Assembly (NCBI GenBank): GCA_003576915.1
Contig: QEVF01000003.1
Location: forward strand, 1-64,000
Source: Planctomycetota bacterium
Lineage (GTDB): Bacteria; Planctomycetota; UBA8742; UBA2392
DNA: 64,000 nucleotides
Direction: 5' to 3'
Shown: positions 1-64,000 of the stretch, in pieces
Layout of the letters: each line of letters starts with the position of its first letter
Position numbering within the stretch: the stretch's first letter is position 1
Translations under genes and position numbers: made by a program
The notes under the pieces: generated by a model
Databases searched by the model: none
Told to the model about the DNA's origin: nothing
What the model saw: the letters and a program-made list of their open reading frames with translations, nothing else

Positions 1-117
1 ACGGGGAACGTCAATGCCGTGTACGACGCCCTGGCCACGGCGGGCGAGGCGGTGCAGCAGGAGTTTGCCTATCACCTGAAGAACGCCCTGCATCAGAGAT
101 CAGGCCGCGCCGCGTGA
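1..117 (+). CDS. C-terminal end of an unidentified gene (partial)
   Basis: An open frame enters from the left edge and stops at TGA 115-117, giving 38 residues (TGNVNAVYDALATAGEAV at the start). The codon pattern is G/C-rich at third positions, like the neighbouring genes. I do not recognise the family from this fragment. It lies 92 bases before hpnA on the same strand, so it could belong to a hopanoid-related cluster, but that rests only on position. Confidence 0.45.
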   Translation, partial: TGNVNAVYDALATAGEAVQQEFAYHLKNALHQRSGRAA

Positions 118-173
118 CCAGGCGCGGGCCGGGGCCGCACAGGGCCGCGTGTCAGGGCGGATGCAGGACTTCA

Positions 174-202
174 TCGACAATCACCTGCGGCGGCGACACA
201 AT
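174..202 (+). promoter_or_regulatory. Putative promoter of hpnA (leaderless type)
   Basis: TCGACA (174-179) and CACAAT (197-202) are separated by 17 bases. The -10 element ends 7 bases before the ATG at 210, so transcription would begin at or next to the start codon. No Shine-Dalgarno sequence precedes the ATG. This is pattern evidence only. Confidence 0.4.
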
Positions 203-209
203 CCCCCCG

Positions 210-1196
210 ATGAAGAAAGCCCTGGTCACCGGCGCCACCGGATTTGTCGGCTCCGCCATCGTGCGTGAGCTGCTGGCTTCGGGTCAGCAGGTGAAGATTC
301 TGCGTCGCGCTCAATCGCCCCTGAGCAACCTCGAGGGCCTTGACGTCGAGCATGCCGTCGGCGATCTGATGGAACCCCAGAGCCTCGAGGCCGCCCTGCG
401 CGACGTGGATCGGGTTTATCATTGTGCCGCGCTGTACAGCCTCAAGGGTGGCTACAACGATTACCTGCGCCACAACGCCGTGGGCACCAAGAATGTGCTG
501 CGGGCCTGCCTCCATGCGCGGGTGGAACGCGTGGTCTACACCAGCACCATAGCCGCCGTGGGCACCGAAGGGGCCAAGCAGCCCATCACCGAGGAAACCA
601 TCTGGAACTTCGCGCCCTTCAATAACCCCTACATCACCAGCAAATACATCGCGGAGTTCGAAGCCATGCGCTTTGGCGCGCGGGGCCTGCCCATCGTGAC
701 GGTCAACCCCGGCGGTCCCATCGGCGAGCGCGACCTCAAGCCCACGCCCACGGGTCTGCTCGTCCTGCTCATGTTGTCGGGCTTCATCGCGGTGCCGCCC
801 CTGCCGGTGCCCTTTGTGGACGTGCAGGACGTGGCCCGCTGCCACCGGCTGGCCATGGAGAAGGGCCGCCAGGGCGAGCGCTACCTCTGCGTGCACAGCG
901 CGCCGCCCCTGACCCAGGTCGTGAAAATGCTGCGCGAGCGTGTGGGCATGGGGCCGCGCTTGCGCCTGCCCGGGTTTCTCCACCGCATCGGCGCGGCTTC
1001 CACCTGGCTTTTGCCGCAGTTTCTCAGCCAGTTCACGGGCGTGGCGCGCTTCATCCTGCGGCGCTTTAACTACGACTGCGGCAAGTCCATCAACGAGCTG
1101 GGCCTGACTTACACGCCGCTGGAGGACGCCTTTGAGCGGGCCGCGCGCTGGTACATTGCGCAACGGTATGTCGGCAAGCCGCGCCGCTACCGGTAG
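210..1196 (+). CDS. hpnA: Hopanoid-associated sugar epimerase-like NAD-dependent epimerase/dehydratase
   Basis: This is a 328-residue extended short-chain dehydrogenase. The N-terminus has the Rossmann glycine motif GATGFVG. The catalytic YxxxK motif appears as YITSK, after the serine/threonine strand VVYTSTIAAVG. The stretch NPGGPIGERDLKPTPTG closely matches the signature of HpnA proteins, which are linked to the sugar side chain of bacteriohopanepolyols. The ATG at 210 is chosen because the Rossmann fold starts right after it (MKKALVTGATG). An in-frame start at 114 would add 32 residues with no family match. The gene converges on hypE with a 19-base gap. The exact substrate is not shown by the sequence, and no other hpn gene is seen in the window. 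Confidence 0.8.
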   Translation: MKKALVTGATGFVGSAIVRELLASGQQVKILRRAQSPLSNLEGLDVEHAVGDLMEPQSLEAALRDVDRVYHCAALYSLKGGYNDYLRHNAVGTKNVLRACLHARVERVVYTSTIAAVGTEGAKQPITEETIWNFAPFNNPYITSKYIAEFEAMRFGARGLPIVTVNPGGPIGERDLKPTPTGLLVLLMLSGFIAVPPLPVPFVDVQDVARCHRLAMEKGRQGERYLCVHSAPPLTQVVKMLRERVGMGPRLRLPGFLHRIGAASTWLLPQFLSQFTGVARFILRRFNYDCGKSINELGLTYTPLEDAFERAARWYIAQRYVGKPRRYR

Positions 1197-1215
1197 GGGC
1201 GGCCGCGTTGAAACA

Positions 1216-2259
1216 TCAGCAGATGCGGGGGAGCTGCTCACCGCTGAGCATGGGCAGGTTGCGTAGCGTGCCCATGCGCGTGCGCAGGCTGACTTGCCCG
1301 GGGCGTTGGGCGCGCACCGTGCCGGCCACGACGGCGCCTTCGGCCTCCGGCGTGCGGCGCAGGGCGATCAGCGCCGCCTGGGCCTGGCGCGGCGGCACCA
1401 CGGCCACAAAGCGCCCTTCGTTGGCGACATAAAGGGGGTCAAGGCCCAGGAACTCGCAGGCGGCGCGCACGGCGGGCAGCACGGGGACAGCTTCTTCTTC
1501 CAGTTCGATCTCGACGCCGGCCGTCCGCGCGAACTCGGCCAGGGCCGTGGCCAGGCCTCCGCGTGTGAGGTCGCGCAGGCAGTGAACGTCGATGCCCGCC
1601 TCGAGCAGCGAGCGAACGGCGGGCCAGAGGCACTGGCTGTCGCTCTGAAGGGAGCTTTCAAAGGACAGGTTCTCTCGCGCGCCCATGACGGCCATGCCGT
1701 GTCGGCCGATGTCTCCGCTGAGCAGCAAGACGTCGCCTTCGCGGATGGAGCGTGGGTGAATCTCGAGGTTGTGTTCGCACAGGCCCACGCCGGCGGTCGT
1801 GATGTAGACGCCGTCGCCGCTGTCGCGCTCGACTACTTTGGTGTCGCCCGTGGTGATGGCCGCGCCGCCGCTTTGTGCGGCGGCCGCCATGGAGCGGGCG
1901 ATGCGGCGCAACACTTCGATCTCTGTGCCTTCTTCAATGATGAAGGCGGCGGAAAGGCAGAGGGGCCGCGCGCCGCACATGGCGAGGTCGTTGAGTGTGC
2001 CGTGCACGGCCAGCGAGCCGATGTCTCCGCCCGGAAAGAACATGGGGCGCACGACGTAGCCATCGGTCGTGGTGGCGATGCGCCCGGCCGGCACCTGGGT
2101 CACGGCGCCGTCGTGGTCGGCGCTGCTGTTAAAGGCCGCCGCGAAAACCTCGCGCACGAGGTTGTGCATCAGGCGCCCGCCGCCTCCGTGGGCCAGGGTG
2201 ACGCGGCCGCCCTGAAGCGGCGCGGGGCAGGCAGGCTGAAAGTCGCTGGGCGGGTTCAT
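1216..2259 (-). CDS. hypE: Hydrogenase maturation protein HypE (carbamoyl dehydratase)
   Basis: This 347-residue protein is of the PurM/AIR synthetase-like fold. HypE dehydrates a carbamoyl group, carried on its C-terminal cysteine, to the cyanide ligand of the [NiFe] active-site iron, with HypF as donor and HypC-HypD as acceptor. The protein ends in the required tail PRIC with Cys as the last residue. The N-terminus has the [11 protein letters not shown] nucleotide-site region. The ATG at 2259-2257 overlaps the hypD stop as ATGA, so translation is probably coupled. It is the last gene of the 11-gene hydrogenase operon. An upstream in-frame extension to 2403 lies inside hypD and is not used. 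Confidence 0.96.
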
Positions 2260-3338
2260 GTGCGGTACCGGTAGTAGGCCGAGCAGGCGCCCTCGTTGCT
2301 GACCATGGTCGCCCCCAGGGGGGTCTCGGGCGTGCAGCGCAGGCCGAAGGCCGGGCAGTCGGCGGGTTTCTTCAGGCCCTGCATGATGAGGCCGCTGATG
2401 CACTCGCCGCTTTCCCTGCCCGGTGTCTCCAGGGGCCCAAAGCGCTCCAGGGCGTCAAAGGCCCGGAACTGATCGCTCAGGCCAAATCCGCTGGCCTCGA
2501 TGGAGCCCATGCCGCGCCAGTGGCGGGGCTGCACGCTGAACACGCGGGAGATGAGGTCCTGGGCCTGTCGGTTGCCTTCGCTGCGAACGGCGCGGGCATA
2601 CTGGTTCTCGACTTCGTGCCGGCCGCTTTCCAGCTGCCGCACACACATCAGCACGCCCTGCATGATGTCCAGAGGCTCGAAGCCGGTGACGACAATCGGC
2701 ACTTTGTAGCGGTTCGCGAGGGGCTCATATTCCCGGGTGCCCATGATCGCGCAGACGTGCCCCGCCGCGAGAAAGGCCTGCACGCGCGAGCCGGGAGAGC
2801 GCAGGATGGCCTCGATGGCGGGCGGCACGAGCACGTGCGAGACGAGCAGCGAGAAGTTGGTCAGGCCGCGCTGGCGGGCCTGGTGGGCGCTCATGGCGTT
2901 GGCGGGCGCCGTGGTCTCAAAGCCGACGGCGAAGAAAACGACCTCGCGCCCGGGGCTCAAAGCCGCGATTTCCACGGCCTCGAGGGGGGAGTAGACCACC
3001 CGCACGTCCGCGCCGGCGGCCTTGACCTGAAACAGGTCGGTCCGCGTTCCCGGCACGCGCAGCATGTCTCCGAACGTGCAGAAGATGACCTCGGGGCGCG
3101 CGGCAATCTGGTGGGCCTTGTCCAGGATGGCGGCGTCGGTCACGCACACGGGGCAGCCCGGCCCGTGAATGAGCGTGATCTGGGGCGGCAGCAGCTCGTC
3201 GAGGCCGTACTTGACGATGGCGTGGGTCTGGCCGCCGCAGACTTCCATGATCGTCCAGGGCTGCGAGACGGCCTCGCGGATGGCGGCGGCGCAGGAGAGC
3301 ACGGCCTGAGGGTCGCGGTATTCATCAATGTACTTCAT
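2256..3338 (-). CDS. hypD: Hydrogenase maturation protein HypD (Fe(CN)2CO assembly scaffold)
   Basis: This 360-residue protein matches HypD over its whole length. Typical segments are [14 protein letters not shown] near residue 35, [11 protein letters not shown] near residue 80 (conserved cysteines), and a cysteine-containing C-terminal part with [18 protein letters not shown] that fits the [4Fe-4S] region. HypD works with HypC to assemble the Fe(CN)2CO unit. Its ATG overlaps the hypC stop and its stop overlaps the hypE start, both as ATGA. Confidence 0.97.
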
Positions 3339-3559
3339 GGCCGGCCCTCAAGCGCGGCCAGGGTCCGACGGGCCTCGCTTTCACTGAGGCGTGAAATGGC
3401 AAAGCCCACGTGGGCCAGCACGTAGTCGCCGACCTGGGCCTCGGGCACGAACGCCAGGTTGATTTCCTTGACCACGCCGCCGAAGTTCACGCGGCCGCAA
3501 CGGGTCTCGGCGGTGGGACCCTCGATGGATTCAATGCGGCCGGGTACGGCGAGGCACAT
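3335..3559 (-). CDS. hypC: Hydrogenase maturation chaperone HypC
   Basis: This 74-residue protein begins MCLAVPGRI, the family signature in which Cys2 binds the iron precursor. It carries the Fe(CN)2CO unit between HypD and the large subunit. The start at 3559 is fixed by that signature. The gene begins inside the 3' end of hypF (29-base overlap) and overlaps hypD by 4 bases. The length is normal for HypC/HupF proteins. Confidence 0.96.
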
Positions 3560-5672
3560 CATGGTCTCCTGTGAGCGCGGCAAGCTGACCCAGGGCAATG
3601 GCGCCGTCGTTGGGCGGCACCAGCCGCGGGATGACGGGCGTGAAACCCGCCTCGCGCAGCCGGCGCAGGGCGCGCTCCGTCAGATAGCGATTCTGGAAGC
3701 AACCGCCGCAAAGCGCCACCCTTTGCTCGCCGACGGTGCGCGCCACGGCCACTATGGCCTCCGCCAGCGCGTTATGGAACTTCGCCGCAGCGATGCCCTT
3801 GTCGCGCTCCTGCCGCGCCGCGGCCAGCATGGGGCGCCAGTCGAGCGCGCCGTTGATGAGCGGCAGCTCATAGGCGTCGTCGCAATCCGGCGCCACGGCA
3901 GCCTCCAGCAGCATGGCCGCCTGCCCCTCGTAAGACTGGGGGCCGCAGAGGCCCAGCAGCGCGGCAAAGCCGTCAAAGAGACGGCCAACGCTGCTGCAAA
4001 AGGGCGCCGCCGGGGCCTGTGCTCCCTCGAGGGCGGCGAGCGCGCGGCGGGCGTCTCTTGCCGCGGCGTCTCCGCTTGGCAGCCGGAAGGGAAGGAGATG
4101 GGCCACACGGCTGAAGCGGGTGCCGCGGAAGTGCAGGAACTCGCCGCCCCAGATGGAACCGTCAGGGCCCAGACCTGCGCCGTCCCAGACCACGGCCAGG
4201 GCGCAGGTCAGGCCGTGCTCGGCCAGGCAGGCCAGGGCATGGGCCGCGTGATGCTGCACGGGCAGAACCGGCAGGCCCAGTTCTGCCGCGAAGCGGGTGG
4301 ACCCATAGTCCGGGTGCAGGTCGCAGGCGGCCACCTCAGGCACGGCATGAAAGAACTGCCGCAGATCCGCGGCGGTCTGGCGCAAGGCGTCGATGGCCAG
4401 GGTGTTCTCGAGGTCGCCGACGTGCTGGCCCACGATGGCGCGATCCTCAACGCAAAGGGCTGGCGCGTTCTTCAGGTGCGCGCCGACGGCCATGGCCGGC
4501 GGCCCGGCCATAGGCAGCAGCAGGGGGGCGTAGCCGCGCGCCAGGCGCAGGACCTGGGGCGCGCCGTCCATGACGCGCGCGACGGAATCGTCCAGGGCGC
4601 GGCGGATGGGGCGATTGTGCAGCAGGAAGCGGTCAGCCACGACGCCAAGGCGCTGCAGGGCTTCGGCGTTGTCGATGCAGAGGGGCTCTTCGCTGAGGTT
4701 GCCGCTGGTGCAGACCACGGGGAACTCGACGGCGCGAAGCAGGAGGTGGTGCAGGGGCGTTGTGGGCAACATCAGGCCCAACACGGGAAGGCCCGGCGCG
4801 ACGTTGGCCGCCAGCGCGCCGGCCTTCGAGGCCACCAGGACAATGGGCGCGGCGGGCGATTGCAGCAGCTCGGCCTCGGCCTCTGAGATTCGGGCGAGGG
4901 GCTGCGCCGCCGCGAGGTCGCGGACCATGACGGCCAGGGGCTTGTCGGGCCGGTGCTTGCGTTGGCGCAGGCGCGCGACGACGTCGGCGCGGGTGGCATC
5001 GGCCAGAAGTTGGAAGCCGCCCAGGCCCTTGACGGCGAGAATCAAACCCTCGCGCAGGGCGGCGGCGGCCAGGGCGAGGGGGCTTCCCGCGCAGGGTGCG
5101 CCGGCGGCGTCGCTGAAGCTCAGGGCGGGACCGCAGGCGGGGCAGGCCGTGGGCTGGGCGTGAAAGCGCCGGTTGGCGGGATTCTCATATTCGGCGCGGC
5201 AGGCGGCGCACATGGCAAAGGCGGCCATTGTGGTGTGGGCGCGGTCATAGGGCACGCGCTCGATGATGCTGTAACGGGGGCCGCAGCGGGTGCAGTTGAC
5301 GAAGGGGTAGCCGTGGAAGCGGCTGGCGGGGTCGAGCAGTTCGTGCAGGCAATCGGGGCAGGTGGCGAGGTCAGGTATGACGTCGGGGCGGCCGCCCTCG
5401 TGGCTTTCGCGGATATCAAAGGCCGACTCGCTGCGGGGCTCACAGGGTTCCACGGCGACGTGATCCACGCGGGCGGCGCGGGGATGTTCATGGCCCAGGC
5501 GCGTCAGGAACTCGTCGGTGCGGAGTCCTTCAACCTCGATGATCACGGCGCCGCCCTCGTTGCGAACGTGACCCCCAAGGCTGAGTTCGCGGGCCAGGCG
5601 CCAGACAAAGGGGCGAAAGCCCACGCCTTGCACCGCGCCCGTCACGACCACTCGCAGGCGCAGGCCGCTCAT
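3531..5672 (-). CDS. hypF: Carbamoyltransferase HypF
   Basis: This 713-residue protein makes the carbamoyl group from carbamoyl phosphate and ATP and passes it to HypE. Domains in order: an acylphosphatase domain (residues about 5-90, with GAVQGVGFR and HVRNEGG carrying the catalytic Arg and Asn), zinc-finger pairs CPDC/CTRC and CAAC/CPAC (about 108-185), a YrdC-like domain (about 200-380), and a Kae1-like domain with HHAAHALACLAEHG and a late GGCFQNRYL motif. All parts are intact. The ATG overlaps the hypA stop as ATGA, and the 3' end overlaps hypC. Confidence 0.97.
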   Translation of the reverse strand: MSGLRLRVVVTGAVQGVGFRPFVWRLARELSLGGHVRNEGGAVIIEVEGLRTDEFLTRLGHEHPRAARVDHVAVEPCEPRSESAFDIRESHEGGRPDVIPDLATCPDCLHELLDPASRFHGYPFVNCTRCGPRYSIIERVPYDRAHTTMAAFAMCAACRAEYENPANRRFHAQPTACPACGPALSFSDAAGAPCAGSPLALAAAALREGLILAVKGLGGFQLLADATRADVVARLRQRKHRPDKPLAVMVRDLAAAQPLARISEAEAELLQSPAAPIVLVASKAGALAANVAPGLPVLGLMLPTTPLHHLLLRAVEFPVVCTSGNLSEEPLCIDNAEALQRLGVVADRFLLHNRPIRRALDDSVARVMDGAPQVLRLARGYAPLLLPMAGPPAMAVGAHLKNAPALCVEDRAIVGQHVGDLENTLAIDALRQTAADLRQFFHAVPEVAACDLHPDYGSTRFAAELGLPVLPVQHHAAHALACLAEHGLTCALAVVWDGAGLGPDGSIWGGEFLHFRGTRFSRVAHLLPFRLPSGDAAARDARRALAALEGAQAPAAPFCSSVGRLFDGFAALLGLCGPQSYEGQAAMLLEAAVAPDCDDAYELPLINGALDWRPMLAAARQERDKGIAAAKFHNALAEAIVAVARTVGEQRVALCGGCFQNRYLTERALRRLREAGFTPVIPRLVPPNDGAIALGQLAALTGDHDVPRRTRPH

Positions 5673-5929
5673 GCCACCTCGACGCTTTCAAGGAACACGT
5701 CCGCGGCCGTTGGAGCCTGGATGTCGGAGTCAAGGCGGGCGTGAATGGCGGCGCCCTGGGCAGCCGTTCCGGCGGCGGCGTGCTCGAAGTGGTAGCGGAA
5801 GTGGTTGGCGTCCATGTGGCAGAGCGCGCCGAGCCTCACGTGAACGGCAACCACGCGCGAGGCTTTCTGGGCTCTGGCCACGTCCAGGATCTTGCGCAGG
5901 AGGTCCTGCATCAGTGAGGCTTCGTGCAT
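5669..5929 (-). CDS. hypA: HypA-family nickel-insertion protein without zinc loop
   Basis: This protein is 86 residues, against about 113-118 for normal HypA. It keeps the nickel-binding N-terminus MHE (His2, Glu3) and the fold up to GAAIHARL, and also ends with a HypA-like C-terminal strand (VFLESVEV). The segment between them, which normally holds two CxxC pairs for structural zinc, is gone; the only cysteine is in the ALCHMD segment. The reading frame is clean and overlaps both neighbours (19 bases with the protease gene, 4 with hypF), so a frameshift is unlikely. HypA normally delivers nickel together with HypB, and no hypB is found here. How nickel delivery works in this case is unknown. 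Confidence 0.85.
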   Translation of the reverse strand: MHEASLMQDLLRKILDVARAQKASRVVAVHVRLGALCHMDANHFRYHFEHAAAGTAAQGAAIHARLDSDIQAPTAADVFLESVEVA

Positions 5930-6375
5930 GCGCAGTCCTCCCGGATCTGGCGTTCGAGTTCTGGCAGGGCCGCTTGCACGGGGCCGCTGAGGCCCCGACC
6001 CTGCGTGAAGTCGCGAGCCTCGACGCCGTAAAGGATGACTCGCGGCGGCAGCCTGCCCAGCGTCCGTGCCAGCTCAATCGCATCGCCCAGGCCGATCAGG
6101 TGGGTTGAGGCAAAGGCATTCAGTTCGCCCTTCAATGGAGAGCTTGACACGTCAAGCCTGCGCACCGCTCCCGCCTCAAGGCCGGCCTTCATGGCGTCCA
6201 CCAGAATGGCCATAGAGGCGCCGTCCAGAAGGTCCAGCACGCTGAGCATGTCGCCCGGCGCCACGGCCAGCGTGACGCCTGCCAGGCCCGCCGCGGCGAG
6301 GCGATCGACCAGGGCAGGACCGGCGCCGTCGTCGGCGCGGTCGCGGTTGCCGATGCCCACAATGACCGTGCTCAC
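5911..6375 (-). CDS. [NiFe] hydrogenase maturation protease (HycI/HyaD family)
   Basis: This 154-residue endopeptidase would remove the short C-terminal peptide of HydA after nickel insertion. The N-terminal motif [13 protein letters not shown] contains the first nickel-sensing acid. The segment ILVDAMKAG gives a second acid, and the His in STHLIGL fits the third nickel ligand. Translation starts at GTG 6375, which overlaps the hydA stop as GTGA; the family begins at this point (STVIVGIGN). The gene is placed directly after its substrate and before hypA. Confidence 0.9.
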
Positions 6376-7664
6376 CGCCGCTCCACGTTGAGCTTGAGGA
6401 AGTGGGTGCTGCACGAAATGCAGGGGTCGTAATTGCGCACGGCCTGCTCGCACTGCCAGCGCAACTGATCGTCGGGCAGGTGCAGGCGCGGCGCGATGAA
6501 CCGCCGCAGGTCTGCCTCGATGGTGGCCTGATTCTGCGACGTGGGCGGGATGATCTGCGCAAACGTGATGCGCCCCTGCTCATCGAGTTCGTAGGTGTGG
6601 TGCAGCATGCCGCGCGGGGCTTCCGTGGCTGCCAGCCCGCGGCCCGCGCGGGGGCGCACCTCGACAAAGGGTTTTTCGGGGCGCTCTGCCCGTTCGAGAA
6701 TCCGCAGGGCCTCCTCCAGCGCATGGACCGTCTCGACGGCGCGCACGACGATGCTCTGGAAGGGGTTGCGGCAGACGCGACCGAGGCCGGCGTCCTGTGC
6801 GGCCTGCCGGGCCCGAGGCGCAAGCAGGTCGTAGTTGAGGGCATAGCGCGCCAGAGGACCGACTTTGTAGTGGCCGCGCGCCTTCAGGCGGCAGTGCAGG
6901 GCCGTGGAATGGGGCACGTGCTCTTCCGCGAAGTGGTCGTGATAGTCCCGCGCGTCGATGTTCAGGCCGCGGCTGCTGACGATGCGGCCTTCGTTGAAGG
7001 GGTACTCCGTGGGGTGGCTCAGGGAGACGAACTCGTAGTCCTGCTCGAAGTCCGGGAACTCGAAGCCCTTGACCCAGGCCACCGTGGCCAGGGCGTCGTC
7101 GCGCGCGGCCTTGAGCTTCTCGGCCAGCGTGGCGAACTCACCGGGCGTGGGGATGCGGTAGAAGCCGCCCACGCGCACGTTGATGGGGTGGATCTCGCGC
7201 CCGCCCAACAGCGCCACGATTTCGTTGCCCGCCTTCTTGAGCCGCAGCCCGCGCCGCACGATCTCCGGGTGCTGCGCCGCCAGCTCCACGACGCTGTGCT
7301 TGCCCAGGAAGTCAGGCGCGTGAAGCATGTAGATGTGAAGCACGTGGCTTTCGATCCACTCGCCGCAATAGAGCAGGCGGCGCAAGGCTCGCAGGGGGCC
7401 GTCCACCTTGACGCCGCAGGCGCCTTCCATGGCGTGGACGGCGCTCATCTGGTAGGCGACGGGGCAGATGCCGCAGATGCGCGCCGTGATGTCCGGCGCC
7501 TCCATGAAGCCGCGCCCGCGCAGAAACGCTTCGAAGAAGCGCGGCGGCTCGAAGATGCGCAGCTTGACGTCCTTGACCGCCTGGTCCTCGATGAGAATGT
7601 CGAGGGCGCCTTCGCCCTCCACGCGGGCCATGTAGTCCACTTTGATGGTGCGTTGTTCAACCAT
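6372..7664 (-). CDS. hydA: Group 3b [NiFe] hydrogenase large (alpha) subunit
   Basis: This 430-residue catalytic subunit carries the Ni-Fe site. The N-terminal ligand motif is [12 protein letters not shown] and the C-terminal one is [13 protein letters not shown]. Nine residues (FLKLNVERR) follow the last His and should be removed by the adjacent protease. Length and motif form fit the cytoplasmic NADP-linked hydrogenases (sulfhydrogenase alpha subunit). The start [11 protein letters not shown] at 7664 overlaps the hydD stop by 8 bases. It should act with HydB, HydG and HydD to exchange electrons between H2 and NAD(P)H, in either direction. Confidence 0.96.
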
Positions 7665-8427
7665 GGCTCTGACCTTCCTGGCGGAAGGGCTCGGACCAGG
7701 CGTTGAAGTTGTGATACAGGCGCGCGATGTCCGCCTCTGACGCGCCGAGCTCCGTGCGCGCCCAATGGGCGAGGGAGGAGGTGTTGGGCAGCTCCTTGGG
7801 CCCGTAGCAGCCAAAGCAGCCGCGGTGGTAGCTGGGGCACAGTGCGCCGCAGCCCCCGTGGGTTACGGGGCCCAGGCAGGGCTCGCCGCGCGCCACAGTG
7901 ACGCACACGGTGCCTTTGCGCTTGCACTCGACACAGACGCTGTGGGCGCGGACCAGGGGCTTGCGCCCGTGCAAAAACGCGTTGATGACCTCAAGGAGCT
8001 GATACTTGTTGATGGGGCAGCCGCGCAGCTCGAAGTCGACGTGGATGTGGTCGGCGATCGGAGTCGAGGTTTTGAGTGTCTTGATGTAGGCCGGCGTGGC
8101 GTAGACGGCGCGCGTGAACTCCTCGACGTCGGCGAAGTTGCGCAGCGCCTGGATGCCGCCGGCTGTGGCGCAGGCGCCGATGGTAATCACCACGCGACTC
8201 TGGCGCCGGACTTCAAGGATGCGCTCTGCGTCGTGGGTCGTGGTGATGCTGCCCTCCACCAGCGAAAGATCGTAGGGGCCGGGTCGCATGTCGCTGCTGG
8301 CCTCCGGGAAGTAGGCCAGATCCACGGCCCCGGCCACGGCCAGCAGCTCGTCCTCGCAGTCCAGCAGGCTGAGCTGGCAGCCGTCGCAGGATGCGAACTT
8401 CCACACCGCCAGTCTTGGCTTGGCCAT
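7657..8427 (-). CDS. hydD: Group 3b [NiFe] hydrogenase small (delta) subunit
   Basis: This 256-residue subunit carries three Fe-S clusters. Cysteines for the proximal cluster are in [23 protein letters not shown] and [11 protein letters not shown]. The C-terminal part supplies more in [26 protein letters not shown] and GCFGCYG. There is no twin-arginine signal, so the enzyme is cytoplasmic, as expected for group 3. The start [11 protein letters not shown] at 8427 shares one base with the hydG stop (TAATG). Its role is electron transfer from the Ni-Fe site to HydG/HydB. Confidence 0.95.
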
Positions 8428-9278
8428 TACAGCTCCCTGATCGCTATGAGGCGCCGCATGCGCGGCCACGCGAACACGGGGCCGTCCATGCAGATGAACT
8501 CGGGCCCCAGCTGGCAGTGGCCGCAGAAGCCGACGGCGCACTTCATGTTCCGTTCCATCGAAATGAACAGGCGCTCCGGCGCCATGCCGCGCTCTTCGAG
8601 GGCCGCCGCGGTGAAGCGCATCATGACCTCGGGGCCGCAGATGAAGGCCGCCGCCTTCTCCGGCGTAAAGCGCGCGTGGCGGATCAGCGTAGTGACCACG
8701 CCCAGGTTGCCCCGCCAGGCCGCATCGGCGTGGTCCACGGTCACCTCCACCTGAATGCCAGCCTGCCGCCAGGCTTCCAGCTCGACGCCGAACAGCAGCT
8801 CGTCGGGTTTTCTCGCGCCATAGAGCAGCACGACATTTCCATAGCGGGCCCGATGTCGGGCCAGGTGGTACAGCGCGGGCCTCAGGGGCGCGAGGCCGAT
8901 GCCGCCGGCAGCCACCACGACATCATGGCCGGCCTGATCTTCCACGGGCCAGCGACTTCCGAAGGGGCCGCGCACGCCCACCAGCGCCCCGGGCTGCAGG
9001 CCGCACAGGGCGCGCGAAACCAGGCCGACGTCGCGGATCGTGTGGATGAGGCGAGAAGCGTCCGCAGGGTCGCCGCTGATGGAAATGGGCACCTCGCCCA
9101 CGCCAAAGGCATAAAGCATGTTGAACTGCCCGGGGCCAAAGCTCATGGCGGCTGCGCCCTCGCCGGGCTGAAGGCTGAGCGTGACGACGTCCCCCGTTTC
9201 GCGGATGACCTCGCGAACGATCCAGGGTTGCGGCAGCAGAGGCTCTGCCGCGACGGTTTCAGGGCGCCTGCTTTCCAT
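8427..9278 (-). CDS. hydG: Hydrogenase FAD/NAD(P)-binding (gamma) subunit
   Basis: This 283-residue ferredoxin-NADP reductase-like protein has an FAD domain ([19 protein letters not shown]), a nucleotide-binding domain ([17 protein letters not shown], then FICGPEVMM), and a C-terminal [2Fe-2S] motif [17 protein letters not shown]. In group 3b enzymes this subunit exchanges electrons with NAD(P)(H). The ATG lies 20 bases inside the end of the cyclic-nucleotide-binding gene. Cofactor preference, NADH or NADPH, cannot be read safely from sequence alone. Confidence 0.95.
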
Positions 9279-9723
9279 ACACGTCCATCAATTGCAGCCG
9301 GGTGTCCGTAAAGCGCTGCACCAGCACGCGGGCAAAGCGCTTCATCAGGCTGTAGCCCAGGGCCGCGTCTGCTTCGCACTTGCCGCGCAGGCACTTGCCG
9401 TCGAACCGGATCACACTGACGTCATCGACGGCGCGAGCGTCAAACTGGGCCTGATGGGGCTCAAACAGCCAGGACCAGCCGATGACTTCGCCGGGCCCCA
9501 CGGTCTGGAAGCGGAACGTCTCTTTGCCCGGCACGGCAATCTCGAGGCTGACGCGGCCGTGGCGCAACAGAAAGAAGTGCTCGGCCGCGCCGCCGTACCG
9601 GAACAGAAACTCGCCGCTTTTGAACGAGGCCATCTGCGCGCAGCCCGTTACCAGGGCGAGATGGTCGGGCGCCAGGTCCTGAAAAAAGGGGTGCTCGGCG
9701 ATCACGTCTCGCAGGTGTTTCAC
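9259..9723 (-). CDS. Stand-alone cyclic-nucleotide-binding (Crp-like) domain protein
   Basis: This 154-residue protein is a single cNMP-binding beta-roll (FKSGEFLFRYGGAAEHFFLLRHGRV split over its first strands, then VGPGEVIGWSWLF) followed by a helix. It has no helix-turn-helix domain, so it is not a classical Crp/Fnr transcription factor. It starts at GTG 9723, overlapping the hydB stop as GTGA, and its end overlaps hydG, so it is translated with the hydrogenase subunits. I infer a role in control or assembly of the HydB-HydG electron module. The ligand is unknown; residues differ from the cAMP phosphate-binding cassette. Confidence 0.85.
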   Translation of the reverse strand: MKHLRDVIAEHPFFQDLAPDHLALVTGCAQMASFKSGEFLFRYGGAAEHFFLLRHGRVSLEIAVPGKETFRFQTVGPGEVIGWSWLFEPHQAQFDARAVDDVSVIRFDGKCLRGKCEADAALGYSLMKRFARVLVQRFTDTRLQLMDVYGKQAP

Positions 9724-10850
9724 GGGCGGCCTCCCTCGGGCTGAGTCATCTTGCGCACTTCTTCGGTCAGGTCGATTCCGACGGGGCACCAGGTGATGCA
9801 GCGGCCGCAGCCCACGCAACCCGAAGATCCGAACTGGTCAAACCAGGTGCTGAGCTTGTGGGTCATCCACTGGCGATAACGCGAGGCCGTAGTCTGGCGC
9901 ACTTCGCCCCCGTGGATGTAGCTGAAGTCCGGGTTGAAGCAGGAGTCCCAGCGCTGCCAGCGCTCGGCGTGGTCGCCGGTCAGGTCGCTGGTGTCTTCCA
10001 CGCTGCTGCAAAAGCAGGTGGGGCAGGCCATGGTGCAGTTGGCACAGGAGAGGCAGCGCGTTGCGATGTCCTGCCACTGCGGGCTCTCGAGGTTCTTCTG
10101 GAGCAGCTCCTTGAGGCCGGCGGTTTCCATGGTGCGGGTCTGCCGCGAGGCCTGGGCCACGGCGGTCTTCGCCGCCTGCTGAAGCTCGGCGGTGCAGGGC
10201 GCCGTGGGCAGGGCCGAGAGCAGCTCGCGGCCGCGCTCGCTGCCCGCCCCAATCACGAAACAGTGCGACGGCTCCAGGATTTCGGTCAGGGCCAGGTCAT
10301 AACCTTCGCGCACTTCGGGGCCCGTGTTCATCGCGACGCAGAAGCAGGTGGCGGCCGCCTGCGTGCAGTTGACGGCGATCACGAGGGATTGTTCGCGCGT
10401 CCTGGCGTAGCCGGGCTCAACGAAACTGCCCCCGGCGAAGACGCGGTCCTGAATCCTGAGTGCCGCAATCTCACAGGCCCGCACGCCGATGAAGGCGTAG
10501 CGTTTGGGCGTTGGCGGTTCGTCCGTTCGCTCAAAGCGCTGACCCGCCCGCTTCAACTGCCACAGGCGGCGCTCGGGCTCGAACAGATACTTCTTCCAGG
10601 AGTGCGGCCCGACCACGTATCCGAACCAGGCGCCGTCGGCCCGCTGCCTGAGCCGATAGTGGCCCGGGCCCTGTTCGTCCGTCCAGCCTTGCGGCAGGTC
10701 GGCGCTGCTGGAAATCTCGTCGTAAACGATGGCGCCTTCGCGCAGCGTGGGGCCGACGCAAAGGTAGCCGCGCGCGATCAGGGCTTCAAAGAGCCGGTCC
10801 AGCCGGTCGGCCGGCATGATCCTCGGTTCTGTGGCGTGGACGTCGGGCAT
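9720..10850 (-). CDS. hydB: Hydrogenase 4Fe-4S (beta) subunit
   Basis: This 376-residue iron-sulfur protein matches the beta subunit of sulfhydrogenase-type group 3b enzymes. The C-terminal half has two cluster motifs, [16 protein letters not shown] (about residue 268) and [15 protein letters not shown] (about residue 344). Conserved cysteines also occur in [18 protein letters not shown] and [11 protein letters not shown]. It is the first gene of the operon. The start at 10850 has no ribosome binding site but sits 8 bases from a good -10 element. An ATG at 10817 is the alternative start. Confidence 0.93.
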
Positions 10851-10858
10851 TATTGTTC

Positions 10859-10887
10859 ATATTAGGCCAAGCCGATGGGTGCGTCAC
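10859..10887 (-). promoter_or_regulatory. Putative promoter of the hyd-hyp operon
   Basis: On the minus strand GTGACG (10887-10882) and TAATAT (10864-10859) are 17 bases apart. The -10 element ends 8 bases before the hydB ATG at 10850. This predicts a transcript with almost no leader, or use of the ATG at 10817 with a 30-base leader. Confidence 0.5.
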
Positions 10888-10900
10888 GGCGGAACGGCGC

Positions 10901-10918
10901 CTTCACGCATTCTTCACG
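10901..10918. promoter_or_regulatory. Direct repeat upstream of the hyd promoter (possible activator site)
   Basis: The heptamer CTTCACG occurs at 10901-10907 and 10912-10918, an 11-base period (one helical turn). It lies just upstream of the hyd -35 element, in the divergent region shared with the gene at 10976. Response regulators of the OmpR/PhoB type bind repeats with this spacing. The binding protein is unknown. Confidence 0.3.
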
Positions 10919-10941
10919 AAGGCCCTTGGGCGTGGGTGCCC

Positions 10942-10969
10942 TTGCCAAGCAGCGGGGACCCGTTAGGCT
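10942..10969 (+). promoter_or_regulatory. Putative promoter of the membrane-protein gene at 10976
   Basis: TTGCCA (10942-10947) and TAGGCT (10964-10969) are 16 bases apart. The -10-like element ends 6 bases before the ATG at 10976, and no Shine-Dalgarno sequence is visible. The -10 match is weak (3 of 6). Confidence 0.3.
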
Positions 10970-10975
10970 CGCGCC

Positions 10976-11548
10976 ATGGCCGAGAACACCCGCACCATAT
11001 ATGAAGATGGCCGCATTGAGCTGCGTCTGAAGGAATTGAACCAGCTCTTTGACTCGTTTGACCCGGCGCCGTTTCACGAAAAGGACCTCGACCAGGACGC
11101 CGAGGAGTTCATCGTAAGCTGGGCGCGCGAATATCCCGCCGACACGCCGCTGACGTTCATTCTGCACTTGCCGGAAAGCCAGCGCGCGCTCAACCCCGAA
11201 GAGACGGTCAGCAACGCCGTACGCAACTACTTCAGTTACCGCATCAGCCTGGCGCGACTGGAGCTCAAGCGTCTTCTCCAGCAGGGCCGCACGAGCCTGC
11301 TGGTGGGGCTGGCCTTCCTGGCGGCCTGCATGGGCGCGCGTGAAATTCTCAAGAGCTTCACCCAGCAGCAGGGCTGGATGATGGTTATTGAAGAAGGCCT
11401 GCTGATCATCGGCTGGGTGGCGATGTGGCGGCCGCTGGAGATCCTGCTCTACGACTGGTGGCCCGTGCGTCGGCGCGTGCGCACGTACGAAAACCTCGCG
11501 AAGATGAAGGTCGAGGTGCGCTACGCCACGGGGGCCGTCAAGCCCTGA
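10976..11548 (+). CDS. Hypothetical protein with two membrane segments
   Basis: This 190-residue protein is not recognised. Residues 1-100 are soluble and acidic at first (EDGRIELRLKELNQLFDSF). They are followed by two hydrophobic helices, about residues 108-128 (LLVGLAFLAACMGA) and 138-160 (IEEGLLIIGWVAMWRPLEI). A basic cytoplasmic tail follows. It is transcribed divergently from the hydrogenase operon and converges with the gene at 11566. A regulatory link to the hydrogenase is possible from position only. Confidence 0.7.
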   Translation: MAENTRTIYEDGRIELRLKELNQLFDSFDPAPFHEKDLDQDAEEFIVSWAREYPADTPLTFILHLPESQRALNPEETVSNAVRNYFSYRISLARLELKRLLQQGRTSLLVGLAFLAACMGAREILKSFTQQQGWMMVIEEGLLIIGWVAMWRPLEILLYDWWPVRRRVRTYENLAKMKVEVRYATGAVKP

Positions 11549-11565
11549 GGGCGGCGGGGCGGGAG

Positions 11566-11847
11566 CTATAACAGAGTTACGCGGGTGCCCGCCGGGATTT
11601 CATCGGGGAAATTGCGCATGGTGATGCGGGCATCGGCCATCTGGCCCACGCCCTTGGCAATGCCGACGGGTTTTTCATAGGTGCGACCGTCCGGCGTTTC
11701 GAACTTGCACTTCAGGGGTTGGGGCAGGTCCTTCGTCATGCTCAGGAACTCGGCGTAGCTGACGGCCAGGTCGATGTTGAGGATGACGTTGCCCGGCACC
11801 AGTTCGGTGCGCTTGGTTGCTTTGACACTGAATTCAAGAACTGCCAC
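11566..11847 (-). CDS. Hypothetical 93-residue protein downstream of metH
   Basis: This small soluble protein (MAVLEFSVKATKRTELVPGN at its start) is rich in beta-strand residues. It has no signal peptide and one cysteine. I do not recognise the family. It starts 17 bases after the metH stop on the same strand, so it is likely co-transcribed. A role next to methionine synthase cannot be assigned. Confidence 0.6.
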   Translation of the reverse strand: MAVLEFSVKATKRTELVPGNVILNIDLAVSYAEFLSMTKDLPQPLKCKFETPDGRTYEKPVGIAKGVGQMADARITMRNFPDEIPAGTRVTLL

Positions 11848-11864
11848 GTTGCACTCCCCTGTCG

Positions 11865-14507
<2,643 letters not shown>

Positions 14508-14513
14508 GACAGT

Positions 14514-14541
14514 CTTTTAGCATCCAGGGCTGCGACTGTAA
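14514..14541 (-). promoter_or_regulatory. Putative leaderless promoter of metH
   Basis: On the minus strand TTACAG (14541-14536) and TAAAAG (14519-14514) are 16 bases apart. Six bases separate the -10 element from the GTG start at 14507. There is no room for a cobalamin riboswitch between this gene and the previous stop at 14557. Confidence 0.35.
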
Positions 14542-14556
14542 GTAAGGGTCTGCCCG

Positions 14557-15825
14557 TCAGGTCTGGAGGGTGACCAGCGTAATCTCGGGCGGGCAGTTGA
14601 TGCGCACGGGCAGCCAGCCGCCATAGCCGGCGTTGACGTAAAGCTTGCGGCCCTCGCGCAGATACTCGCCGCGGTGATAAACCTCGAAGGGAAGAACGGG
14701 GGTGAGCTCGTACTGGCCCACCCGTCCGAGGCTCACCTGGCCGCCGTGCGTGTGGCCGCTGAGCATCAAATCGATGGGGCGTTTTTGCCCCTCCCTGAAC
14801 TGGGCGGGGTTATGGGCCAGCACGATGCGCGGAGCCCCGTCATCCTTTACGGCCTTGAGGCAGGTGTCAAAGCTCCCGGCCGTCGTGCTCTGAAGCAGGG
14901 CAGGCAGGCCGCGCATTTCGGGGTAGTCCAGCCCCATGAGCCAGAGGTGGGACGAGCCCACGCGTATCTTGCGCGTCTCGTTGATCAGCAGGTCCGTGCC
15001 CGTTTCGCGCAGGGGCGTAATGACGCGCGAAATGTCCGTGTCCGGCGATGTAAGGGCGGAAATGTACTCGTGGTTGCCCATGCACATGTACACACCCAGG
15101 GGCGCGGCCAGGCCCCGCAGCAGCGCCGTGGCCTGCGTGAGCTGGTCCAGCTCGTTGTCGATGAGGTCACCGGTGCAGACGATGATGTCAGGCTTGAGGG
15201 ACAGCAGGCGCTGGCGCAGGATCTCCAGGCGCTCGTTGCTCATGTAGCTGCCGATGTGGACGTCGCTGAACTGGGCGATCTTCAGCCCGTTGAGTTCGCT
15301 GAACTCCCGCCGCACGCGCAGCACCACGTGGCCCAGGCGCGGCGCGTCCTGGCTGGCCACCGCGCCCGCGGCGGTGGTTGCGAGGATGGCCGCCGGCAAC
15401 GTAAGGGAGGCGCGGGTCAGGGCGCGCCGGCGCTCCGGGTTCTCGGGCTTGTCTTCCTGGGGCTGAGGGTCGCGGCTGAGCATGCGTGTGAGTTGGCGCC
15501 AGCGCATGGCCAGCTCCAATGGCGCGCTCAGAAGGGCCAGGCTTGCGCCATAGATCCAGAAGCCGAACTGCAGGGCCATGTAGGAGATGGCAAACCACAG
15601 GGGCGAGAGGTCGCGGAAGGCCCGCAGGGCGGAAAGACCGCCGACGGCGAGGGCCAGCGTCGGTGAGAGCATCACAAAGCATAAAGTGCCGCACAGCCAG
15701 ACCAGGGCCCTGCCCCGCCGGGGAAATGCGACGAGCAGGCGACGGCGCAGCGCCCAGAAAACCCTCGCGTTGAAGAGGGAGATCGTGAAGCCGAGAAACA
15801 TGAATGCGTATTGGGCGGCCTGCAT
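14557..15825 (-). CDS. Membrane-anchored metallophosphoesterase (YaeI/YkoQ-like)
   Basis: This 422-residue protein has three to four N-terminal hydrophobic helices (about residues 5-110), a polar linker, and a further hydrophobic stretch TLPAAILATTAAGAVAS. A calcineurin-like phosphoesterase domain occupies about 170-420. The metal motifs are complete: FSDVHIG, CTGDLID, MGNHEY, VLAHNP and SGHTHGG. Homologues act on lipid-linked or nucleotide-sugar pyrophosphates; the substrate here is not known. It lies upstream of metH on the same strand, with a 49-base gap. Confidence 0.87.
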   Translation of the reverse strand: MQAAQYAFMFLGFTISLFNARVFWALRRRLLVAFPRRGRALVWLCGTLCFVMLSPTLALAVGGLSALRAFRDLSPLWFAISYMALQFGFWIYGASLALLSAPLELAMRWRQLTRMLSRDPQPQEDKPENPERRRALTRASLTLPAAILATTAAGAVASQDAPRLGHVVLRVRREFSELNGLKIAQFSDVHIGSYMSNERLEILRQRLLSLKPDIIVCTGDLIDNELDQLTQATALLRGLAAPLGVYMCMGNHEYISALTSPDTDISRVITPLRETGTDLLINETRKIRVGSSHLWLMGLDYPEMRGLPALLQSTTAGSFDTCLKAVKDDGAPRIVLAHNPAQFREGQKRPIDLMLSGHTHGGQVSLGRVGQYELTPVLPFEVYHRGEYLREGRKLYVNAGYGGWLPVRINCPPEITLVTLQT

Positions 15826-15900
15826 GCCTTGAGTTTAACAAAGTGCCGGGCGCCCTGATTTCGGAATCGTGGGGCGGGCCTTGCGGCGGGACAGGGCGCG

Positions 15901-16881
15901 ATGTTCGATGAACCCATGCAGGTGTTTCGTCCGATGCTGGGTGCTGCCGTGCTGCTGCTGGCCTTTTGCGGCGCGGGCCTGGGGTTGTACCTGCTTTATG
16001 AGACGGAGGGCGGCGGGCACCCTTTTTTCGTCACGTTCAAGGATGCGCGCAACCTTGAGCCCGGCAGCGTCGTGATCTACCGCGATCAGCTTGTGGGCCG
16101 CGTTCACGAAGTATCGACGCAGGGCTCCGTAGTGGTCGTGCGCGCCACGATCGCCTCGGCGCACACTCATCTCTTGCGCGAGCATTCACGCTTCTGGGTG
16201 CAGGCCCCCACGGGCAAGTCCCTGCTCTGCTTTGACAACCCCCTTGAGCCGGGGGCCGCCGTAGCCCGCAGCCATCGCTTCACGGGCCTTGAAACGCGGC
16301 CGGAGCCTGACCGGGTGCCGCCGCCGCGCCCCCGGCGGCTGGAGTCCAAGCCCGTATGGCTTTGTGAGGTGCGGGTCAGCGCCACCCTGGCCGACGGCGC
16401 TGAAGCCGTGCGCGACGAGCGCAAGAAGACGGCTGCGGCGGTCCTGCGCCAGGAGGGTGACCAGGCCTGGGTGCTGGCTCCGGCCTGGGTGGGAGAGTTT
16501 CAGGGCCAGCGGCGCTCCTGGCAGGCCTTCGTCGAGTTTGCGGGCGGCGAGACCTGCACGGCCACGCTGCACAAAAACCTGGACGATCTCTGCATCCTGC
16601 ACGTGGCAAACACCTCCTGGCGCGGCAAGGCGGCCCCCTGCTGGCCCGATGCCCTCGCTGCGGGGCAGGGCCTGGCCCTTGCGAACTTCCGGGGGGAGTT
16701 CTTTGCAGCGGAACTGGAAGGGTCCAGGCTTGAGGGTGCCGGCCTGATGGAGGGCGGCTACTGCGCTCTGGTGGACGGCGCCAACGTGGCGGGTTTCGGC
16801 CTGCCGTCATCAGGGGATTCGGGGGTGCGCTGGGTGGCTGTGGCGGGTCGACTTGAGGCGTTGCGCGAGGCGCTGCGCTGA
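15901..16881 (+). CDS. Single MCE/MlaD-domain protein
   Basis: This 326-residue protein has one N-terminal membrane helix (about residues 12-32, LGAAVLLLAFCGAGLGLYLL). An MCE-type beta domain follows, with FVTFKDARNLEPGSVVIYR and a QLVGRVHEV segment that matches the MlaD core. The C-terminal half (about 150-326) is not recognised. MCE proteins help move lipids between membranes with an ABC transporter (MlaE/MlaF). No such genes are nearby. No clear ribosome binding site precedes ATG 15901; an in-frame ATG at 15916 is an alternative. Confidence 0.7.
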   Translation: MFDEPMQVFRPMLGAAVLLLAFCGAGLGLYLLYETEGGGHPFFVTFKDARNLEPGSVVIYRDQLVGRVHEVSTQGSVVVVRATIASAHTHLLREHSRFWVQAPTGKSLLCFDNPLEPGAAVARSHRFTGLETRPEPDRVPPPRPRRLESKPVWLCEVRVSATLADGAEAVRDERKKTAAAVLRQEGDQAWVLAPAWVGEFQGQRRSWQAFVEFAGGETCTATLHKNLDDLCILHVANTSWRGKAAPCWPDALAAGQGLALANFRGEFFAAELEGSRLEGAGLMEGGYCALVDGANVAGFGLPSSGDSGVRWVAVAGRLEALREALR

Positions 16882-16892
16882 CGCCGGCGGCG

Positions 16893-17342
16893 TCAGCTCT
16901 TGACGCCCTCAATGACCTTGACGAAGTCTTCCGGATCCTTGAAGTCCCGGTAAACCGAGGCGAAGCGGACGTAGGCCACGCTGTCGAGCTTCTTGAGGCG
17001 ATCCATCACCATCTCGCCGATGGCGCTGCTGGGGACCTCGCGGTCGTAGTTGCGGTTGATTTCGTCCTCGATGCTGCGCACGGTGTCGTCAATCTGCTGG
17101 GAGCTCACGGGGCGCTTTTCGCAGGCCTTGCGCAGGCCGGCCAGAATCTTTTCGCGCTCAAAGGGCACGCGCGAACCATCCTTCTTCACGACGCGCAGGG
17201 GCGAGTCTTCGACGCGCTCATAGGTCGTATAGCGTCGCCCGCAGGCCAGACATTCGCGGCGCCGGCGCACGACGTCGCCATCGCCCGAGGAGCGTGAGTC
17301 CACGACCTTGTCGTTGTCAACCTTGCAGAACGGGCAGCGCAT
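16893..17342 (-). CDS. nrdR: Transcriptional repressor NrdR
   Basis: This 149-residue repressor of ribonucleotide reductase genes has a zinc ribbon (MRCPFC near the start, then [12 protein letters not shown]) followed by an ATP-cone domain ([20 protein letters not shown]). The start MRCPFC at 17342 is the family start; an upstream TTG at 17354 would add four residues. The gene converges with the MCE gene (11-base gap). No NrdR-box palindrome is seen in the window and no nrd gene is present, so its targets lie elsewhere. Confidence 0.95.
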
Positions 17343-17576
17343 GGGACAGGACAATAGGAATCTTGAGTCGAATCACAAGTGTGGGCCCAACTAATCGTAG
17401 CTTGAACCTTCAAGCGCCTCGCTTGTGTGGCATTCCTTGTGTATCGGCGGCACATGGGGCTCGCCGGCCCGGGGCCACACCCCAGAGGACCCCACCCACG
17501 CTAACGGATTATTTAGGATTTGAACCGATGTTTGAAATTTATACGCTGGTGACGCCCACCGCCGGCAGGAGCAACA

Positions 17577-18188
17577 ATGAAAGCCACCGAACGCCGCGCC
17601 CGCAAGACACGCCTCAAGCGCGAAGCCATTTTGCGCTCGGCCGCCGCGGCGTTCCGCCGCAAGGGCTACTACGGCACCTCCATGGAGGACATCAGCGAGC
17701 AGTTGCTGATGACCAAGGGCAGCCTTTATTACTACTTCAACGACAAAGAGGACATCCTCTTTGCCTGCCACGATTTCTCGCTTGACCGCGTGCTGGAGAA
17801 GCTGGTCGAGGTGCAGAAGAGCAGCGAAAAGCCCGCAGCCAAGCTGCGCTCGCTGATTCAGGGCCTCGTGGACGTCATGATTGATGAGCTTCAGGGCAGC
17901 GCGCTGGCGCTGGATTTTTCGGCGCTGAGCGAATCAAAGCTCCAGAAGATCATCAGGAAGCGCGACGAATTCGAGCGCGGCATGCGCGCCATCATCCAGG
18001 ACGGTGTCAGGCAGGGCGAGTTCCGGAAGTTCGACGCCAAGCTCGCCAGCTTCGCCATACTGGGCTCGATCAACTGGATTTCGCGCTGGTACCGGCCCGA
18101 GGGCCAGTTCCACGCCCGCGAGATCGGCAAGCTGTTCAGCGACCTGTTCATCGACGGCCTGGTGAACGGAGAGAGCGGTAAAACCTAG
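17577..18188 (+). CDS. TetR-family transcriptional regulator
   Basis: This 203-residue protein has an N-terminal helix-turn-helix (about residues 15-60: ILRSAAAAFRRKGYYGTSM, then TKGSLYYYFNDKEDIL) and a ligand-binding C-terminal half. The form resembles TetR members that control fatty or aromatic acyl-CoA metabolism. AGGAG lies 6 bases before the ATG. The oxygenase gene 81 bases downstream is the likely target, perhaps with acyl-CoA as ligand; this is inference. A direct repeat TTTGAA, 12 bases apart, lies at about 17519-17536 in the upstream region. Confidence 0.9.
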   Translation: MKATERRARKTRLKREAILRSAAAAFRRKGYYGTSMEDISEQLLMTKGSLYYYFNDKEDILFACHDFSLDRVLEKLVEVQKSSEKPAAKLRSLIQGLVDVMIDELQGSALALDFSALSESKLQKIIRKRDEFERGMRAIIQDGVRQGEFRKFDAKLASFAILGSINWISRWYRPEGQFHAREIGKLFSDLFIDGLVNGESGKT

Positions 18189-18240
18189 GACGTGCGTCGT
18201 GCGGCATGCCCGCTGTTCTGGAAAGCACGGGGCCAGCAAG

Positions 18241-18268
18241 ACACGGAGCACGAAACACGGAGCACGAC
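18241..18268 (+). repeat. Tandem duplication covering the ribosome binding site of the oxygenase gene
   Basis: The 14-base unit beginning ACACGGAGCACGA is present twice in a row (18241-18254 and 18255-18268) with one difference at its last base. The second copy places GGAG 7 bases before the ATG at 18270. The first copy gives an unused second GGAG. Confidence 0.85.
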
Positions 18269-18269
18269 A

Positions 18270-19466
18270 ATGCAGATCGCAAAGCGCATCAACACGTTTG
18301 ACGACTGGATGGACTACCTCAAGGAGTGGCAGAAGGACATCGGCGTCTCGATCCCCGAGGCCGAGAACTTCCTGCTCACGCCCATCTATGACGAGAAGAC
18401 CCCCAACGAGGTCGAGATCGGCGACTTCAAGGGCCAGCACAAGTGGGAGCGCGTGAGCCAGATTCCCACGCAGAACATGCGTGACGCACTTCTGCAGCTC
18501 ATTTTCGTGCAGGGCGACACCGAGTTCGCAAGCACTGAACAGCAGCGCCGCCTGCTCAACAACGTGCCGCACGACTATGACCGCTACGCCGCGGTGCGCA
18601 TCATGCTCGAGGAAATCCGCCACGGCCTGCAGATGTGCCACATACTCGTCGAGCATTTCGGCTCAAGCGGCAAGCTTGAGGCCAAGAAGCTGCTGGAGCG
18701 CCGCGCGTCGGAGGCCTTCCCCGATACCAAGAACCCCCGCCTGCTGGGCGCGTTCAACGAGGCCGTGGACAACTGGCTCGATTTCTACACCTACACCTGC
18801 TTCGTTGACCGTGACGGCAAGTACCAGCTCGGCATGCTCAAGCCCTGCGGCTTTGCGCCCCTTGCGCGCAGCGCTGGCCCCATGCTGCGCGAGGAGGCCT
18901 TCCACCTGGGCAGCGGCAACGACGGCCTGACGCGTATTCTGCGTGCCGGCCGCATTCCCACGCCCGTCATCCAGCGCTTCTTCAACAAGTGGATCTCCGT
19001 AGCCCTTGACCTCTTCGGCAAGGATGAAAGCAGCACCGCGGAATGGGCCTTCGTGTGGGGCTTCAAGGCCCGCTTTGACGAAGACCAGCAGCGCAAGGCC
19101 GGCAACGCCGACCCCGACCGCAAAGAGCTGAACCACCACAACCGCATGCTCTATTACAACGAGGTGGCCGATGTGGTCAGTCGCCTCAACAGCTTCATCA
19201 AGGAAGGTCAACCCAAGCTCACCATGCCCGACATCAGGTTCCACCGCGGCATCGGGCGCTATGCCAATCAGCCCTACAGCGTCACGGGCGAGCTTCTCAG
19301 CGAAGAGGCCTACAAGCAGCATCTCACGCAGGTGCTTCCCACGGCGCAGGACTACGCAATGCTGGCCGAGATCTTCAAGGACCCCACCTGGATCGAGGAC
19401 AAGCCCCTGCCCAAGGACCTCTGGGGCTACCAGGAAAACGTGCGCAAGGCGACGACCGGCCGCTAG
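18270..19466 (+). CDS. Di-iron acyl-CoA oxygenase, BoxB/PaaA-like
   Basis: This 398-residue ferritin-like di-iron protein is related to benzoyl-CoA 2,3-epoxidase BoxB and phenylacetyl-CoA epoxidase PaaA. Two EXXH pairs are visible, EIRH (residues 115-118, in MLEEIRHGLQMCHIL) and EAFH (209-212, in MLREEAFHLGSG), plus Glu85 and Glu164 as possible further ligands. It is shorter than classical BoxB (about 470). No reductase (BoxA or PaaE), hydrolase (BoxC) or CoA ligase is nearby. The start at 18270 is fixed by GGAG at -8. The substrate is unknown; an aromatic or other acyl-CoA is likely. Confidence 0.8.
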   Translation: MQIAKRINTFDDWMDYLKEWQKDIGVSIPEAENFLLTPIYDEKTPNEVEIGDFKGQHKWERVSQIPTQNMRDALLQLIFVQGDTEFASTEQQRRLLNNVPHDYDRYAAVRIMLEEIRHGLQMCHILVEHFGSSGKLEAKKLLERRASEAFPDTKNPRLLGAFNEAVDNWLDFYTYTCFVDRDGKYQLGMLKPCGFAPLARSAGPMLREEAFHLGSGNDGLTRILRAGRIPTPVIQRFFNKWISVALDLFGKDESSTAEWAFVWGFKARFDEDQQRKAGNADPDRKELNHHNRMLYYNEVADVVSRLNSFIKEGQPKLTMPDIRFHRGIGRYANQPYSVTGELLSEEAYKQHLTQVLPTAQDYAMLAEIFKDPTWIEDKPLPKDLWGYQENVRKATTGR

Positions 19467-19488
19467 CCATCTTTCCCGAAAAGCCTTT

Positions 19489-21726
<2,238 letters not shown>

Positions 21727-21789
21727 CCGGCTTGCCGCGCGGGCCCGTAGCGGCCGGAGCGCCGCTCCCGGGGTCGTGGGCGCGGGAGT

Positions 21790-23190
21790 TCAGTCGTCCA
21801 GTGGGGCGATGTCGGCTTCGCGGCAGGATTCGCGCATCTGGCTTGTCACCCGATCCAGAAACACCGAGTCGCCCACGGTCACGAGCAAGTTCGAGCCCAG
21901 GCGCCACTTCTCCCGCGCGGCATCAAACTGCCCCAAGGCGACTCGCACAAGGGCCTCATGGCACAAGGCGCTGCCCTCGAACCGGCGATTGCCGGTGCCG
22001 CGGTGGATGACCAGGGCTTGCTCTACGGTGTCAAGGGCCCGTTGCGGCTGCCGGGTGTGGAGATAGACCAGGCTCGCCGTGGTCAGGGCGATTCCCTCTC
22101 CGCGGCGATCGCCGATGTCGCGCAGGATCGCCAGGGCCCTCAGGCAGTAGTTTTCGGCGTCATCGAATTGCCGGCACTCGGCGCAGATGCTGCCCAGGTT
22201 GCGCAAAGCGATGGCTTCGTTGCGCCGATCTCCCAGTTCGCGCGCGATTGCCAGTGCCTTGAGGCTGGCCGCCTGGGCCTCCTCGGGCTGCTCGCGGGCG
22301 CGCATGAAGTTCGCCAGATTTCCCCAGGCAATGCACTGCATGCGCCGGTCGCCGGCCTTGCGCGCCAGTTCGAGCACTCGCCTCATTTCCGCAACGGCCT
22401 CCTCCAGGCGCCCCGTTTCGCCGTGAAGGATGGCGAGGTTGCCAAGGAGCGTGCCCTCGTTATCGGCCATGCCTCCCTGCCGGGCGAGGGCCAGCCCGCG
22501 CTGCATGGTCTGTTCCGCGAGCTCCACGCGGCCAGTCTGGCGGTAGATCATGGCCAGGGTGGCCAGCAGGCCGCACTCCCGGGCGGCGTCTTTCATGCTC
22601 CGCGCCATGGCCAGAGCCTGGTTACAGGTCTCCTCGGCGCGCGAGGCCTGGCCGCTGTCCTTGAGGACATTCACCAGGCCCAGCAGACACAGCATCCTCA
22701 CGCGCGGCGATGTCACGCACTCGGGGCACGCTTGCGCCGAAGTCAGCATGGCCTCGGCCTCCTTGAGTGCGCCGACGCGCCATTGGGCATATCCCGCACG
22801 GGCCATGGCCGCGGCGCGTTCCTGGCCTTCAAGGCTTTGGCCAAGCCCCTGCCAGGCTTCCACGGCTTCACGTCCCTGGGCGCGTTCGCACAGCGCGGCA
22901 CGGCGCCTCAAGTAGTGGTCTCGCAGTGCAAGCCAGCGCGCGAAGTCAGGCTCGGCGGCGAGGCCCGCATGCTGGGCCAGTTCGGCGGCCACAGAATCCG
23001 TACCGTGGGGCGCGGGCAACCCGTCCAGGTCATCGATGGGTGGCGCCGCCGGCGCGCGGCCGCCGTGCAGCGACTCGATGATCTCGAAGGCCAGGGCGTG
23101 CAGTCTGGCGCGGTCACCGGGAAGCTGCAATTGGTACGCGGCATCTCTCAGTAGCGCGTGGCGGAAGAGATAGGCCGTTTCGGCGTGCAT
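21790..23190 (-). CDS. TPR-repeat protein (paralogue 1)
   Basis: This 466-residue protein begins MHAETAYLFRHALLRDAAYQL, which matches the last helical segment of STAND/AAA ATPase modules (YxFRHALLxEAAY). It is followed by about eight 40-residue TPR units of the GNLAxxxxxxG type. No P-loop is present, so it looks like the C-terminal part of an ATPase-TPR protein that now stands alone. The start at 23190 is supported by a 49-bp upstream block shared with the paralogue at 23450, in which all differences would change amino acids if translated. It converges with katG. Its partner is unknown; TPRs normally bind proteins. Confidence 0.8.
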   Translation of the reverse strand: MHAETAYLFRHALLRDAAYQLQLPGDRARLHALAFEIIESLHGGRAPAAPPIDDLDGLPAPHGTDSVAAELAQHAGLAAEPDFARWLALRDHYLRRRAALCERAQGREAVEAWQGLGQSLEGQERAAAMARAGYAQWRVGALKEAEAMLTSAQACPECVTSPRVRMLCLLGLVNVLKDSGQASRAEETCNQALAMARSMKDAARECGLLATLAMIYRQTGRVELAEQTMQRGLALARQGGMADNEGTLLGNLAILHGETGRLEEAVAEMRRVLELARKAGDRRMQCIAWGNLANFMRAREQPEEAQAASLKALAIARELGDRRNEAIALRNLGSICAECRQFDDAENYCLRALAILRDIGDRRGEGIALTTASLVYLHTRQPQRALDTVEQALVIHRGTGNRRFEGSALCHEALVRVALGQFDAAREKWRLGSNLLVTVGDSVFLDRVTSQMRESCREADIAPLDD

Positions 23191-23239
23191 GGATGTCGCG
23201 CAGTTTAGCCGCCGAAGTGAAGGGGCGCGATGCCGGCCG
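23191..23239 (-). promoter_or_regulatory. Conserved leader of TPR gene 1
   Basis: These 49 bases are identical to 25019-25067 upstream of the second TPR gene except at three positions, and similarity stops sharply after them. A TAAACT element on the minus strand lies 11 bases before the ATG and could be a -10 box. The rest of the 259-base gap to the next gene shows nothing further. Confidence 0.5.
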
Positions 23240-23449
23240 CTGCGCAGAGCTTCGCTTTCTCTCCAGTCCACCGGACTGGCTCGACATCGCCACGGCCCAC
23301 GGCGGGAGAGACAGGTCTGCTCGCCGTTTATGTAGCCATTGTAAGTCAGGCGATGGGCGAGAGAGGGAGAGATGGCGAAACCGAGAGGCGACCGGAAAGG
23401 CCGGGAAGGGGCGGTCGGCCAAACTCAGGCATCGCAATCGCTCCATCTC

Positions 23450-25018
23450 TCAAACGCTCGAATTCTCTGCTTCTCCAGCTTCGTCAAACGGCGGCAAGCC
23501 TGCCCTGGCGCAGGCCTTGCGCATGGCGGCGGTATGGCGCTCGAGTGCGGCCCTATCGCCAAAGTCGCGCAGGATCGCGGCGCCCTGCCGCCACTGCGCC
23601 CGCGCCTCGCCCTCGCGCCCGGAGGCGAGCAGCAGCAACGCGTAGTCGCAGAGCGCGACGCCCTCGAAACGCCGGTTGCCGACTTCGCGGTGGATCGCCA
23701 GGGCCTGTTCGTACATTGGCTCGGCCTGAGAGAATCTCCCGGTCTCCAGGTAGACACCCGCTAGATTCCCCAGCACAACGCCCTCGAAGCGCCGGTCGCC
23801 GACTTCGCGGGAGATCGCCAGCGCCTGTTCGTAGTTTCGTTCGGCCTGCTCGGCCCGCCCGGTCTCTCGATAGAGAACCGCCAGATTTCCAAGTGTGACG
23901 CCCTCGACGCGCCGGTTGCCGACTTCGCGGTGCATTGCCAGCGCCTGTTCGTGCATTCGCTCGGCCTGATCGGTTCGCCCGGTCTGCTGATATACATTCG
24001 CCAGATTTCCCAGTACGGTGCCCTCGAAGCGCCGGTTGCCGACCTCGCGGTGCATCGCCAGCGCCTGTTCGTACGTTCGCTCGGCCTGATCGATGCGTCC
24101 GGTCTCATGGTAAACACCCGCCAGGTTTCCCAGCACGGTGCTCTCGAAGTGCCGGTCGCCGGACTCGCGGAGGATTGCCAGCGCCTGTTCGTTCGCTCGC
24201 TCGGCCTGCTCGACCCGCCCGGTTTCATGGTAGACACTCGCCAGATTTCCCAGCGCTACAGCCTCGGAGCGACGGTCGCCGACTTCGCGGGCGATCGCAA
24301 GCGCCTGTTCAGTGGCTCGCTCAGCCTGCTCGGTTCGCCCGGTCTGCTGATATACATTCGCCAGATTTCCCTGTACGGTGCCCTCGATGCGCCGGTTGCC
24401 GACTTCCCGGGAGATGGCAATCACCTGTTCGCTCGCTCGCTCGGCCTGCTCGATTCGCCCGGTCCCATGGTAGACAGCCGCCAGGTTTGCCAGCGCCATG
24501 CCCTCGCAGCGCCGGTTGCCGGACTCGCGTTGGATCGCGATGGCACGATGCAGGAGCGGTTCCGCATCTCTGTCGCGTCCGGCTTTGGCCAGCACGACCG
24601 CGCCGCGGCGCAACGCCTCTCCCTGACTTGCGCCCTGCTCCATCTCTGCCAGAGCCTGCCAGCAACGCGCCGCCGTTTCGCCGCGAAACTGGTTCTCCGC
24701 GTGCTCGGCCGCGCGGCGCAGGTACAGGCGATGGAGCGCGGGCGTCACGCCCACTTGCTGCTGCGGACCGGATGTGCACGCTCCCAGACGGGCGTGCTCG
24801 GCCAGTTCGAGGGCAACGGTGTCCGTCGGGTGCGGCTGGAACTTGGGCGGGTCGAAGGCGTCCAGCGGCGGGGGCTCGGGGGCGCGGCCGCCGTGCAGCG
24901 ACTCGATGATGTCAAAGGCGAGGGCGTGGAGGCCGGCCCGCGCGCTGGGGAGTTGGAGGTGGTAGGCGGCCTCGCGCAGCAATGCGTGCCGGAAGAGATA
25001 GGCCGTTTCGGCGTGCAT
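23450..25018 (-). CDS. TPR-repeat protein (paralogue 2) with near-identical 40-residue units
   Basis: This 522-residue protein has the same ATPase-module remnant at its start (MHAETAYLFRHALLREAAYHL) as its neighbour, then eight or more 40-residue TPR units. Each unit has the form GNLAxVYxxTGRxxQAExxxEQALAIxREVGxRRxE. The units are so alike that the DNA itself repeats every 120 bp, a sign of recent unit duplication or gene conversion. There is no signal peptide, P-loop or membrane helix. Start chosen by the conserved 49-bp leader. Likely a protein-interaction scaffold; function unknown. Confidence 0.8.
   Translation of the reverse strand: MHAETAYLFRHALLREAAYHLQLPSARAGLHALAFDIIESLHGGRAPEPPPLDAFDPPKFQPHPTDTVALELAEHARLGACTSGPQQQVGVTPALHRLYLRRAAEHAENQFRGETAARCWQALAEMEQGASQGEALRRGAVVLAKAGRDRDAEPLLHRAIAIQRESGNRRCEGMALANLAAVYHGTGRIEQAERASEQVIAISREVGNRRIEGTVQGNLANVYQQTGRTEQAERATEQALAIAREVGDRRSEAVALGNLASVYHETGRVEQAERANEQALAILRESGDRHFESTVLGNLAGVYHETGRIDQAERTYEQALAMHREVGNRRFEGTVLGNLANVYQQTGRTDQAERMHEQALAMHREVGNRRVEGVTLGNLAVLYRETGRAEQAERNYEQALAISREVGDRRFEGVVLGNLAGVYLETGRFSQAEPMYEQALAIHREVGNRRFEGVALCDYALLLLASGREGEARAQWRQGAAILRDFGDRAALERHTAAMRKACARAGLPPFDEAGEAENSSV
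23661..24560 (-). repeat. 120-bp tandem repeat coding for TPR units
   Basis: On the plus strand a segment like CCCTCGAAGCGCCGGTTGCC recurs every 120 bases at about 23661, 23781, 23901, 24021, 24141, 24261, 24381 and 24501. The period is exact, so units keep the reading frame. The copies differ at a few positions, mostly in the variable TPR face. Confidence 0.92.
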
Positions 25019-25067
25019 GGATGTCGTGCAGTCTAGCCGCCAAAGTGAAGGGGCGCGATGCCGGCCG
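25019..25067 (-). promoter_or_regulatory. Conserved leader of TPR gene 2
   Basis: Copy of the 49-bp block at 23191-23239, with three base differences. On the minus strand TAGACT, a 4-of-6 match to a -10 box, lies 11 bases before the ATG at 25018. No ribosome binding site is visible. Confidence 0.5.
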
Positions 25068-25118
25068 GTGATGTGCTGCACCCGTGCCGCTGGTCGGCGA
25101 AGCATCTCAGGCCCGATG

Positions 25119-25148
25119 TTGACAATTTATTGAAAATTGGCAAATTAT
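25119..25148 (+). promoter_or_regulatory. Strong -35 and AT-rich -10 of the lipoprotein gene at 25153
   Basis: A consensus TTGACA (25119-25124) is followed 18 bases later by AATTAT (25143-25148) in an AT-rich island that stands out from the GC-rich surroundings. The start codon is only 4 bases after the -10 element, so the mRNA should be leaderless. Confidence 0.55.
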
Positions 25149-25152
25149 ATGA

Positions 25153-26124
25153 ATGCGAAATGCCCTCATTGCCGCGTCCCTTCTGCTTTCTTCCTGTACT
25201 GCAACCACTGATGCTCCGGCGTGGTCGCCTCCGCAGCCTGAAGAGGCCCGGCCCGCGGCAGGCGAGGTCTTGGCTCCCCAGCCGGTACCCATGGCCTCGC
25301 GAAGTGCAGATGCCGAGCCTGAACCTCCGGCGCCCGGGGGCGCCGTCGTTGCGGCAACTAGAACCTCGCCGCCGAAGGAAAGCGAGTTGCGCCGCGCCGC
25401 CGACGTTGAGCCCGCGCAGCCTCAGCCGGAAGAGGGCGTTGGCCGCTCTCTTGAAGCGCTGCGGCAGGCAGCCGAGACAAGCCGCGGCCAGGCCGAGTTG
25501 CGGGCCCTGGTGGGGGCGCTCATCGGGCGCGGCGACGCGGCATCACTGGCCGAGGCTGAAGCCCTGCTGGCGAGCCTGGAGGCGAGGGGCGAAGTAAGTC
25601 CTCAATGGGTGAGGTTGATGCGTGCCTCGCTGGCTGCTGCGGGCGGGGAGAACCTTGAATTGGCCGGTCTCGCGCGGGCGGCCTGGCTGGATGCACTCGC
25701 GGCTCTGCCGCCGGAACTGGGCAGAGTGCGGCCATCCAGCGGGGAGCGGCTGCCCGACGGAAGTTTCGGCGAGCGAGGGTCCGCCGGCTATCAGCCAGAC
25801 GACTATGTGGCCTTGGCCTTTGAGGCCAGGCACTTCGGCGTGGCCGAAAAGACGGGGCGCTTTGCCTATGACTTCAAAGTTGATGCCCGGCTCTACGACG
25901 GCAAGGGTGCCGAAGTGGAGAGCTTCCGGCCTCCGGCCTTCAATTATCGCGGCCAGCTTGACTACCCGGCGGAGCGATTTGGCTGGTTTGAGTTTGTGCT
26001 GCAGCAGCGCCTGCCGCGCGAACTGGCGCCTGGCGTGTATACGGTGGAGATCGGCCTGACGGACGCCCTTGCCAAAGGGGGGTGGGGCCGGGTGACTGCC
26101 AGGCTGGAGATACACATCAGGTAG
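25153..26124 (+). CDS. Predicted lipoprotein of unknown function
   Basis: This 323-residue protein starts MRNALIAASLLLSSCTA, a short signal peptide with a plausible lipobox ending at Cys15. A Pro/Ala/Glu-rich disordered stretch follows (about 20-95). The C-terminal part (about 205-323) looks like a beta-sandwich (FAYDFKVDARLYDGKGAEV, then GVYTVEIGLTD), as in protein-binding surface domains. I do not recognise a named family. No later start would keep the signal peptide. It converges with the gene at 26199. Confidence 0.75.
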   Translation: MRNALIAASLLLSSCTATTDAPAWSPPQPEEARPAAGEVLAPQPVPMASRSADAEPEPPAPGGAVVAATRTSPPKESELRRAADVEPAQPQPEEGVGRSLEALRQAAETSRGQAELRALVGALIGRGDAASLAEAEALLASLEARGEVSPQWVRLMRASLAAAGGENLELAGLARAAWLDALAALPPELGRVRPSSGERLPDGSFGERGSAGYQPDDYVALAFEARHFGVAEKTGRFAYDFKVDARLYDGKGAEVESFRPPAFNYRGQLDYPAERFGWFEFVLQQRLPRELAPGVYTVEIGLTDALAKGGWGRVTARLEIHIR

Positions 26125-26152
26125 CGGACGCCGGGCGGCAATTAAAGCGCAA

Positions 26153-26175
26153 GCGGCGGGGCTTGTCCCCGCCGC
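26153..26175. terminator. Hairpin between convergent genes
   Basis: A perfect 9-bp GC stem (26153-26161 with 26167-26175, 5-base loop) lies between the ends of the lipoprotein gene and the Pro-rich gene. On the minus strand it is followed by a short T-rich stretch (GCTTTAATT). It may stop transcripts from both sides. Confidence 0.5.
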
Positions 26176-26198
26176 CTGATTGACTGCAGACCTGGTAG

Positions 26199-26999
<801 letters not shown>

Positions 27000-27126
27000 T
27001 CAGTTCCGAAGGGGACTTCGAAGGGGTACACACCATTCACGGTGGCCCCCTGAAGGGTTTCACGCGGAATACGGAAAATCGCGCTGCGCCGGCACAGGCG
27101 GCCCAAGGCAAGGACCGCCCGAAAGG

Positions 27127-29067
27127 CTACCTCAGCCAAGGCGTGATAGGAGCCACAGACTTCTCACCCGTCGGCGGCGGAGTCTTGAGGGGGACCGTGC
27201 CGCGCTTTAGGAAGAGCAGGGCAAAGGACGTGTCGACGGCGTTGCCCCAGTCGTTGCTTGGCGTCTGGAGACAGACGAGAGCGCCGGCGCCTTCGTTGTA
27301 CCAGTCATGCTCGCCGATGTAGCGGGCGTCGCAGAGCACGCCCACGCGCTCCAGCCCGTAGAGATAGTAGTAATACCAGGCGCGGCCGAGGTTGGCGTTG
27401 CGCGTGATGGAGAAGTGGACCTCCATCCAGGCCATGCCGCTCTCCATGGACTGGGCGGCGCTCTGTTGCCAGGCCGAGTAGTTGACGTGGCTTCCAAACT
27501 CCGCGTTGCGCTGCTCGGGCGTCATCTGGGCGGCGACATCAAGCGCGATCATCAGGCAGGTCAGCCCCGAGCAAGTCATGGAACCGTAGGCGGAAGAGAG
27601 CTTCGTGGCCGGGTCAAAGCGCGCGGCTGCGGAGTAGGCCCAGCCTCTGGCCTTGACAGTCTTGCCGGCGCGCGTGAAGCGAGGCTCTCGTTCGTCAGGT
27701 GTTTCGGTCTTGCCCGGGCGGCCCGGCTTGGGCGGCTTGCCGCCGATGACGCGCTTGATGGCCGGCCCGTCGGCCTCCTGCAGCTTGCGCAGTTCCTCAA
27801 CGTGGGTTCGCACGATGCCGGCGGGGATCTTCAGCCCGCAGCGCAGACAGGTGCCGAGGGCCAGAAGGGAATACTGGGTGACGGAGAGGTCGAAGCGCTC
27901 GGTTTCGGCGGCCTCGTGCTTGTAGTTCCAGAAGGGGTTCTTCTTGTTCTGGTTGGCCACGATCCAGTCCAGCAGGCGCTGCATTTCCTTGCGGTCCTCG
28001 GGACTCAGGGCCCGCTTCTGTTCCACCTTGCGACCGTCGAGAAACGAGCGCTTCTCATCGTCGCTGATGTACTTGGCCTCGTAGGCCATAAGTGAAATGG
28101 CCACCTCGTAGGTGTTGTTCACTTCCTGGGCCTTCATGGCCTCGAAGCCCGCCACGACCTTGGGGTCGTCGCTGGCAATGCCGCAAATGAGCAGCGCAAG
28201 CAGCGCCAGGGCGGTGCCCCCGCGCTTGTGGCTGGAATAGACCCACATGCCCTCTTTGTCCTGCATGTCCAGCAGGCGCTGGCGACCCGTGACGATGGCG
28301 GCATCGACGTAGCGTTTGAGGTCGGTCTCATTCGTCGTGTCGAACTCCCGGGCGAATTGCCACTCCAGCTCCCAGTCAAAGAAGTTGAAGCGCTTCACGG
28401 AACCCGCCACAGCCCCAAGCTCAAAGCTGAAGCCCCGCACGCTGAAGGCCGCCCCGCGCAGATAGCCTGCCGCGGCGTCAAAGTAGGCCGTGCAGGTCAC
28501 GTTCAATTCTCGCCACACGTGAAAGGGCTTGGATTCATCGGCGGGCGCCTGGGCGTCGAGCAGGCTGTGGCGGCTGGAAACCGCGCAGGTGGACCATTTG
28601 GCGAAACTCATGGCTCCCGCGACTTCGTAGTTGCTTTGCAGCTTGAGGGCGGGGATGCCCTCGTTGCGCTCAAAGCTCCACTGCTTCTCGTACTTCTCGC
28701 CCTTTTTGGCGGACTTGCCGGGGACGTACATCGCCAGTTGCAGCAGCAGGTCTTCCCAGCTCAGGGGCGGGCAGAGTTCGTTGAGCAGGCCGGTGCCCTG
28801 GTCGCGCTTGTCGGCCTGGGCGATCTCGTAGCCGAACATGTGGAAGTGCCCCCTGGGGGGCTGGACCAGATTGTCGATTTTGTCGGCGACTTTGCGCTGT
28901 GCCGGGGCCTGCTCGGCCTTGGTGTTGTTGAACAGCAGATAGACACGCTTGGGAAGGCGCCAGCGCAGCTCAAAGGCGTTGTCCTGTGCCGTTGCCGGGG
29001 CCAGGGCGGCCCAGACCAGGCAGACGGCGGCCGCGGTGAGATGCAGGCATGCGCGAACGCTTGACAC
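27127..29067 (-). CDS. Secreted squalene-cyclase/prenyltransferase-repeat (alpha-toroid) protein
   Basis: This 646-residue protein starts at GTG 29067, with GGGAG ending 6 bases before it, and has a signal peptide ending ATAQDN. The body has alpha-toroid repeats: KEGMWVYSSHKRGGTALALL, DLSVTQYSLLALGTCLRCG, SAYGSMTCSGLTCLMIAL and AWYYYYLYGLERVGVLCD. This repeat set is like the many exported squalene-cyclase-like proteins of planctomycetes. No DXDD motif of true hopene cyclases is seen, so terpene cyclisation is unlikely. A binding or structural role outside the cytoplasm is more probable. Confidence 0.78.
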   Translation of the reverse strand: MSSVRACLHLTAAAVCLVWAALAPATAQDNAFELRWRLPKRVYLLFNNTKAEQAPAQRKVADKIDNLVQPPRGHFHMFGYEIAQADKRDQGTGLLNELCPPLSWEDLLLQLAMYVPGKSAKKGEKYEKQWSFERNEGIPALKLQSNYEVAGAMSFAKWSTCAVSSRHSLLDAQAPADESKPFHVWRELNVTCTAYFDAAAGYLRGAAFSVRGFSFELGAVAGSVKRFNFFDWELEWQFAREFDTTNETDLKRYVDAAIVTGRQRLLDMQDKEGMWVYSSHKRGGTALALLALLICGIASDDPKVVAGFEAMKAQEVNNTYEVAISLMAYEAKYISDDEKRSFLDGRKVEQKRALSPEDRKEMQRLLDWIVANQNKKNPFWNYKHEAAETERFDLSVTQYSLLALGTCLRCGLKIPAGIVRTHVEELRKLQEADGPAIKRVIGGKPPKPGRPGKTETPDEREPRFTRAGKTVKARGWAYSAAARFDPATKLSSAYGSMTCSGLTCLMIALDVAAQMTPEQRNAEFGSHVNYSAWQQSAAQSMESGMAWMEVHFSITRNANLGRAWYYYYLYGLERVGVLCDARYIGEHDWYNEGAGALVCLQTPSNDWGNAVDTSFALLFLKRGTVPLKTPPPTGEKSVAPITPWLR

Positions 29068-29200
29068 CGGACGCTCCCGTGCTTGGACGATGAATGACAG
29101 TGCCCACAGGCTAGCCCCGGAGGCCCGATTTTGAAGCCCCCAAGAGCCATGATGACAAAAGTATGTCAGGTTGCGCGACAGCGAGAACCGCTGGGTGGGC

Positions 29201-29950
29201 CTATCGATCCAGAGAAGCCAGGCGCTCACGGGCCGTCTTGAGCAACTCGCCGACATCCTTCCTGCGGCTCTCAAGCGTGGACTTGAGGGATTTGGCCTCG
29301 TCCATCAGGCGCTTGTGGCCGTCGGCGCCGGCGAACCTGGCGTCATTCTTGATCAGGTTTTCGGCCCGTTTGATTTCAGTGTCCAGGCGGGATTGCTCGC
29401 CGCCGGCCCATGTGATGTAGGCGTTGAAGCGGGCCTTGTCGTCCTGCTTGATGGCCGCGCACACCGCCGGGTCAGCGACCGACGAAGTATCCGTCCTGGC
29501 CGGCACACCCGGCAGCGCCCCCAGGGCCGCAGACCAGGTTCCCAGGGCCTCGCCGGCCTTGCGGGCGCGGGAGTTTGCGTCACCCTGGGCGTTGATCTGC
29601 TCTTCGGCGACCTTGCTGGCCTCGGCCCGCAACGCGCCGCGCTTGTCGGCCAGGGTTTCGGCGGCCTGCATGCGGGCGGCGCTGGCCTTGCGGGCGGCCT
29701 CGTCCAGCTTGACGGCCTCCGACTTGAGCTTTGCCTTTTCCGCGTCCGGGGCAGACTTCTGTTTGTCGAGGTTGTCCTTGAGGCTCTCGGCGGCGCGCGT
29801 CTCGGCTTTTACAGCCTCTTTGTATGTGTTCTCGGCCGCGGTCACTTCGCGCTGCAACTGCTCGATGTCGTCGGCGCGCGCAATGCCGCCGAGCGTGAGC
29901 AGAAGCAGGAGCAAGCCCCCCGCGCTAAGTGCCAGGTTTCTGAATGCCAT
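29201..29950 (-). CDS. Secreted coiled-coil protein
   Basis: This 249-residue protein has a signal peptide (NLALSAGGLLLLLLTLGG, cut near ARADD). Residues about 28-125 form a long Ala/Glu/Lys coiled coil, and a second helical stretch covers about 180-245. No catalytic motif is seen. The ATG lies 26 bases inside the end of the response-regulator gene, so translation is probably coupled. It may be a periplasmic partner of the two-component system or of the toroid protein downstream. Confidence 0.75.
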   Translation of the reverse strand: MAFRNLALSAGGLLLLLLTLGGIARADDIEQLQREVTAAENTYKEAVKAETRAAESLKDNLDKQKSAPDAEKAKLKSEAVKLDEAARKASAARMQAAETLADKRGALRAEASKVAEEQINAQGDANSRARKAGEALGTWSAALGALPGVPARTDTSSVADPAVCAAIKQDDKARFNAYITWAGGEQSRLDTEIKRAENLIKNDARFAGADGHKRLMDEAKSLKSTLESRRKDVGELLKTARERLASLDR

Positions 29951-31283
29951 ATTTCTTCATCTTGTATTGCAACGCCGTGCGCCCCACTCCCAGCACCCTT
30001 GCCGCCCGCGACTGGTTCCAGCCGCTCTCGTTCATGGCCGCCAGAATCGCGTTTTTCTCGATGCGCTCGAGGTCGCCCGTCAGGCCCTGGGCGGCCGGGG
30101 CGGCCGGCCCGCCCTGAACTTCCGCCGGCAGGTCCTGCACCCGCAGCTCTGTGGCCGGCGCCAGCGCCACCATGCGCCGCAGGGCGTTCTCCAGTTCCCG
30201 CACGTTGCCCGGCCAGTTGTGGGCCTTCAGCGCCGTCATTACGGAATCCGGGCAGGCCTGCCTGGCGTTCTCTTTCTTCAGGAAGTGGCGCACGAGCAGG
30301 GGAATGTCCTCGGGCCGCTCCCGCAGGGGAGGCAACTGGACCGTGACCACATTGACGCGGTAGTAAAGATCCTCGCGGAAGGTTCCGGCGCGGGCGAGCG
30401 CGCGCAGGTCCTTGTTGGTCGCGCACACCAGCCGCGTGTCCACCTTGATGCCCTCGCTGCCGCCGACGCGCTCGATGTGCTTGTCCTGCAGCACGCGCAG
30501 CAGCTTGACCTGCGTTGAGGCGGGCAACTCGCCCAGTTCATCGAGAAAGAGCGTGCCGCCGCTGGCCATTTCAAAGCGCCCCTTGCGCTGGCTGTCGGCG
30601 CCGGTAAAGGCGCCCTTTTCGTGCCCGAAGAGTTCGCTTTCAAGCACGCCCGGAGCCAGGGCGGAGGCATTGACCGCCACGAAGGCCTTGGCGGCCCGGG
30701 GGCTCAACGCGTGCACGGCACGCGCGACGAGCTCCTTGCCTGTTCCGCTTTCTCCCAGAATCAGCACGGGCACGGCCGAACGCGCTGCGCGCTTGACGAT
30801 GTCGGCCACCTCCACGAGCTGGGGTGCGCGGCCCACGAGGCCCGGCAACACTTCGTCACTTTCGAGTTCCGGCTGCGGCAGGGGCTCTTCGCCCGGCTTC
30901 TGGCGCGAGGCGCGGCCTTCTTCGATAGCCCGCTCCACCTTGAACTCGAACTCGCCGAGGTCGAAGGGCTTTTCGATGAAATCGGAGGCGCCCAGGGCCA
31001 TGGCCTGCACGGCATCTTTGACGCTGCCGTGCGCGGTGATGAAGATGAACGGCGGCACGTCGCCCTGCTTGCGCAGCTCCTTGAGGAAGCCCATGCCGTC
31101 AAGGCGCGGCATCTTGAGGTCGCTGACGATGGCGTCAAAGCGGCGACGCTTGCAGGCGTCCAGGGCGGCAAGGCCGTCGGCGGCCTGCGTCACGTCGATC
31201 TTGCGCGCGGACATGGCCAGGCTGAGCATGTCGCGCATGGATTCCTTGTCGTCCACTACCAGGATGTGCGGGCGTTCTGCCAT
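29925..31283 (-). CDS. NtrC-family sigma-54-dependent response regulator
   Basis: This 452-residue protein has three domains: a receiver (1-120; phosphorylation site Asp55 in AIVSDLKMPRLDG), an AAA+ domain (about 145-380; Walker A GESGTGKE, sigma-54 contact loop GAFTGA) and a C-terminal Fis-type helix-turn-helix (NQSRAARVLGVGRTALQYK). It should activate sigma-54 promoters after phosphorylation by the kinase encoded just upstream. The ATG at 31283 is chosen; a GTG at 31295 that overlaps the kinase stop as GTGA is equally possible and adds four residues. Confidence 0.95.
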   Translation of the reverse strand: MAERPHILVVDDKESMRDMLSLAMSARKIDVTQAADGLAALDACKRRRFDAIVSDLKMPRLDGMGFLKELRKQGDVPPFIFITAHGSVKDAVQAMALGASDFIEKPFDLGEFEFKVERAIEEGRASRQKPGEEPLPQPELESDEVLPGLVGRAPQLVEVADIVKRAARSAVPVLILGESGTGKELVARAVHALSPRAAKAFVAVNASALAPGVLESELFGHEKGAFTGADSQRKGRFEMASGGTLFLDELGELPASTQVKLLRVLQDKHIERVGGSEGIKVDTRLVCATNKDLRALARAGTFREDLYYRVNVVTVQLPPLRERPEDIPLLVRHFLKKENARQACPDSVMTALKAHNWPGNVRELENALRRMVALAPATELRVQDLPAEVQGGPAAPAAQGLTGDLERIEKNAILAAMNESGWNQSRAARVLGVGRTALQYKMKKYGIQKPGT

Positions 31284-31291
31284 GGGCGGTC

Positions 31292-32737
31292 TCACTCTGT
31301 CTTCTTGGCGAATGTCGCCTTGAACATCGTACCCGAGGGCCCGGTGCGGACCAGCAAAAGCTCGCCGCCGAGATCACGCAGCAGGCGCCGCGAAATGGCC
31401 AGACCCAGGCCCGTGCCGTCAGCCTTGCCGGTGACGAAGGGCTCGAACAGGCGGCCCCGCACTTCCTCGGGAATGCCCGGCCCGTTGTCCTCAAATTCCA
31501 CGGTCACCATCTTGCCGTTGAATGCCGCGCGGATGTCGAGCCTGCCCCCGCCGGCGTTTTCGCGCAGGGCCTCGGCGGCGTTGACTCCCAGGTTCATCAG
31601 GGCCTGCCGCAGCGACGTGGCGTCGACTTCGAGCTCGGGCCCCTCATCGCAGTGCAGTTCCACCTGCACCTGCCCGCCGCTGCGCGCTTTGGCCGCATCG
31701 ACCACGGGGGCCAGGGCAGACCTGAGGGTGAGTTTTTCGGGCGAGCCGTGGGCGCCGCGCGAAAAAGCCAGGAAGTCGCGCACGACGCGGTCCAGGGCGC
31801 TGATCTCTGCGACGAGCTTGTCGGACATTTTCTTCTGCAGGGGGTCCTCCAACTGGCGCGAGATGAGCTCGGCGTAGCCGCGCATGGCGGCCAGGGGGTT
31901 CTTGATCTGGTGGGCCATGCCCGCGCTGAACTGGGCCAGTTCGGCCAGGCGGCGCTGGCGGGCGAGGTCAGCCAGCAGGCGGGACTCGTAGCGGGCAATC
32001 AGCAGGGCCGCGGCCAGGGTCACGATGAAAACGGCCCCGACCATGGTTCCAAGCACCACGCGCAGGGTAACCAGGCGATCCTGGTTGTCGCGGATCTGGG
32101 CCTCACGATCAAGCCGGCCGCGCTCACGGATGGCGTGGAGGCGTTCGACGTAGTCGGCCTCCAGTTCGATGGCGACGGCGAAGTTGGAAGGGGCTCCGGT
32201 GTCGAGGTCGCGGACGGGGGCAAAGGCATTGCGGTAAACCCGGCCCCGCTCGTCGGTGTATTCAATGGTGGTCACGGGGCCCTGCGAGAAACAGGCCTCC
32301 AGCTCGTTGGCATCCTGTCCGAATTGCGCGGGCAGCCCGAATTTGCGGCCGTCCGTGTCCACGACCAGTGTTCCGTCACGTTTGACCAGGGCCGCCCGCC
32401 GCACCCCGGACTCCTGCTGCAGGGCGGCCAGGCGCTTGCGGTAAAGCTGCGCCAGCTGGTCGTGCTCGCTCTGGATGCCGTCAAGGCCCTGGGTGCTGAT
32501 GCCCGCGGCAGCGGAGGCGGCGTAGGTTTTCAGCCGCCGCGAAAGCTGCTCGGCGTAGCCCTCGCGCACTTCGCTGCCCTGCTTGTCGGCCACCTGGCGG
32601 CGGCGTTCGGCCTGCTCGTCGTAGCCGCTCTTGATCTGCCAGTAGGAGAACAAGGCGCCGATGCTCAGGGCGGCCGCTACCACCAGCGTGAATGCCAGGC
32701 CCAGGATGAAACTGCGGCTGTTACGGGCCTGGGCCAT
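31292..32737 (-). CDS. Membrane sensor histidine kinase
   Basis: This 481-residue kinase has membrane helices at about 11-33 and 226-248, enclosing an extracytoplasmic sensor (about 34-225) that begins with a coiled coil. The phosphorylated residue is His276 in SAGMAHQIKNPLAAM. The ATP domain has an N box (LMNLGVNAAEAL), DNGPGIP and GTGLGLAIS. It pairs with the sigma-54 regulator encoded directly downstream. It starts 3 bases after the barrel-protein stop. Confidence 0.94.
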   Translation of the reverse strand: MAQARNSRSFILGLAFTLVVAAALSIGALFSYWQIKSGYDEQAERRRQVADKQGSEVREGYAEQLSRRLKTYAASAAAGISTQGLDGIQSEHDQLAQLYRKRLAALQQESGVRRAALVKRDGTLVVDTDGRKFGLPAQFGQDANELEACFSQGPVTTIEYTDERGRVYRNAFAPVRDLDTGAPSNFAVAIELEADYVERLHAIRERGRLDREAQIRDNQDRLVTLRVVLGTMVGAVFIVTLAAALLIARYESRLLADLARQRRLAELAQFSAGMAHQIKNPLAAMRGYAELISRQLEDPLQKKMSDKLVAEISALDRVVRDFLAFSRGAHGSPEKLTLRSALAPVVDAAKARSGGQVQVELHCDEGPELEVDATSLRQALMNLGVNAAEALRENAGGGRLDIRAAFNGKMVTVEFEDNGPGIPEEVRGRLFEPFVTGKADGTGLGLAISRRLLRDLGGELLLVRTGPSGTMFKATFAKKTE

Positions 32738-32740
32738 GGC

Positions 32741-33973
32741 TTACCAGTCAAATCCCACGAACAAAGAGACCTGGTGGGCCAGATAACCCTCGTTGTTGAG
32801 GTCGCTGGTCCGGCGCTGGAAGTCGTAACGGGCCCCGACCTCGAGTGTCCATACGAAGTTCACGCCCAACTCGACGTTGATGCCCAGGTAGCGCTCGAAC
32901 ACGGATTCACGGCTGGCGCCCGGCACGTCGGGGTCGGCGCGCTCATCGAACTCGCGCGTCCAGACGTCAAAGCCGCCGCCGATGCGGACAATGGCGAACC
33001 TGAATTCCGTCTGCACCGTCAGGCCGTACTGCCAGTAGCGGTTGAAACCCTGGGCGCTGTCGTCCTGCCGGCGCGCGTAGATCTTCGCATGGGACTGGTG
33101 AAAGCCCCAGAACCGCAGGCGCGCCCTGGCGCCGTATTCGAGGCGCAGCAGTTGCAGCTTGTCGCCGTCGGCGCTGAACGTATCCGGGTGCAGGTCGAAC
33201 TGCTCTCGGAACCACTCATACTGGAACATGATGTAGGGGCCCACGGTGAAGAACTGCCAGAACCTGAGTTCGGGCGAGAAGTCGATGCCGAACTCCCAGC
33301 TGTCCTTGCTGCCCAGTGAGTTGACGCCCAGCACGTCGGAGGCCTCGGGGTTCTCCTCTTCGCTGTAATCGGTCAGGCGCGCCGAGAGGCCCCACTCAAG
33401 GTAAAGCACGCCCGCGGGCATCCAGCCAAACCAGGACCGGGCCCGGAAGTCGCCGCGCCGCAGGTCATCCTGACGCGTGAGGGGCCCGACAATCTCGTAG
33501 TTCTGCTGCTGGTCGTAGAGCGCCTCGACGCGGATGCCGCCCCCAAAACCCGGCTTGTCGACAGGGTGCTTGAGGAAGGCCGCAAGCCAGAGGTCAAAGA
33601 TGTTGGCGTCTTCGGCGTCGTCCTGCCCGAAGTAGAGCCGGCCCGAGGCCCTGCCCTCGACGCCCAGCGCAATGATGTCGGCGATGTTCACCCCGAAGAA
33701 CGCCGCCGCGCGCCCGTCCGCGAACCAGCCGCTGTCTTCGTTGCGGTCTTCCTTGAAGATGTTGGTGTCAAAGCCGACGCCGGCCCTGGCTGAAATGCCC
33801 CAGCCCACGCGGTCGCGCGAGAAGGTCAGGGGGCCGCGGTCTTCTTCCTGCTTGTCCTTGTCCTCCGCCTTCTCCGCCGGTTTGTCGGAGGGCGGCGGCG
33901 TGGCGGAGCCCAAATCGCCCTGGGCCAGAACGGGAGTACAGCACAACAGCGCGGCAATCAACCAAAGGCGCAT
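32741..33973 (-). CDS. Outer-membrane beta-barrel protein
   Basis: This 410-residue protein has a signal peptide (MRLWLIAALLCCTPVLAQG), a charged linker rich in Lys/Glu/Asp, then alternating strands over the rest (for example LGINVELGVNFVWTLEVGARY). It ends VSLFVGFDW with a terminal aromatic residue, as recognised by the Bam machinery. It is the first gene of the group barrel-kinase-regulator-coiled coil. GGAG precedes ATG 33973. No family name is recognised; it may be the sensed or regulated surface component. Confidence 0.78.
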   Translation of the reverse strand: MRLWLIAALLCCTPVLAQGDLGSATPPPSDKPAEKAEDKDKQEEDRGPLTFSRDRVGWGISARAGVGFDTNIFKEDRNEDSGWFADGRAAAFFGVNIADIIALGVEGRASGRLYFGQDDAEDANIFDLWLAAFLKHPVDKPGFGGGIRVEALYDQQQNYEIVGPLTRQDDLRRGDFRARSWFGWMPAGVLYLEWGLSARLTDYSEEENPEASDVLGVNSLGSKDSWEFGIDFSPELRFWQFFTVGPYIMFQYEWFREQFDLHPDTFSADGDKLQLLRLEYGARARLRFWGFHQSHAKIYARRQDDSAQGFNRYWQYGLTVQTEFRFAIVRIGGGFDVWTREFDERADPDVPGASRESVFERYLGINVELGVNFVWTLEVGARYDFQRRTSDLNNEGYLAHQVSLFVGFDW

Positions 33974-34406
33974 AGGATGCGCTCCGAGCGGGGACGAGGG
34001 GTGCGGCCAATGTAGAGCTTGGGCCGCCGTAACACAACGGCAGCCGACAGTGGGGCCATACTGTCGGCTGCCTCCCGTTGTCGCCCAAGAACCGTTCCCG
34101 GGCAAGGGGGCCGGTAGCAGCCTCTGTGCCAATGCGCGCCGCAGACAGAAGCGCCGCGCAAACCTTGAAACGGCGCGGCTTGCGGCACGTTGACGGTTTG
34201 TACGGGCCGGCTTGACCTGCCCGATTGCAGGCGATTTGCCAAGGCAATCTGCCGGATTTCTGGCAGCGACAGGCCTTGTGCGGCTGTTGAAATCGAGGCC
34301 CGGCCTTTGGCGGCGGGCCGCGAGTTACCTTCGTTCAATGACCCGAGCATAAGGGCGAAATCGTTGCTAAACTGCTTGGCTCGATTTTTCGGCTTAGAGG
34401 TGCAAC
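33974..34406. other. Divergent intergenic region (433 bp) with a cruciform-type inverted repeat
   Basis: This gap lies between the barrel gene (minus) and the XPB helicase gene (plus). It holds a large inverted repeat at 34034-34081 and a smaller one (34153-34159 with 34173-34179). No convincing gene is seen in any frame, and no tRNA or ncRNA fold is recognised. Confidence 0.7.
34034..34081. promoter_or_regulatory. Long inverted repeat upstream of the barrel-kinase operon
   Basis: An 11-bp perfect stem (34041-34051 with 34060-34070, 8-base loop) is extended by a 7-bp outer stem (34034-34040 with 34075-34081) across a 4-base bulge. No T-run follows on either strand, so it is not a simple terminator. 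It lies 60-110 bases before the barrel start codon and could be an operator or a leader hairpin. Confidence 0.6.
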
Positions 34407-36131
34407 TTGACGAATCCCAAGGGCCCCGCAATCGTGCAGGCCGACCGCAGCATCCTGCTCGAAGTCAATCACCCTGACTTCGAGGCGGCGCGAGATGCTT
34501 TGGCCGCGTTTGCCGAGCTGGTCAAGAGCCCCGAGCACATCCACACCTACCGCATCAGTGCCCTCTCACTCTGGAACGCGGCGGCCACGGGCCTGAGCGT
34601 GGCCCAGGTGATCGAAGCCCTGGAGCGTTTTTCGCGCTACGACATCCCGGATGTGGTGCGGTCCGAGGTGGTCGAGTACATGGGCCGCTACGGCCGCCTC
34701 ACCCTCGAGGCCGAGGGCGGGCGCTTCATTCTGCGCTCGACGGATGCCGCGCTGCTCAAGCAGATTGCCCATCACAAGGCGGCGGGCAGGTACTTCGAGG
34801 GGGCTCTGGGCGATGACCGCCTGATCGTGACGCCCAGCGCGCGCGGCTTCGTCAAGCAGGCCCTGGTCAAGATCGGCTTTCCCGTCGATGACATCGCCGG
34901 TTACACGCCCGGGGCGCCGCTGGACGTGCGCCTGCGGGAGCAGACAGTCAGCGGCCGGCCCTTTGAGCTGCGCCAGTACCAGTCGGAGTCGGCGCGTGTG
35001 TTCTACGCGGGGGGCGGCGCGCGCGGAGGTTCAGGCGTGGTGGTGCTGCCCTGCGGCGCGGGCAAGACGGTGGTGGGCATTGCCTGCATGGCCCAGGTCA
35101 AGGCCCACACACTGGTGCTGACGGCGAACGTGGTGGCGGTTCGCCAGTGGATCCGTGAACTGCTGGACAAGACCAACCTCCGGCCCGACCAGGTAGCCGA
35201 GTACACCGGCGACAACAAGAGTATCGCGCCCGTCACGATTGCGACCTACCAGATCGTGACCTACCGCAAACGCAAGAGCGAGGAGTTCCCGCACTTTGCA
35301 CTGTTCTCGCGGGGAGACTGGGGCCTGATTATCTACGACGAAGTCCATCTGCTGCCGGCGCCGGTGTTCCGCGCCACAGCCGAGATCCAGTCGCGGCGCC
35401 GCCTGGGTCTGACGGCCACACTGGTGCGCGAAGACGGACTGGAGGAAGACGTGTTTTCGCTGGTGGGGCCCAAGCGCTTTGACGTGCCCTGGCGCGTGCT
35501 GGAAAAGCAGGGCTGGATTGCCACGGCGGACTGCACGGAAGTCAGGGTGGAGATGCCCGGCCAGGGGCGTCTGGGCTATGCCGTGGCCGACCAGCGAGAG
35601 CAGTATCGCCTGGCGGCGGAGAACCCGCGCAAGCTCGATGTACTCGAGGCGCTGATGAAGCTGCACAAGGACGATCACGTGCTGATCATCGCGCAGTATC
35701 TCGACCAGCTCCACGCCATCTCGGAGCGGTTCAACATACCGGTGATCGAAGGCAAGACGCCCGTGAAGCGGCGCGAAGAGCTTTACGCCAAGTTCAGATC
35801 CGGAGAGGTCAACCCCCTGCTGGTGAGCAAGGTCGGCAACTTCGCCATTGACCTGCCCGAGGCCAACGTCCTGATCCAGCTTTCGGGCACGTTTGGTTCG
35901 CGGCAGGAAGAGGCCCAGCGTCTGGGGCGCATCCTGCGTCCCTACGGCGACAACCTGGCCCACTTCTACACCATCGTCACGCGCGAAACGCGGGACCAGG
36001 ATTTTGGCGCCAAGCGGCAGCTCTTTCTGGTGGAGCAGGGCTACCACTATCGGGTCGTGGACGCCGAAGACGTAATCGAGGGCCGCATGACGGTGGATCG
36101 ACGCACGGTGGGTGCAGGGAGCGAGGCATGA
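34407..36131 (+). CDS. xpb: XPB/Ssl2-type DNA helicase
   Basis: This 574-residue superfamily 2 helicase resembles eukaryotic and archaeal XPB. Motifs: Walker A LPCGAGKT (214-221), DEVH (311-314), the XPB-specific RED motif (341-343, in TATLVREDGLEED), and motif VI QRLGRILRP. An N-terminal Helicase_C_3-like/damage-recognition region covers about 1-180. The start is TTG at 34407, supported by AGAGG 6 bases upstream. Bacterial XPB proteins are linked to DNA repair; the partner genes downstream overlap by 4 bases. Confidence 0.93.
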   Translation: MTNPKGPAIVQADRSILLEVNHPDFEAARDALAAFAELVKSPEHIHTYRISALSLWNAAATGLSVAQVIEALERFSRYDIPDVVRSEVVEYMGRYGRLTLEAEGGRFILRSTDAALLKQIAHHKAAGRYFEGALGDDRLIVTPSARGFVKQALVKIGFPVDDIAGYTPGAPLDVRLREQTVSGRPFELRQYQSESARVFYAGGGARGGSGVVVLPCGAGKTVVGIACMAQVKAHTLVLTANVVAVRQWIRELLDKTNLRPDQVAEYTGDNKSIAPVTIATYQIVTYRKRKSEEFPHFALFSRGDWGLIIYDEVHLLPAPVFRATAEIQSRRRLGLTATLVREDGLEEDVFSLVGPKRFDVPWRVLEKQGWIATADCTEVRVEMPGQGRLGYAVADQREQYRLAAENPRKLDVLEALMKLHKDDHVLIIAQYLDQLHAISERFNIPVIEGKTPVKRREELYAKFRSGEVNPLLVSKVGNFAIDLPEANVLIQLSGTFGSRQEEAQRLGRILRPYGDNLAHFYTIVTRETRDQDFGAKRQLFLVEQGYHYRVVDAEDVIEGRMTVDRRTVGAGSEA

Positions 36132-36325
36132 AGTTTCATCTGCATGTCGGGGTGATCGAGACCAGCGATGAAGCGACGCTGGAGGAGCTGCTGGCCGTGA
36201 CGAGGCTGGGACCGCGGGTTCTGGCGCGCGTGGCGCCCAATGTCGCCATCCTGGAGCGCGAAGATGCCCAGAGCGCTCTGGAAGAGCTGGAGAAACGGGG
36301 CCTCCATCCCAAGGTCAGCAAGTGA
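36128..36325 (+). CDS. Small hypothetical protein between the two helicase-related genes
   Basis: This 65-residue protein (begins MKFHLHVGVIETSDE) looks like one beta-alpha-beta-alpha unit. Its ATG overlaps the xpb stop as ATGA, and its stop overlaps the next start as GTGA, so it is translated as part of the operon. I do not recognise a family. The tight coupling argues that it is real and may be a subunit of the XPB complex. Confidence 0.75.
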   Translation: MKFHLHVGVIETSDEATLEELLAVTRLGPRVLARVAPNVAILEREDAQSALEELEKRGLHPKVSK

Positions 36326-38040
36326 GCCGCACCACGGGACAACTTCAGGGTTACCGCGCCGGCGAGCTGGACCTGCTTGGCGTGCTGGAAACCGCCATTG
36401 CCCAGAACCCCCGCCTGCTCAAGGGCGGCCTGCCCAACCTGGCCTTTTTCAAGGCGGCCAATGATGCGCTGCTGGAGCCGGACTCAGCGGACGACGGGCG
36501 CGGCTTTCCCCAAGTGGAGTTCTGGCTGGCGCTGTCGCGGGGTGCGGGCCTCGTGGCGGCGCGCGACGGCCGCCTTGAGCCCACGGCCGCCGCCGACCGC
36601 TTCTTCGCGCTGCCCTTTGAGCAGCGCCGGGCCGAGCTGCGCGAAGCCTGGCTCACGTGCACTGAACTCAACGAACTGACCTTCGCCCCCGACCTGGAAC
36701 TTCCGGGACTCAAGAAGCTGCGCACCGTGGATGTCGTGAGCGACGTGCCGCCGCCGCAGCGCGTTCAGGACATGAGGCGCGGCGTGGTGCGCCTTTTGAG
36801 AGAAATCAGCGCAGAAACAGCCCTTTCCTCACTGCTGACTCTGGCCGAAGCCCGCCTGCGCGACGTGCTGATTGACCATTCGGACGATGCCAGCTGGCGC
36901 CACGTTTTCTATCGCGGCATCCGCGAGCGTGGCGCCGCCGAGGATCTGGAACGCGCCGGACGCTGGCGCAAGGTCGAGGGCGCGTTCATCCGTGTGCTCT
37001 GTGAGTTGCCCCTGAGCCGCCTGGGCTACCTGGCCTGGGATAGCTCGCGGGCCGTTCTGGAGCCCCTGGACGAACCCGTGCCGGAGGGCGCGGCGGAAAT
37101 CGTGGTGCAGCCGAACTTCGAGGTAGTCGTGCTGGGGGAGACGCCGGACACTGCCAAGGTCTGGCGCCTCGCCCGTTTCACGGAGCCCGTGCCAGGCCGT
37201 CGCGTGCGCAAGTATCAGCTTGAGAAGAAGCGCTTTGCCGAGGCCCTGGGCCGCGGCCAGAACGCGCAGGACCTGGTGGCGCTGCTTGCGGCCATGTCGC
37301 GCACGCCGCTGCCTCAGAACGTGAAGTTCTCGCTCGACGACTGGGGCCAGTTGACCGAGCGCATCCGCATCTGGCCCGATGCGTTGTTTGTCGAGGCCGA
37401 GGGCGTGGAGAACCTTTCCGACACCCTGCCCGCTGCGCTGGTCGAGAAGCTGGGCCTGGTGCCGCTTGGCGGCGGCCATCGCGCCTGCCCGGCACCTGAC
37501 ATCGCCGCCCTGCGGGCGCTCATGCCCGCGCGCCGTGCCCTGTTTGATTATTCGCGCGCCCTGCCGCGCGTCATGCGTCCGGCGAAGGGGCTGGAAATCG
37601 AGGCGCCGCGCGAAACCCTGCATTTCCGCGCGCGGCAGGTACTGGCGCTGCTGACCCGCCAGGAGGGGGCCGACCGCTATCTGCTGGACCCCGAAAAGGT
37701 CGCCAGGGCTGCGCCGGGGCTTGGCGCGCGTGAACTTCGGGGGCGCCTGGAGGGCGCCCTGACAGAGGAACTCTCGCCCCAGCTCGCGCTCGCGCTGCGC
37801 TCCTGGAGCGGTGAGTTCGGCAGTGTGTTCGTGGGCCAGGCCGAGTTGCTGTTGTGCGACGACATCGACCAGGCCAGGGCGCTGGCCCTTCAGCCGGAAT
37901 TTAGCGCCTGGGTGGAGCGGCAGCTTTCCACGACGGCGTTTTTGCTGCGGCCCGGAGCCGGCGAACGCGTGCGCGCCTTTCTGAAGCTCTTGGGGCCTGG
38001 GACCGTCAGGTCTTCGCTGGCGGGGCGAGCCAAGCCATGA
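36322..38040 (+). CDS. Helicase-associated protein with XPB/Ssl2 N-terminal domain (Helicase_C_3)
   Basis: This 572-residue protein has no helicase motifs. The C-terminal half contains the segment EIVVQPNFEVVVLGETPD, a typical core of Helicase_C_3 proteins. Actinobacteria also encode such a protein next to XPB. Translation starts at GTG 36322 overlapping the previous stop. It probably forms a complex with the XPB helicase in DNA transactions. Confidence 0.82.
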   Translation: MSRTTGQLQGYRAGELDLLGVLETAIAQNPRLLKGGLPNLAFFKAANDALLEPDSADDGRGFPQVEFWLALSRGAGLVAARDGRLEPTAAADRFFALPFEQRRAELREAWLTCTELNELTFAPDLELPGLKKLRTVDVVSDVPPPQRVQDMRRGVVRLLREISAETALSSLLTLAEARLRDVLIDHSDDASWRHVFYRGIRERGAAEDLERAGRWRKVEGAFIRVLCELPLSRLGYLAWDSSRAVLEPLDEPVPEGAAEIVVQPNFEVVVLGETPDTAKVWRLARFTEPVPGRRVRKYQLEKKRFAEALGRGQNAQDLVALLAAMSRTPLPQNVKFSLDDWGQLTERIRIWPDALFVEAEGVENLSDTLPAALVEKLGLVPLGGGHRACPAPDIAALRALMPARRALFDYSRALPRVMRPAKGLEIEAPRETLHFRARQVLALLTRQEGADRYLLDPEKVARAAPGLGARELRGRLEGALTEELSPQLALALRSWSGEFGSVFVGQAELLLCDDIDQARALALQPEFSAWVERQLSTTAFLLRPGAGERVRAFLKLLGPGTVRSSLAGRAKP

Positions 38041-39458
38041 ATGCGAGTCTGCGGTCTCTGATTCTGATCCTTTTACTGCTGCCCGCCGGCTGCATCGTTC
38101 CCGGCGCTCCGGACGAAAGCGACCTCAACGCGGTGGACGACAACGCGGTGGTGCTGGTCGATCGCATCAAGGACAAGCCCACCGACCTCGAAGCTCACGC
38201 CGACCTGCTGCGCCTTCAAATCCAGCGCGGCGATGCCGAAGGCGCGCGCGGCACCGTGGAACACGCCATGTTCCACAATCCCGGGGACTTCAGGGCGCCT
38301 CTGCTGGCCGCCCAGTTCTACCGCTGGCAACTGGACCTGATTACGGCCGAGAAGATGCTGCTGAAGTCCCGTGATCTTGCTCCCGCCGCCGTAGAGCCGC
38401 GCATTGCCCTGGCCGCGCTTTACAGCGAGTGCGCGCTCGAAGAGCAGGAACTTCAGCAGCGGCGCATCGTGACCGAACTGGCCGAGGCCGCCTTCCGCGC
38501 CGAGTTCGAACTCGATTATGCCTACGCGCTTTCCCATGCGGGCAGGGCCGCGGAGGCTGCCCAGGCCGCCCGCCGCGTCGTGGAAGCTGCCGGCGCGGGC
38601 AAGTCACGGGCCAGAGCCTGGATCTTGCTGGCGCAACTGGCGCTTGACGCCGGAGACGAGAGAGCCTGCCTTGCCGCCGCAGTGGAAGCGCGCAAGGCCG
38701 ACATGCGCGAACGCGGCCCCTTGCGCTTTGTGGCACGCCTGGCTGGCGCCGTGCAGAACCCCGAGCCTCTGCTGAAGACCTTTGATGAGGCCCTGGCGAC
38801 GCAGGAGGACCCCGAGGCCCGCTTTGCGGCCCTGTTCGGGGCCTGGACGGCCTGCACGAAACTGGCCGCGGCCGGGGGCAAGAACCCCGACGGTGAGGAC
38901 GCCCACGCCTACTGGGTTCGCCTTCGCGATCTCGATCCCGGCCAGGTGGATGCCCTGTCGCGGCGTTACCAGGTTGTCAGCCTGCTGCCAGCCTACAGCG
39001 AAGAAACCGCCGCCGTGAAGCAGATGATTGAGGCGCAGCGCGTGGGCCTGCCGGCGACGGCCCAGAACCTCGAGCGCCTCATGCTGCTGTGGCGCGCCGA
39101 AGACTGCCTGCGCCTGGGGGCCGCCCGCCCCAGCATCGATGCTTTGCGCACGCTGGCACAGGCCGAGCCTGCGCTGCCGGGCCTGCGGCTGATGCTGGCC
39201 ACGGCGCTGTTTGTCGCCCGCCAGGACGTTCCATGCCGGGCGCTGCTGGCCTCGCTGCTGGCGGAAGCCAAGTCCGAGCCGGACGAACTCATGGCTCTGC
39301 TGTGGCAGCTCGACCTGAGGGCCGGCAAGGCCCCGGATCTGGTCCGGGCCCTCGAGGCCCGGGGCGAGCAGACCACCCAGGCCGCCCTCTGGACGCTGGC
39401 GGTGGCACGCTTCCACACGTACCGGAGCGGCGAGGGCAAGACCGCGGGCGGCAAGTAA
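38037..39458 (+). CDS. TPR-like lipoprotein
   Basis: This 473-residue protein has a signal peptide with lipobox LPAGC (Cys19). The body is Ala/Leu-rich helical hairpins of the TPR type (for example EAHADLLRLQIQRGDAEGAR). It overlaps the previous gene as ATGA, so a membrane lipoprotein is translated with helicase-related genes, which is unexpected. Function unknown. It converges with yraN, leaving one base between the stops. Confidence 0.75.
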   Translation: MNASLRSLILILLLLPAGCIVPGAPDESDLNAVDDNAVVLVDRIKDKPTDLEAHADLLRLQIQRGDAEGARGTVEHAMFHNPGDFRAPLLAAQFYRWQLDLITAEKMLLKSRDLAPAAVEPRIALAALYSECALEEQELQQRRIVTELAEAAFRAEFELDYAYALSHAGRAAEAAQAARRVVEAAGAGKSRARAWILLAQLALDAGDERACLAAAVEARKADMRERGPLRFVARLAGAVQNPEPLLKTFDEALATQEDPEARFAALFGAWTACTKLAAAGGKNPDGEDAHAYWVRLRDLDPGQVDALSRRYQVVSLLPAYSEETAAVKQMIEAQRVGLPATAQNLERLMLLWRAEDCLRLGAARPSIDALRTLAQAEPALPGLRLMLATALFVARQDVPCRALLASLLAEAKSEPDELMALLWQLDLRAGKAPDLVRALEARGEQTTQAALWTLAVARFHTYRSGEGKTAGGK

Positions 39459-39459
39459 C

Positions 39460-39855
39460 CTATTTGAAGGCGCTCTCAAAGCGTTGTGCCCGCACGGGCT
39501 TGTGCTGCTCATTGAGCCAAACGCCCACAATGTCAAAGCGCAGGGGGCCGTGGAGCTGGTGGCGGGGCAGGAGGCGCCTGGCCGTCTTGACCACCTGGCG
39601 TTGCTTGCGGCGATTGACGGCCTCGCGGGGAGCGAGGAGGCCCCCTTCGCGGCGGGCGCGCACTTCGACCACGACGATGCCGTCAAAGCCCCTCTGGCGT
39701 CCGACGAGGTCGAGTTCTCCCCGTTCGTCGCCAAGATTGCGCGCCAGCAGGGTGAAGCCCTGCTGCAGCAGGAATTCGAGGGCGAAGTCCTCGGCCAGGT
39801 CGCCCCGCGCGCGGGTGGGGGAGGCGCCGCGCCGCCTTGGGCGAAGGCGCGCCAT
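39460..39855 (-). CDS. yraN: YraN-family (UPF0102) endonuclease-like protein
   Basis: This 131-residue protein has the Holliday-resolvase-like fold of the YraN family. Key residues are in GDLAEDFALEFLLQQGF, LLARNLGDERGELDLVG and IVVVEVRAR. The start MARLRPRRRG at 39855 gives the usual family length; longer in-frame extensions to 39981 run into the rplS terminator. It is the first gene after that terminator and often neighbours rplS in other bacteria. Confidence 0.85.
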   Translation of the reverse strand: MARLRPRRRGASPTRARGDLAEDFALEFLLQQGFTLLARNLGDERGELDLVGRQRGFDGIVVVEVRARREGGLLAPREAVNRRKQRQVVKTARRLLPRHQLHGPLRFDIVGVWLNEQHKPVRAQRFESAFK

Positions 39856-39944
39856 GACTTCATCCCACACGGACTCGATCAGTTCGAGGAGGAACACGGA
39901 GGCATTATCGCGCCCCCCGGACTGAATGCCACAGAGCGCCCCAA

Positions 39945-39973
39945 CGAAAAGGCCCGCCGCAAGGCGGCGGGCC
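39945..39973 (-). terminator. Rho-independent terminator of rplS
   Basis: A perfect 10-bp GC stem (39951-39960 with 39964-39973, 3-base loop) is followed on the minus strand by TTTTCGTT. It begins 18 bases after the rplS stop and ends the long ribosomal transcript. Confidence 0.88.
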
Positions 39974-39991
39974 CCAAACACGAGGGCGAGA

Positions 39992-40543
39992 CTACTTCTT
40001 GGCTTCGCCGGCGCCGGCCTTGGCGGCCGCCTTGGCGGCTGCTTCCGCCTTGGCTTTGGCCTTGGCCTCGCGCTTGGCGCGGGACGCCTGGGCCTGCTTC
40101 TCCTTCGCGGCGGCCTCTTCCTTGGCGACCTGCTCGGCTTCTTCGGCGGTCAGCTTCTTCACGCGCGACTCGTCCACCTTGCCAAGGTGCTCGGCGTTGA
40201 GCTTTTCCTCAACGCGCTGGGCCTTGCCGACGCGCTTGCGCAGGTAGAACAGCTTGGCGCGACGGACCTTGCCGGCGCGCTTGACCTCGATACTCACGAC
40301 GTTGGGGCTGTGCAGGGGGAAAGTGCGCTCGACGCCCTCGCCGTCCACGATGCGGCGCACGGCGAAGGTTTCGCGCAGGCCGCCACCGCGGCGGGACACA
40401 ACGATGCCGCTGAAGAGCTGCACGCGCTCTTTGTCGCCTTCCTTGATGCGCACGCCGACATCGACCGTGTCACCCACGTTGAACTGCGGCAGGCTGGTCT
40501 TCTTGATTTCCCGGGCTTCAAAAGGCTTGGCAAAGCTGCTCAT
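39992..40543 (-). CDS. rplS: Ribosomal protein L19 with long basic tail
   Basis: Residues 1-115 match L19 ([20 protein letters not shown], then [13 protein letters not shown]). A tail of about 65 residues follows, made almost only of Ala, Lys, Glu and Arg, bringing the length to 183 against about 115 normally. It follows trmD in the usual trmD-rplS pairing. Confidence 0.97.
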
Positions 40544-40614
40544 GGTTTTGCTCGCTTCAGGCCCCCTTGGGGCGGTTACTGGTCATGTTCCTGCACAACG
40601 CTGCGACTCTGGCC

Positions 40615-41304
40615 TCACGGCTGCAGCAGGTCCGGACGGCGCTGCTGCGTTCTCTTCAGCGCCTGCTCATGGCGCCACTTCGCTATCTCCGCGTGGTGCC
40701 CGCTCAAAAGCACGTCCGGCACCTTCATGCCCTCGAACTCGGGAGGGCGCGTGTACTGCGGATACTCCAGGCGCCGCCCTTCAAACGCGGGGCCGAAACT
40801 CTCCTCCAGCGTGCTGGCGTCGTCGCCCAATACGCCGGGCAGCAGCCGCACCACCGCATCCACGATCACCAGCGCCGCCAGCTCACCGCCCGAAAGAACG
40901 AAATCTCCGATGCTGATCTCGTCCCATGCAAAGCCCTGCCGGATGCGCTCGTCAAAACCCTCATAGCGCCCGCACAACATCAGCAGGCGCGGCTTGTGGG
41001 CCAGCTCCCGAGCGACGGCCTGGTTGAACACCCGCCCCTGCGGGGTCAGCAGCACCAGGTGAGCCTGGGGGCCCTGCCCCTGCACATCGCGGATGGCCTT
41101 GAACAGGGGCTCGCACTTGAGCACCATGCCCGGCCCGCCCCCGTAAGGGCGGTCGTCCACGCTCTGGTGAACGCCCGTGGCATAGTCACGGAAATTCGTG
41201 ACCCGGTACTCGGCCGCGCCCCGCTCCGCGGCGATGCGGGGAATGCTCTCGGACAGGCAGGCATTCACCATCGCCGGAAACAGGGTAAGGATGTCAAAGC
41301 GCAT
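40615..41304 (-). CDS. trmD: tRNA (guanine37-N1)-methyltransferase TrmD
   Basis: This 229-residue SPOUT methyltransferase makes m1G37 in tRNA to keep the reading frame. The AdoMet-knot motifs are present: [14 protein letters not shown] and [15 protein letters not shown], plus the early [12 protein letters not shown]. Start [10 protein letters not shown] at 41304. It lies downstream of rplQ with a 75-base gap, without the rpsP and rimM genes that often precede it. Confidence 0.97.
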
Positions 41305-41379
41305 GCGCGCGCCTCGCTTCCGGCGGCTCACTGATCGCGCCTGGCCGCGGGCGAGCAGCGATCCGCAAGCCGCAGGCCG

Positions 41380-41886
41380 CTACTTCTTTTCTTCGACCTT
41401 CGTCCACTTCGACTCCACCAGCTCAAAGATGCAGCGGCTGGCATTATCGCCCACGCGCTTGCGGGCCAGCTTGATGATGCGCGTGTACCCGCCGTTGCGG
41501 TCCTTGTTGCGCGGGCCGATGTCCTTGATCAGTTTCTGCAGCGTGGTGTGTCCGACCACCTTCTGCTTGGTGACTTTTTCCTTGCCGTCATCCACGGTTT
41601 CGGTGGTCACCAGCGGGTTTTCCAGCTCGCGGTCGCCGATGAGCTGGGCGGCCTTGCGCAGCAGGTTGAGGCGTTTGACCTTGTTCTTGTCCGTGTCCTC
41701 GGGCGTCTGAGACGCTACTTTGCCCAGGTGGATGACCTTGTCAGCCAGGGGCTTGAACTGCTTGGCCTTCTCGATGGTCGTCACGATGCGCTCGTGGTCC
41801 AGGAGCGCCTTGACCATGTTCTTGCCCATGGCATGGCGGTGAGAGGGGCTGACGCCCAGCTTGCGGCCACGTTTGCGGTGTCTCAT
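41380..41886 (-). CDS. rplQ: Ribosomal protein L17
   Basis: The N-terminal signature MRHRKRGRKLGVSPSHRHAM is clear, and the end IIKLARKRVGDNASRC fits L17. At 168 residues it is about 50 longer than E. coli L17, with an extra charged segment around residues 80-120 (DDGKEKVTKQKVV). Confidence 0.97.
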   Translation of the reverse strand: MRHRKRGRKLGVSPSHRHAMGKNMVKALLDHERIVTTIEKAKQFKPLADKVIHLGKVASQTPEDTDKNKVKRLNLLRKAAQLIGDRELENPLVTTETVDDGKEKVTKQKVVGHTTLQKLIKDIGPRNKDRNGGYTRIIKLARKRVGDNASRCIFELVESKWTKVEEKK

Positions 41887-41942
41887 GTTTCGTCCTTCAT
41901 TTTCCGGCCGCCGGTTGCGCGTGCCGCTTGTCTGCTGCCAGT

Positions 41943-41967
41943 GGGGCCCTGTGCATGGCAGGGCCCC
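41943..41967 (-). promoter_or_regulatory. Hairpin between rpoA and rplQ
   Basis: A perfect 9-bp GC stem (41943-41951 with 41959-41967, 7-base loop) lies 11 bases after the rpoA stop. There is no T-run, so it could be an RNA processing or stability element rather than a terminator. Confidence 0.5.
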
Positions 41968-41978
41968 GGTTCTCAGGT

Positions 41979-43031
41979 TCAGGCGTTGGCGCCGACTTCC
42001 TGCGCTGCGCCTTCGCCGCGCGTGGGAAGGTCGATGCCCATTTCGGCGAGATTCATGCCGAACGCCAGGCCCATGTCCTCGATCTTTTTCTTGATTTCCT
42101 TGAGCGTCGTCTTGCCCAGGTTGCGGATCTCAAGCAGGTCGTCTTCCTTGCGAGCCACGAGGTCCGCAATGGTATGAATGCGCTCGGCGCGCATGCAGTT
42201 GTTCGCGCGCACGTTGAGGTCGAGCTCCGTGATGGGGCGCATCAGCTTCATGCGCAGCTTCTCCACCTCGTCGCTCTTCTTGCCGGCTTCGCCCACCTTC
42301 GCGCCCTCGGCCAGGAACTGGTCCTTGAGCTCGTAGTACTGCACAAAGGGGTTGAGGTGCTTGCGCATGATCTTGGCGGCTTCCACCAGCGCAAACTCCG
42401 GGTCCTTGGTGCCGTCCGTCCAGATTTCGAGGATCAGGCGGTCGTAGTTGGTCAGCTTGCCCACGCGGGTGTACTCGGTCTTGAAGCGCACGCGCGTGAC
42501 GGGGCTGAAGGCCGCGTCAAGGTGAATCAGGCCAAGCTCCTGCTGCCCCTGGCTGAGTTCCTCGGCGGTCACGTAGCCGCGGCCGCGCTGCACCGTCAGC
42601 TCCATCTCAAAGGCGCGGTCCTCGGCCAGGTGGCAAAGCACCAGCTCGGGGTTGAGGATTTCCAGCTCCGGGTCTTCCTTGAAGTCCGCCGCGGTGATGG
42701 CGCCCTTCTTGCGGGCGCTGAGCGTGAGGACCTTGGGGCCGTCCACGTTGAGCCGCACGCGCAGCTTCTTGATGGCCAGAATGATGAGGGGGACGTCTTC
42801 CACGATGCCCTTGGGGCTCTCGAACTCGTGGCTGACGCCCTTGATGCGGACCGACGTGACCGCCGTGCCTTCCAGGCTCGAAAGCAGAATGCGGCGGAGG
42901 CTGTTGCCGATGGTGGTGCCAAAGCCGCGCTCGAAAGGCTCGACTTCGAACTTCGCGTAACGCTCGTTCTGGGATTCTTTGTCGCAGATAAGACGGTTGG
43001 GGAGCTCCAGCCCACGCCAGCGGATTCTCAT
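41979..43031 (-). CDS. rpoA: RNA polymerase alpha subunit
   Basis: This 350-residue protein has an N-terminal assembly domain (FEVEPFERGFGTTIGNSLRR split around the RRILLSSLEG motif) and a C-terminal domain (LNVRANNCMRAERIHTIADL, then NLGKTTLKEIKKKIEDMG). Start MRIRWRGLELP at 43031. It follows rpsK; rpsD, usually between them, is absent. Confidence 0.98.
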   Translation of the reverse strand: MRIRWRGLELPNRLICDKESQNERYAKFEVEPFERGFGTTIGNSLRRILLSSLEGTAVTSVRIKGVSHEFESPKGIVEDVPLIILAIKKLRVRLNVDGPKVLTLSARKKGAITAADFKEDPELEILNPELVLCHLAEDRAFEMELTVQRGRGYVTAEELSQGQQELGLIHLDAAFSPVTRVRFKTEYTRVGKLTNYDRLILEIWTDGTKDPEFALVEAAKIMRKHLNPFVQYYELKDQFLAEGAKVGEAGKKSDEVEKLRMKLMRPITELDLNVRANNCMRAERIHTIADLVARKEDDLLEIRNLGKTTLKEIKKKIEDMGLAFGMNLAEMGIDLPTRGEGAAQEVGANA

Positions 43032-43166
43032 TCGTATTCTCCCAGGCTCTAGCTTTGCGCGGCGATCTCGGCGGGGATGTCCGCCCATCTGGTTGCCGGC
43101 AAAGGTTCCCTCTCGATGTTGAGTCTTTGACCCGTGAAGTCCGTGCCCTGCAGCCCCTGCGCGTTG

Positions 43167-43652
43167 TCAGACGCGACGACGCTTCTTGGGCCGGCAGCCG
43201 TTGTGCGGCAGCGGCGTGACGTCCTCGACGCTCTTGACCTCGATGCCGCTGGACTGCAGGCCGCGGCAGGCCGAGTCACGGCCCGCGCCGGGACCCTGGA
43301 CGCGGCATTCCACTTCGCGCACGCCCATCTTCTTGGCCTTGTCGGCGACGTTTTCGCCGGCGCGCTGCGCGGCGAAGGGAGTGCCCTTGCGCGAGCCCTT
43401 GAACCCCATCGATCCGGCGCTGTCCCAGCACAGGGTGTCGCCGTTGAGGTCGGTGATGGTGATGATGGTGTTGTTGAAGGTGCTCTTGATGTGCGCAATG
43501 GCGCGGGGGACGTTGCGCTTGGCCTTCTTGACCTTGACCTTGGGCTCTTTGCCGCCCTCTTTCCCCGCGTCTTTGGCGCCGGCCGCTTCCTTGGCCGGAG
43601 CTTCCTTGACTGCTGCGGCAGCGGCCGCAGGCTTCTGTTCTTCCTTCGCCAT
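43167..43652 (-). CDS. rpsK: Ribosomal protein S11 with N-terminal Lys/Ala extension
   Basis: Residues about 45-161 match S11 ([40 protein letters not shown], end [12 protein letters not shown]). The first about 45 residues are Ala/Lys/Glu-rich, an extension not found in typical S11 (about 129 residues). Confidence 0.97.
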
Positions 43653-43704
43653 TTCTCTCTTTCCTTCCGGATCTCCCCAGCCCTGGCTGGTCCCCGGGAC
43701 AGTT

Positions 43705-43759
43705 GCACGCGCAGGCGTGCGTTGCAGCGGCCACGGAGCCCCCCGCCGTGGCAGGGGGC
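43705..43759 (-). promoter_or_regulatory. Structured spacer between rpsM and rpsK
   Basis: A 6-bp hairpin (43705-43710 with 43715-43720) is followed by two overlapping pairings. These are 43730-43736 with 43746-43752 and 43738-43743 with 43754-43759. They either compete or form a compact pseudoknot. The spacer is 120 bases, long for this operon. Confidence 0.4.
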
Positions 43760-43772
43760 CCCGCGCCGAAGC

Positions 43773-44153
43773 TTACTTCTTGGTCGCGAGCTTCTTGCCC
43801 GCGATGGTCTTTCTTGGGCCCTTGCGCGTGCGCGAGTTGGTGCGGGTGCGCTGGCCGCGAACCGGCAGGTTCGCGCGGTGGCGCAGGCCGCGGTAGCACT
43901 TGATGTCGCGCAGGCGGTTGATGTTCTGGGTGCGCTGGCGGCGCAGGTTACCTTCAACGACAAAGTTCTTCTCGATGAAGGCCGCAATGCGCGTCAGCTC
44001 TTCGTCCGTCAGAGTCTTGCTCTGGCGCGAGGGGTCCAGGCTCAGGCCTTCGCAGATCTTGCGGGCCACAGTCGGACCCACGCCATAAATGTAGCGGAAG
44101 GCGTAAGGAAGCTGCTTGTTCGGCGGAACGTCCACACCCAGAATACGCGGCAT
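43773..44153 (-). CDS. rpsM: Ribosomal protein S13
   Basis: This 126-residue protein has the full S13 pattern: MPRILGVDVPPNKQLPYA, YIYGVGPTVARKICE, and the basic end RGQRTRTNSRTRKGPRK. It lies between rpmJ and rpsK as in most bacteria. Confidence 0.98.
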   Translation of the reverse strand: MPRILGVDVPPNKQLPYAFRYIYGVGPTVARKICEGLSLDPSRQSKTLTDEELTRIAAFIEKNFVVEGNLRRQRTQNINRLRDIKCYRGLRHRANLPVRGQRTRTNSRTRKGPRKTIAGKKLATKK

Positions 44154-44207
44154 TGCTTGCTCCGAGATTCGCGCCCGGCGGCGCGCATTGGTTCACGGTT
44201 TCGAAGA

Positions 44208-44324
44208 TCAACCCTGGCGCTGCTTGTGGCGCGGGTCCTTGCTGCAGATCACGCGCACGACACCCTTGCGCCGGATGACCTTGCAACCTTCACAGATGCG
44301 TTTGACAGAGGCTTTCACTTTCAT
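44208..44324 (-). CDS. rpmJ: Ribosomal protein L36 (zinc-binding form)
   Basis: This 38-residue protein is encoded on the minus strand from ATG 44324 to TGA 44208. It begins [19 protein letters not shown] and ends DPRHKQRQG. The CxxC, a later Cys and the His form the zinc site of the C+ type of L36. It lies between infA and rpsM. Confidence 0.97.
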
Positions 44325-44374
44325 GTTTAACTCGCTTCTCGCGCGGGCATGCCGCGCCTGCTTCGTTCTGAGAA

Positions 44375-44590
44375 CTAGTTGCGGTAGATGATGCGGCCGC
44401 GGTCAAGGTCGTAGGGACTCAGCTCGATGGTGACCTTGTCGCCCGGCAGAATGCGGATGTAATGCATGCGCATTTTCCCGGACACCGTGCAAAGCACCTG
44501 TTGCTTGTTCTCCAGCTCCACCCTGAACATGGCGTTGGGCAAGGCCTCCACCACCGTAGCCTCCACCCTGATCGCCGCTTCCTTGGCCAT
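44375..44590 (-). CDS. infA: Translation initiation factor IF-1
   Basis: This 71-residue S1-fold protein ([19 protein letters not shown], ending [10 protein letters not shown]) has the usual IF-1 length. It blocks the ribosomal A site during initiation. It starts 237 bases after map, so a separate promoter may lie in that gap, although none is convincing. Confidence 0.97.
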
Positions 44591-44827
44591 AATGCTCCAC
44601 ACCTTGCCGGTTCTGCTGAAAGCCGCCCCAGGCGGGCTTCCCGCACGCAAAGCTCGCCCAATTCAGGCGTTGAGCAGTTTCTTGCGCGCGCAAAACAACA
44701 CGCCTCCGCTTCGCGGAAACGTGTGGGGCGAGAAGGCTAGCAATGGAGGCATGGACTCGCAAGGTCAAGCACGAAAAAACTGCTTTCTCCTTGCTTGCGG
44801 CACCGCACAGGTTCCGCTACGAGAGCC

Positions 44828-45667
44828 TTAAGTCGCTATTTTCGTCGGCGCTCCCCGCGGAACGCTCAAGATCCGGTGCCCGTCCTCGACCACCGCCACG
44901 TCGTGCTCAAAGTGGGCCGAGAGCGAGCCGTCCTGCGTCACGATGGTCCAGCCGTCGGCGTGGCGCTCGGTCAATTCCGTGCCGATGTTCACCATGGGCT
45001 CGATCGCCAGCACCATGCCCACCTCAAGCTTCAGGTCCAGATCGCGGGCGTTGCGGCCGCGCGGCACGTAATTGGGCACCTGCGGCGGTTCCCACAGGCT
45101 GGTGCCCAGCCCGTGCCCGACGAATTCCTTGACGCACCAAAGACCGTGCTGTCCCTCGACGAAATCCTGGATGGCGGCGCAGACCGTGCGCAGTTTGACG
45201 CCCGGCCTGACCAGGGCAATGGCGCGGCGAAGCGCCTCTTCCGTAACCCGGATCAGGCGCAGGGCCTCTTCGCTGACGCGGCCCACGGGCACGGTGATGG
45301 CGCAATCGCTGTACCAGCCGATGCCGCGGGAGTCGCGCACGATGACCCCGACGTCGCCTTTGAAGAGGTCGCCCTCCTTCAAGACGCGGTCGGAAGGCAG
45401 CCCGTGGACGATTTCGTGATTCACGGAAGCGCAGATCGTGCCCGGAAACTCGAAGGGCGCCCCCGCGGCCAGCACGCCCTGGAAGGCCGGAACGGCCCCC
45501 TGCTTGCGGATGTGCTGCTCGCAGGCACGATCAACCTCGGCGGTGGTGACGCCGGGCTTGACCATGTCGCGCATGATCTGGTGGCACTCGGCTGCAATGC
45601 GCCCCGCCTCCGCCATCACTTCGATCTCGGAGGGGGTCTTGAGCCTGATGCGATCGCCGCGCGACAT
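44828..45667 (-). CDS. map: Methionine aminopeptidase, type I
   Basis: This 279-residue enzyme removes N-terminal methionine. The five metal ligands are visible: Asp in FKGDVGV, Asp in WYSDCAI, His in FVGHGLG, Glu in AIEPMV, and Glu in HFEHDVAV. It follows adk with a 15-base gap, as in many S10-spc clusters. Confidence 0.97.
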   Translation of the reverse strand: MSRGDRIRLKTPSEIEVMAEAGRIAAECHQIMRDMVKPGVTTAEVDRACEQHIRKQGAVPAFQGVLAAGAPFEFPGTICASVNHEIVHGLPSDRVLKEGDLFKGDVGVIVRDSRGIGWYSDCAITVPVGRVSEEALRLIRVTEEALRRAIALVRPGVKLRTVCAAIQDFVEGQHGLWCVKEFVGHGLGTSLWEPPQVPNYVPRGRNARDLDLKLEVGMVLAIEPMVNIGTELTERHADGWTIVTQDGSLSAHFEHDVAVVEDGHRILSVPRGAPTKIAT

Positions 45668-45682
45668 GCCGATGTCCGTGTG

Positions 45683-46600
45683 CTAGAGCCTGGTGACCAC
45701 TGCGCTCATTACCGCAAAGATTTCATCCACGCCCTTCGTTGCGTCAATCTCCCGCAGAAGGCCCTGACTCCTGTAACGCTCGACCAGGGGGCCCGTATTC
45801 GCGGCATACTCCTCCAGCCGCTTGCTGACTTTGTCGGCCGCGTCGTCGGAACGCTGGTAGGTTTCGCCCCCGCAGAGGTCGCACTTGCCCTCGACCCTCG
45901 TGGGGTTGAACTTGACGTGAGAGATGGCGCCGCACTGGCGGCAGGTGCGGCGGCCGCTGATGCGCTCCACAATGACGGCATCGGGCGCCGCGAAGTAGAG
46001 GGCGGCGGCAATCTGCTCGCCGCGCCGCTGCAGCACCTTGCCCAGCTCGACATCCTGGCCCACCGTGCGGGGAAATCCGTCAAAGATGAAGCCCTGGCCG
46101 CAATCCCCCCGCTGCAGGCGGTCCTCCACGAGGCCCACGGTCACCTCGTCGGGAACGAGCTTGCCCGCGTTGACGAATTCCTTGGCCTTGAGCCCCAGGG
46201 GCGTCTCCCGTTTCATGTGGTCGCGGAAGAGGTCTCCCGTCGAGATGTGAGGCAGCTTCAGGGCCTGGGCGAGCTTTGCTGCCTGTGTGCCCTTGCCGAC
46301 GCCGGGAGGGCCGAGGAAGACCAGCACAAGTTTCTTCACGGCAGGCTCCCTTTGCGCAATCACGCGCGTGGCGGGGGGCAGCGTCTTCCGCGGCGCCGGC
46401 TTCAGCACCCGCTTGCCCTTGGTCGCGGCCTTGCGCGCGGGCTTCTTTGCTGCGCGCTTGGTCCGGGGCGGGGTCTTGCGCGCGATCTTGGCGGCCGCGC
46501 GCCGGGGTTTTGACTTCGCGGTGCGCGCCTTGGGCTGTGGGCGCTTGCGCTGTTTCCCTGCGGGTTTCCTGGCGCGCTTTGGCGCCTTCTTTTTTGCCAT
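45683..46600 (-). CDS. adk: Adenylate kinase with histone H1-like N-terminal extension and possible second start
   Basis: Residues 88-305 are a normal adenylate kinase: P-loop FLGPPGVGKGT, NMP site HISTGDLFR, FDGFPRT, and a zinc LID with CRQC and CDLC. The first 87 residues are Lys/Arg/Ala/Pro-rich (for example AKKPARKAATKGKR), like bacterial H1-type proteins. Two starts look usable. ATG 46600 has GAGGA ending 6 bases before it. GTG 46339 (codon 88) has AGGGAG ending 6 bases before it and would give a 218-residue enzyme of standard size. Both forms may be made. It follows secY, as usual. Confidence 0.95.
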   Translation of the reverse strand: MAKKKAPKRARKPAGKQRKRPQPKARTAKSKPRRAAAKIARKTPPRTKRAAKKPARKAATKGKRVLKPAPRKTLPPATRVIAQREPAVKKLVLVFLGPPGVGKGTQAAKLAQALKLPHISTGDLFRDHMKRETPLGLKAKEFVNAGKLVPDEVTVGLVEDRLQRGDCGQGFIFDGFPRTVGQDVELGKVLQRRGEQIAAALYFAAPDAVIVERISGRRTCRQCGAISHVKFNPTRVEGKCDLCGGETYQRSDDAADKVSKRLEEYAANTGPLVERYRSQGLLREIDATKGVDEIFAVMSAVVTRL

Positions 46601-46662
46601 GGCTGGTCCTCAATGAAAGCGGGCGCAGCATAGCCGCGCCCGCGAACGTCGGCATACGGAAA

Positions 46663-48087
46663 TCAGCGGCGGCGCTGGCCGACCATGCCCGTGTAGGCGT
46701 CGTAGTTGCGCTGGATGAGTTGAACCTCGATTTTCTGAATCAGGTCCAGGGCCACGTGGACGACGATCAGGATGCCGGTGCCGCCCATGAAGCGGAAGAA
46801 CATGCGGTTCTGGGAGAGGGACTCCGAGTCGCCAAAGACGAAGTGCATGGCCTCGGGAATCATGACGGGGACGACGGCGACAAGGCAGAGGAACGTGGCG
46901 CCTGCCAGAGTCATGCGCCGCAGAATCTGGCTCAGGTAAGTGACGGTATCCTTGCCGGGGCGGACGCCGGGAATGAAGGCGCCCCACTCCTTGAAGTTCT
47001 TGGCCAGCTCGATGGGGTTGAACTGGAGCTGAGTCCAGAAGTAAGTGAAGAAGAAGATGAGCACGATGTAGCCAAGGGTGTAGGTAAAGCCGCTCTGGTT
47101 CATCGCGTCCTTGGCGTCGGTCATCAGGTTGCCCCAGAAGCCGCCGCCCGCGCCCACCTGTTCAAGAAGACCGAACAAGACCAGAGGCAGGGTCATCAGT
47201 GCCGAAGCAAAGATAATGGGGATCACGCCGGCCTGGTCGATGCGCAAGGGGAAGGTCTGGCGCTGCCCGCCGGCCACCTTGCTGCCGCGCACATGCTTGG
47301 CGTGCTGGATGACGATCTCACGGCGCGCCAGTGTGATGATGACGACGCCGGCGGTGATGGCCGTGAACATGACCACGAGGGTGACGAGGCTGAGGAAGGC
47401 ATCGAGAGAAGCCTTGGGGTCCACCTTGCTGTCCAGCATGGGCTGCATGAGCGAAATGACGGCCTGGGGGATGGAGGCGATGATGCCCGCCTGGATCAGC
47501 AGGGACACGCCGTTTCCGATGCCCTTTTCCGTGATCTGGTCGCCCAGCCAGATCAGGAAGTAGCAGCCTGCCGTCATGGTGATCACGGCGATGACCTGGA
47601 ACAGCCACTCGGGCTCGATGATGATTGTGGCTGCCAGCTCCGGCTTGCTGGTGAGCAGGTTGATGGTGAAGATGGCCTGCAGGATGCAGATGGGGATGGT
47701 GGCGATGCGAGAATACATGCGGATGCGCCGCTGCCCGCTCTGTCCTTCCTTCTGGATTTCCTCCAGTTGAGGCACGACCTTGGTGAGCAACTGGAAGATG
47801 ATCTCCGCGCTGATGTAGGGCATGATGCCCAGCGAGAAGATGGTGAAGTCAAAGAGATTGCCGGCCGAAAGGGCGTTGTACACGCCCAGGAAACCGTACA
47901 CCCAGCTGCCCTGCTGCTGTTCGCGGAAGATCTGGGTAAACGCGACGGTGTCGATACCGGGAACCGGGATGTTGGACCCGAACCGGTACACGGCAAGGAT
48001 CAGAAGCGTAAACAGGGCCTTTTTGCGGAGTTCCGGAATCTTGAAAAGATTCGCGAACATCTCGCTTGGGCCGTGCACCTTATCCAT
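46663..48087 (-). CDS. secY: Protein translocase subunit SecY
   Basis: This 474-residue membrane protein has about ten helices. SecY signatures include GIMPYISAEIIFQLL, ITEKGIGNGVSLLIQAGI, and KNFKEWGAFIPGVRPG near the C-terminal loop. It forms the Sec channel with SecE and SecG. It lies between rplO and adk in the standard order. Confidence 0.98.
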   Translation of the reverse strand: MDKVHGPSEMFANLFKIPELRKKALFTLLILAVYRFGSNIPVPGIDTVAFTQIFREQQQGSWVYGFLGVYNALSAGNLFDFTIFSLGIMPYISAEIIFQLLTKVVPQLEEIQKEGQSGQRRIRMYSRIATIPICILQAIFTINLLTSKPELAATIIIEPEWLFQVIAVITMTAGCYFLIWLGDQITEKGIGNGVSLLIQAGIIASIPQAVISLMQPMLDSKVDPKASLDAFLSLVTLVVMFTAITAGVVIITLARREIVIQHAKHVRGSKVAGGQRQTFPLRIDQAGVIPIIFASALMTLPLVLFGLLEQVGAGGGFWGNLMTDAKDAMNQSGFTYTLGYIVLIFFFTYFWTQLQFNPIELAKNFKEWGAFIPGVRPGKDTVTYLSQILRRMTLAGATFLCLVAVVPVMIPEAMHFVFGDSESLSQNRMFFRFMGGTGILIVVHVALDLIQKIEVQLIQRNYDAYTGMVGQRRR

Positions 48088-48207
48088 CGCGTCTTCTCTT
48101 CAGCCGACGGCCAAGACCGCCGGAATAGTGTCAGTATCCCGCGTCACTTCGCGGGGCCGGACAGGATAATGAGGCCCCCGCGCCAAGGCGAGGGGGAACA
48201 TCATCAC

Positions 48208-48876
48208 TTACTTGGCCGGCTTGTCCTTCTTGGGCTTGTCTGCAGCGGGCTTTTCAGCTTTGGGCTTTTCCGATTTGGGCTTCTCGGCCTTGGCTTCGGC
48301 GGGCTTTTCGGCCTTGGGCTTCTCGGCCTTGGCTTCGGCGGGCTTTTCTGCCTTGGGTGTCTTGGCCGGAGCCGCCGGTTTGGCCGGTTTGGCCGGGGCC
48401 GGAACTTCGGCCTGAACCTCGCCCTTGAGGTTGATGCGCTCGGCCTTGCCGCCGGCCGCCGCGATCTTCTCGCGCGCCGAACCGCTGAAGCCCTGGGCGC
48501 GAACCGTCAGCTTCTTCTTCAACTCACCGTCTCCCAGCACCTTCACGCCGTCAAGCACGCGGTTGATCAGGCCGGCCTTGAGGAACTCCTCGGGGCCGAC
48601 GGTGGCGCCGTTCTCGAACACATCGAGCTGGCTGACGTTCAGCACCGCGTTGACCTTGCGGAAAATGGCGTTGTTGAAGCCGTGCTTGGGCAGACGGCGG
48701 ACCAGGGGCATCTGGCCGCCTTCAAAGTAGAAGCGCTGGGCAAAGCCCGTGCGCGCTGAAGCGCCCTTGCCGCCACGGCCGGCGGTCTTGCCCTTTTCAC
48801 TGCCGGGACCGCGACCCTTGCGCACCATGGGGCGCTTGCGCGTCCGGGGCAGGGCTTTGAGTTGAGTCAGGTTCAT
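48208..48876 (-). CDS. rplO: Ribosomal protein L15 with long C-terminal tail
   Basis: Residues 1-150 match L15 (GRGPGSEKGKTAGRGGKGA, then YFEGGQMPLVRRLPKHGF). A tail of about 70 residues follows, built from repeated Lys-Ala-Glu-Pro words (EKPAEAKAEKPKAEKP). The length is 222 against about 145. The L30 gene that usually precedes it is absent. Confidence 0.97.
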   Translation of the reverse strand: MNLTQLKALPRTRKRPMVRKGRGPGSEKGKTAGRGGKGASARTGFAQRFYFEGGQMPLVRRLPKHGFNNAIFRKVNAVLNVSQLDVFENGATVGPEEFLKAGLINRVLDGVKVLGDGELKKKLTVRAQGFSGSAREKIAAAGGKAERINLKGEVQAEVPAPAKPAKPAAPAKTPKAEKPAEAKAEKPKAEKPAEAKAEKPKSEKPKAEKPAADKPKKDKPAK

Positions 48877-48971
48877 GATCTTTCTCTTTCGCTATGCGCA
48901 GGCGCGCGTGGCGCCTACTCGCGTGTTCCATGTCCAAGGCGGGCCAGCGCCCCCATGCATGCCGCGTGAGG

Positions 48972-49697
48972 TCAGGCCTTGGCCTCGCCCTCGGCGTCCT
49001 TCTTGTCCTCGGCCTTGGCTTCCGGCGCATCGGCCTTGGCCTCGGCATCGCCCTTCTTGCCGCGGGGGCCGCGGGTGCCGCCCCGGGGACCCTTGGCGTC
49101 GCGCTTGTCGCCGGAGCGGCCGTCGCGCTTGTCGCCCTTCTCGCGGCGGGCCTGGTCGCGCTTGAGTTCCTCGACCACCTCAAGCTTGGGACGATCACGG
49201 TCTGCCAGTACGGGCAGGCCGCGCAGCTTGAACACCTCTTCCTTGCTGCGCAGGTTGTTCAATCCGTCCAGCACGGCCTTGACCAGGTTCGTGGGATTGC
49301 GCGAACCGTAGGCCTTGGTCAGCAGGTTGCGGATGCCCAGGGCTTCGGCCACGCTGCGTACCGTCGCGCCGGCCTTGATGCCGGTACCGGGCGCCGCCGG
49401 GCGCAGGTAAACGCGGCTGGCGCCAAAGCGTCCCCACACGGCGTGGGGGATCGTGTCGCCGCGCAGCGGATAGCGCACAAGGTTCTTGCGGGCGTCGCGC
49501 ACGGCCTTTTCGATGCTGTTGGGCACTTCGCGGGCCTTGCCCTGCCCCAGCCCGAGAACGCCGCGCATGTCGCCCATGACGACCACGGCCGTGAAGCTGA
49601 AGCGGCGGCCACCCTTGGCCACCGCGGCCGTGCGCGTCACACCGATGACTTTCTCTTCGCCCAGATCGACGTCCCGGGCCAGTACTCGAGTTTTCAT
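48972..49697 (-). CDS. rpsE: Ribosomal protein S5 with charged C-terminal tail
   Basis: Residues about 10-170 match S5 (TRTAAVAKGGRRFSFTAVVV, QGKAREVPNSIEKAV, PGTGIKAGATVRSVAEALG). A tail of about 70 residues rich in Lys, Asp, Gly, Ala and Glu follows. It is directly followed by rplO with no rpmD between. Confidence 0.97.
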   Translation of the reverse strand: MKTRVLARDVDLGEEKVIGVTRTAAVAKGGRRFSFTAVVVMGDMRGVLGLGQGKAREVPNSIEKAVRDARKNLVRYPLRGDTIPHAVWGRFGASRVYLRPAAPGTGIKAGATVRSVAEALGIRNLLTKAYGSRNPTNLVKAVLDGLNNLRSKEEVFKLRGLPVLADRDRPKLEVVEELKRDQARREKGDKRDGRSGDKRDAKGPRGGTRGPRGKKGDAEAKADAPEAKAEDKKDAEGEAKA

Positions 49698-49715
49698 GTG
49701 CTTTCCGTGCCTGTT

Positions 49716-50078
49716 CTAGAACTTCAGACCTGCTTCGCGGGCGGCGTCAGCGAGAGCCTTCACACGCCCATGATACTTGTAGTGTCCGCGGTCAAAGGCG
49801 ACTTCGGTGATGCCCGCCTTGATGGCGAGTTCCGCGATGCGCTTGCCGATGGCCTGGGCGCCCTTGACGTTGCCGGCGTCCTTGAGCACGTTGGCCTTGC
49901 CCACCGTGGTGACGGCGCACAGGGTCTTCTGCGCCTTGTCATCAATGATCTGCGCCGAAATGTGCTTCTTGGTGCGGTGCACGCTGAGGCGCACGCGGGT
50001 GCCCGCGGCGCGGATGCGGTTGCGCTGGCGAATTGCGCGGCGCCACTTGCGGTTGGTCTTGCGCTTTTGCTGGTCCAT
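49716..50078 (-). CDS. rplR: Ribosomal protein L18
   Basis: This 120-residue protein has the L18 pattern ([20 protein letters not shown], end [20 protein letters not shown]). It binds 5S rRNA with L5. Normal length and position. Confidence 0.97.
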
Positions 50079-50150
50079 GACTTTTTCCGTTCTTCACGCC
50101 CTGCCGCGGGCGCGCCTGTTTCAAGGTCCGATGCCGGCCAAGGGCCGGGC

Positions 50151-50708
50151 CTACTTCTTGCCGCCCGCGCCGCCCACAAAGCTCTTGCCCGCCTTGAGCG
50201 CGATGTGCTCGCCCTCGTAGCGGATGCCCTTGCCCTTGTAGGGCTCGGGGGTGCGCAAGCCGCGCAGCTTGGCGGCAAAGTGTCTCACAGCCTGCTTGTC
50301 AATGCCGGAGATCTCGAGGCGCTGCGGGTTGGGCAGCTTGACGTTGACGCCGGCGGGAATGTCGACATCAATGGAGTGGCAGAAGCCCACCATGAGGATC
50401 AGCTTCTTGCCCTCGATCTTGGCGGCCCAACCCACACCGACGATGTCCATGTTCTGGAGGTAGCCCTTGACCACACCCTGGATCATGTTCTGGAGCAGGG
50501 CACGGGTCGTGCCGTGCAGGGCGCGGGCCAGCTTGCTCTCGTTGCGGCGGCCGATTTTCACTTCCTGGCCGGCGACATCGACCGTGACCTCGGGGCGGAA
50601 GCCGAACTCGAGCTTGCCCTTGGGCCCCTCGACCTGAACTTTCATGCCGCTGACGGCGACTTTGACGCCGGAGGGCACGATGACGGGTTGTTTGCCGATT
50701 CTCGACAT
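50151..50708 (-). CDS. rplF: Ribosomal protein L6
   Basis: This 185-residue protein starts MSRIGKQPVIVPSGVKV and contains the C-terminal signature PEPYKGKGIRYEGE. Start at 50708 chosen by this N-terminus. Normal position between rpsH and rplR. Confidence 0.98.
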   Translation of the reverse strand: MSRIGKQPVIVPSGVKVAVSGMKVQVEGPKGKLEFGFRPEVTVDVAGQEVKIGRRNESKLARALHGTTRALLQNMIQGVVKGYLQNMDIVGVGWAAKIEGKKLILMVGFCHSIDVDIPAGVNVKLPNPQRLEISGIDKQAVRHFAAKLRGLRTPEPYKGKGIRYEGEHIALKAGKSFVGGAGGKK

Positions 50709-50809
50709 ATCACTCTTTCCTTCTCCCCGGTCCTGCCGGGTGGGCCTTGGCACGCCTGCTGCCTCGTGCACGGGCCGCCGTGGACGCGACGTGTCGCGCC
50801 ATCAGCCAG

Positions 50810-51208
50810 TTATCCAACCTTGCAAAGCATCTCGCCGCCCACGTTGTGCCTGCGGCACTCGCGATCGGAGAGCACGCCCTTGGGAGTGCTCAGGATGCAG
50901 ATACCCATGCCGCCGCGCACGCGCGGAATCTTGGTCACGGGCGTATAGATGCGGCGGCCCGGCTTGCTCACGCGCTCAATCTTGGTGATCACGCGCTCGC
51001 CGTCAGGGCCGTAGCGCAGGTCCAGCGCAATCGTGCGCTGGTAACCCTCGCCATCCACCTTGACCGCGTTGATGAAGCCTTCGCGCTTGAGCACCTCGGC
51101 CAGGGCCAGCTTCAGGTTCGAAAACGGAATCTCGACCTTGTCAGCGCCGTTGGCATTGGCGTTGCGCAGCCGCGTCAGCATGTCCGCAATTGGATCAGTA
51201 AACGACAT
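50810..51208 (-). CDS. rpsH: Ribosomal protein S8
   Basis: This 132-residue protein has [19 protein letters not shown] at the start and [20 protein letters not shown] near the end, both typical of S8. Confidence 0.98.
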
Positions 51209-51259
51209 TGTTTCTCCTAAGACCGGTGAGTATCCCCTGGGCGCTGGGCCCGCGGGACT

Positions 51260-51445
51260 TTACCAGCTGGCTTTCGTCATCCCCGGAATCTCGCCCTTGC
51301 TCGCAAGGTCGCGCAGGCAGCAACGGCAGATCTGCAGCTTGCGATAGACCGCGCGCGGCCGGCCACAAAGCTGGCAGCGATTGCGATGCCGCGTCGAGAA
51401 TTTCGGCGGACGGCTTTCCTTGACTACGAGGCATGTGCGTGACAT
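51260..51445 (-). CDS. rpsN: Ribosomal protein S14, short zinc-binding type
   Basis: This 61-residue protein is the zinc (Z) form: [10 protein letters not shown] and CRCCLRDLA give the four cysteines. It ends [11 protein letters not shown]. Its position between rplE and rpsH is standard. Confidence 0.97.
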
Positions 51446-51497
51446 GCGTTCTCCTGTGTTGCCTTTTCATGGGCGCCGCTGCGGCGCCGGGTTTGCG

Positions 51498-52082
51498 TTA
51501 GGCGGCCTTCTTCTTGCCCTTCTTGTCTTCCACCTTCTTGAGGGGCATGCCCAGCCCCAGCAGCAGCGAGCGCGACCATTCGTCGTTGCCGCCGCTGATG
51601 GTGAAGCAGATGTCCATGCCCTGCACCTGGGCGATCTTGTCGATCTCGATATCCGGGAACAGCGTCTGCTCCTGGATGCCCATGCTGTAGTTGCCATGGC
51701 CGTCAAAGCTGTCGGGCTTGAGGCCCGAGAAGTCGCGGATGCGGGGCACAGCCACACTGATCAGCTTCTCGAGAAACAGCCACATGTTCCTGCCGCGCAG
51801 GGTCACCATGGCGCCGATGGCGTCATTCTCGCGCAGCTTCCAGGTCGCCGCGGCACGCTTGGCGCGCGTGATCACCGGCTTCTGCCCGGCAATCACGCCC
51901 AGGTCCGTGGCCAGCGTTTCCGGCAGCTTCTTGTTCTGGGTGCCTTCACCGATGCCCATGTTGATGGTGATCTTCTTCAGGCGCGGCACGGCCATGATGT
52001 TCTTGATGCCGTGCTTCTCGCGCAGGGCGGGCACCACTTCTTCGTGGTACTTCTTCTGCAGCCTGGGGATGAACTTTGCCAT
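51498..52082 (-). CDS. rplE: Ribosomal protein L5
   Basis: This 194-residue protein matches L5 (NIMAVPRLKKITINMGIGEG, then AKRAAATWKLRENDAIGAMV). A Lys-rich end (KKVEDKKGKKKAA) is slightly longer than usual. Confidence 0.97.
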   Translation of the reverse strand: MAKFIPRLQKKYHEEVVPALREKHGIKNIMAVPRLKKITINMGIGEGTQNKKLPETLATDLGVIAGQKPVITRAKRAAATWKLRENDAIGAMVTLRGRNMWLFLEKLISVAVPRIRDFSGLKPDSFDGHGNYSMGIQEQTLFPDIEIDKIAQVQGMDICFTISGGNDEWSRSLLLGLGMPLKKVEDKKGKKKAA

Positions 52083-52136
52083 GTTTTGACTTCCGCTTCG
52101 AACTGGATCGATCTGGGTATGGGGCCCTGCTTGGGG

Positions 52137-52487
52137 TTACTGGATAGGCTCGCCGCTCTTGAAGACCTGGCCGGTGCTCTTGAAGTAGCGCGCCTTCTTG
52201 CCGTCCACGACCTTGAAGTGAATGCGCTCGGCCTTGGAAGACTTGGTGTTGAAGGGCAGCACGTTGGCCACGGGCAGGAATGCCTCGCGCTGGACGCGGC
52301 CGCCCTGGGGGCGCTGCTCGCTCTTGCGCAGGTGCTTCCACACCAGGTTCTTGCCCTCCACGATCACGCGGCCCTTGGCGCGGTCCACCTTCAGGACCTT
52401 TCCGCTGGGCTGCTTGCGGTCTTCGGCCGTCTGGGGACGGTCCTTGCCCTTGATGATCTGGACGAGATCGCCGACGATAATGTGCAT
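52137..52487 (-). CDS. rplX: Ribosomal protein L24
   Basis: This 116-residue KOW-type protein (VGDLVQIIKGKDR, GKVLKVDRAKGRVIVEGKN) lies between rplN and rplE. An extra segment near residue 25 (AEDRKQPS) is not in E. coli L24. Confidence 0.95.
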   Translation of the reverse strand: MHIIVGDLVQIIKGKDRPQTAEDRKQPSGKVLKVDRAKGRVIVEGKNLVWKHLRKSEQRPQGGRVQREAFLPVANVLPFNTKSSKAERIHFKVVDGKKARYFKSTGQVFKSGEPIQ

Positions 52488-52543
52488 GTTTCAATCTCCG
52501 ACTGCTCAGCTGGCGCCCGTGCAGCGGCGCGGGTTTGCGTGAA

Positions 52544-52936
52544 TCAGACCACTTCCGTGGCCAGGGAAATGATCTTGGCGAACTTCTTGGCCCTCAGCTC
52601 GCGCGCGACGGCGCCGAAGATGCGCGTGCCGATGGGGTTGTTTTCCTTGTCCACGATCACGGCGGCATTGCGGTCAAAGCGCACGTAGCTGCCGTCGTCG
52701 CGGCGCACAGGCTGCCTCACCCGCACCACCACGCAGCGCACCACGCGCTTTTTCTTGTCCTTCTTGGTGGTCTTCTTGAACAGCTCGCAGGTGGGGGTGG
52801 CCTGCTTGATCACACCCACGAAAACGTCGCCCACGCTGGCATAGCGACGGCCGCTGCCTCCAAGCACCTTGATGCAGCGCACGACCTTGGCGCCCGTATT
52901 GTCCGCTACGTCGAGCTCTGTCTGTTCCTGAATCAT
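52544..52936 (-). CDS. rplN: Ribosomal protein L14
   Basis: This 130-residue protein starts [17 protein letters not shown] and ends with an L14-type [12 protein letters not shown]. Slight insert in the middle ([12 protein letters not shown]). Confidence 0.97.
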
Positions 52937-53057
52937 GTGTGGTCCGGTTCACGGACAGGGAAAACTCCTGAACTCTCCCCGCCGCCAACCGCCTTTCATC
53001 TTCTCTGACTGCCGTTCAATTGCACAAACTCCGCTTCGGCCATGGGCCGGCGCCGCC

Positions 53058-53360
53058 TCAGGCCTGATGCTGGGCCACGGCGTGCGCGCGGCGCACCACG
53101 CGCAGCAGGCGCCAGGTTTTGGTCTTGCTCAGGCGGCGGCAGGCCATCAGCTCCACCAGGTCGCCTTCCTTGGCCTCTTCCTTTTCGTCGTGCGCGTGCA
53201 GCTTGGTGTTGCGCTGCATGATCTTGCCGTAGCGCGGATGCTTGACCTGCCGCTGCCACAGCACCGTGATCGTCTTCTTCATCTTGATCGACTGCACCAC
53301 GCCCTGCACGGTGCGGCGGTCATTGCGCTCCACAGCATTTTGTTGGACTGCGTCAGCCAT
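53058..53360 (-). CDS. rpsQ: Ribosomal protein S17
   Basis: This 100-residue OB-fold protein has the S17 core (TVQGVVQSIKMKKTITVLWQ, then ACRRLSKTKTWRLLRVV). It lies between rpmC and rplN as usual. Confidence 0.96.
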   Translation of the reverse strand: MADAVQQNAVERNDRRTVQGVVQSIKMKKTITVLWQRQVKHPRYGKIMQRNTKLHAHDEKEEAKEGDLVELMACRRLSKTKTWRLLRVVRRAHAVAQHQA

Positions 53361-53414
53361 TGCATTCTCCGCGGGCCTGAGCCCATTGTCCCGGCGCCCG
53401 GGCGCCGGCCTGAA

Positions 53415-53774
53415 TTACTTTGCCTTGACCGAGGACAGCGCCTTGATCGCCCGCGCCACTTCAGCGTGCCGCTCGCGCGTGGCCTTCAGCGTCTTGCGCT
53501 GCTGGGCATTGCGGGGGTCGGCCTTGCCCAGCTTCTTGAGCCTCTCATCCAGCTTCTTGTGCTCGGCCTCGAGGCGAGTCAGGGCCGCGCGTCCGGCCAG
53601 CACCGTCTGGATGCGGGCGAGGTCGCGGCGGCGGGCCTTGATCTGGGCTCCCTTGGCCGGCGTCATGGCCTCGCTGGTAAAGCGGGCCTGGAAGTTCTGC
53701 TGGGTCAGTTCCTTGTGCCGGGCCTTGAGCTGAGCTTCGGGCTGCGTGCGGAACTCTTCAAATTTCGTTGCCAT
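53415..53774 (-). CDS. rpmC: Ribosomal protein L29 with C-terminal helical extension
   Basis: The first about 65 residues fit L29 (a helical hairpin with ARRRDLARIQTVL). The remaining 54 residues form an extra charged helix pair (LEAEHKKLDERLKKLG), giving 119 residues against about 65 normally. Position between rplP and rpsQ supports the call. Confidence 0.9.
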   Translation of the reverse strand: MATKFEEFRTQPEAQLKARHKELTQQNFQARFTSEAMTPAKGAQIKARRRDLARIQTVLAGRAALTRLEAEHKKLDERLKKLGKADPRNAQQRKTLKATRERHAEVARAIKALSSVKAK

Positions 53775-53817
53775 AGTGCTCTTTCCGGTGCTGCGGTGCC
53801 TGACTTCCCTGACGGCC

Positions 53818-54240
53818 TTAGCCGAGCTGGTGCGCGCGTTCCACGAGGCGGCAGCGCGTGGGCATCTTGTTGGCCGCCTTGTTCAGGGCCATGCGCGCCA
53901 TGGCCTTGGGTATGCCTCCCACCTCGAACAGGATGGTCCCGGGCTTGACGACAGCGCAGTGAAACTCGGGCTCGCCCTTGCCCGTACCCATTCGTACTTC
54001 AAGCGGCTTTCCGGTGACGGGCTTGTGAGGGAAAATGCGGATCCAGTACTTCCCCGCGCGCCCAACGGCGCGCGAAATCGCGATGCGCGCGGCTTCAATC
54101 TGCTGCCCGGTGATCCAGCCCGCCTCCAGCGTCTGCAGGCCGGCATCGCCGAAGGCGACATAGTTGCCGCGCGTGGCGTTGCCCTTGACGACGCCGCGCA
54201 TCTGTTTGCGGTACTTCTCTCTCTTGGGCATCAATGCCAT
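53818..54240 (-). CDS. rplP: Ribosomal protein L16
   Basis: This 140-residue protein has the L16 pattern (MPKREKYRKQMRG near the start, GRAGKYWIRIFPHKPVT, GTGKGEPEFHCAVVKPGTIL). Start ATG at 54240 precedes MALMPKRE; the second methionine at 54231 is the common family start. Confidence 0.97.
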   Translation of the reverse strand: MALMPKREKYRKQMRGVVKGNATRGNYVAFGDAGLQTLEAGWITGQQIEAARIAISRAVGRAGKYWIRIFPHKPVTGKPLEVRMGTGKGEPEFHCAVVKPGTILFEVGGIPKAMARMALNKAANKMPTRCRLVERAHQLG

Positions 54241-54293
54241 GGTCGTGTTCCGTGTGACGTGTTTCGAGTTTCAGGTCCGCACTGCTGCCAGGC

Positions 54294-54974
54294 CTAGGCC
54301 TGCTGCTTGCCGGCCTCAAGGCCGAACTTGGCCTCTTCTGTTTCCTTGAGCATGCCCTTGTAGATCCACACCTTGACGCCCAGCACACCGAAGGTGGTGA
54401 AAGCCTGGGCAAAACCCCAGTCCACGTCGGCGTCGAGCGTGTTGAGCGGCACGCTGCCCCAAACCTGCTTCTCGATGCGGGAAAGCTCGGCTCCGCCGAG
54501 GCGGCCGCTGACCTGCACCTTGCAGCCCTCGGCGCCGGCGCCCTTGATCATGTCGATCTCGCGCTTTACGGCGCGCTTGTAGGAGCCGCGGCGCTCGAGC
54601 TGCTCGGCGATGCGCTCGGCCGCCAGCTGCGCGTCCGTTTCGGGCTTCATGACTTCCTTGACCCGGACGTCCACGGTCTTGCCGTTGGTGAGCAGACTGA
54701 CTTCCTTCTCCAGGTCGCTCAGGCGGTTGGTCTTCTTGCTGATCAGCATGCCCGGCTTGGCCGAGTGGATGATCAGCGTGACCTTGTTGTCCGCCTTGCG
54801 CTCGATTTCCACCGCCGGAATGGCCGCATAGCGGTAGTTCTTGGCGATGTGCTTGCGGATCTTGGAGTCTTCGACCACGAAGGTGCCGAAGTCCTTCTTG
54901 CCCGCGTACCAGGTCGAACGCCAGGGCTTCGTCACGCCCACCCTGAATCCGTACGGTCTGATTTTCTGACCCAT
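54294..54974 (-). CDS. rpsC: Ribosomal protein S3
   Basis: This 226-residue protein starts MGQKIRPYGFRVGVTKPWRS and has the KH domain and C-terminal segment GAEGCKVQVSGRLGGAELS. Normal position after rplV. Confidence 0.98.
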   Translation of the reverse strand: MGQKIRPYGFRVGVTKPWRSTWYAGKKDFGTFVVEDSKIRKHIAKNYRYAAIPAVEIERKADNKVTLIIHSAKPGMLISKKTNRLSDLEKEVSLLTNGKTVDVRVKEVMKPETDAQLAAERIAEQLERRGSYKRAVKREIDMIKGAGAEGCKVQVSGRLGGAELSRIEKQVWGSVPLNTLDADVDWGFAQAFTTFGVLGVKVWIYKGMLKETEEAKFGLEAGKQQA

Positions 54975-55030
54975 GTCTGTTTCCTGCTTTGCCTTTTCCC
55001 ACGCCGCCTGGCGTCAATTTTCCCGGGGTG

Positions 55031-55519
55031 CTACTTCTTCTCGCCCGCCGACTTGCCGCTCTTGGCCGCCCGCTTGGCCAAACGCGCCTCCTTGCTCACG
55101 CGCTTGCGGGGCTTGAGCCACAGGGGCTTCTGCTTGCGCTCTTCCACCAGCTCAGGCACGGCAACCGTGGCGCTGAAATGGCAGGAGCGCCGCAGAATCA
55201 TCGCGGCCTGGCCGCGCGAGCGCGCGCGCCAGCGCTTCATCATCGGACCCACGTCCACCCGGGCATCGCACACGATCAACTTCTCCGTGTCGATGTTCAC
55301 GCCCTCGCGGTTGGCGTAGTCCTCGGCGTTGGCCACGGCCGACTCAATGACCTTCTTCAGGTACGGGGCAGCGCGGCGCGAAATGAACCCCAGCAGGGTG
55401 ATCGCCTCGGGCACGCTGCGGCCGCGGACCACGTTGGCCACGGTGCGGCACTTCTGCGCGCTCATGCGGATATTGCGCGCGCTGGCCGAAAACTCTCTCT
55501 TCGTTTCTGTGTCTGCCAT
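55031..55519 (-). CDS. rplV: Ribosomal protein L22 with basic tail
   Basis: Residues 8-120 match L22 (RNIRMSAQKCRTVANVVRG, DVGPMMKRWRARSRGQA). A Lys/Arg-rich tail of about 40 residues follows (LAKRAAKSGKSAGEKK), giving 162 residues. Confidence 0.97.
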   Translation of the reverse strand: MADTETKREFSASARNIRMSAQKCRTVANVVRGRSVPEAITLLGFISRRAAPYLKKVIESAVANAEDYANREGVNIDTEKLIVCDARVDVGPMMKRWRARSRGQAAMILRRSCHFSATVAVPELVEERKQKPLWLKPRKRVSKEARLAKRAAKSGKSAGEKK

Positions 55520-55542
55520 GATTGTCTTCCGTCGCTCTCTGC

Positions 55543-55833
55543 TTAGGCCGCGCCGGGCTTGGCTTCAGCCTTGCGGTGACCGGTGTGACCCCTGTAGGTG
55601 CGCGTGGGGGCGAACTCGCCCAGCTTGTGGCCGACCATGTCTTCGGTCACGAACACCTTGAGGTGCTGCTTGCCGTTGTGAACCATGAACGTCATGTTCA
55701 CAAACTCCGGCAATATGGTGCTGGCCCTCGACCAGGTCTTGATCGACTCACGGTTGCCCGTGTCCTTGGCCTTGAGCACCTTCTTCAGCAACTTGGGGTG
55801 AACAAAGGGCCCCTTCTTCAGTGAACGGCTCAT
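55543..55833 (-). CDS. rpsS: Ribosomal protein S19
   Basis: This 96-residue protein starts [19 protein letters not shown] and contains [18 protein letters not shown], both typical of S19. Confidence 0.98.
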
Positions 55834-55915
55834 CGTTGCTCCGCCTATAGCCTCTTAAGCTGCCTGCCTGCCATACCTGCCCTGTCCCTGCCTGCCGCCC
55901 TGCACACCCGCCGCG

Positions 55916-56770
55916 CTACTTGGCGGTCTGGGTCGCCGACTGGCCGCGACGCGAACGGATGATCATCGCGTTGCTCGGCTTGCGCGGGCTGCGCGTGGGC
56001 GAGCCCTTGGCCGGGTTGCCGTGACGGTCCACCGGCGGGCGACCGCCGCCTGTGCGGTCGTTGCCGCCGCCCATGGGGTGGTCGACCGGGTTCTGCGCCA
56101 CGCCGCGCGACTTGGGCTTGAGACCCAGCCAGCGGCGGCGCCCCGCCTTGCCCATGCTCTGGTTCATGTGATCGAGATTCGAGAGCTGCCCGATGCTTGC
56201 GCGGCACTGCGGGTGGAAGCGCCGCACCTCGCCCGACGGAAGCTGAACGTTGATCCAATCGCCGTCACGGCCGGCCACCACACACTGGCTGCCGGCGCTG
56301 CGAGCCACCTGGCCGCCACGGCCCGGCTGCAGTTCCACGTTGTGAACCGTCAGTCCCTGCGGAATGCTCGCCAGCGGCAGGCAGTTGCCTAGGCGCGGCT
56401 CGGCCGTGGGACCGGACATCACCTCGCGCCCCACCTCGAGCCCGTGAGGGGCCAGGATGTAAGACTTGCTGCCGTCGGCATACCAGATCTGGGCGATAAA
56501 GGCGCTGCGGTTGGGGTCATACTCGATGCTGTGCACGCGCGCCGGCACGCCATCCTTTGAATTGCGGCGCAGGTCCACCTCGCGCAGGCGGCGCTTGTGT
56601 CCGCCGCCGCGACCGGCCACGGTCTGGCGGCCGCGGTTATTGCGCGCCCCGGTCTTGTTCTTGCCGCGCGTGAGCTGTTTGAGCGGCTTGCTCTCCGTCA
56701 ATTCGACGAAGTCCACCAGGCGCGTGTGCCTGAGCGAGTGCGTGAGGGGTCGGAATGTCTTGATCGCCAT
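55916..56770 (-). CDS. rplB: Ribosomal protein L2
   Basis: This 284-residue protein starts MAIKTFRPLTHSLRHTR. The peptidyl-transferase-centre segment reads NPVDHPMGGGNDR, keeping the first His (E. coli His229) while the second His of the common DHPHGGG form is Met. Start at 56770 chosen by the N-terminus. Confidence 0.98.
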   Translation of the reverse strand: MAIKTFRPLTHSLRHTRLVDFVELTESKPLKQLTRGKNKTGARNNRGRQTVAGRGGGHKRRLREVDLRRNSKDGVPARVHSIEYDPNRSAFIAQIWYADGSKSYILAPHGLEVGREVMSGPTAEPRLGNCLPLASIPQGLTVHNVELQPGRGGQVARSAGSQCVVAGRDGDWINVQLPSGEVRRFHPQCRASIGQLSNLDHMNQSMGKAGRRRWLGLKPKSRGVAQNPVDHPMGGGNDRTGGGRPPVDRHGNPAKGSPTRSPRKPSNAMIIRSRRGQSATQTAK

Positions 56771-56820
56771 GATGTTGCTCGATTCTGCGTTAGTGCCGTT
56801 TCCCTTGAACTGTTGCCTGG

Positions 56821-57114
56821 CTACTTCAGCTCGATGCTCTGGCCTTCCTTGAGGGTCACCAGGGCCTTCTTCCACGTCGGCTCGTCGAAACGGCCAAAGC
56901 GATTGCGCCGGTTCTTGCGGCCCTTGACGTTGATGGTGCGGACGTTGACGACATCGACGTCAAAGATGGCGTGAACGGCCTCGGCGATCTTGAACTTGTT
57001 GGCGTCGGCGGCGACCTCAAAGGTGTAAACGTTGAGGTCGGCCAGGCGCGCGCTGCTCTTCTCGGTGACGAGGGGGCGCTTGATGATCGCGTAGTGTTCG
57101 GTGGTGGCTGCCAT
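56821..57114 (-). CDS. rplW: Ribosomal protein L23
   Basis: This 97-residue protein has the L23 pattern (HYAIIKRPLVTEKSSARLA, then VVNVRTINVKGRKNRRNR). It lies at the tunnel exit and is placed between rplD and rplB. Confidence 0.97.
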   Translation of the reverse strand: MAATTEHYAIIKRPLVTEKSSARLADLNVYTFEVAADANKFKIAEAVHAIFDVDVVNVRTINVKGRKNRRNRFGRFDEPTWKKALVTLKEGQSIELK

Positions 57115-57155
57115 GGTCTTTTCCTGCGTCCGTTTCTCTTGCGTAAATGTGCGCC

Positions 57156-57842
57156 TTACTTGGCGGCCTTGGCCTTGGCGGTGGCCCTGGAAGCCTCTGC
57201 GGCCTGGGCCAGCAGGGGCTTGAGCCCGCCCTTGAGCGCGTCGAGCGCTTCTCGTGTCAGCAGCAGGCGGCGCTGCTTGATTACTTCGTAGGCATTGAGC
57301 TGGGGCAGGGGGCGCACCAGCGTGCGCGGAATGTTGCGCGACGACATGTAGAAGTTCTCGTCCGCCTTGGGCAGCCCGATCAGCACGCTGCCGGCAGCCA
57401 GGCCGCTCTTGGAGAGCATCCTGGCCAGCTTGGCCGTCTTGGGCTTGTCAAAGCTCAGGCCTTCCACCACGGCCACCTCGGCGTCCTTGAACTTCGACAG
57501 CAGGGCGCTTTCCAGGGCCAGGCGGCGCATCTTGGCCGGCACGTCCACAGGGAAGCTGCGCGGGTGGGGGCCGTGGGCCACGCTGCCCTTGTGGCGGTGG
57601 GGGGCGCGCTTTTGGCCCTGACGGGCGCGACCGGTGCCCTTCTGTTTGAAGGGCTTCTTGTTGCTGCCGGAGACGTCGCTCAGGTTCTTGCTGTTGGCAT
57701 TGCCCTGGCGCAGGTTGGCCTCGTAGGCGTAGACCACTTCACGCAGCGTCTTGGACTTGACCTTGTCGCCGAACACGGACTCGTCGAATTGGACCTTCGA
57801 CGTGGCCTTGCCCTCAGCGTCATAAACTTGCAGTTCCACCAT
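57156..57842 (-). CDS. rplD: Ribosomal protein L4
   Basis: This 228-residue protein contains the L4 loop signature GTGRARQGQKRAPHRHKG and ends in an Ala/Lys tail (EASRATAKAKAAK). Normal position between rplC and rplW. Confidence 0.97.
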   Translation of the reverse strand: MVELQVYDAEGKATSKVQFDESVFGDKVKSKTLREVVYAYEANLRQGNANSKNLSDVSGSNKKPFKQKGTGRARQGQKRAPHRHKGSVAHGPHPRSFPVDVPAKMRRLALESALLSKFKDAEVAVVEGLSFDKPKTAKLARMLSKSGLAAGSVLIGLPKADENFYMSSRNIPRTLVRPLPQLNAYEVIKQRRLLLTREALDALKGGLKPLLAQAAEASRATAKAKAAK

Positions 57843-57899
57843 GATGCGTTCCTCAAAAGCTTCGTATGGCCAGCTCTCAGTTCCGATGCCCCGCCGCCG

Positions 57900-58580
57900 T
57901 TACTTTGCCGCCTGCTTGCGCAGCGCGCGATCGGGCTTGGGCATGCGCTTGGCCTTGGCCTTGCGCACCTGAATCCAGGCTCCGTAAAAACCGGGGACCG
58001 CGCCGCGGACGTACAGCAGGTTGTCCTTGTCGTTGACCTTGGCCACCAGCAGGTTGCGCACCGTCTTGCGCTCCACACCGTAATGTCCGGCCATGCGCTT
58101 GCCCGGGAGCACGTGGGCCACGCTCGTGTTCGTGCCGCTTGAGCCCGGCTCACGCATGAACTTCGTGCCGTGGGCCGCGGGGCCGCCGCCGAAGCCGTGG
58201 CGCTTGACGCCGCCCTGGTAGCCGCGACCCTTGGAGGTGCCGATCACGTCGACCCACTCCCCTTCCTTGAAAACATCGCTGACCTTGATGACGTCACCCA
58301 CCTTGGCCTTGGAATCCTTGGCCAGGGGCACCTCGCGCAGGCGGCGCCTGGGTTCCACCTGGGCCTTCTTGAAATGGCCCTTGAGCGGCTTGCTCACGTT
58401 CTTGAGGCGGATCGCCCCCGTGGCGACCTGGGCCGCCGAGTATCCGTCGTTCTCGGCCGTCTTGATCTGGGTGACCGTGCAGGGTTCAACGGAGAGGATC
58501 GTCACGGGCACGATCTCGCCGTCAGCCTTGAAGAGCTGCGACATCTCGCGCTTGATCCCGATGAGTGCGGTTACCGGCAT
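57900..58580 (-). CDS. rplC: Ribosomal protein L3
   Basis: This 226-residue protein has the L3 core (VIGTSKGRGYQGGVKRHGF, HRxxGSSG-like PGSSGTNTSVAHVLPGKRM). AAGGA lies 7 bases before ATG 58580, which fixes the start. Insert IKTAENDGYSAAQVATG is typical. Confidence 0.97.
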   Translation of the reverse strand: MPVTALIGIKREMSQLFKADGEIVPVTILSVEPCTVTQIKTAENDGYSAAQVATGAIRLKNVSKPLKGHFKKAQVEPRRRLREVPLAKDSKAKVGDVIKVSDVFKEGEWVDVIGTSKGRGYQGGVKRHGFGGGPAAHGTKFMREPGSSGTNTSVAHVLPGKRMAGHYGVERKTVRNLLVAKVNDKDNLLYVRGAVPGFYGAWIQVRKAKAKRMPKPDRALRKQAAK

Positions 58581-58616
58581 GTCTGTTCCTTGCGCTTCCT
58601 GTACTTCTGTCGTTAC

Positions 58617-58658
58617 TTCGACCGTTGTTTCGACGCGGCCCACGGGCCGGAGGTCGAA
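58617..58658 (-). promoter_or_regulatory. Two-tier hairpin between rpsJ and rplC
   Basis: An outer 7-bp stem (58617-58623 with 58652-58658) encloses an inner 5-bp stem (58636-58640 with 58645-58649). The spacer is 123 bases, longer than most in this operon. It could be a regulatory structure for the L3/L4 genes; no match to a known r-protein site is claimed. Confidence 0.35.
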
Positions 58659-58703
58659 AACTGCAATGCATCACTCCCACTTCAGGCCTGCCCGCGGCAT
58701 GGC

Positions 58704-59024
<321 letters not shown>

Positions 59025-59071
59025 GTTCGTTCTCTCTTGCGCTCTTCCCGGCCGTGCCCCGGGGGCGCGGC

Positions 59072-59117
59072 AGGGTAATGATCGGCCCCCGCGCGGTCAA
59101 GGCGCCGGCGGGGGCCG
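59072..59117 (-). promoter_or_regulatory. Nested fusA end hairpin and rpsJ (S10 operon) promoter
   Basis: A perfect 10-bp stem (59083-59092 with 59108-59117, 15-base loop) begins 5 bases after the fusA stop. In its loop lies TTGACC (59100-59095), and TACCCT (59077-59072) follows 17 bases further, forming a plausible promoter for rpsJ. Termination of fusA and start of the S10 transcript would share the same DNA. Confidence 0.5.
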
Positions 59118-59121
59118 TGAA

Positions 59122-61236
59122 TTACATGCGACGTCCGATGGGGCCGCGTTCGGCCATGATCTTCTCTTTCACGTGGTTCGGCGTTCTCTCGTAGCGGTAG
59201 GGCTCCATCGAGTAGTTCGCGCGACCCTGGCTCAGGCCACGGATGGCCTGCACGTAGCCGAACATCTCGGACAGCGGAGCGACGGCCTGGATGATGCGGA
59301 TGTCCGCGTCCTGCTCCATGCCCTCAATGCGGGCGCGCCGCGAATTCAGGTCGCCCACGATGGGGCCCACGAATTCCTCGGGCACGCGCACTTCCACCTT
59401 CATCATCGGCTCGAGGATGTCCGTGCCCACCTCCTCCAGCAGGGTGCGGAAGGCAATGCGCGCGGCATCGATGTAGGCGAAGTCCTTGCTGTCAACGTCG
59501 TGGTAGCTGCCGTCGTAGACGCTGGCCTTGAAACCGAACACGGGATAATTGGCGTTGCCGCCCGAGGCCGCCGTGTTGCGCACGCCTTCCTCGATGTTCT
59601 TGATGAACTGGCGCGGAATGCTGCCGCCGACGGTCTCATCCTCGAATTCGACCTTGTCCCACTGGTCTTCGGGCAGGGGTTCCCAGCGGATCTTGCAATG
59701 ACCGTAGGAGCCCGCGCCGCCGGTCTGCTTCTTGTGCAGACCTTCGGTTTCGGTGGGCTTGCGCAGGGACGGAATCTCGCGGTAGGCCACGCGGGGCTGA
59801 CCCACCACGGCCTCGACGCGGAACTCGTTGAGAATGCGGGAACGGATGATGTCGAGGTGCAGCTCACCCATGCCCGAGATCACCGTCTGCTGGGTTTCGG
59901 GGTCAAGGCGCACCTTGAACGTCGGGTCGTCCTTCATCATCTTCTGAAGGGCGTAGCTGAGCTTCTCGCGGTCCGCGTTGGTCTTGGGCTCGATGGACAT
60001 CGAGATCACCGTCTGCGGGAACGAGATGGCGCCCAGAATCAGCGGCCTTTCTTCGTTGCACAGGGTGTCGCCCGTCGCGCTCTGCGCCAGGCCCACGGCC
60101 GCGACGATGTCGCCAGCAACGGCCTCGGCCATGGGCTCGCGGTCGATGGCGAACATGCGCCACAGGCGCGTGATGCGCTCGCGCTTCTTGAGGCGGGCGT
60201 TGTACACGCTGTCGCCCTGCTTGAGCGTGCCCGAGTAAATGCGCAGGTAGGTCAGGTCGCCGTGCTGCTCGGTCACAGTTTTGAAGGCCATGATGGCCAG
60301 GGGTCCGGCCGGATCGCAGGGCAGGGTGTACTTCTTCTCCTGGTCCTTCATGTCCGTCGCTTCCGAGGGCGGAAGGTCAAACGGGCTGGGCAGATAATAC
60401 AGCACCGCGTTGAGCATCTCCTGGATGCCCTTGTAGCGGTAGGCGCTGCCGCACACGACGGGCACGAGCTTGAAGCTCAGGGTGCCCTTGCGCAGGGCAA
60501 GGCGGATCATCTCGTTGGTGACCTGGTCGGTCTTGTCCTCGATGACCAGTTCAGCGATGGCGTCGTCCACGTCGGCGCACTTCTCGATCATGGAGATGCG
60601 CGCGATCTTGGCGTCCTCCAGGAGCTTCTCGGGGATCGGGTGGTAAACGACGTCCTTGCCGCTCTCGCCCTCGAAGGTCACGGCGCGCATTTCAATCAGG
60701 TCAATGACGCCCTTGTGCTCGACTTCCTCACCCAGGGGAAGCTGGATCGGCACGGGGTTGGTGCCGAGACGACGCACCATGGAGTCGACGCTCTTCTTGA
60801 ACGAGGCGCCGATCTTGTCCATCTTGTTGATGAAGGCGATGCGCGGCACGCGGTACTTGTTGGCCTGGCGCCACACTGTTTCGCTCTGGGCCTCAACACC
60901 TTCCTTGCCGTCAAACACCACCACGGCGCCGTCCAGCACGCGCAGGGAGCGCTCGACCTCGGCCGTGAAGTCCACGTGCCCGGGGGTGTCGATCAGATTG
61001 ATCATATGTTTGATCTTCGAGATCGGATGATCCCAGAAGGTCGTCACGGCGGCGCTCACAATGGTGATGCCGCGTTCGCGTTCTTCTTTCAGGTAGTCGG
61101 TGACCGTGGTGCCGTCGTCGATGTCGCCGGGCTTGTGCACCATGCCGGTGTAAAACAGCACGCGTTCCGTCGTGGTGGTTTTGCCCGCGTCGATGTGCGC
61201 GCAGATGCCGATATTTCTGAGGTACTTGAAGTCCAT
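59122..61236 (-). CDS. fusA: Elongation factor G, spd/mtEFG2-like lineage
   Basis: This 704-residue translocation GTPase has G1 AHIDAGKT, G3 DTPGHVDF, G4 NKMD, and domains II-V. The switch I/G2 region reads DIDDGTTVTDYLKEERERGI, with TVTDY where ordinary bacterial EF-G has A(A)TMDWM. This form is typical of the spirochaete/planctomycete/delta EF-G branch and of mitochondrial EFG2. GGAG precedes ATG 61236. tuf, normally next, is absent. Confidence 0.97.
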   Translation of the reverse strand: MDFKYLRNIGICAHIDAGKTTTTERVLFYTGMVHKPGDIDDGTTVTDYLKEERERGITIVSAAVTTFWDHPISKIKHMINLIDTPGHVDFTAEVERSLRVLDGAVVVFDGKEGVEAQSETVWRQANKYRVPRIAFINKMDKIGASFKKSVDSMVRRLGTNPVPIQLPLGEEVEHKGVIDLIEMRAVTFEGESGKDVVYHPIPEKLLEDAKIARISMIEKCADVDDAIAELVIEDKTDQVTNEMIRLALRKGTLSFKLVPVVCGSAYRYKGIQEMLNAVLYYLPSPFDLPPSEATDMKDQEKKYTLPCDPAGPLAIMAFKTVTEQHGDLTYLRIYSGTLKQGDSVYNARLKKRERITRLWRMFAIDREPMAEAVAGDIVAAVGLAQSATGDTLCNEERPLILGAISFPQTVISMSIEPKTNADREKLSYALQKMMKDDPTFKVRLDPETQQTVISGMGELHLDIIRSRILNEFRVEAVVGQPRVAYREIPSLRKPTETEGLHKKQTGGAGSYGHCKIRWEPLPEDQWDKVEFEDETVGGSIPRQFIKNIEEGVRNTAASGGNANYPVFGFKASVYDGSYHDVDSKDFAYIDAARIAFRTLLEEVGTDILEPMMKVEVRVPEEFVGPIVGDLNSRRARIEGMEQDADIRIIQAVAPLSEMFGYVQAIRGLSQGRANYSMEPYRYERTPNHVKEKIMAERGPIGRRM

Positions 61237-61486
61237 GATGCTTCTCCGGCGCTCGCTTGCGTGTGGCTGTGTCCGTTCCTGCCCGGCCAATAAAAATGCC
61301 GGCTCACCGAAATCAGGCGGCCGGCGTAAACACCCCCTGTGGGTGCTTGCGTCGCGCCTGAAACTTGCCCGCCTTCTGCTGCTGTGCGATCGCGCGGGGC
61401 GTCGCGGGCAGTATTCCAAGGCTCCCCGCCCATTCTCCGGGCGGGCTTTATGGCGTTTCCCCGTGGCTTTTGGCTCGGGGCGCAAA

Positions 61487-61514
61487 AGTGTAGCGACACT
61501 TTCCGTTCTGTCAA
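61487..61514 (-). promoter_or_regulatory. Putative fusA promoter
   Basis: On the minus strand a consensus TTGACA (61514-61509) and TACACT (61492-61487) are 16 bases apart. The same layout (TTGACG, 16 bases, TACATT) precedes rpsG. The predicted start is about 245 bases before the fusA ATG. Confidence 0.6.
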
Positions 61515-61545
61515 GCGGCCCTGTTGTGCTGCCGCTGCAAGGCTC

Positions 61546-61583
61546 AAGTCAAGGGGGTCCGGCACCTGCCGGACCCCTGACTT
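61546..61583 (-). terminator. Strong hairpin after rpsG
   Basis: A long stem of about 17 bp with a two-base bulge (61546-61564 with 61567-61583) lies 10 bases after the rpsG stop. It lacks a T-run, so it may end transcription inefficiently, protect the mRNA end, or regulate. Confidence 0.5.
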
Positions 61584-61593
61584 GTTGATACTT

Positions 61594-62067
61594 CTACCAT
61601 GCAAAGTGGGCAAAGGCCTTGTTGGCGTCGGCCATGCGGTGCGTTTCTTCGCGCTTCTTCACCGCCGCGCCTTCACGCTTGTAGGCGTCGCTGAGTTCCT
61701 CGGCCAGGCGCTCATGCATGGGTTTGCCCTTGCGGCCCGTCGCGGCGTTGATCAGCCAGCGGATGGCGAGCGCCTGCTGGCGCTTCTTGGATACTTCCAT
61801 GGGAACCTGGTAGGTGGCGCCGCCCACGCGCTTGCTGCGGACTTCGACGACGGGGCGGCAGTTGTTGAGGGCTTCGTTGAAGACTTCGAGGGGATCTTTG
61901 TCCGGCACGCGTTTCTTGAGCTGTTCGAGCGCGGAGTAAACAATGCGCTGAGCGACGGTTTTCTTGCCTTCCTTCATGATGCAGTTGATGAACTTGCTCA
62001 GCAGCTTGTTCGAGTACACGGGGTCGGCGGTGAGAAAGCGTTCCGTGCTCTTGTAGTTGCGTGGCAT
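61594..62067 (-). CDS. rpsG: Ribosomal protein S7
   Basis: This 157-residue protein has the S7 pattern (DPVYSNKLLSKFINCIMKEG, RPVVEVRSKRVGGATYQVP, end ANKAFAHFAW). It lies between rpsL and fusA but appears to have its own promoter. Confidence 0.98.
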   Translation of the reverse strand: MPRNYKSTERFLTADPVYSNKLLSKFINCIMKEGKKTVAQRIVYSALEQLKKRVPDKDPLEVFNEALNNCRPVVEVRSKRVGGATYQVPMEVSKKRQQALAIRWLINAATGRKGKPMHERLAEELSDAYKREGAAVKKREETHRMADANKAFAHFAW

Positions 62068-62115
62068 GGGCTCTTCGCTCCGGTTTGCTGGACTGGGTTT
62101 CCCAAAGGGCGCGGA

Positions 62116-62143
62116 AATGTAGCAACGCGATTTGGAGCGTCAA
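62116..62143 (-). promoter_or_regulatory. Putative rpsG promoter
   Basis: On the minus strand TTGACG (62143-62138) and TACATT (62121-62116) are 16 bases apart, about 50 bases before the rpsG ATG. It lies after the rpsL terminator. Confidence 0.6.
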
Positions 62144-62254
62144 GCGGGGGGCGAGCAGATGTCGGCAAACTGTTAGCGGACGTTTTTCCACCCGCTTGCG
62201 CGCTCCGCAATCCGTGCTAATGGCGGCCTGTGTCCCGGCCCTTTGCGCCCCCGG

Positions 62255-62286
62255 CAAACAAACTCGCGGCCCGTGAGGGCCGCGAG
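62255..62286 (-). terminator. Rho-independent terminator of rpsL
   Basis: A perfect 10-bp stem (62263-62272 with 62277-62286, loop GTGA) is followed on the minus strand by TTTGTTT. It begins 18 bases after the rpsL stop and separates rpsL from rpsG. Confidence 0.85.
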
Positions 62287-62304
62287 CATGAATTCAGACT
62301 CCGC

Positions 62305-62676
62305 CTACTTGCCGCGCTTGGCGCCGTACTTACTGCGCGACTGCTTGCGGCCTTCCACGCCCTGGCTGTCGAGCGCGCCGCGCACGATGTGGTAACGCAC
62401 GCCGGGAAGGTCGCGTACGCGGCCGCCCCGCACCAGCACAATGTTGTGTTCCTGCAGGTTGTGGCCTTCGCCGGGGATGTAGGCCGTGACTTCGCGCTGG
62501 TTCGAGAGGCGCACACGGGCAATCTTGCGCAGGGCCGAATTCGGCTTCTTGGGCGTTGTCGTCTTGACTTGCAGGCACACGCCGCGCTTGAACTGGTTGG
62601 CATCGAGCGCGGGGCTCTTGCTCTTGGCGCGGGGCAGGCGGCGGGGCTTGCGGCAAAGCTGGTTGATCGTGGGCAT
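62305..62676 (-). CDS. rpsL: Ribosomal protein S12 with Arg at position 88
   Basis: This 123-residue protein matches S12 throughout ([35 protein letters not shown]). Lys43 is kept, but position 88 is Arg ([10 protein letters not shown]; codon CGC) where E. coli has Lys. The methylthiolation site Asp89 is present. AAGGA precedes the ATG. Arg88 is a known streptomycin-resistance change in other species. Confidence 0.98.
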
Positions 62677-62718
62677 GTGTTCCGGAGTCCTTGTTTATTG
62701 CTTGTGCAAAGGGCCAAG

Positions 62719-62745
62719 AGAATACTAACCGTCGCCCAATTGCAA
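62719..62745 (-). promoter_or_regulatory. Possible rpsL promoter
   Basis: On the minus strand TTGCAA (62745-62740) and TATTCT (62724-62719) are 15 bases apart, about 40 bases before the rpsL ATG. Both elements are 4-of-6 or better matches, but the spacing is short and the -35 lies in the end of the upstream gene. Confidence 0.25.
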
Positions 62746-63891
62746 CAGGGCGGACTGCACTTTTTCCAGCAGGCTTGCCAGCTCGGCCTGGGAGGAATCC
62801 CCCGATTCAGGGTCCATCACGCCCTCCAGAATCTGGCGCGCGGCTTCCAGCGACTCCCTGCGTCTGGAGGTGGTGCCCTGCCGGGCGTGATGGGCGGCCA
62901 GCGCGTAGCACGCCAGCAGCCTCGCGTAACTCACGTTGTCCAGCGCCGAGGATTCCAGCGTGGGCAGCCTGCCCCAGGTTCCATCACGGAGGCAGTCGCC
63001 CCAGCGGGCGGCCTCCGGCCAGCGTTCCTGGCGGAAGTGGTGGGCCACCGCAGCCGCAATGATGGTGTTGCGCAGCCAGGCATTGCCGGTCTTCACGGAC
63101 GCCGCATAGGCCTCATCCAGGTATTCCAGGGCGGTCTGGCCGCTGTCAGCACGGAAGCACAGAAGTGCGGAATCCAGCGCCATCAGCGCCAGGCCTGTCG
63201 GGTCATCAACTTCGCGGGCGCGGCTGTAACCCAGGCGGGCAAAGCGCAGGGCACGCTGAAACATTTCGGCCTTGATGAAGGCGCGAAGGGCAAAGCGCGC
63301 GGCTTCCACATAGCGGGCGTGGGCCTGGGCCATTTCGTAGTGACCCAGGGCCGAAAGCAGGTCCGCCTCGGCCTGATCTGGATTTTCGGCGCCGAGGCTG
63401 CACACGCAGCGGGCCATGGCGGCGTCGGCCAGGAGGCGCGCGTCCTGGGCGCAGGCCTGCTCTACGGACACGATCAGGGCCTGGGCGCGCTCGGGATCCC
63501 GCTCGGGGCCCGGCCCGCCCCAGCACTCGGCGATTTTCAGGTTGATGTAGTGGCGCTCGCGCAGGGCGGAATCGGGTAGCTTGGACTTTACGCCCGAGAG
63601 CACGACGGCGGCCGCGGCACGCTTGCCTTCGCGCGCATAGGTTTCAGCCAACAGAAAGCGTGCAGCGTGAGAGGACAGCGCATAGTCGGTTTCTGCGGAG
63701 CGGTCCTTCAGCAGTGGTGGCGGACTCTCTTCAGGCTCGGGTTCGCGGGCAGGGGGCTTGGGCGCGGCGGGTTCGGGTCTGGCGGGTTGTTCACCGCTCC
63801 CCGAACCGGCCACATCCAAGCCGCGCTGTGGAGTCTCGGCGGCGCAACCCGTGAGCAGCACGGCAAGGATGATCAGAGCGAGGCGTTTCAT
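62725..63891 (-). CDS. TPR-type lipoprotein
   Basis: This 388-residue protein has a signal peptide with lipobox LLTGC (Cys16). A Pro/Glu-rich linker covers about 30-75, followed by helical repeat pairs (ARFLLAETYAREGKRAAAAV, RALRFARLGYSRAREV). Start MKRLALIILAV at 63891. Its plan (lipobox, disordered linker, helical repeats) resembles the lipoproteins at 38037 and 25153. Function unknown. Confidence 0.78.
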   Translation of the reverse strand: MKRLALIILAVLLTGCAAETPQRGLDVAGSGSGEQPARPEPAAPKPPAREPEPEESPPPLLKDRSAETDYALSSHAARFLLAETYAREGKRAAAAVVLSGVKSKLPDSALRERHYINLKIAECWGGPGPERDPERAQALIVSVEQACAQDARLLADAAMARCVCSLGAENPDQAEADLLSALGHYEMAQAHARYVEAARFALRAFIKAEMFQRALRFARLGYSRAREVDDPTGLALMALDSALLCFRADSGQTALEYLDEAYAASVKTGNAWLRNTIIAAAVAHHFRQERWPEAARWGDCLRDGTWGRLPTLESSALDNVSYARLLACYALAAHHARQGTTSRRRESLEAARQILEGVMDPESGDSSQAELASLLEKVQSALLQLGDG

Positions 63892-63900
63892 CGTGCCCTC

Positions 63901-63935
63901 GAAAACAAAAGGGGCGTGGCCCAAGGCCACACCCC
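63901..63935 (-). terminator. Rho-independent terminator of the gene entering from the right edge
   Basis: An 11-bp stem with one mismatch (63911-63921 with 63925-63935, loop of 3) is followed on the minus strand by TTTTGTTTTC. It lies about 20 bases after the TAG at 63959-63957. Confidence 0.85.
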
Positions 63936-63956
63936 CAGTGTAGCACTGCTGCCGGT

Positions 63957-64000
63957 CTAGCTCGCCGCCGCGCCGGCCGCTTCGCCTTCGGGGGCGGGAG
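63957..64000 (-). CDS. C-terminal end of an unidentified gene with Ala-rich tail (partial)
   Basis: Thirteen full codons before TAG 63957 read PAPEGEAAGAAAS. This Ala/Gly/Glu/Pro tail resembles the tails on ribosomal proteins in this window, and a good terminator follows. Genes for RNA polymerase or ribosomal proteins often lie here, before rpsL, but the fragment is too short to name. Confidence 0.45.
   Translation of the reverse strand, partial: PAPEGEAAGAAAS

Follow-up and report, generated by a model that had tools for sequence, protein, structure and literature searches.

The window, a stretch of 64,000 nucleotides from a Planctomycetota MAG that is ~87% complete, carries on its minus strand a gene for adenylate kinase (adk) flanked by secY and map (Table 1). 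The open frame runs from ATG 46600, which has GAGGA upstream at a spacing of 6 nt, to a TAG at 45685-45683, and its 305 residues divide into an arm of 87 and a core of 218; the core begins at codon 88, GTG 46339, which has AGGGAG upstream and likewise a spacing of 6 nt. Both starts are thus well formed, as the original prediction had described them, and its account of a Lys/Arg/Ala/Pro-rich arm of 87 residues joined to a complete adenylate kinase is borne out by the frame and by profile matches.

Pfam assigns the core to PF00406 (E 2.5e-49) and ADK_lid (E 6e-15). Against NCBIfam PRK00279 (NF001380) it scores 275.7 bits, a full-length match above the curated cut-off of 251, and against TIGR01351 235.3 bits (cut-off 168). 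Residues 93-303 cover the enzyme in full, as a long Zn-lid adenylate kinase with the P-loop GPPGVGKGTQ (GxPGxGKGT), the DGFPRT motif and the CxxC...CxxC of the lid; the whole core, the P-loop, the four-Cys lid and the single copy adjoining secY and map are all as in the known bacterial enzymes of this type (PRK00279/TIGR01351; 5g3y). The best solved relative is 5g3y itself (E 4e-73), and the solved adenylate kinases found differ in having no counterpart of the arm, their matches beginning at residue 84 or later. Given that the genome yielded no other adk match, the housekeeping role would fall to the armed form, and on its sequence it is probably a normal adenylate kinase, predicted to be active.

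Table 1. Features of the adk locus and of neighbouring genes with charged tails (window coordinates)
Feature	Position	Strand	Basis or remark
secY, upstream neighbour	46663..48087	-	PF00344, E 1e-96
GC-rich hairpin between secY stop and adk	46619..46643	-	every family member examined has a hairpin at this place, of varying sequence
adk ribosome-binding site CATTGAGGACCAGCC before ATG 46600	46601..46615	-	position and much of the sequence common with armless G014
adk with its arm, complete frame of 305 aa from the ATG	45683..46600	-	frame and profile matches
Polycationic arm, codons 1-87	46340..46600	-	composition, dN/dS against sister species, no Pfam match
Candidate internal start, AAAGGGAG - 6 nt - GTG at canonical adk core start	46337..46353	-	kept in G001; not in G003, G004, G015
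Core of adenylate kinase (218 aa with the GTG as first codon); four-Cys lid of the Zn type	45683..46339	-	profile and solved-sequence matches
map (methionine aminopeptidase, family M24), downstream neighbour	44828..45667	-	PF00557, E 1e-45
L15, charged low-complexity tail, C-terminal	48208-48876	-	
S5, charged low-complexity tail, C-terminal	48972-49697	-	
S11, charged low-complexity tail, N-terminal	43167-43652	-	
L19, charged low-complexity tail, C-terminal	39992-40543	-	

Composition of the arm and selection on its codons

The arm holds 20 Lys and 15 Arg (35 basic residues), 19 Ala, 13 Pro and a single acidic residue. Its codons were compared with those of the sister species G001 (JABARW010000030, a Planctomycetota MAG): in the arm 17 codons differ synonymously and 11 non-synonymously, with no indels (dN 0.074, dS 0.39); in the core these counts are 58 and 7 (dN 0.025, dS 0.50). 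The corresponding dN/dS is 0.05 for the core and ~0.19 for the arm, the latter a value from one species pair and to that extent a thin basis; together with the lack of indels, it argues that the arm is made as protein and that purifying selection acts on it, less strongly than on the core. By this comparison the only adk detected in the genome carries a polycationic arm that is real, translated protein and subject to selection.

Searches against Pfam matched the arms of g1 (the genus of the window and G001) and of a second armed genus, g2, to no family, even at E 10, and that of a third, g6, searched up to the same threshold, to one irrelevant domain only (NACHT helical domain, E 1.6). Searched against its own genome, the arm has itself as the only significant match. 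In a composition scan over 304 kb of the genome, adk and the L15 tail, which is of mixed charge, made up most of what was flagged, together with a few further frames; within those 304 kb, strongly basic arms are thus no general trait. We infer that the arm is probably disordered.

Low-complexity terminal tails rich in Lys, Ala, Glu and Pro also occur on ribosomal proteins encoded in the window (Table 1), and in part on those of relatives. An open frame from near 26999, on the minus strand, encodes 266 residues with (DPKK)n and proline/glycine-rich repeats.

Distribution of the arm and the ancestral start

N-terminal arms are found in three of the six genera of the family, in five genomes: the window's own (G000) and G001 in g1, G003 and G004 in g2, and G015 in g6. 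The genera g3, g4 and g5 and the outgroup G016 have none. Every one of the five is strongly polycationic with almost no acid, and those of G003, G004 and G015, of ~104-148 residues, stand on the same ancestral start. In shuffle tests the g2 and g6 arms are alike beyond composition and the g1 arms marginally or less clearly so, with the caution that repeats inflate such scores. In trees of secY, adk and map the key nodes have support of 53-61%, too little to fix the branching order of armed and armless genera; one gain with losses and several gains are both compatible with these trees. The type of lid, judged from the sequences, changes within this one family: the adk genes of g4 and of G005 in g3 (L013-L016) are of the short-lid type, lacking the Cys4 zinc lid, and other family members keep it.

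A family-model search of a 99-genome sample of the phylum gave no other N-terminal polycationic arm at the adk loci inspected, among them the strong adk matches with long open frames; where the open frame is short, the gene cannot hold an arm of this length. In other planctomycetes the long open frames that precede adk were read as other-frame or spacer sequence and hold no basic arm. Lys/Arg/Ala/Pro-rich tails of ~70-75 residues are nevertheless present at the C-terminus of otherwise complete adenylate kinases in two other Planctomycetota (L117 in G092, L118 in G105); given that these lie at the other end of the protein and in lineages different from the armed family, they presumably had a separate origin.

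The order of secY stop, hairpin and adk ATG is the same in all 15 of the 15 family genomes with adk, in an identical layout whether armed or armless, and many of them also retain a CATTGAGGA-like stretch in the secY-adk leader. The armless G014, from the same family, reads TTTCATTGAGGACAAGTC-ATGGCAAAGCAAGTTCTC, where the window reads CTTTCATTGAGGACCAGCC-ATGGCAAAAAAG-[arm]-GTGAAGAAACTTGTG. Since the leader before ATG 46600 is common to armed and armless relatives, the simplest reading of these sequences is that adk originally started at ATG 46600, with the arm inserted behind it, and that the GTG codon, though it falls on the first residue of the canonical core, is not an inherited start; an original start at the GTG, with the arm added upstream, was rejected for the same reason. 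The arm would have arisen as an insertion or low-complexity expansion directly after the ancestral start, in the order MAK, arm, KKLVLVFLGPPG.

Proposed function of the arm

We consider it fairly probable that the gene has one main armed product, made from ATG 46600, in which the arm adds a weak electrostatic affinity for polyanions and is under purifying selection in g1. Such an arm would bind loosely to ribosomes or RNA, to nucleoid DNA, or to polyphosphate, and would hold some of the enzyme's AMP/ADP/ATP balancing close to them. That the arm tethers the enzyme to DNA, RNA or ribosomes, as had been suggested for this gene, can reasonably be inferred from the charge; RNA or ribosomes, DNA and polyphosphate are not told apart as ligands by the sequence data. 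PPK1 is encoded in 14 of 16 family genomes, which makes polyphosphate a possible ligand, although it occurs in armed and armless members and does not track the arm.

The closest likeness lies in the KPAA-repeat tails of Pseudomonas AlgP and PhaF (histone H1-like), which are, as the arm is, Lys/Ala/Pro-rich low-complexity polycations on a folded domain. Repeat peptides from these KPAA-rich tails bind DNA; AlgP is found at polyphosphate granules, whose even spacing depends on it (PMC9239181). By analogy, polyanion binding is likely to be common to both, and the most likely picture of the arm is that of a disordered polycation with weak polyanion affinity; the AlgP and PhaF tails are, however, C-terminal and belong to granule- or nucleoid-associated proteins, whereas the window arm is N-terminal on a metabolic enzyme, is richer in Arg and, in g1, has no regular repeat. 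The tails of chlamydial Hc1/Hc2 and eukaryotic H1 resemble the arm in overall composition only. The label "H1-like" holds for composition, Lys/Ala/Pro-rich and nearly acid-free as in H1 and AlgP tails, but not for family membership, the arms having no Pfam match to any histone-like family.

A serious rival, less probable though a real possibility, is that the extension is effectively neutral: replication slippage in GC-rich Lys/Ala/Pro codons would have lengthened the N-terminus, and the arm would do nothing specific. The arm is patchy in its distribution and varies from 87 to ~148 residues across genera; three family genera do without it, so that it is dispensable over evolution, which counts against a specific function, and beyond composition the g1 arms resemble the g2 and g6 arms only marginally. 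With the charged tails of L15, S5, S11 and L19 nearby, the arm may also partly reflect a habit of the lineage rather than a specific function. Slippage alone fits poorly with a dN/dS of 0.19 and no indels at a dS of ~0.4, with the nearly acid-free polycationic character of all five arms, unlike the mixed-charge ribosomal tails, and with the recurrence of basic tails at the other end of adk in G092 and G105.

Should the arm bind ribosomes, DNA or polyphosphate, a simple electrostatic tag, with repeated gain or loss inside one family, would bring an essential and normally diffusible energy-balancing enzyme to where it is used; should it bind none of these, it would be a modest example of low-complexity tail evolution. 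The family offers a natural comparison of armed genomes (G000, G001, G003, G004, G015) with unarmed ones (G005 to G014).

The internal GTG codon

It had been proposed that the gene makes two products, the armed enzyme from ATG 46600 and a free enzyme of 218 residues from GTG 46339. In the window the Shine-Dalgarno duplex is stronger at the GTG (-7.6 kcal/mol) than at the ATG (-5.9), a strength reached by 3.0% of the internal, in-frame start codons surveyed (3,592, over 304 kb of the genome) and in that sense unusual but not rare. The corresponding codon of G001 is preceded as AAGGAG-6-GTG (Shine-Dalgarno -7.7; its ATG, -8.5), and the GTG and GGAG are kept in both g1 genomes while neighbouring codons have changed.

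Comparison with the other armed genera divides the proposal. Arm and internal start are both kept within g1; the GTG start is absent from the armed g2 and g6. G003 and G004 have Asp/Glu at the canonical core start and no well-placed start preceded by a Shine-Dalgarno sequence near the junction: the nearest candidate in G003, an ATG 24 codons before the P-loop (-5.6), has its SD-like bases too far upstream, and an ATG 16 codons before the P-loop has none. In G015, whose codon at the core start is no start codon either, the junction reads AAARKVLVFV, again with no well-placed SD-preceded start nearby. An internal start with a ribosome-binding site is accordingly confined to two of five armed genomes, both of one genus, and is not conserved among armed relatives; armed relatives without it, the observation named beforehand as speaking against the proposal, make up two of the three armed genera, and as a conserved feature the two-product idea is not supported by these sequences.

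A minor free enzyme from a g1-specific internal start is possible, and Salmonella has documented cases of paired start sites that yield N-terminal proteoforms (PMC11005335). Even limited to g1, we regard a functional dual start as unlikely: the codon's place at the canonical core start, its strong Shine-Dalgarno sequence and its persistence in G001 speak for it, and against it stand its absence from armed g2 and g6, its restriction to two closely related genomes, the ancestral status of ATG 46600 and the share of internal starts that are as strong. The AGGGAG of the window moreover pairs with P-loop codons in a local hairpin (MFE -32.4, z -2.4), which also counts against use of the GTG, though the same stretch in G001 folds no better than shuffles (z -0.1) and the pairing is not clear there. 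It is very improbable that in g1 one gene yields two forms of adenylate kinase, one tethered to polyanions and one free, and that this hairpin tunes the internal start; if the two-form reading were true, the cell would set the share of nucleotide balancing on ribosomes, nucleoid or polyphosphate. Least credible, and strongly disfavoured, is a start at GTG 46339 alone with the arm as an untranslated leader, which would give the standard 218-residue size from a good Shine-Dalgarno sequence but is contradicted by the codon-level selection on the arm (dN/dS), by the ancestral leader and start at ATG 46600, and by the armed relatives, among them those without an internal start.

The single armed product from ATG 46600 remains our preferred reading. 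The hairpin upstream of that start (spacers L003-L016 in the relatives), sometimes followed by a short T-rich stretch, may be a terminator, an attenuator or a processing site splitting adk from the spc operon.
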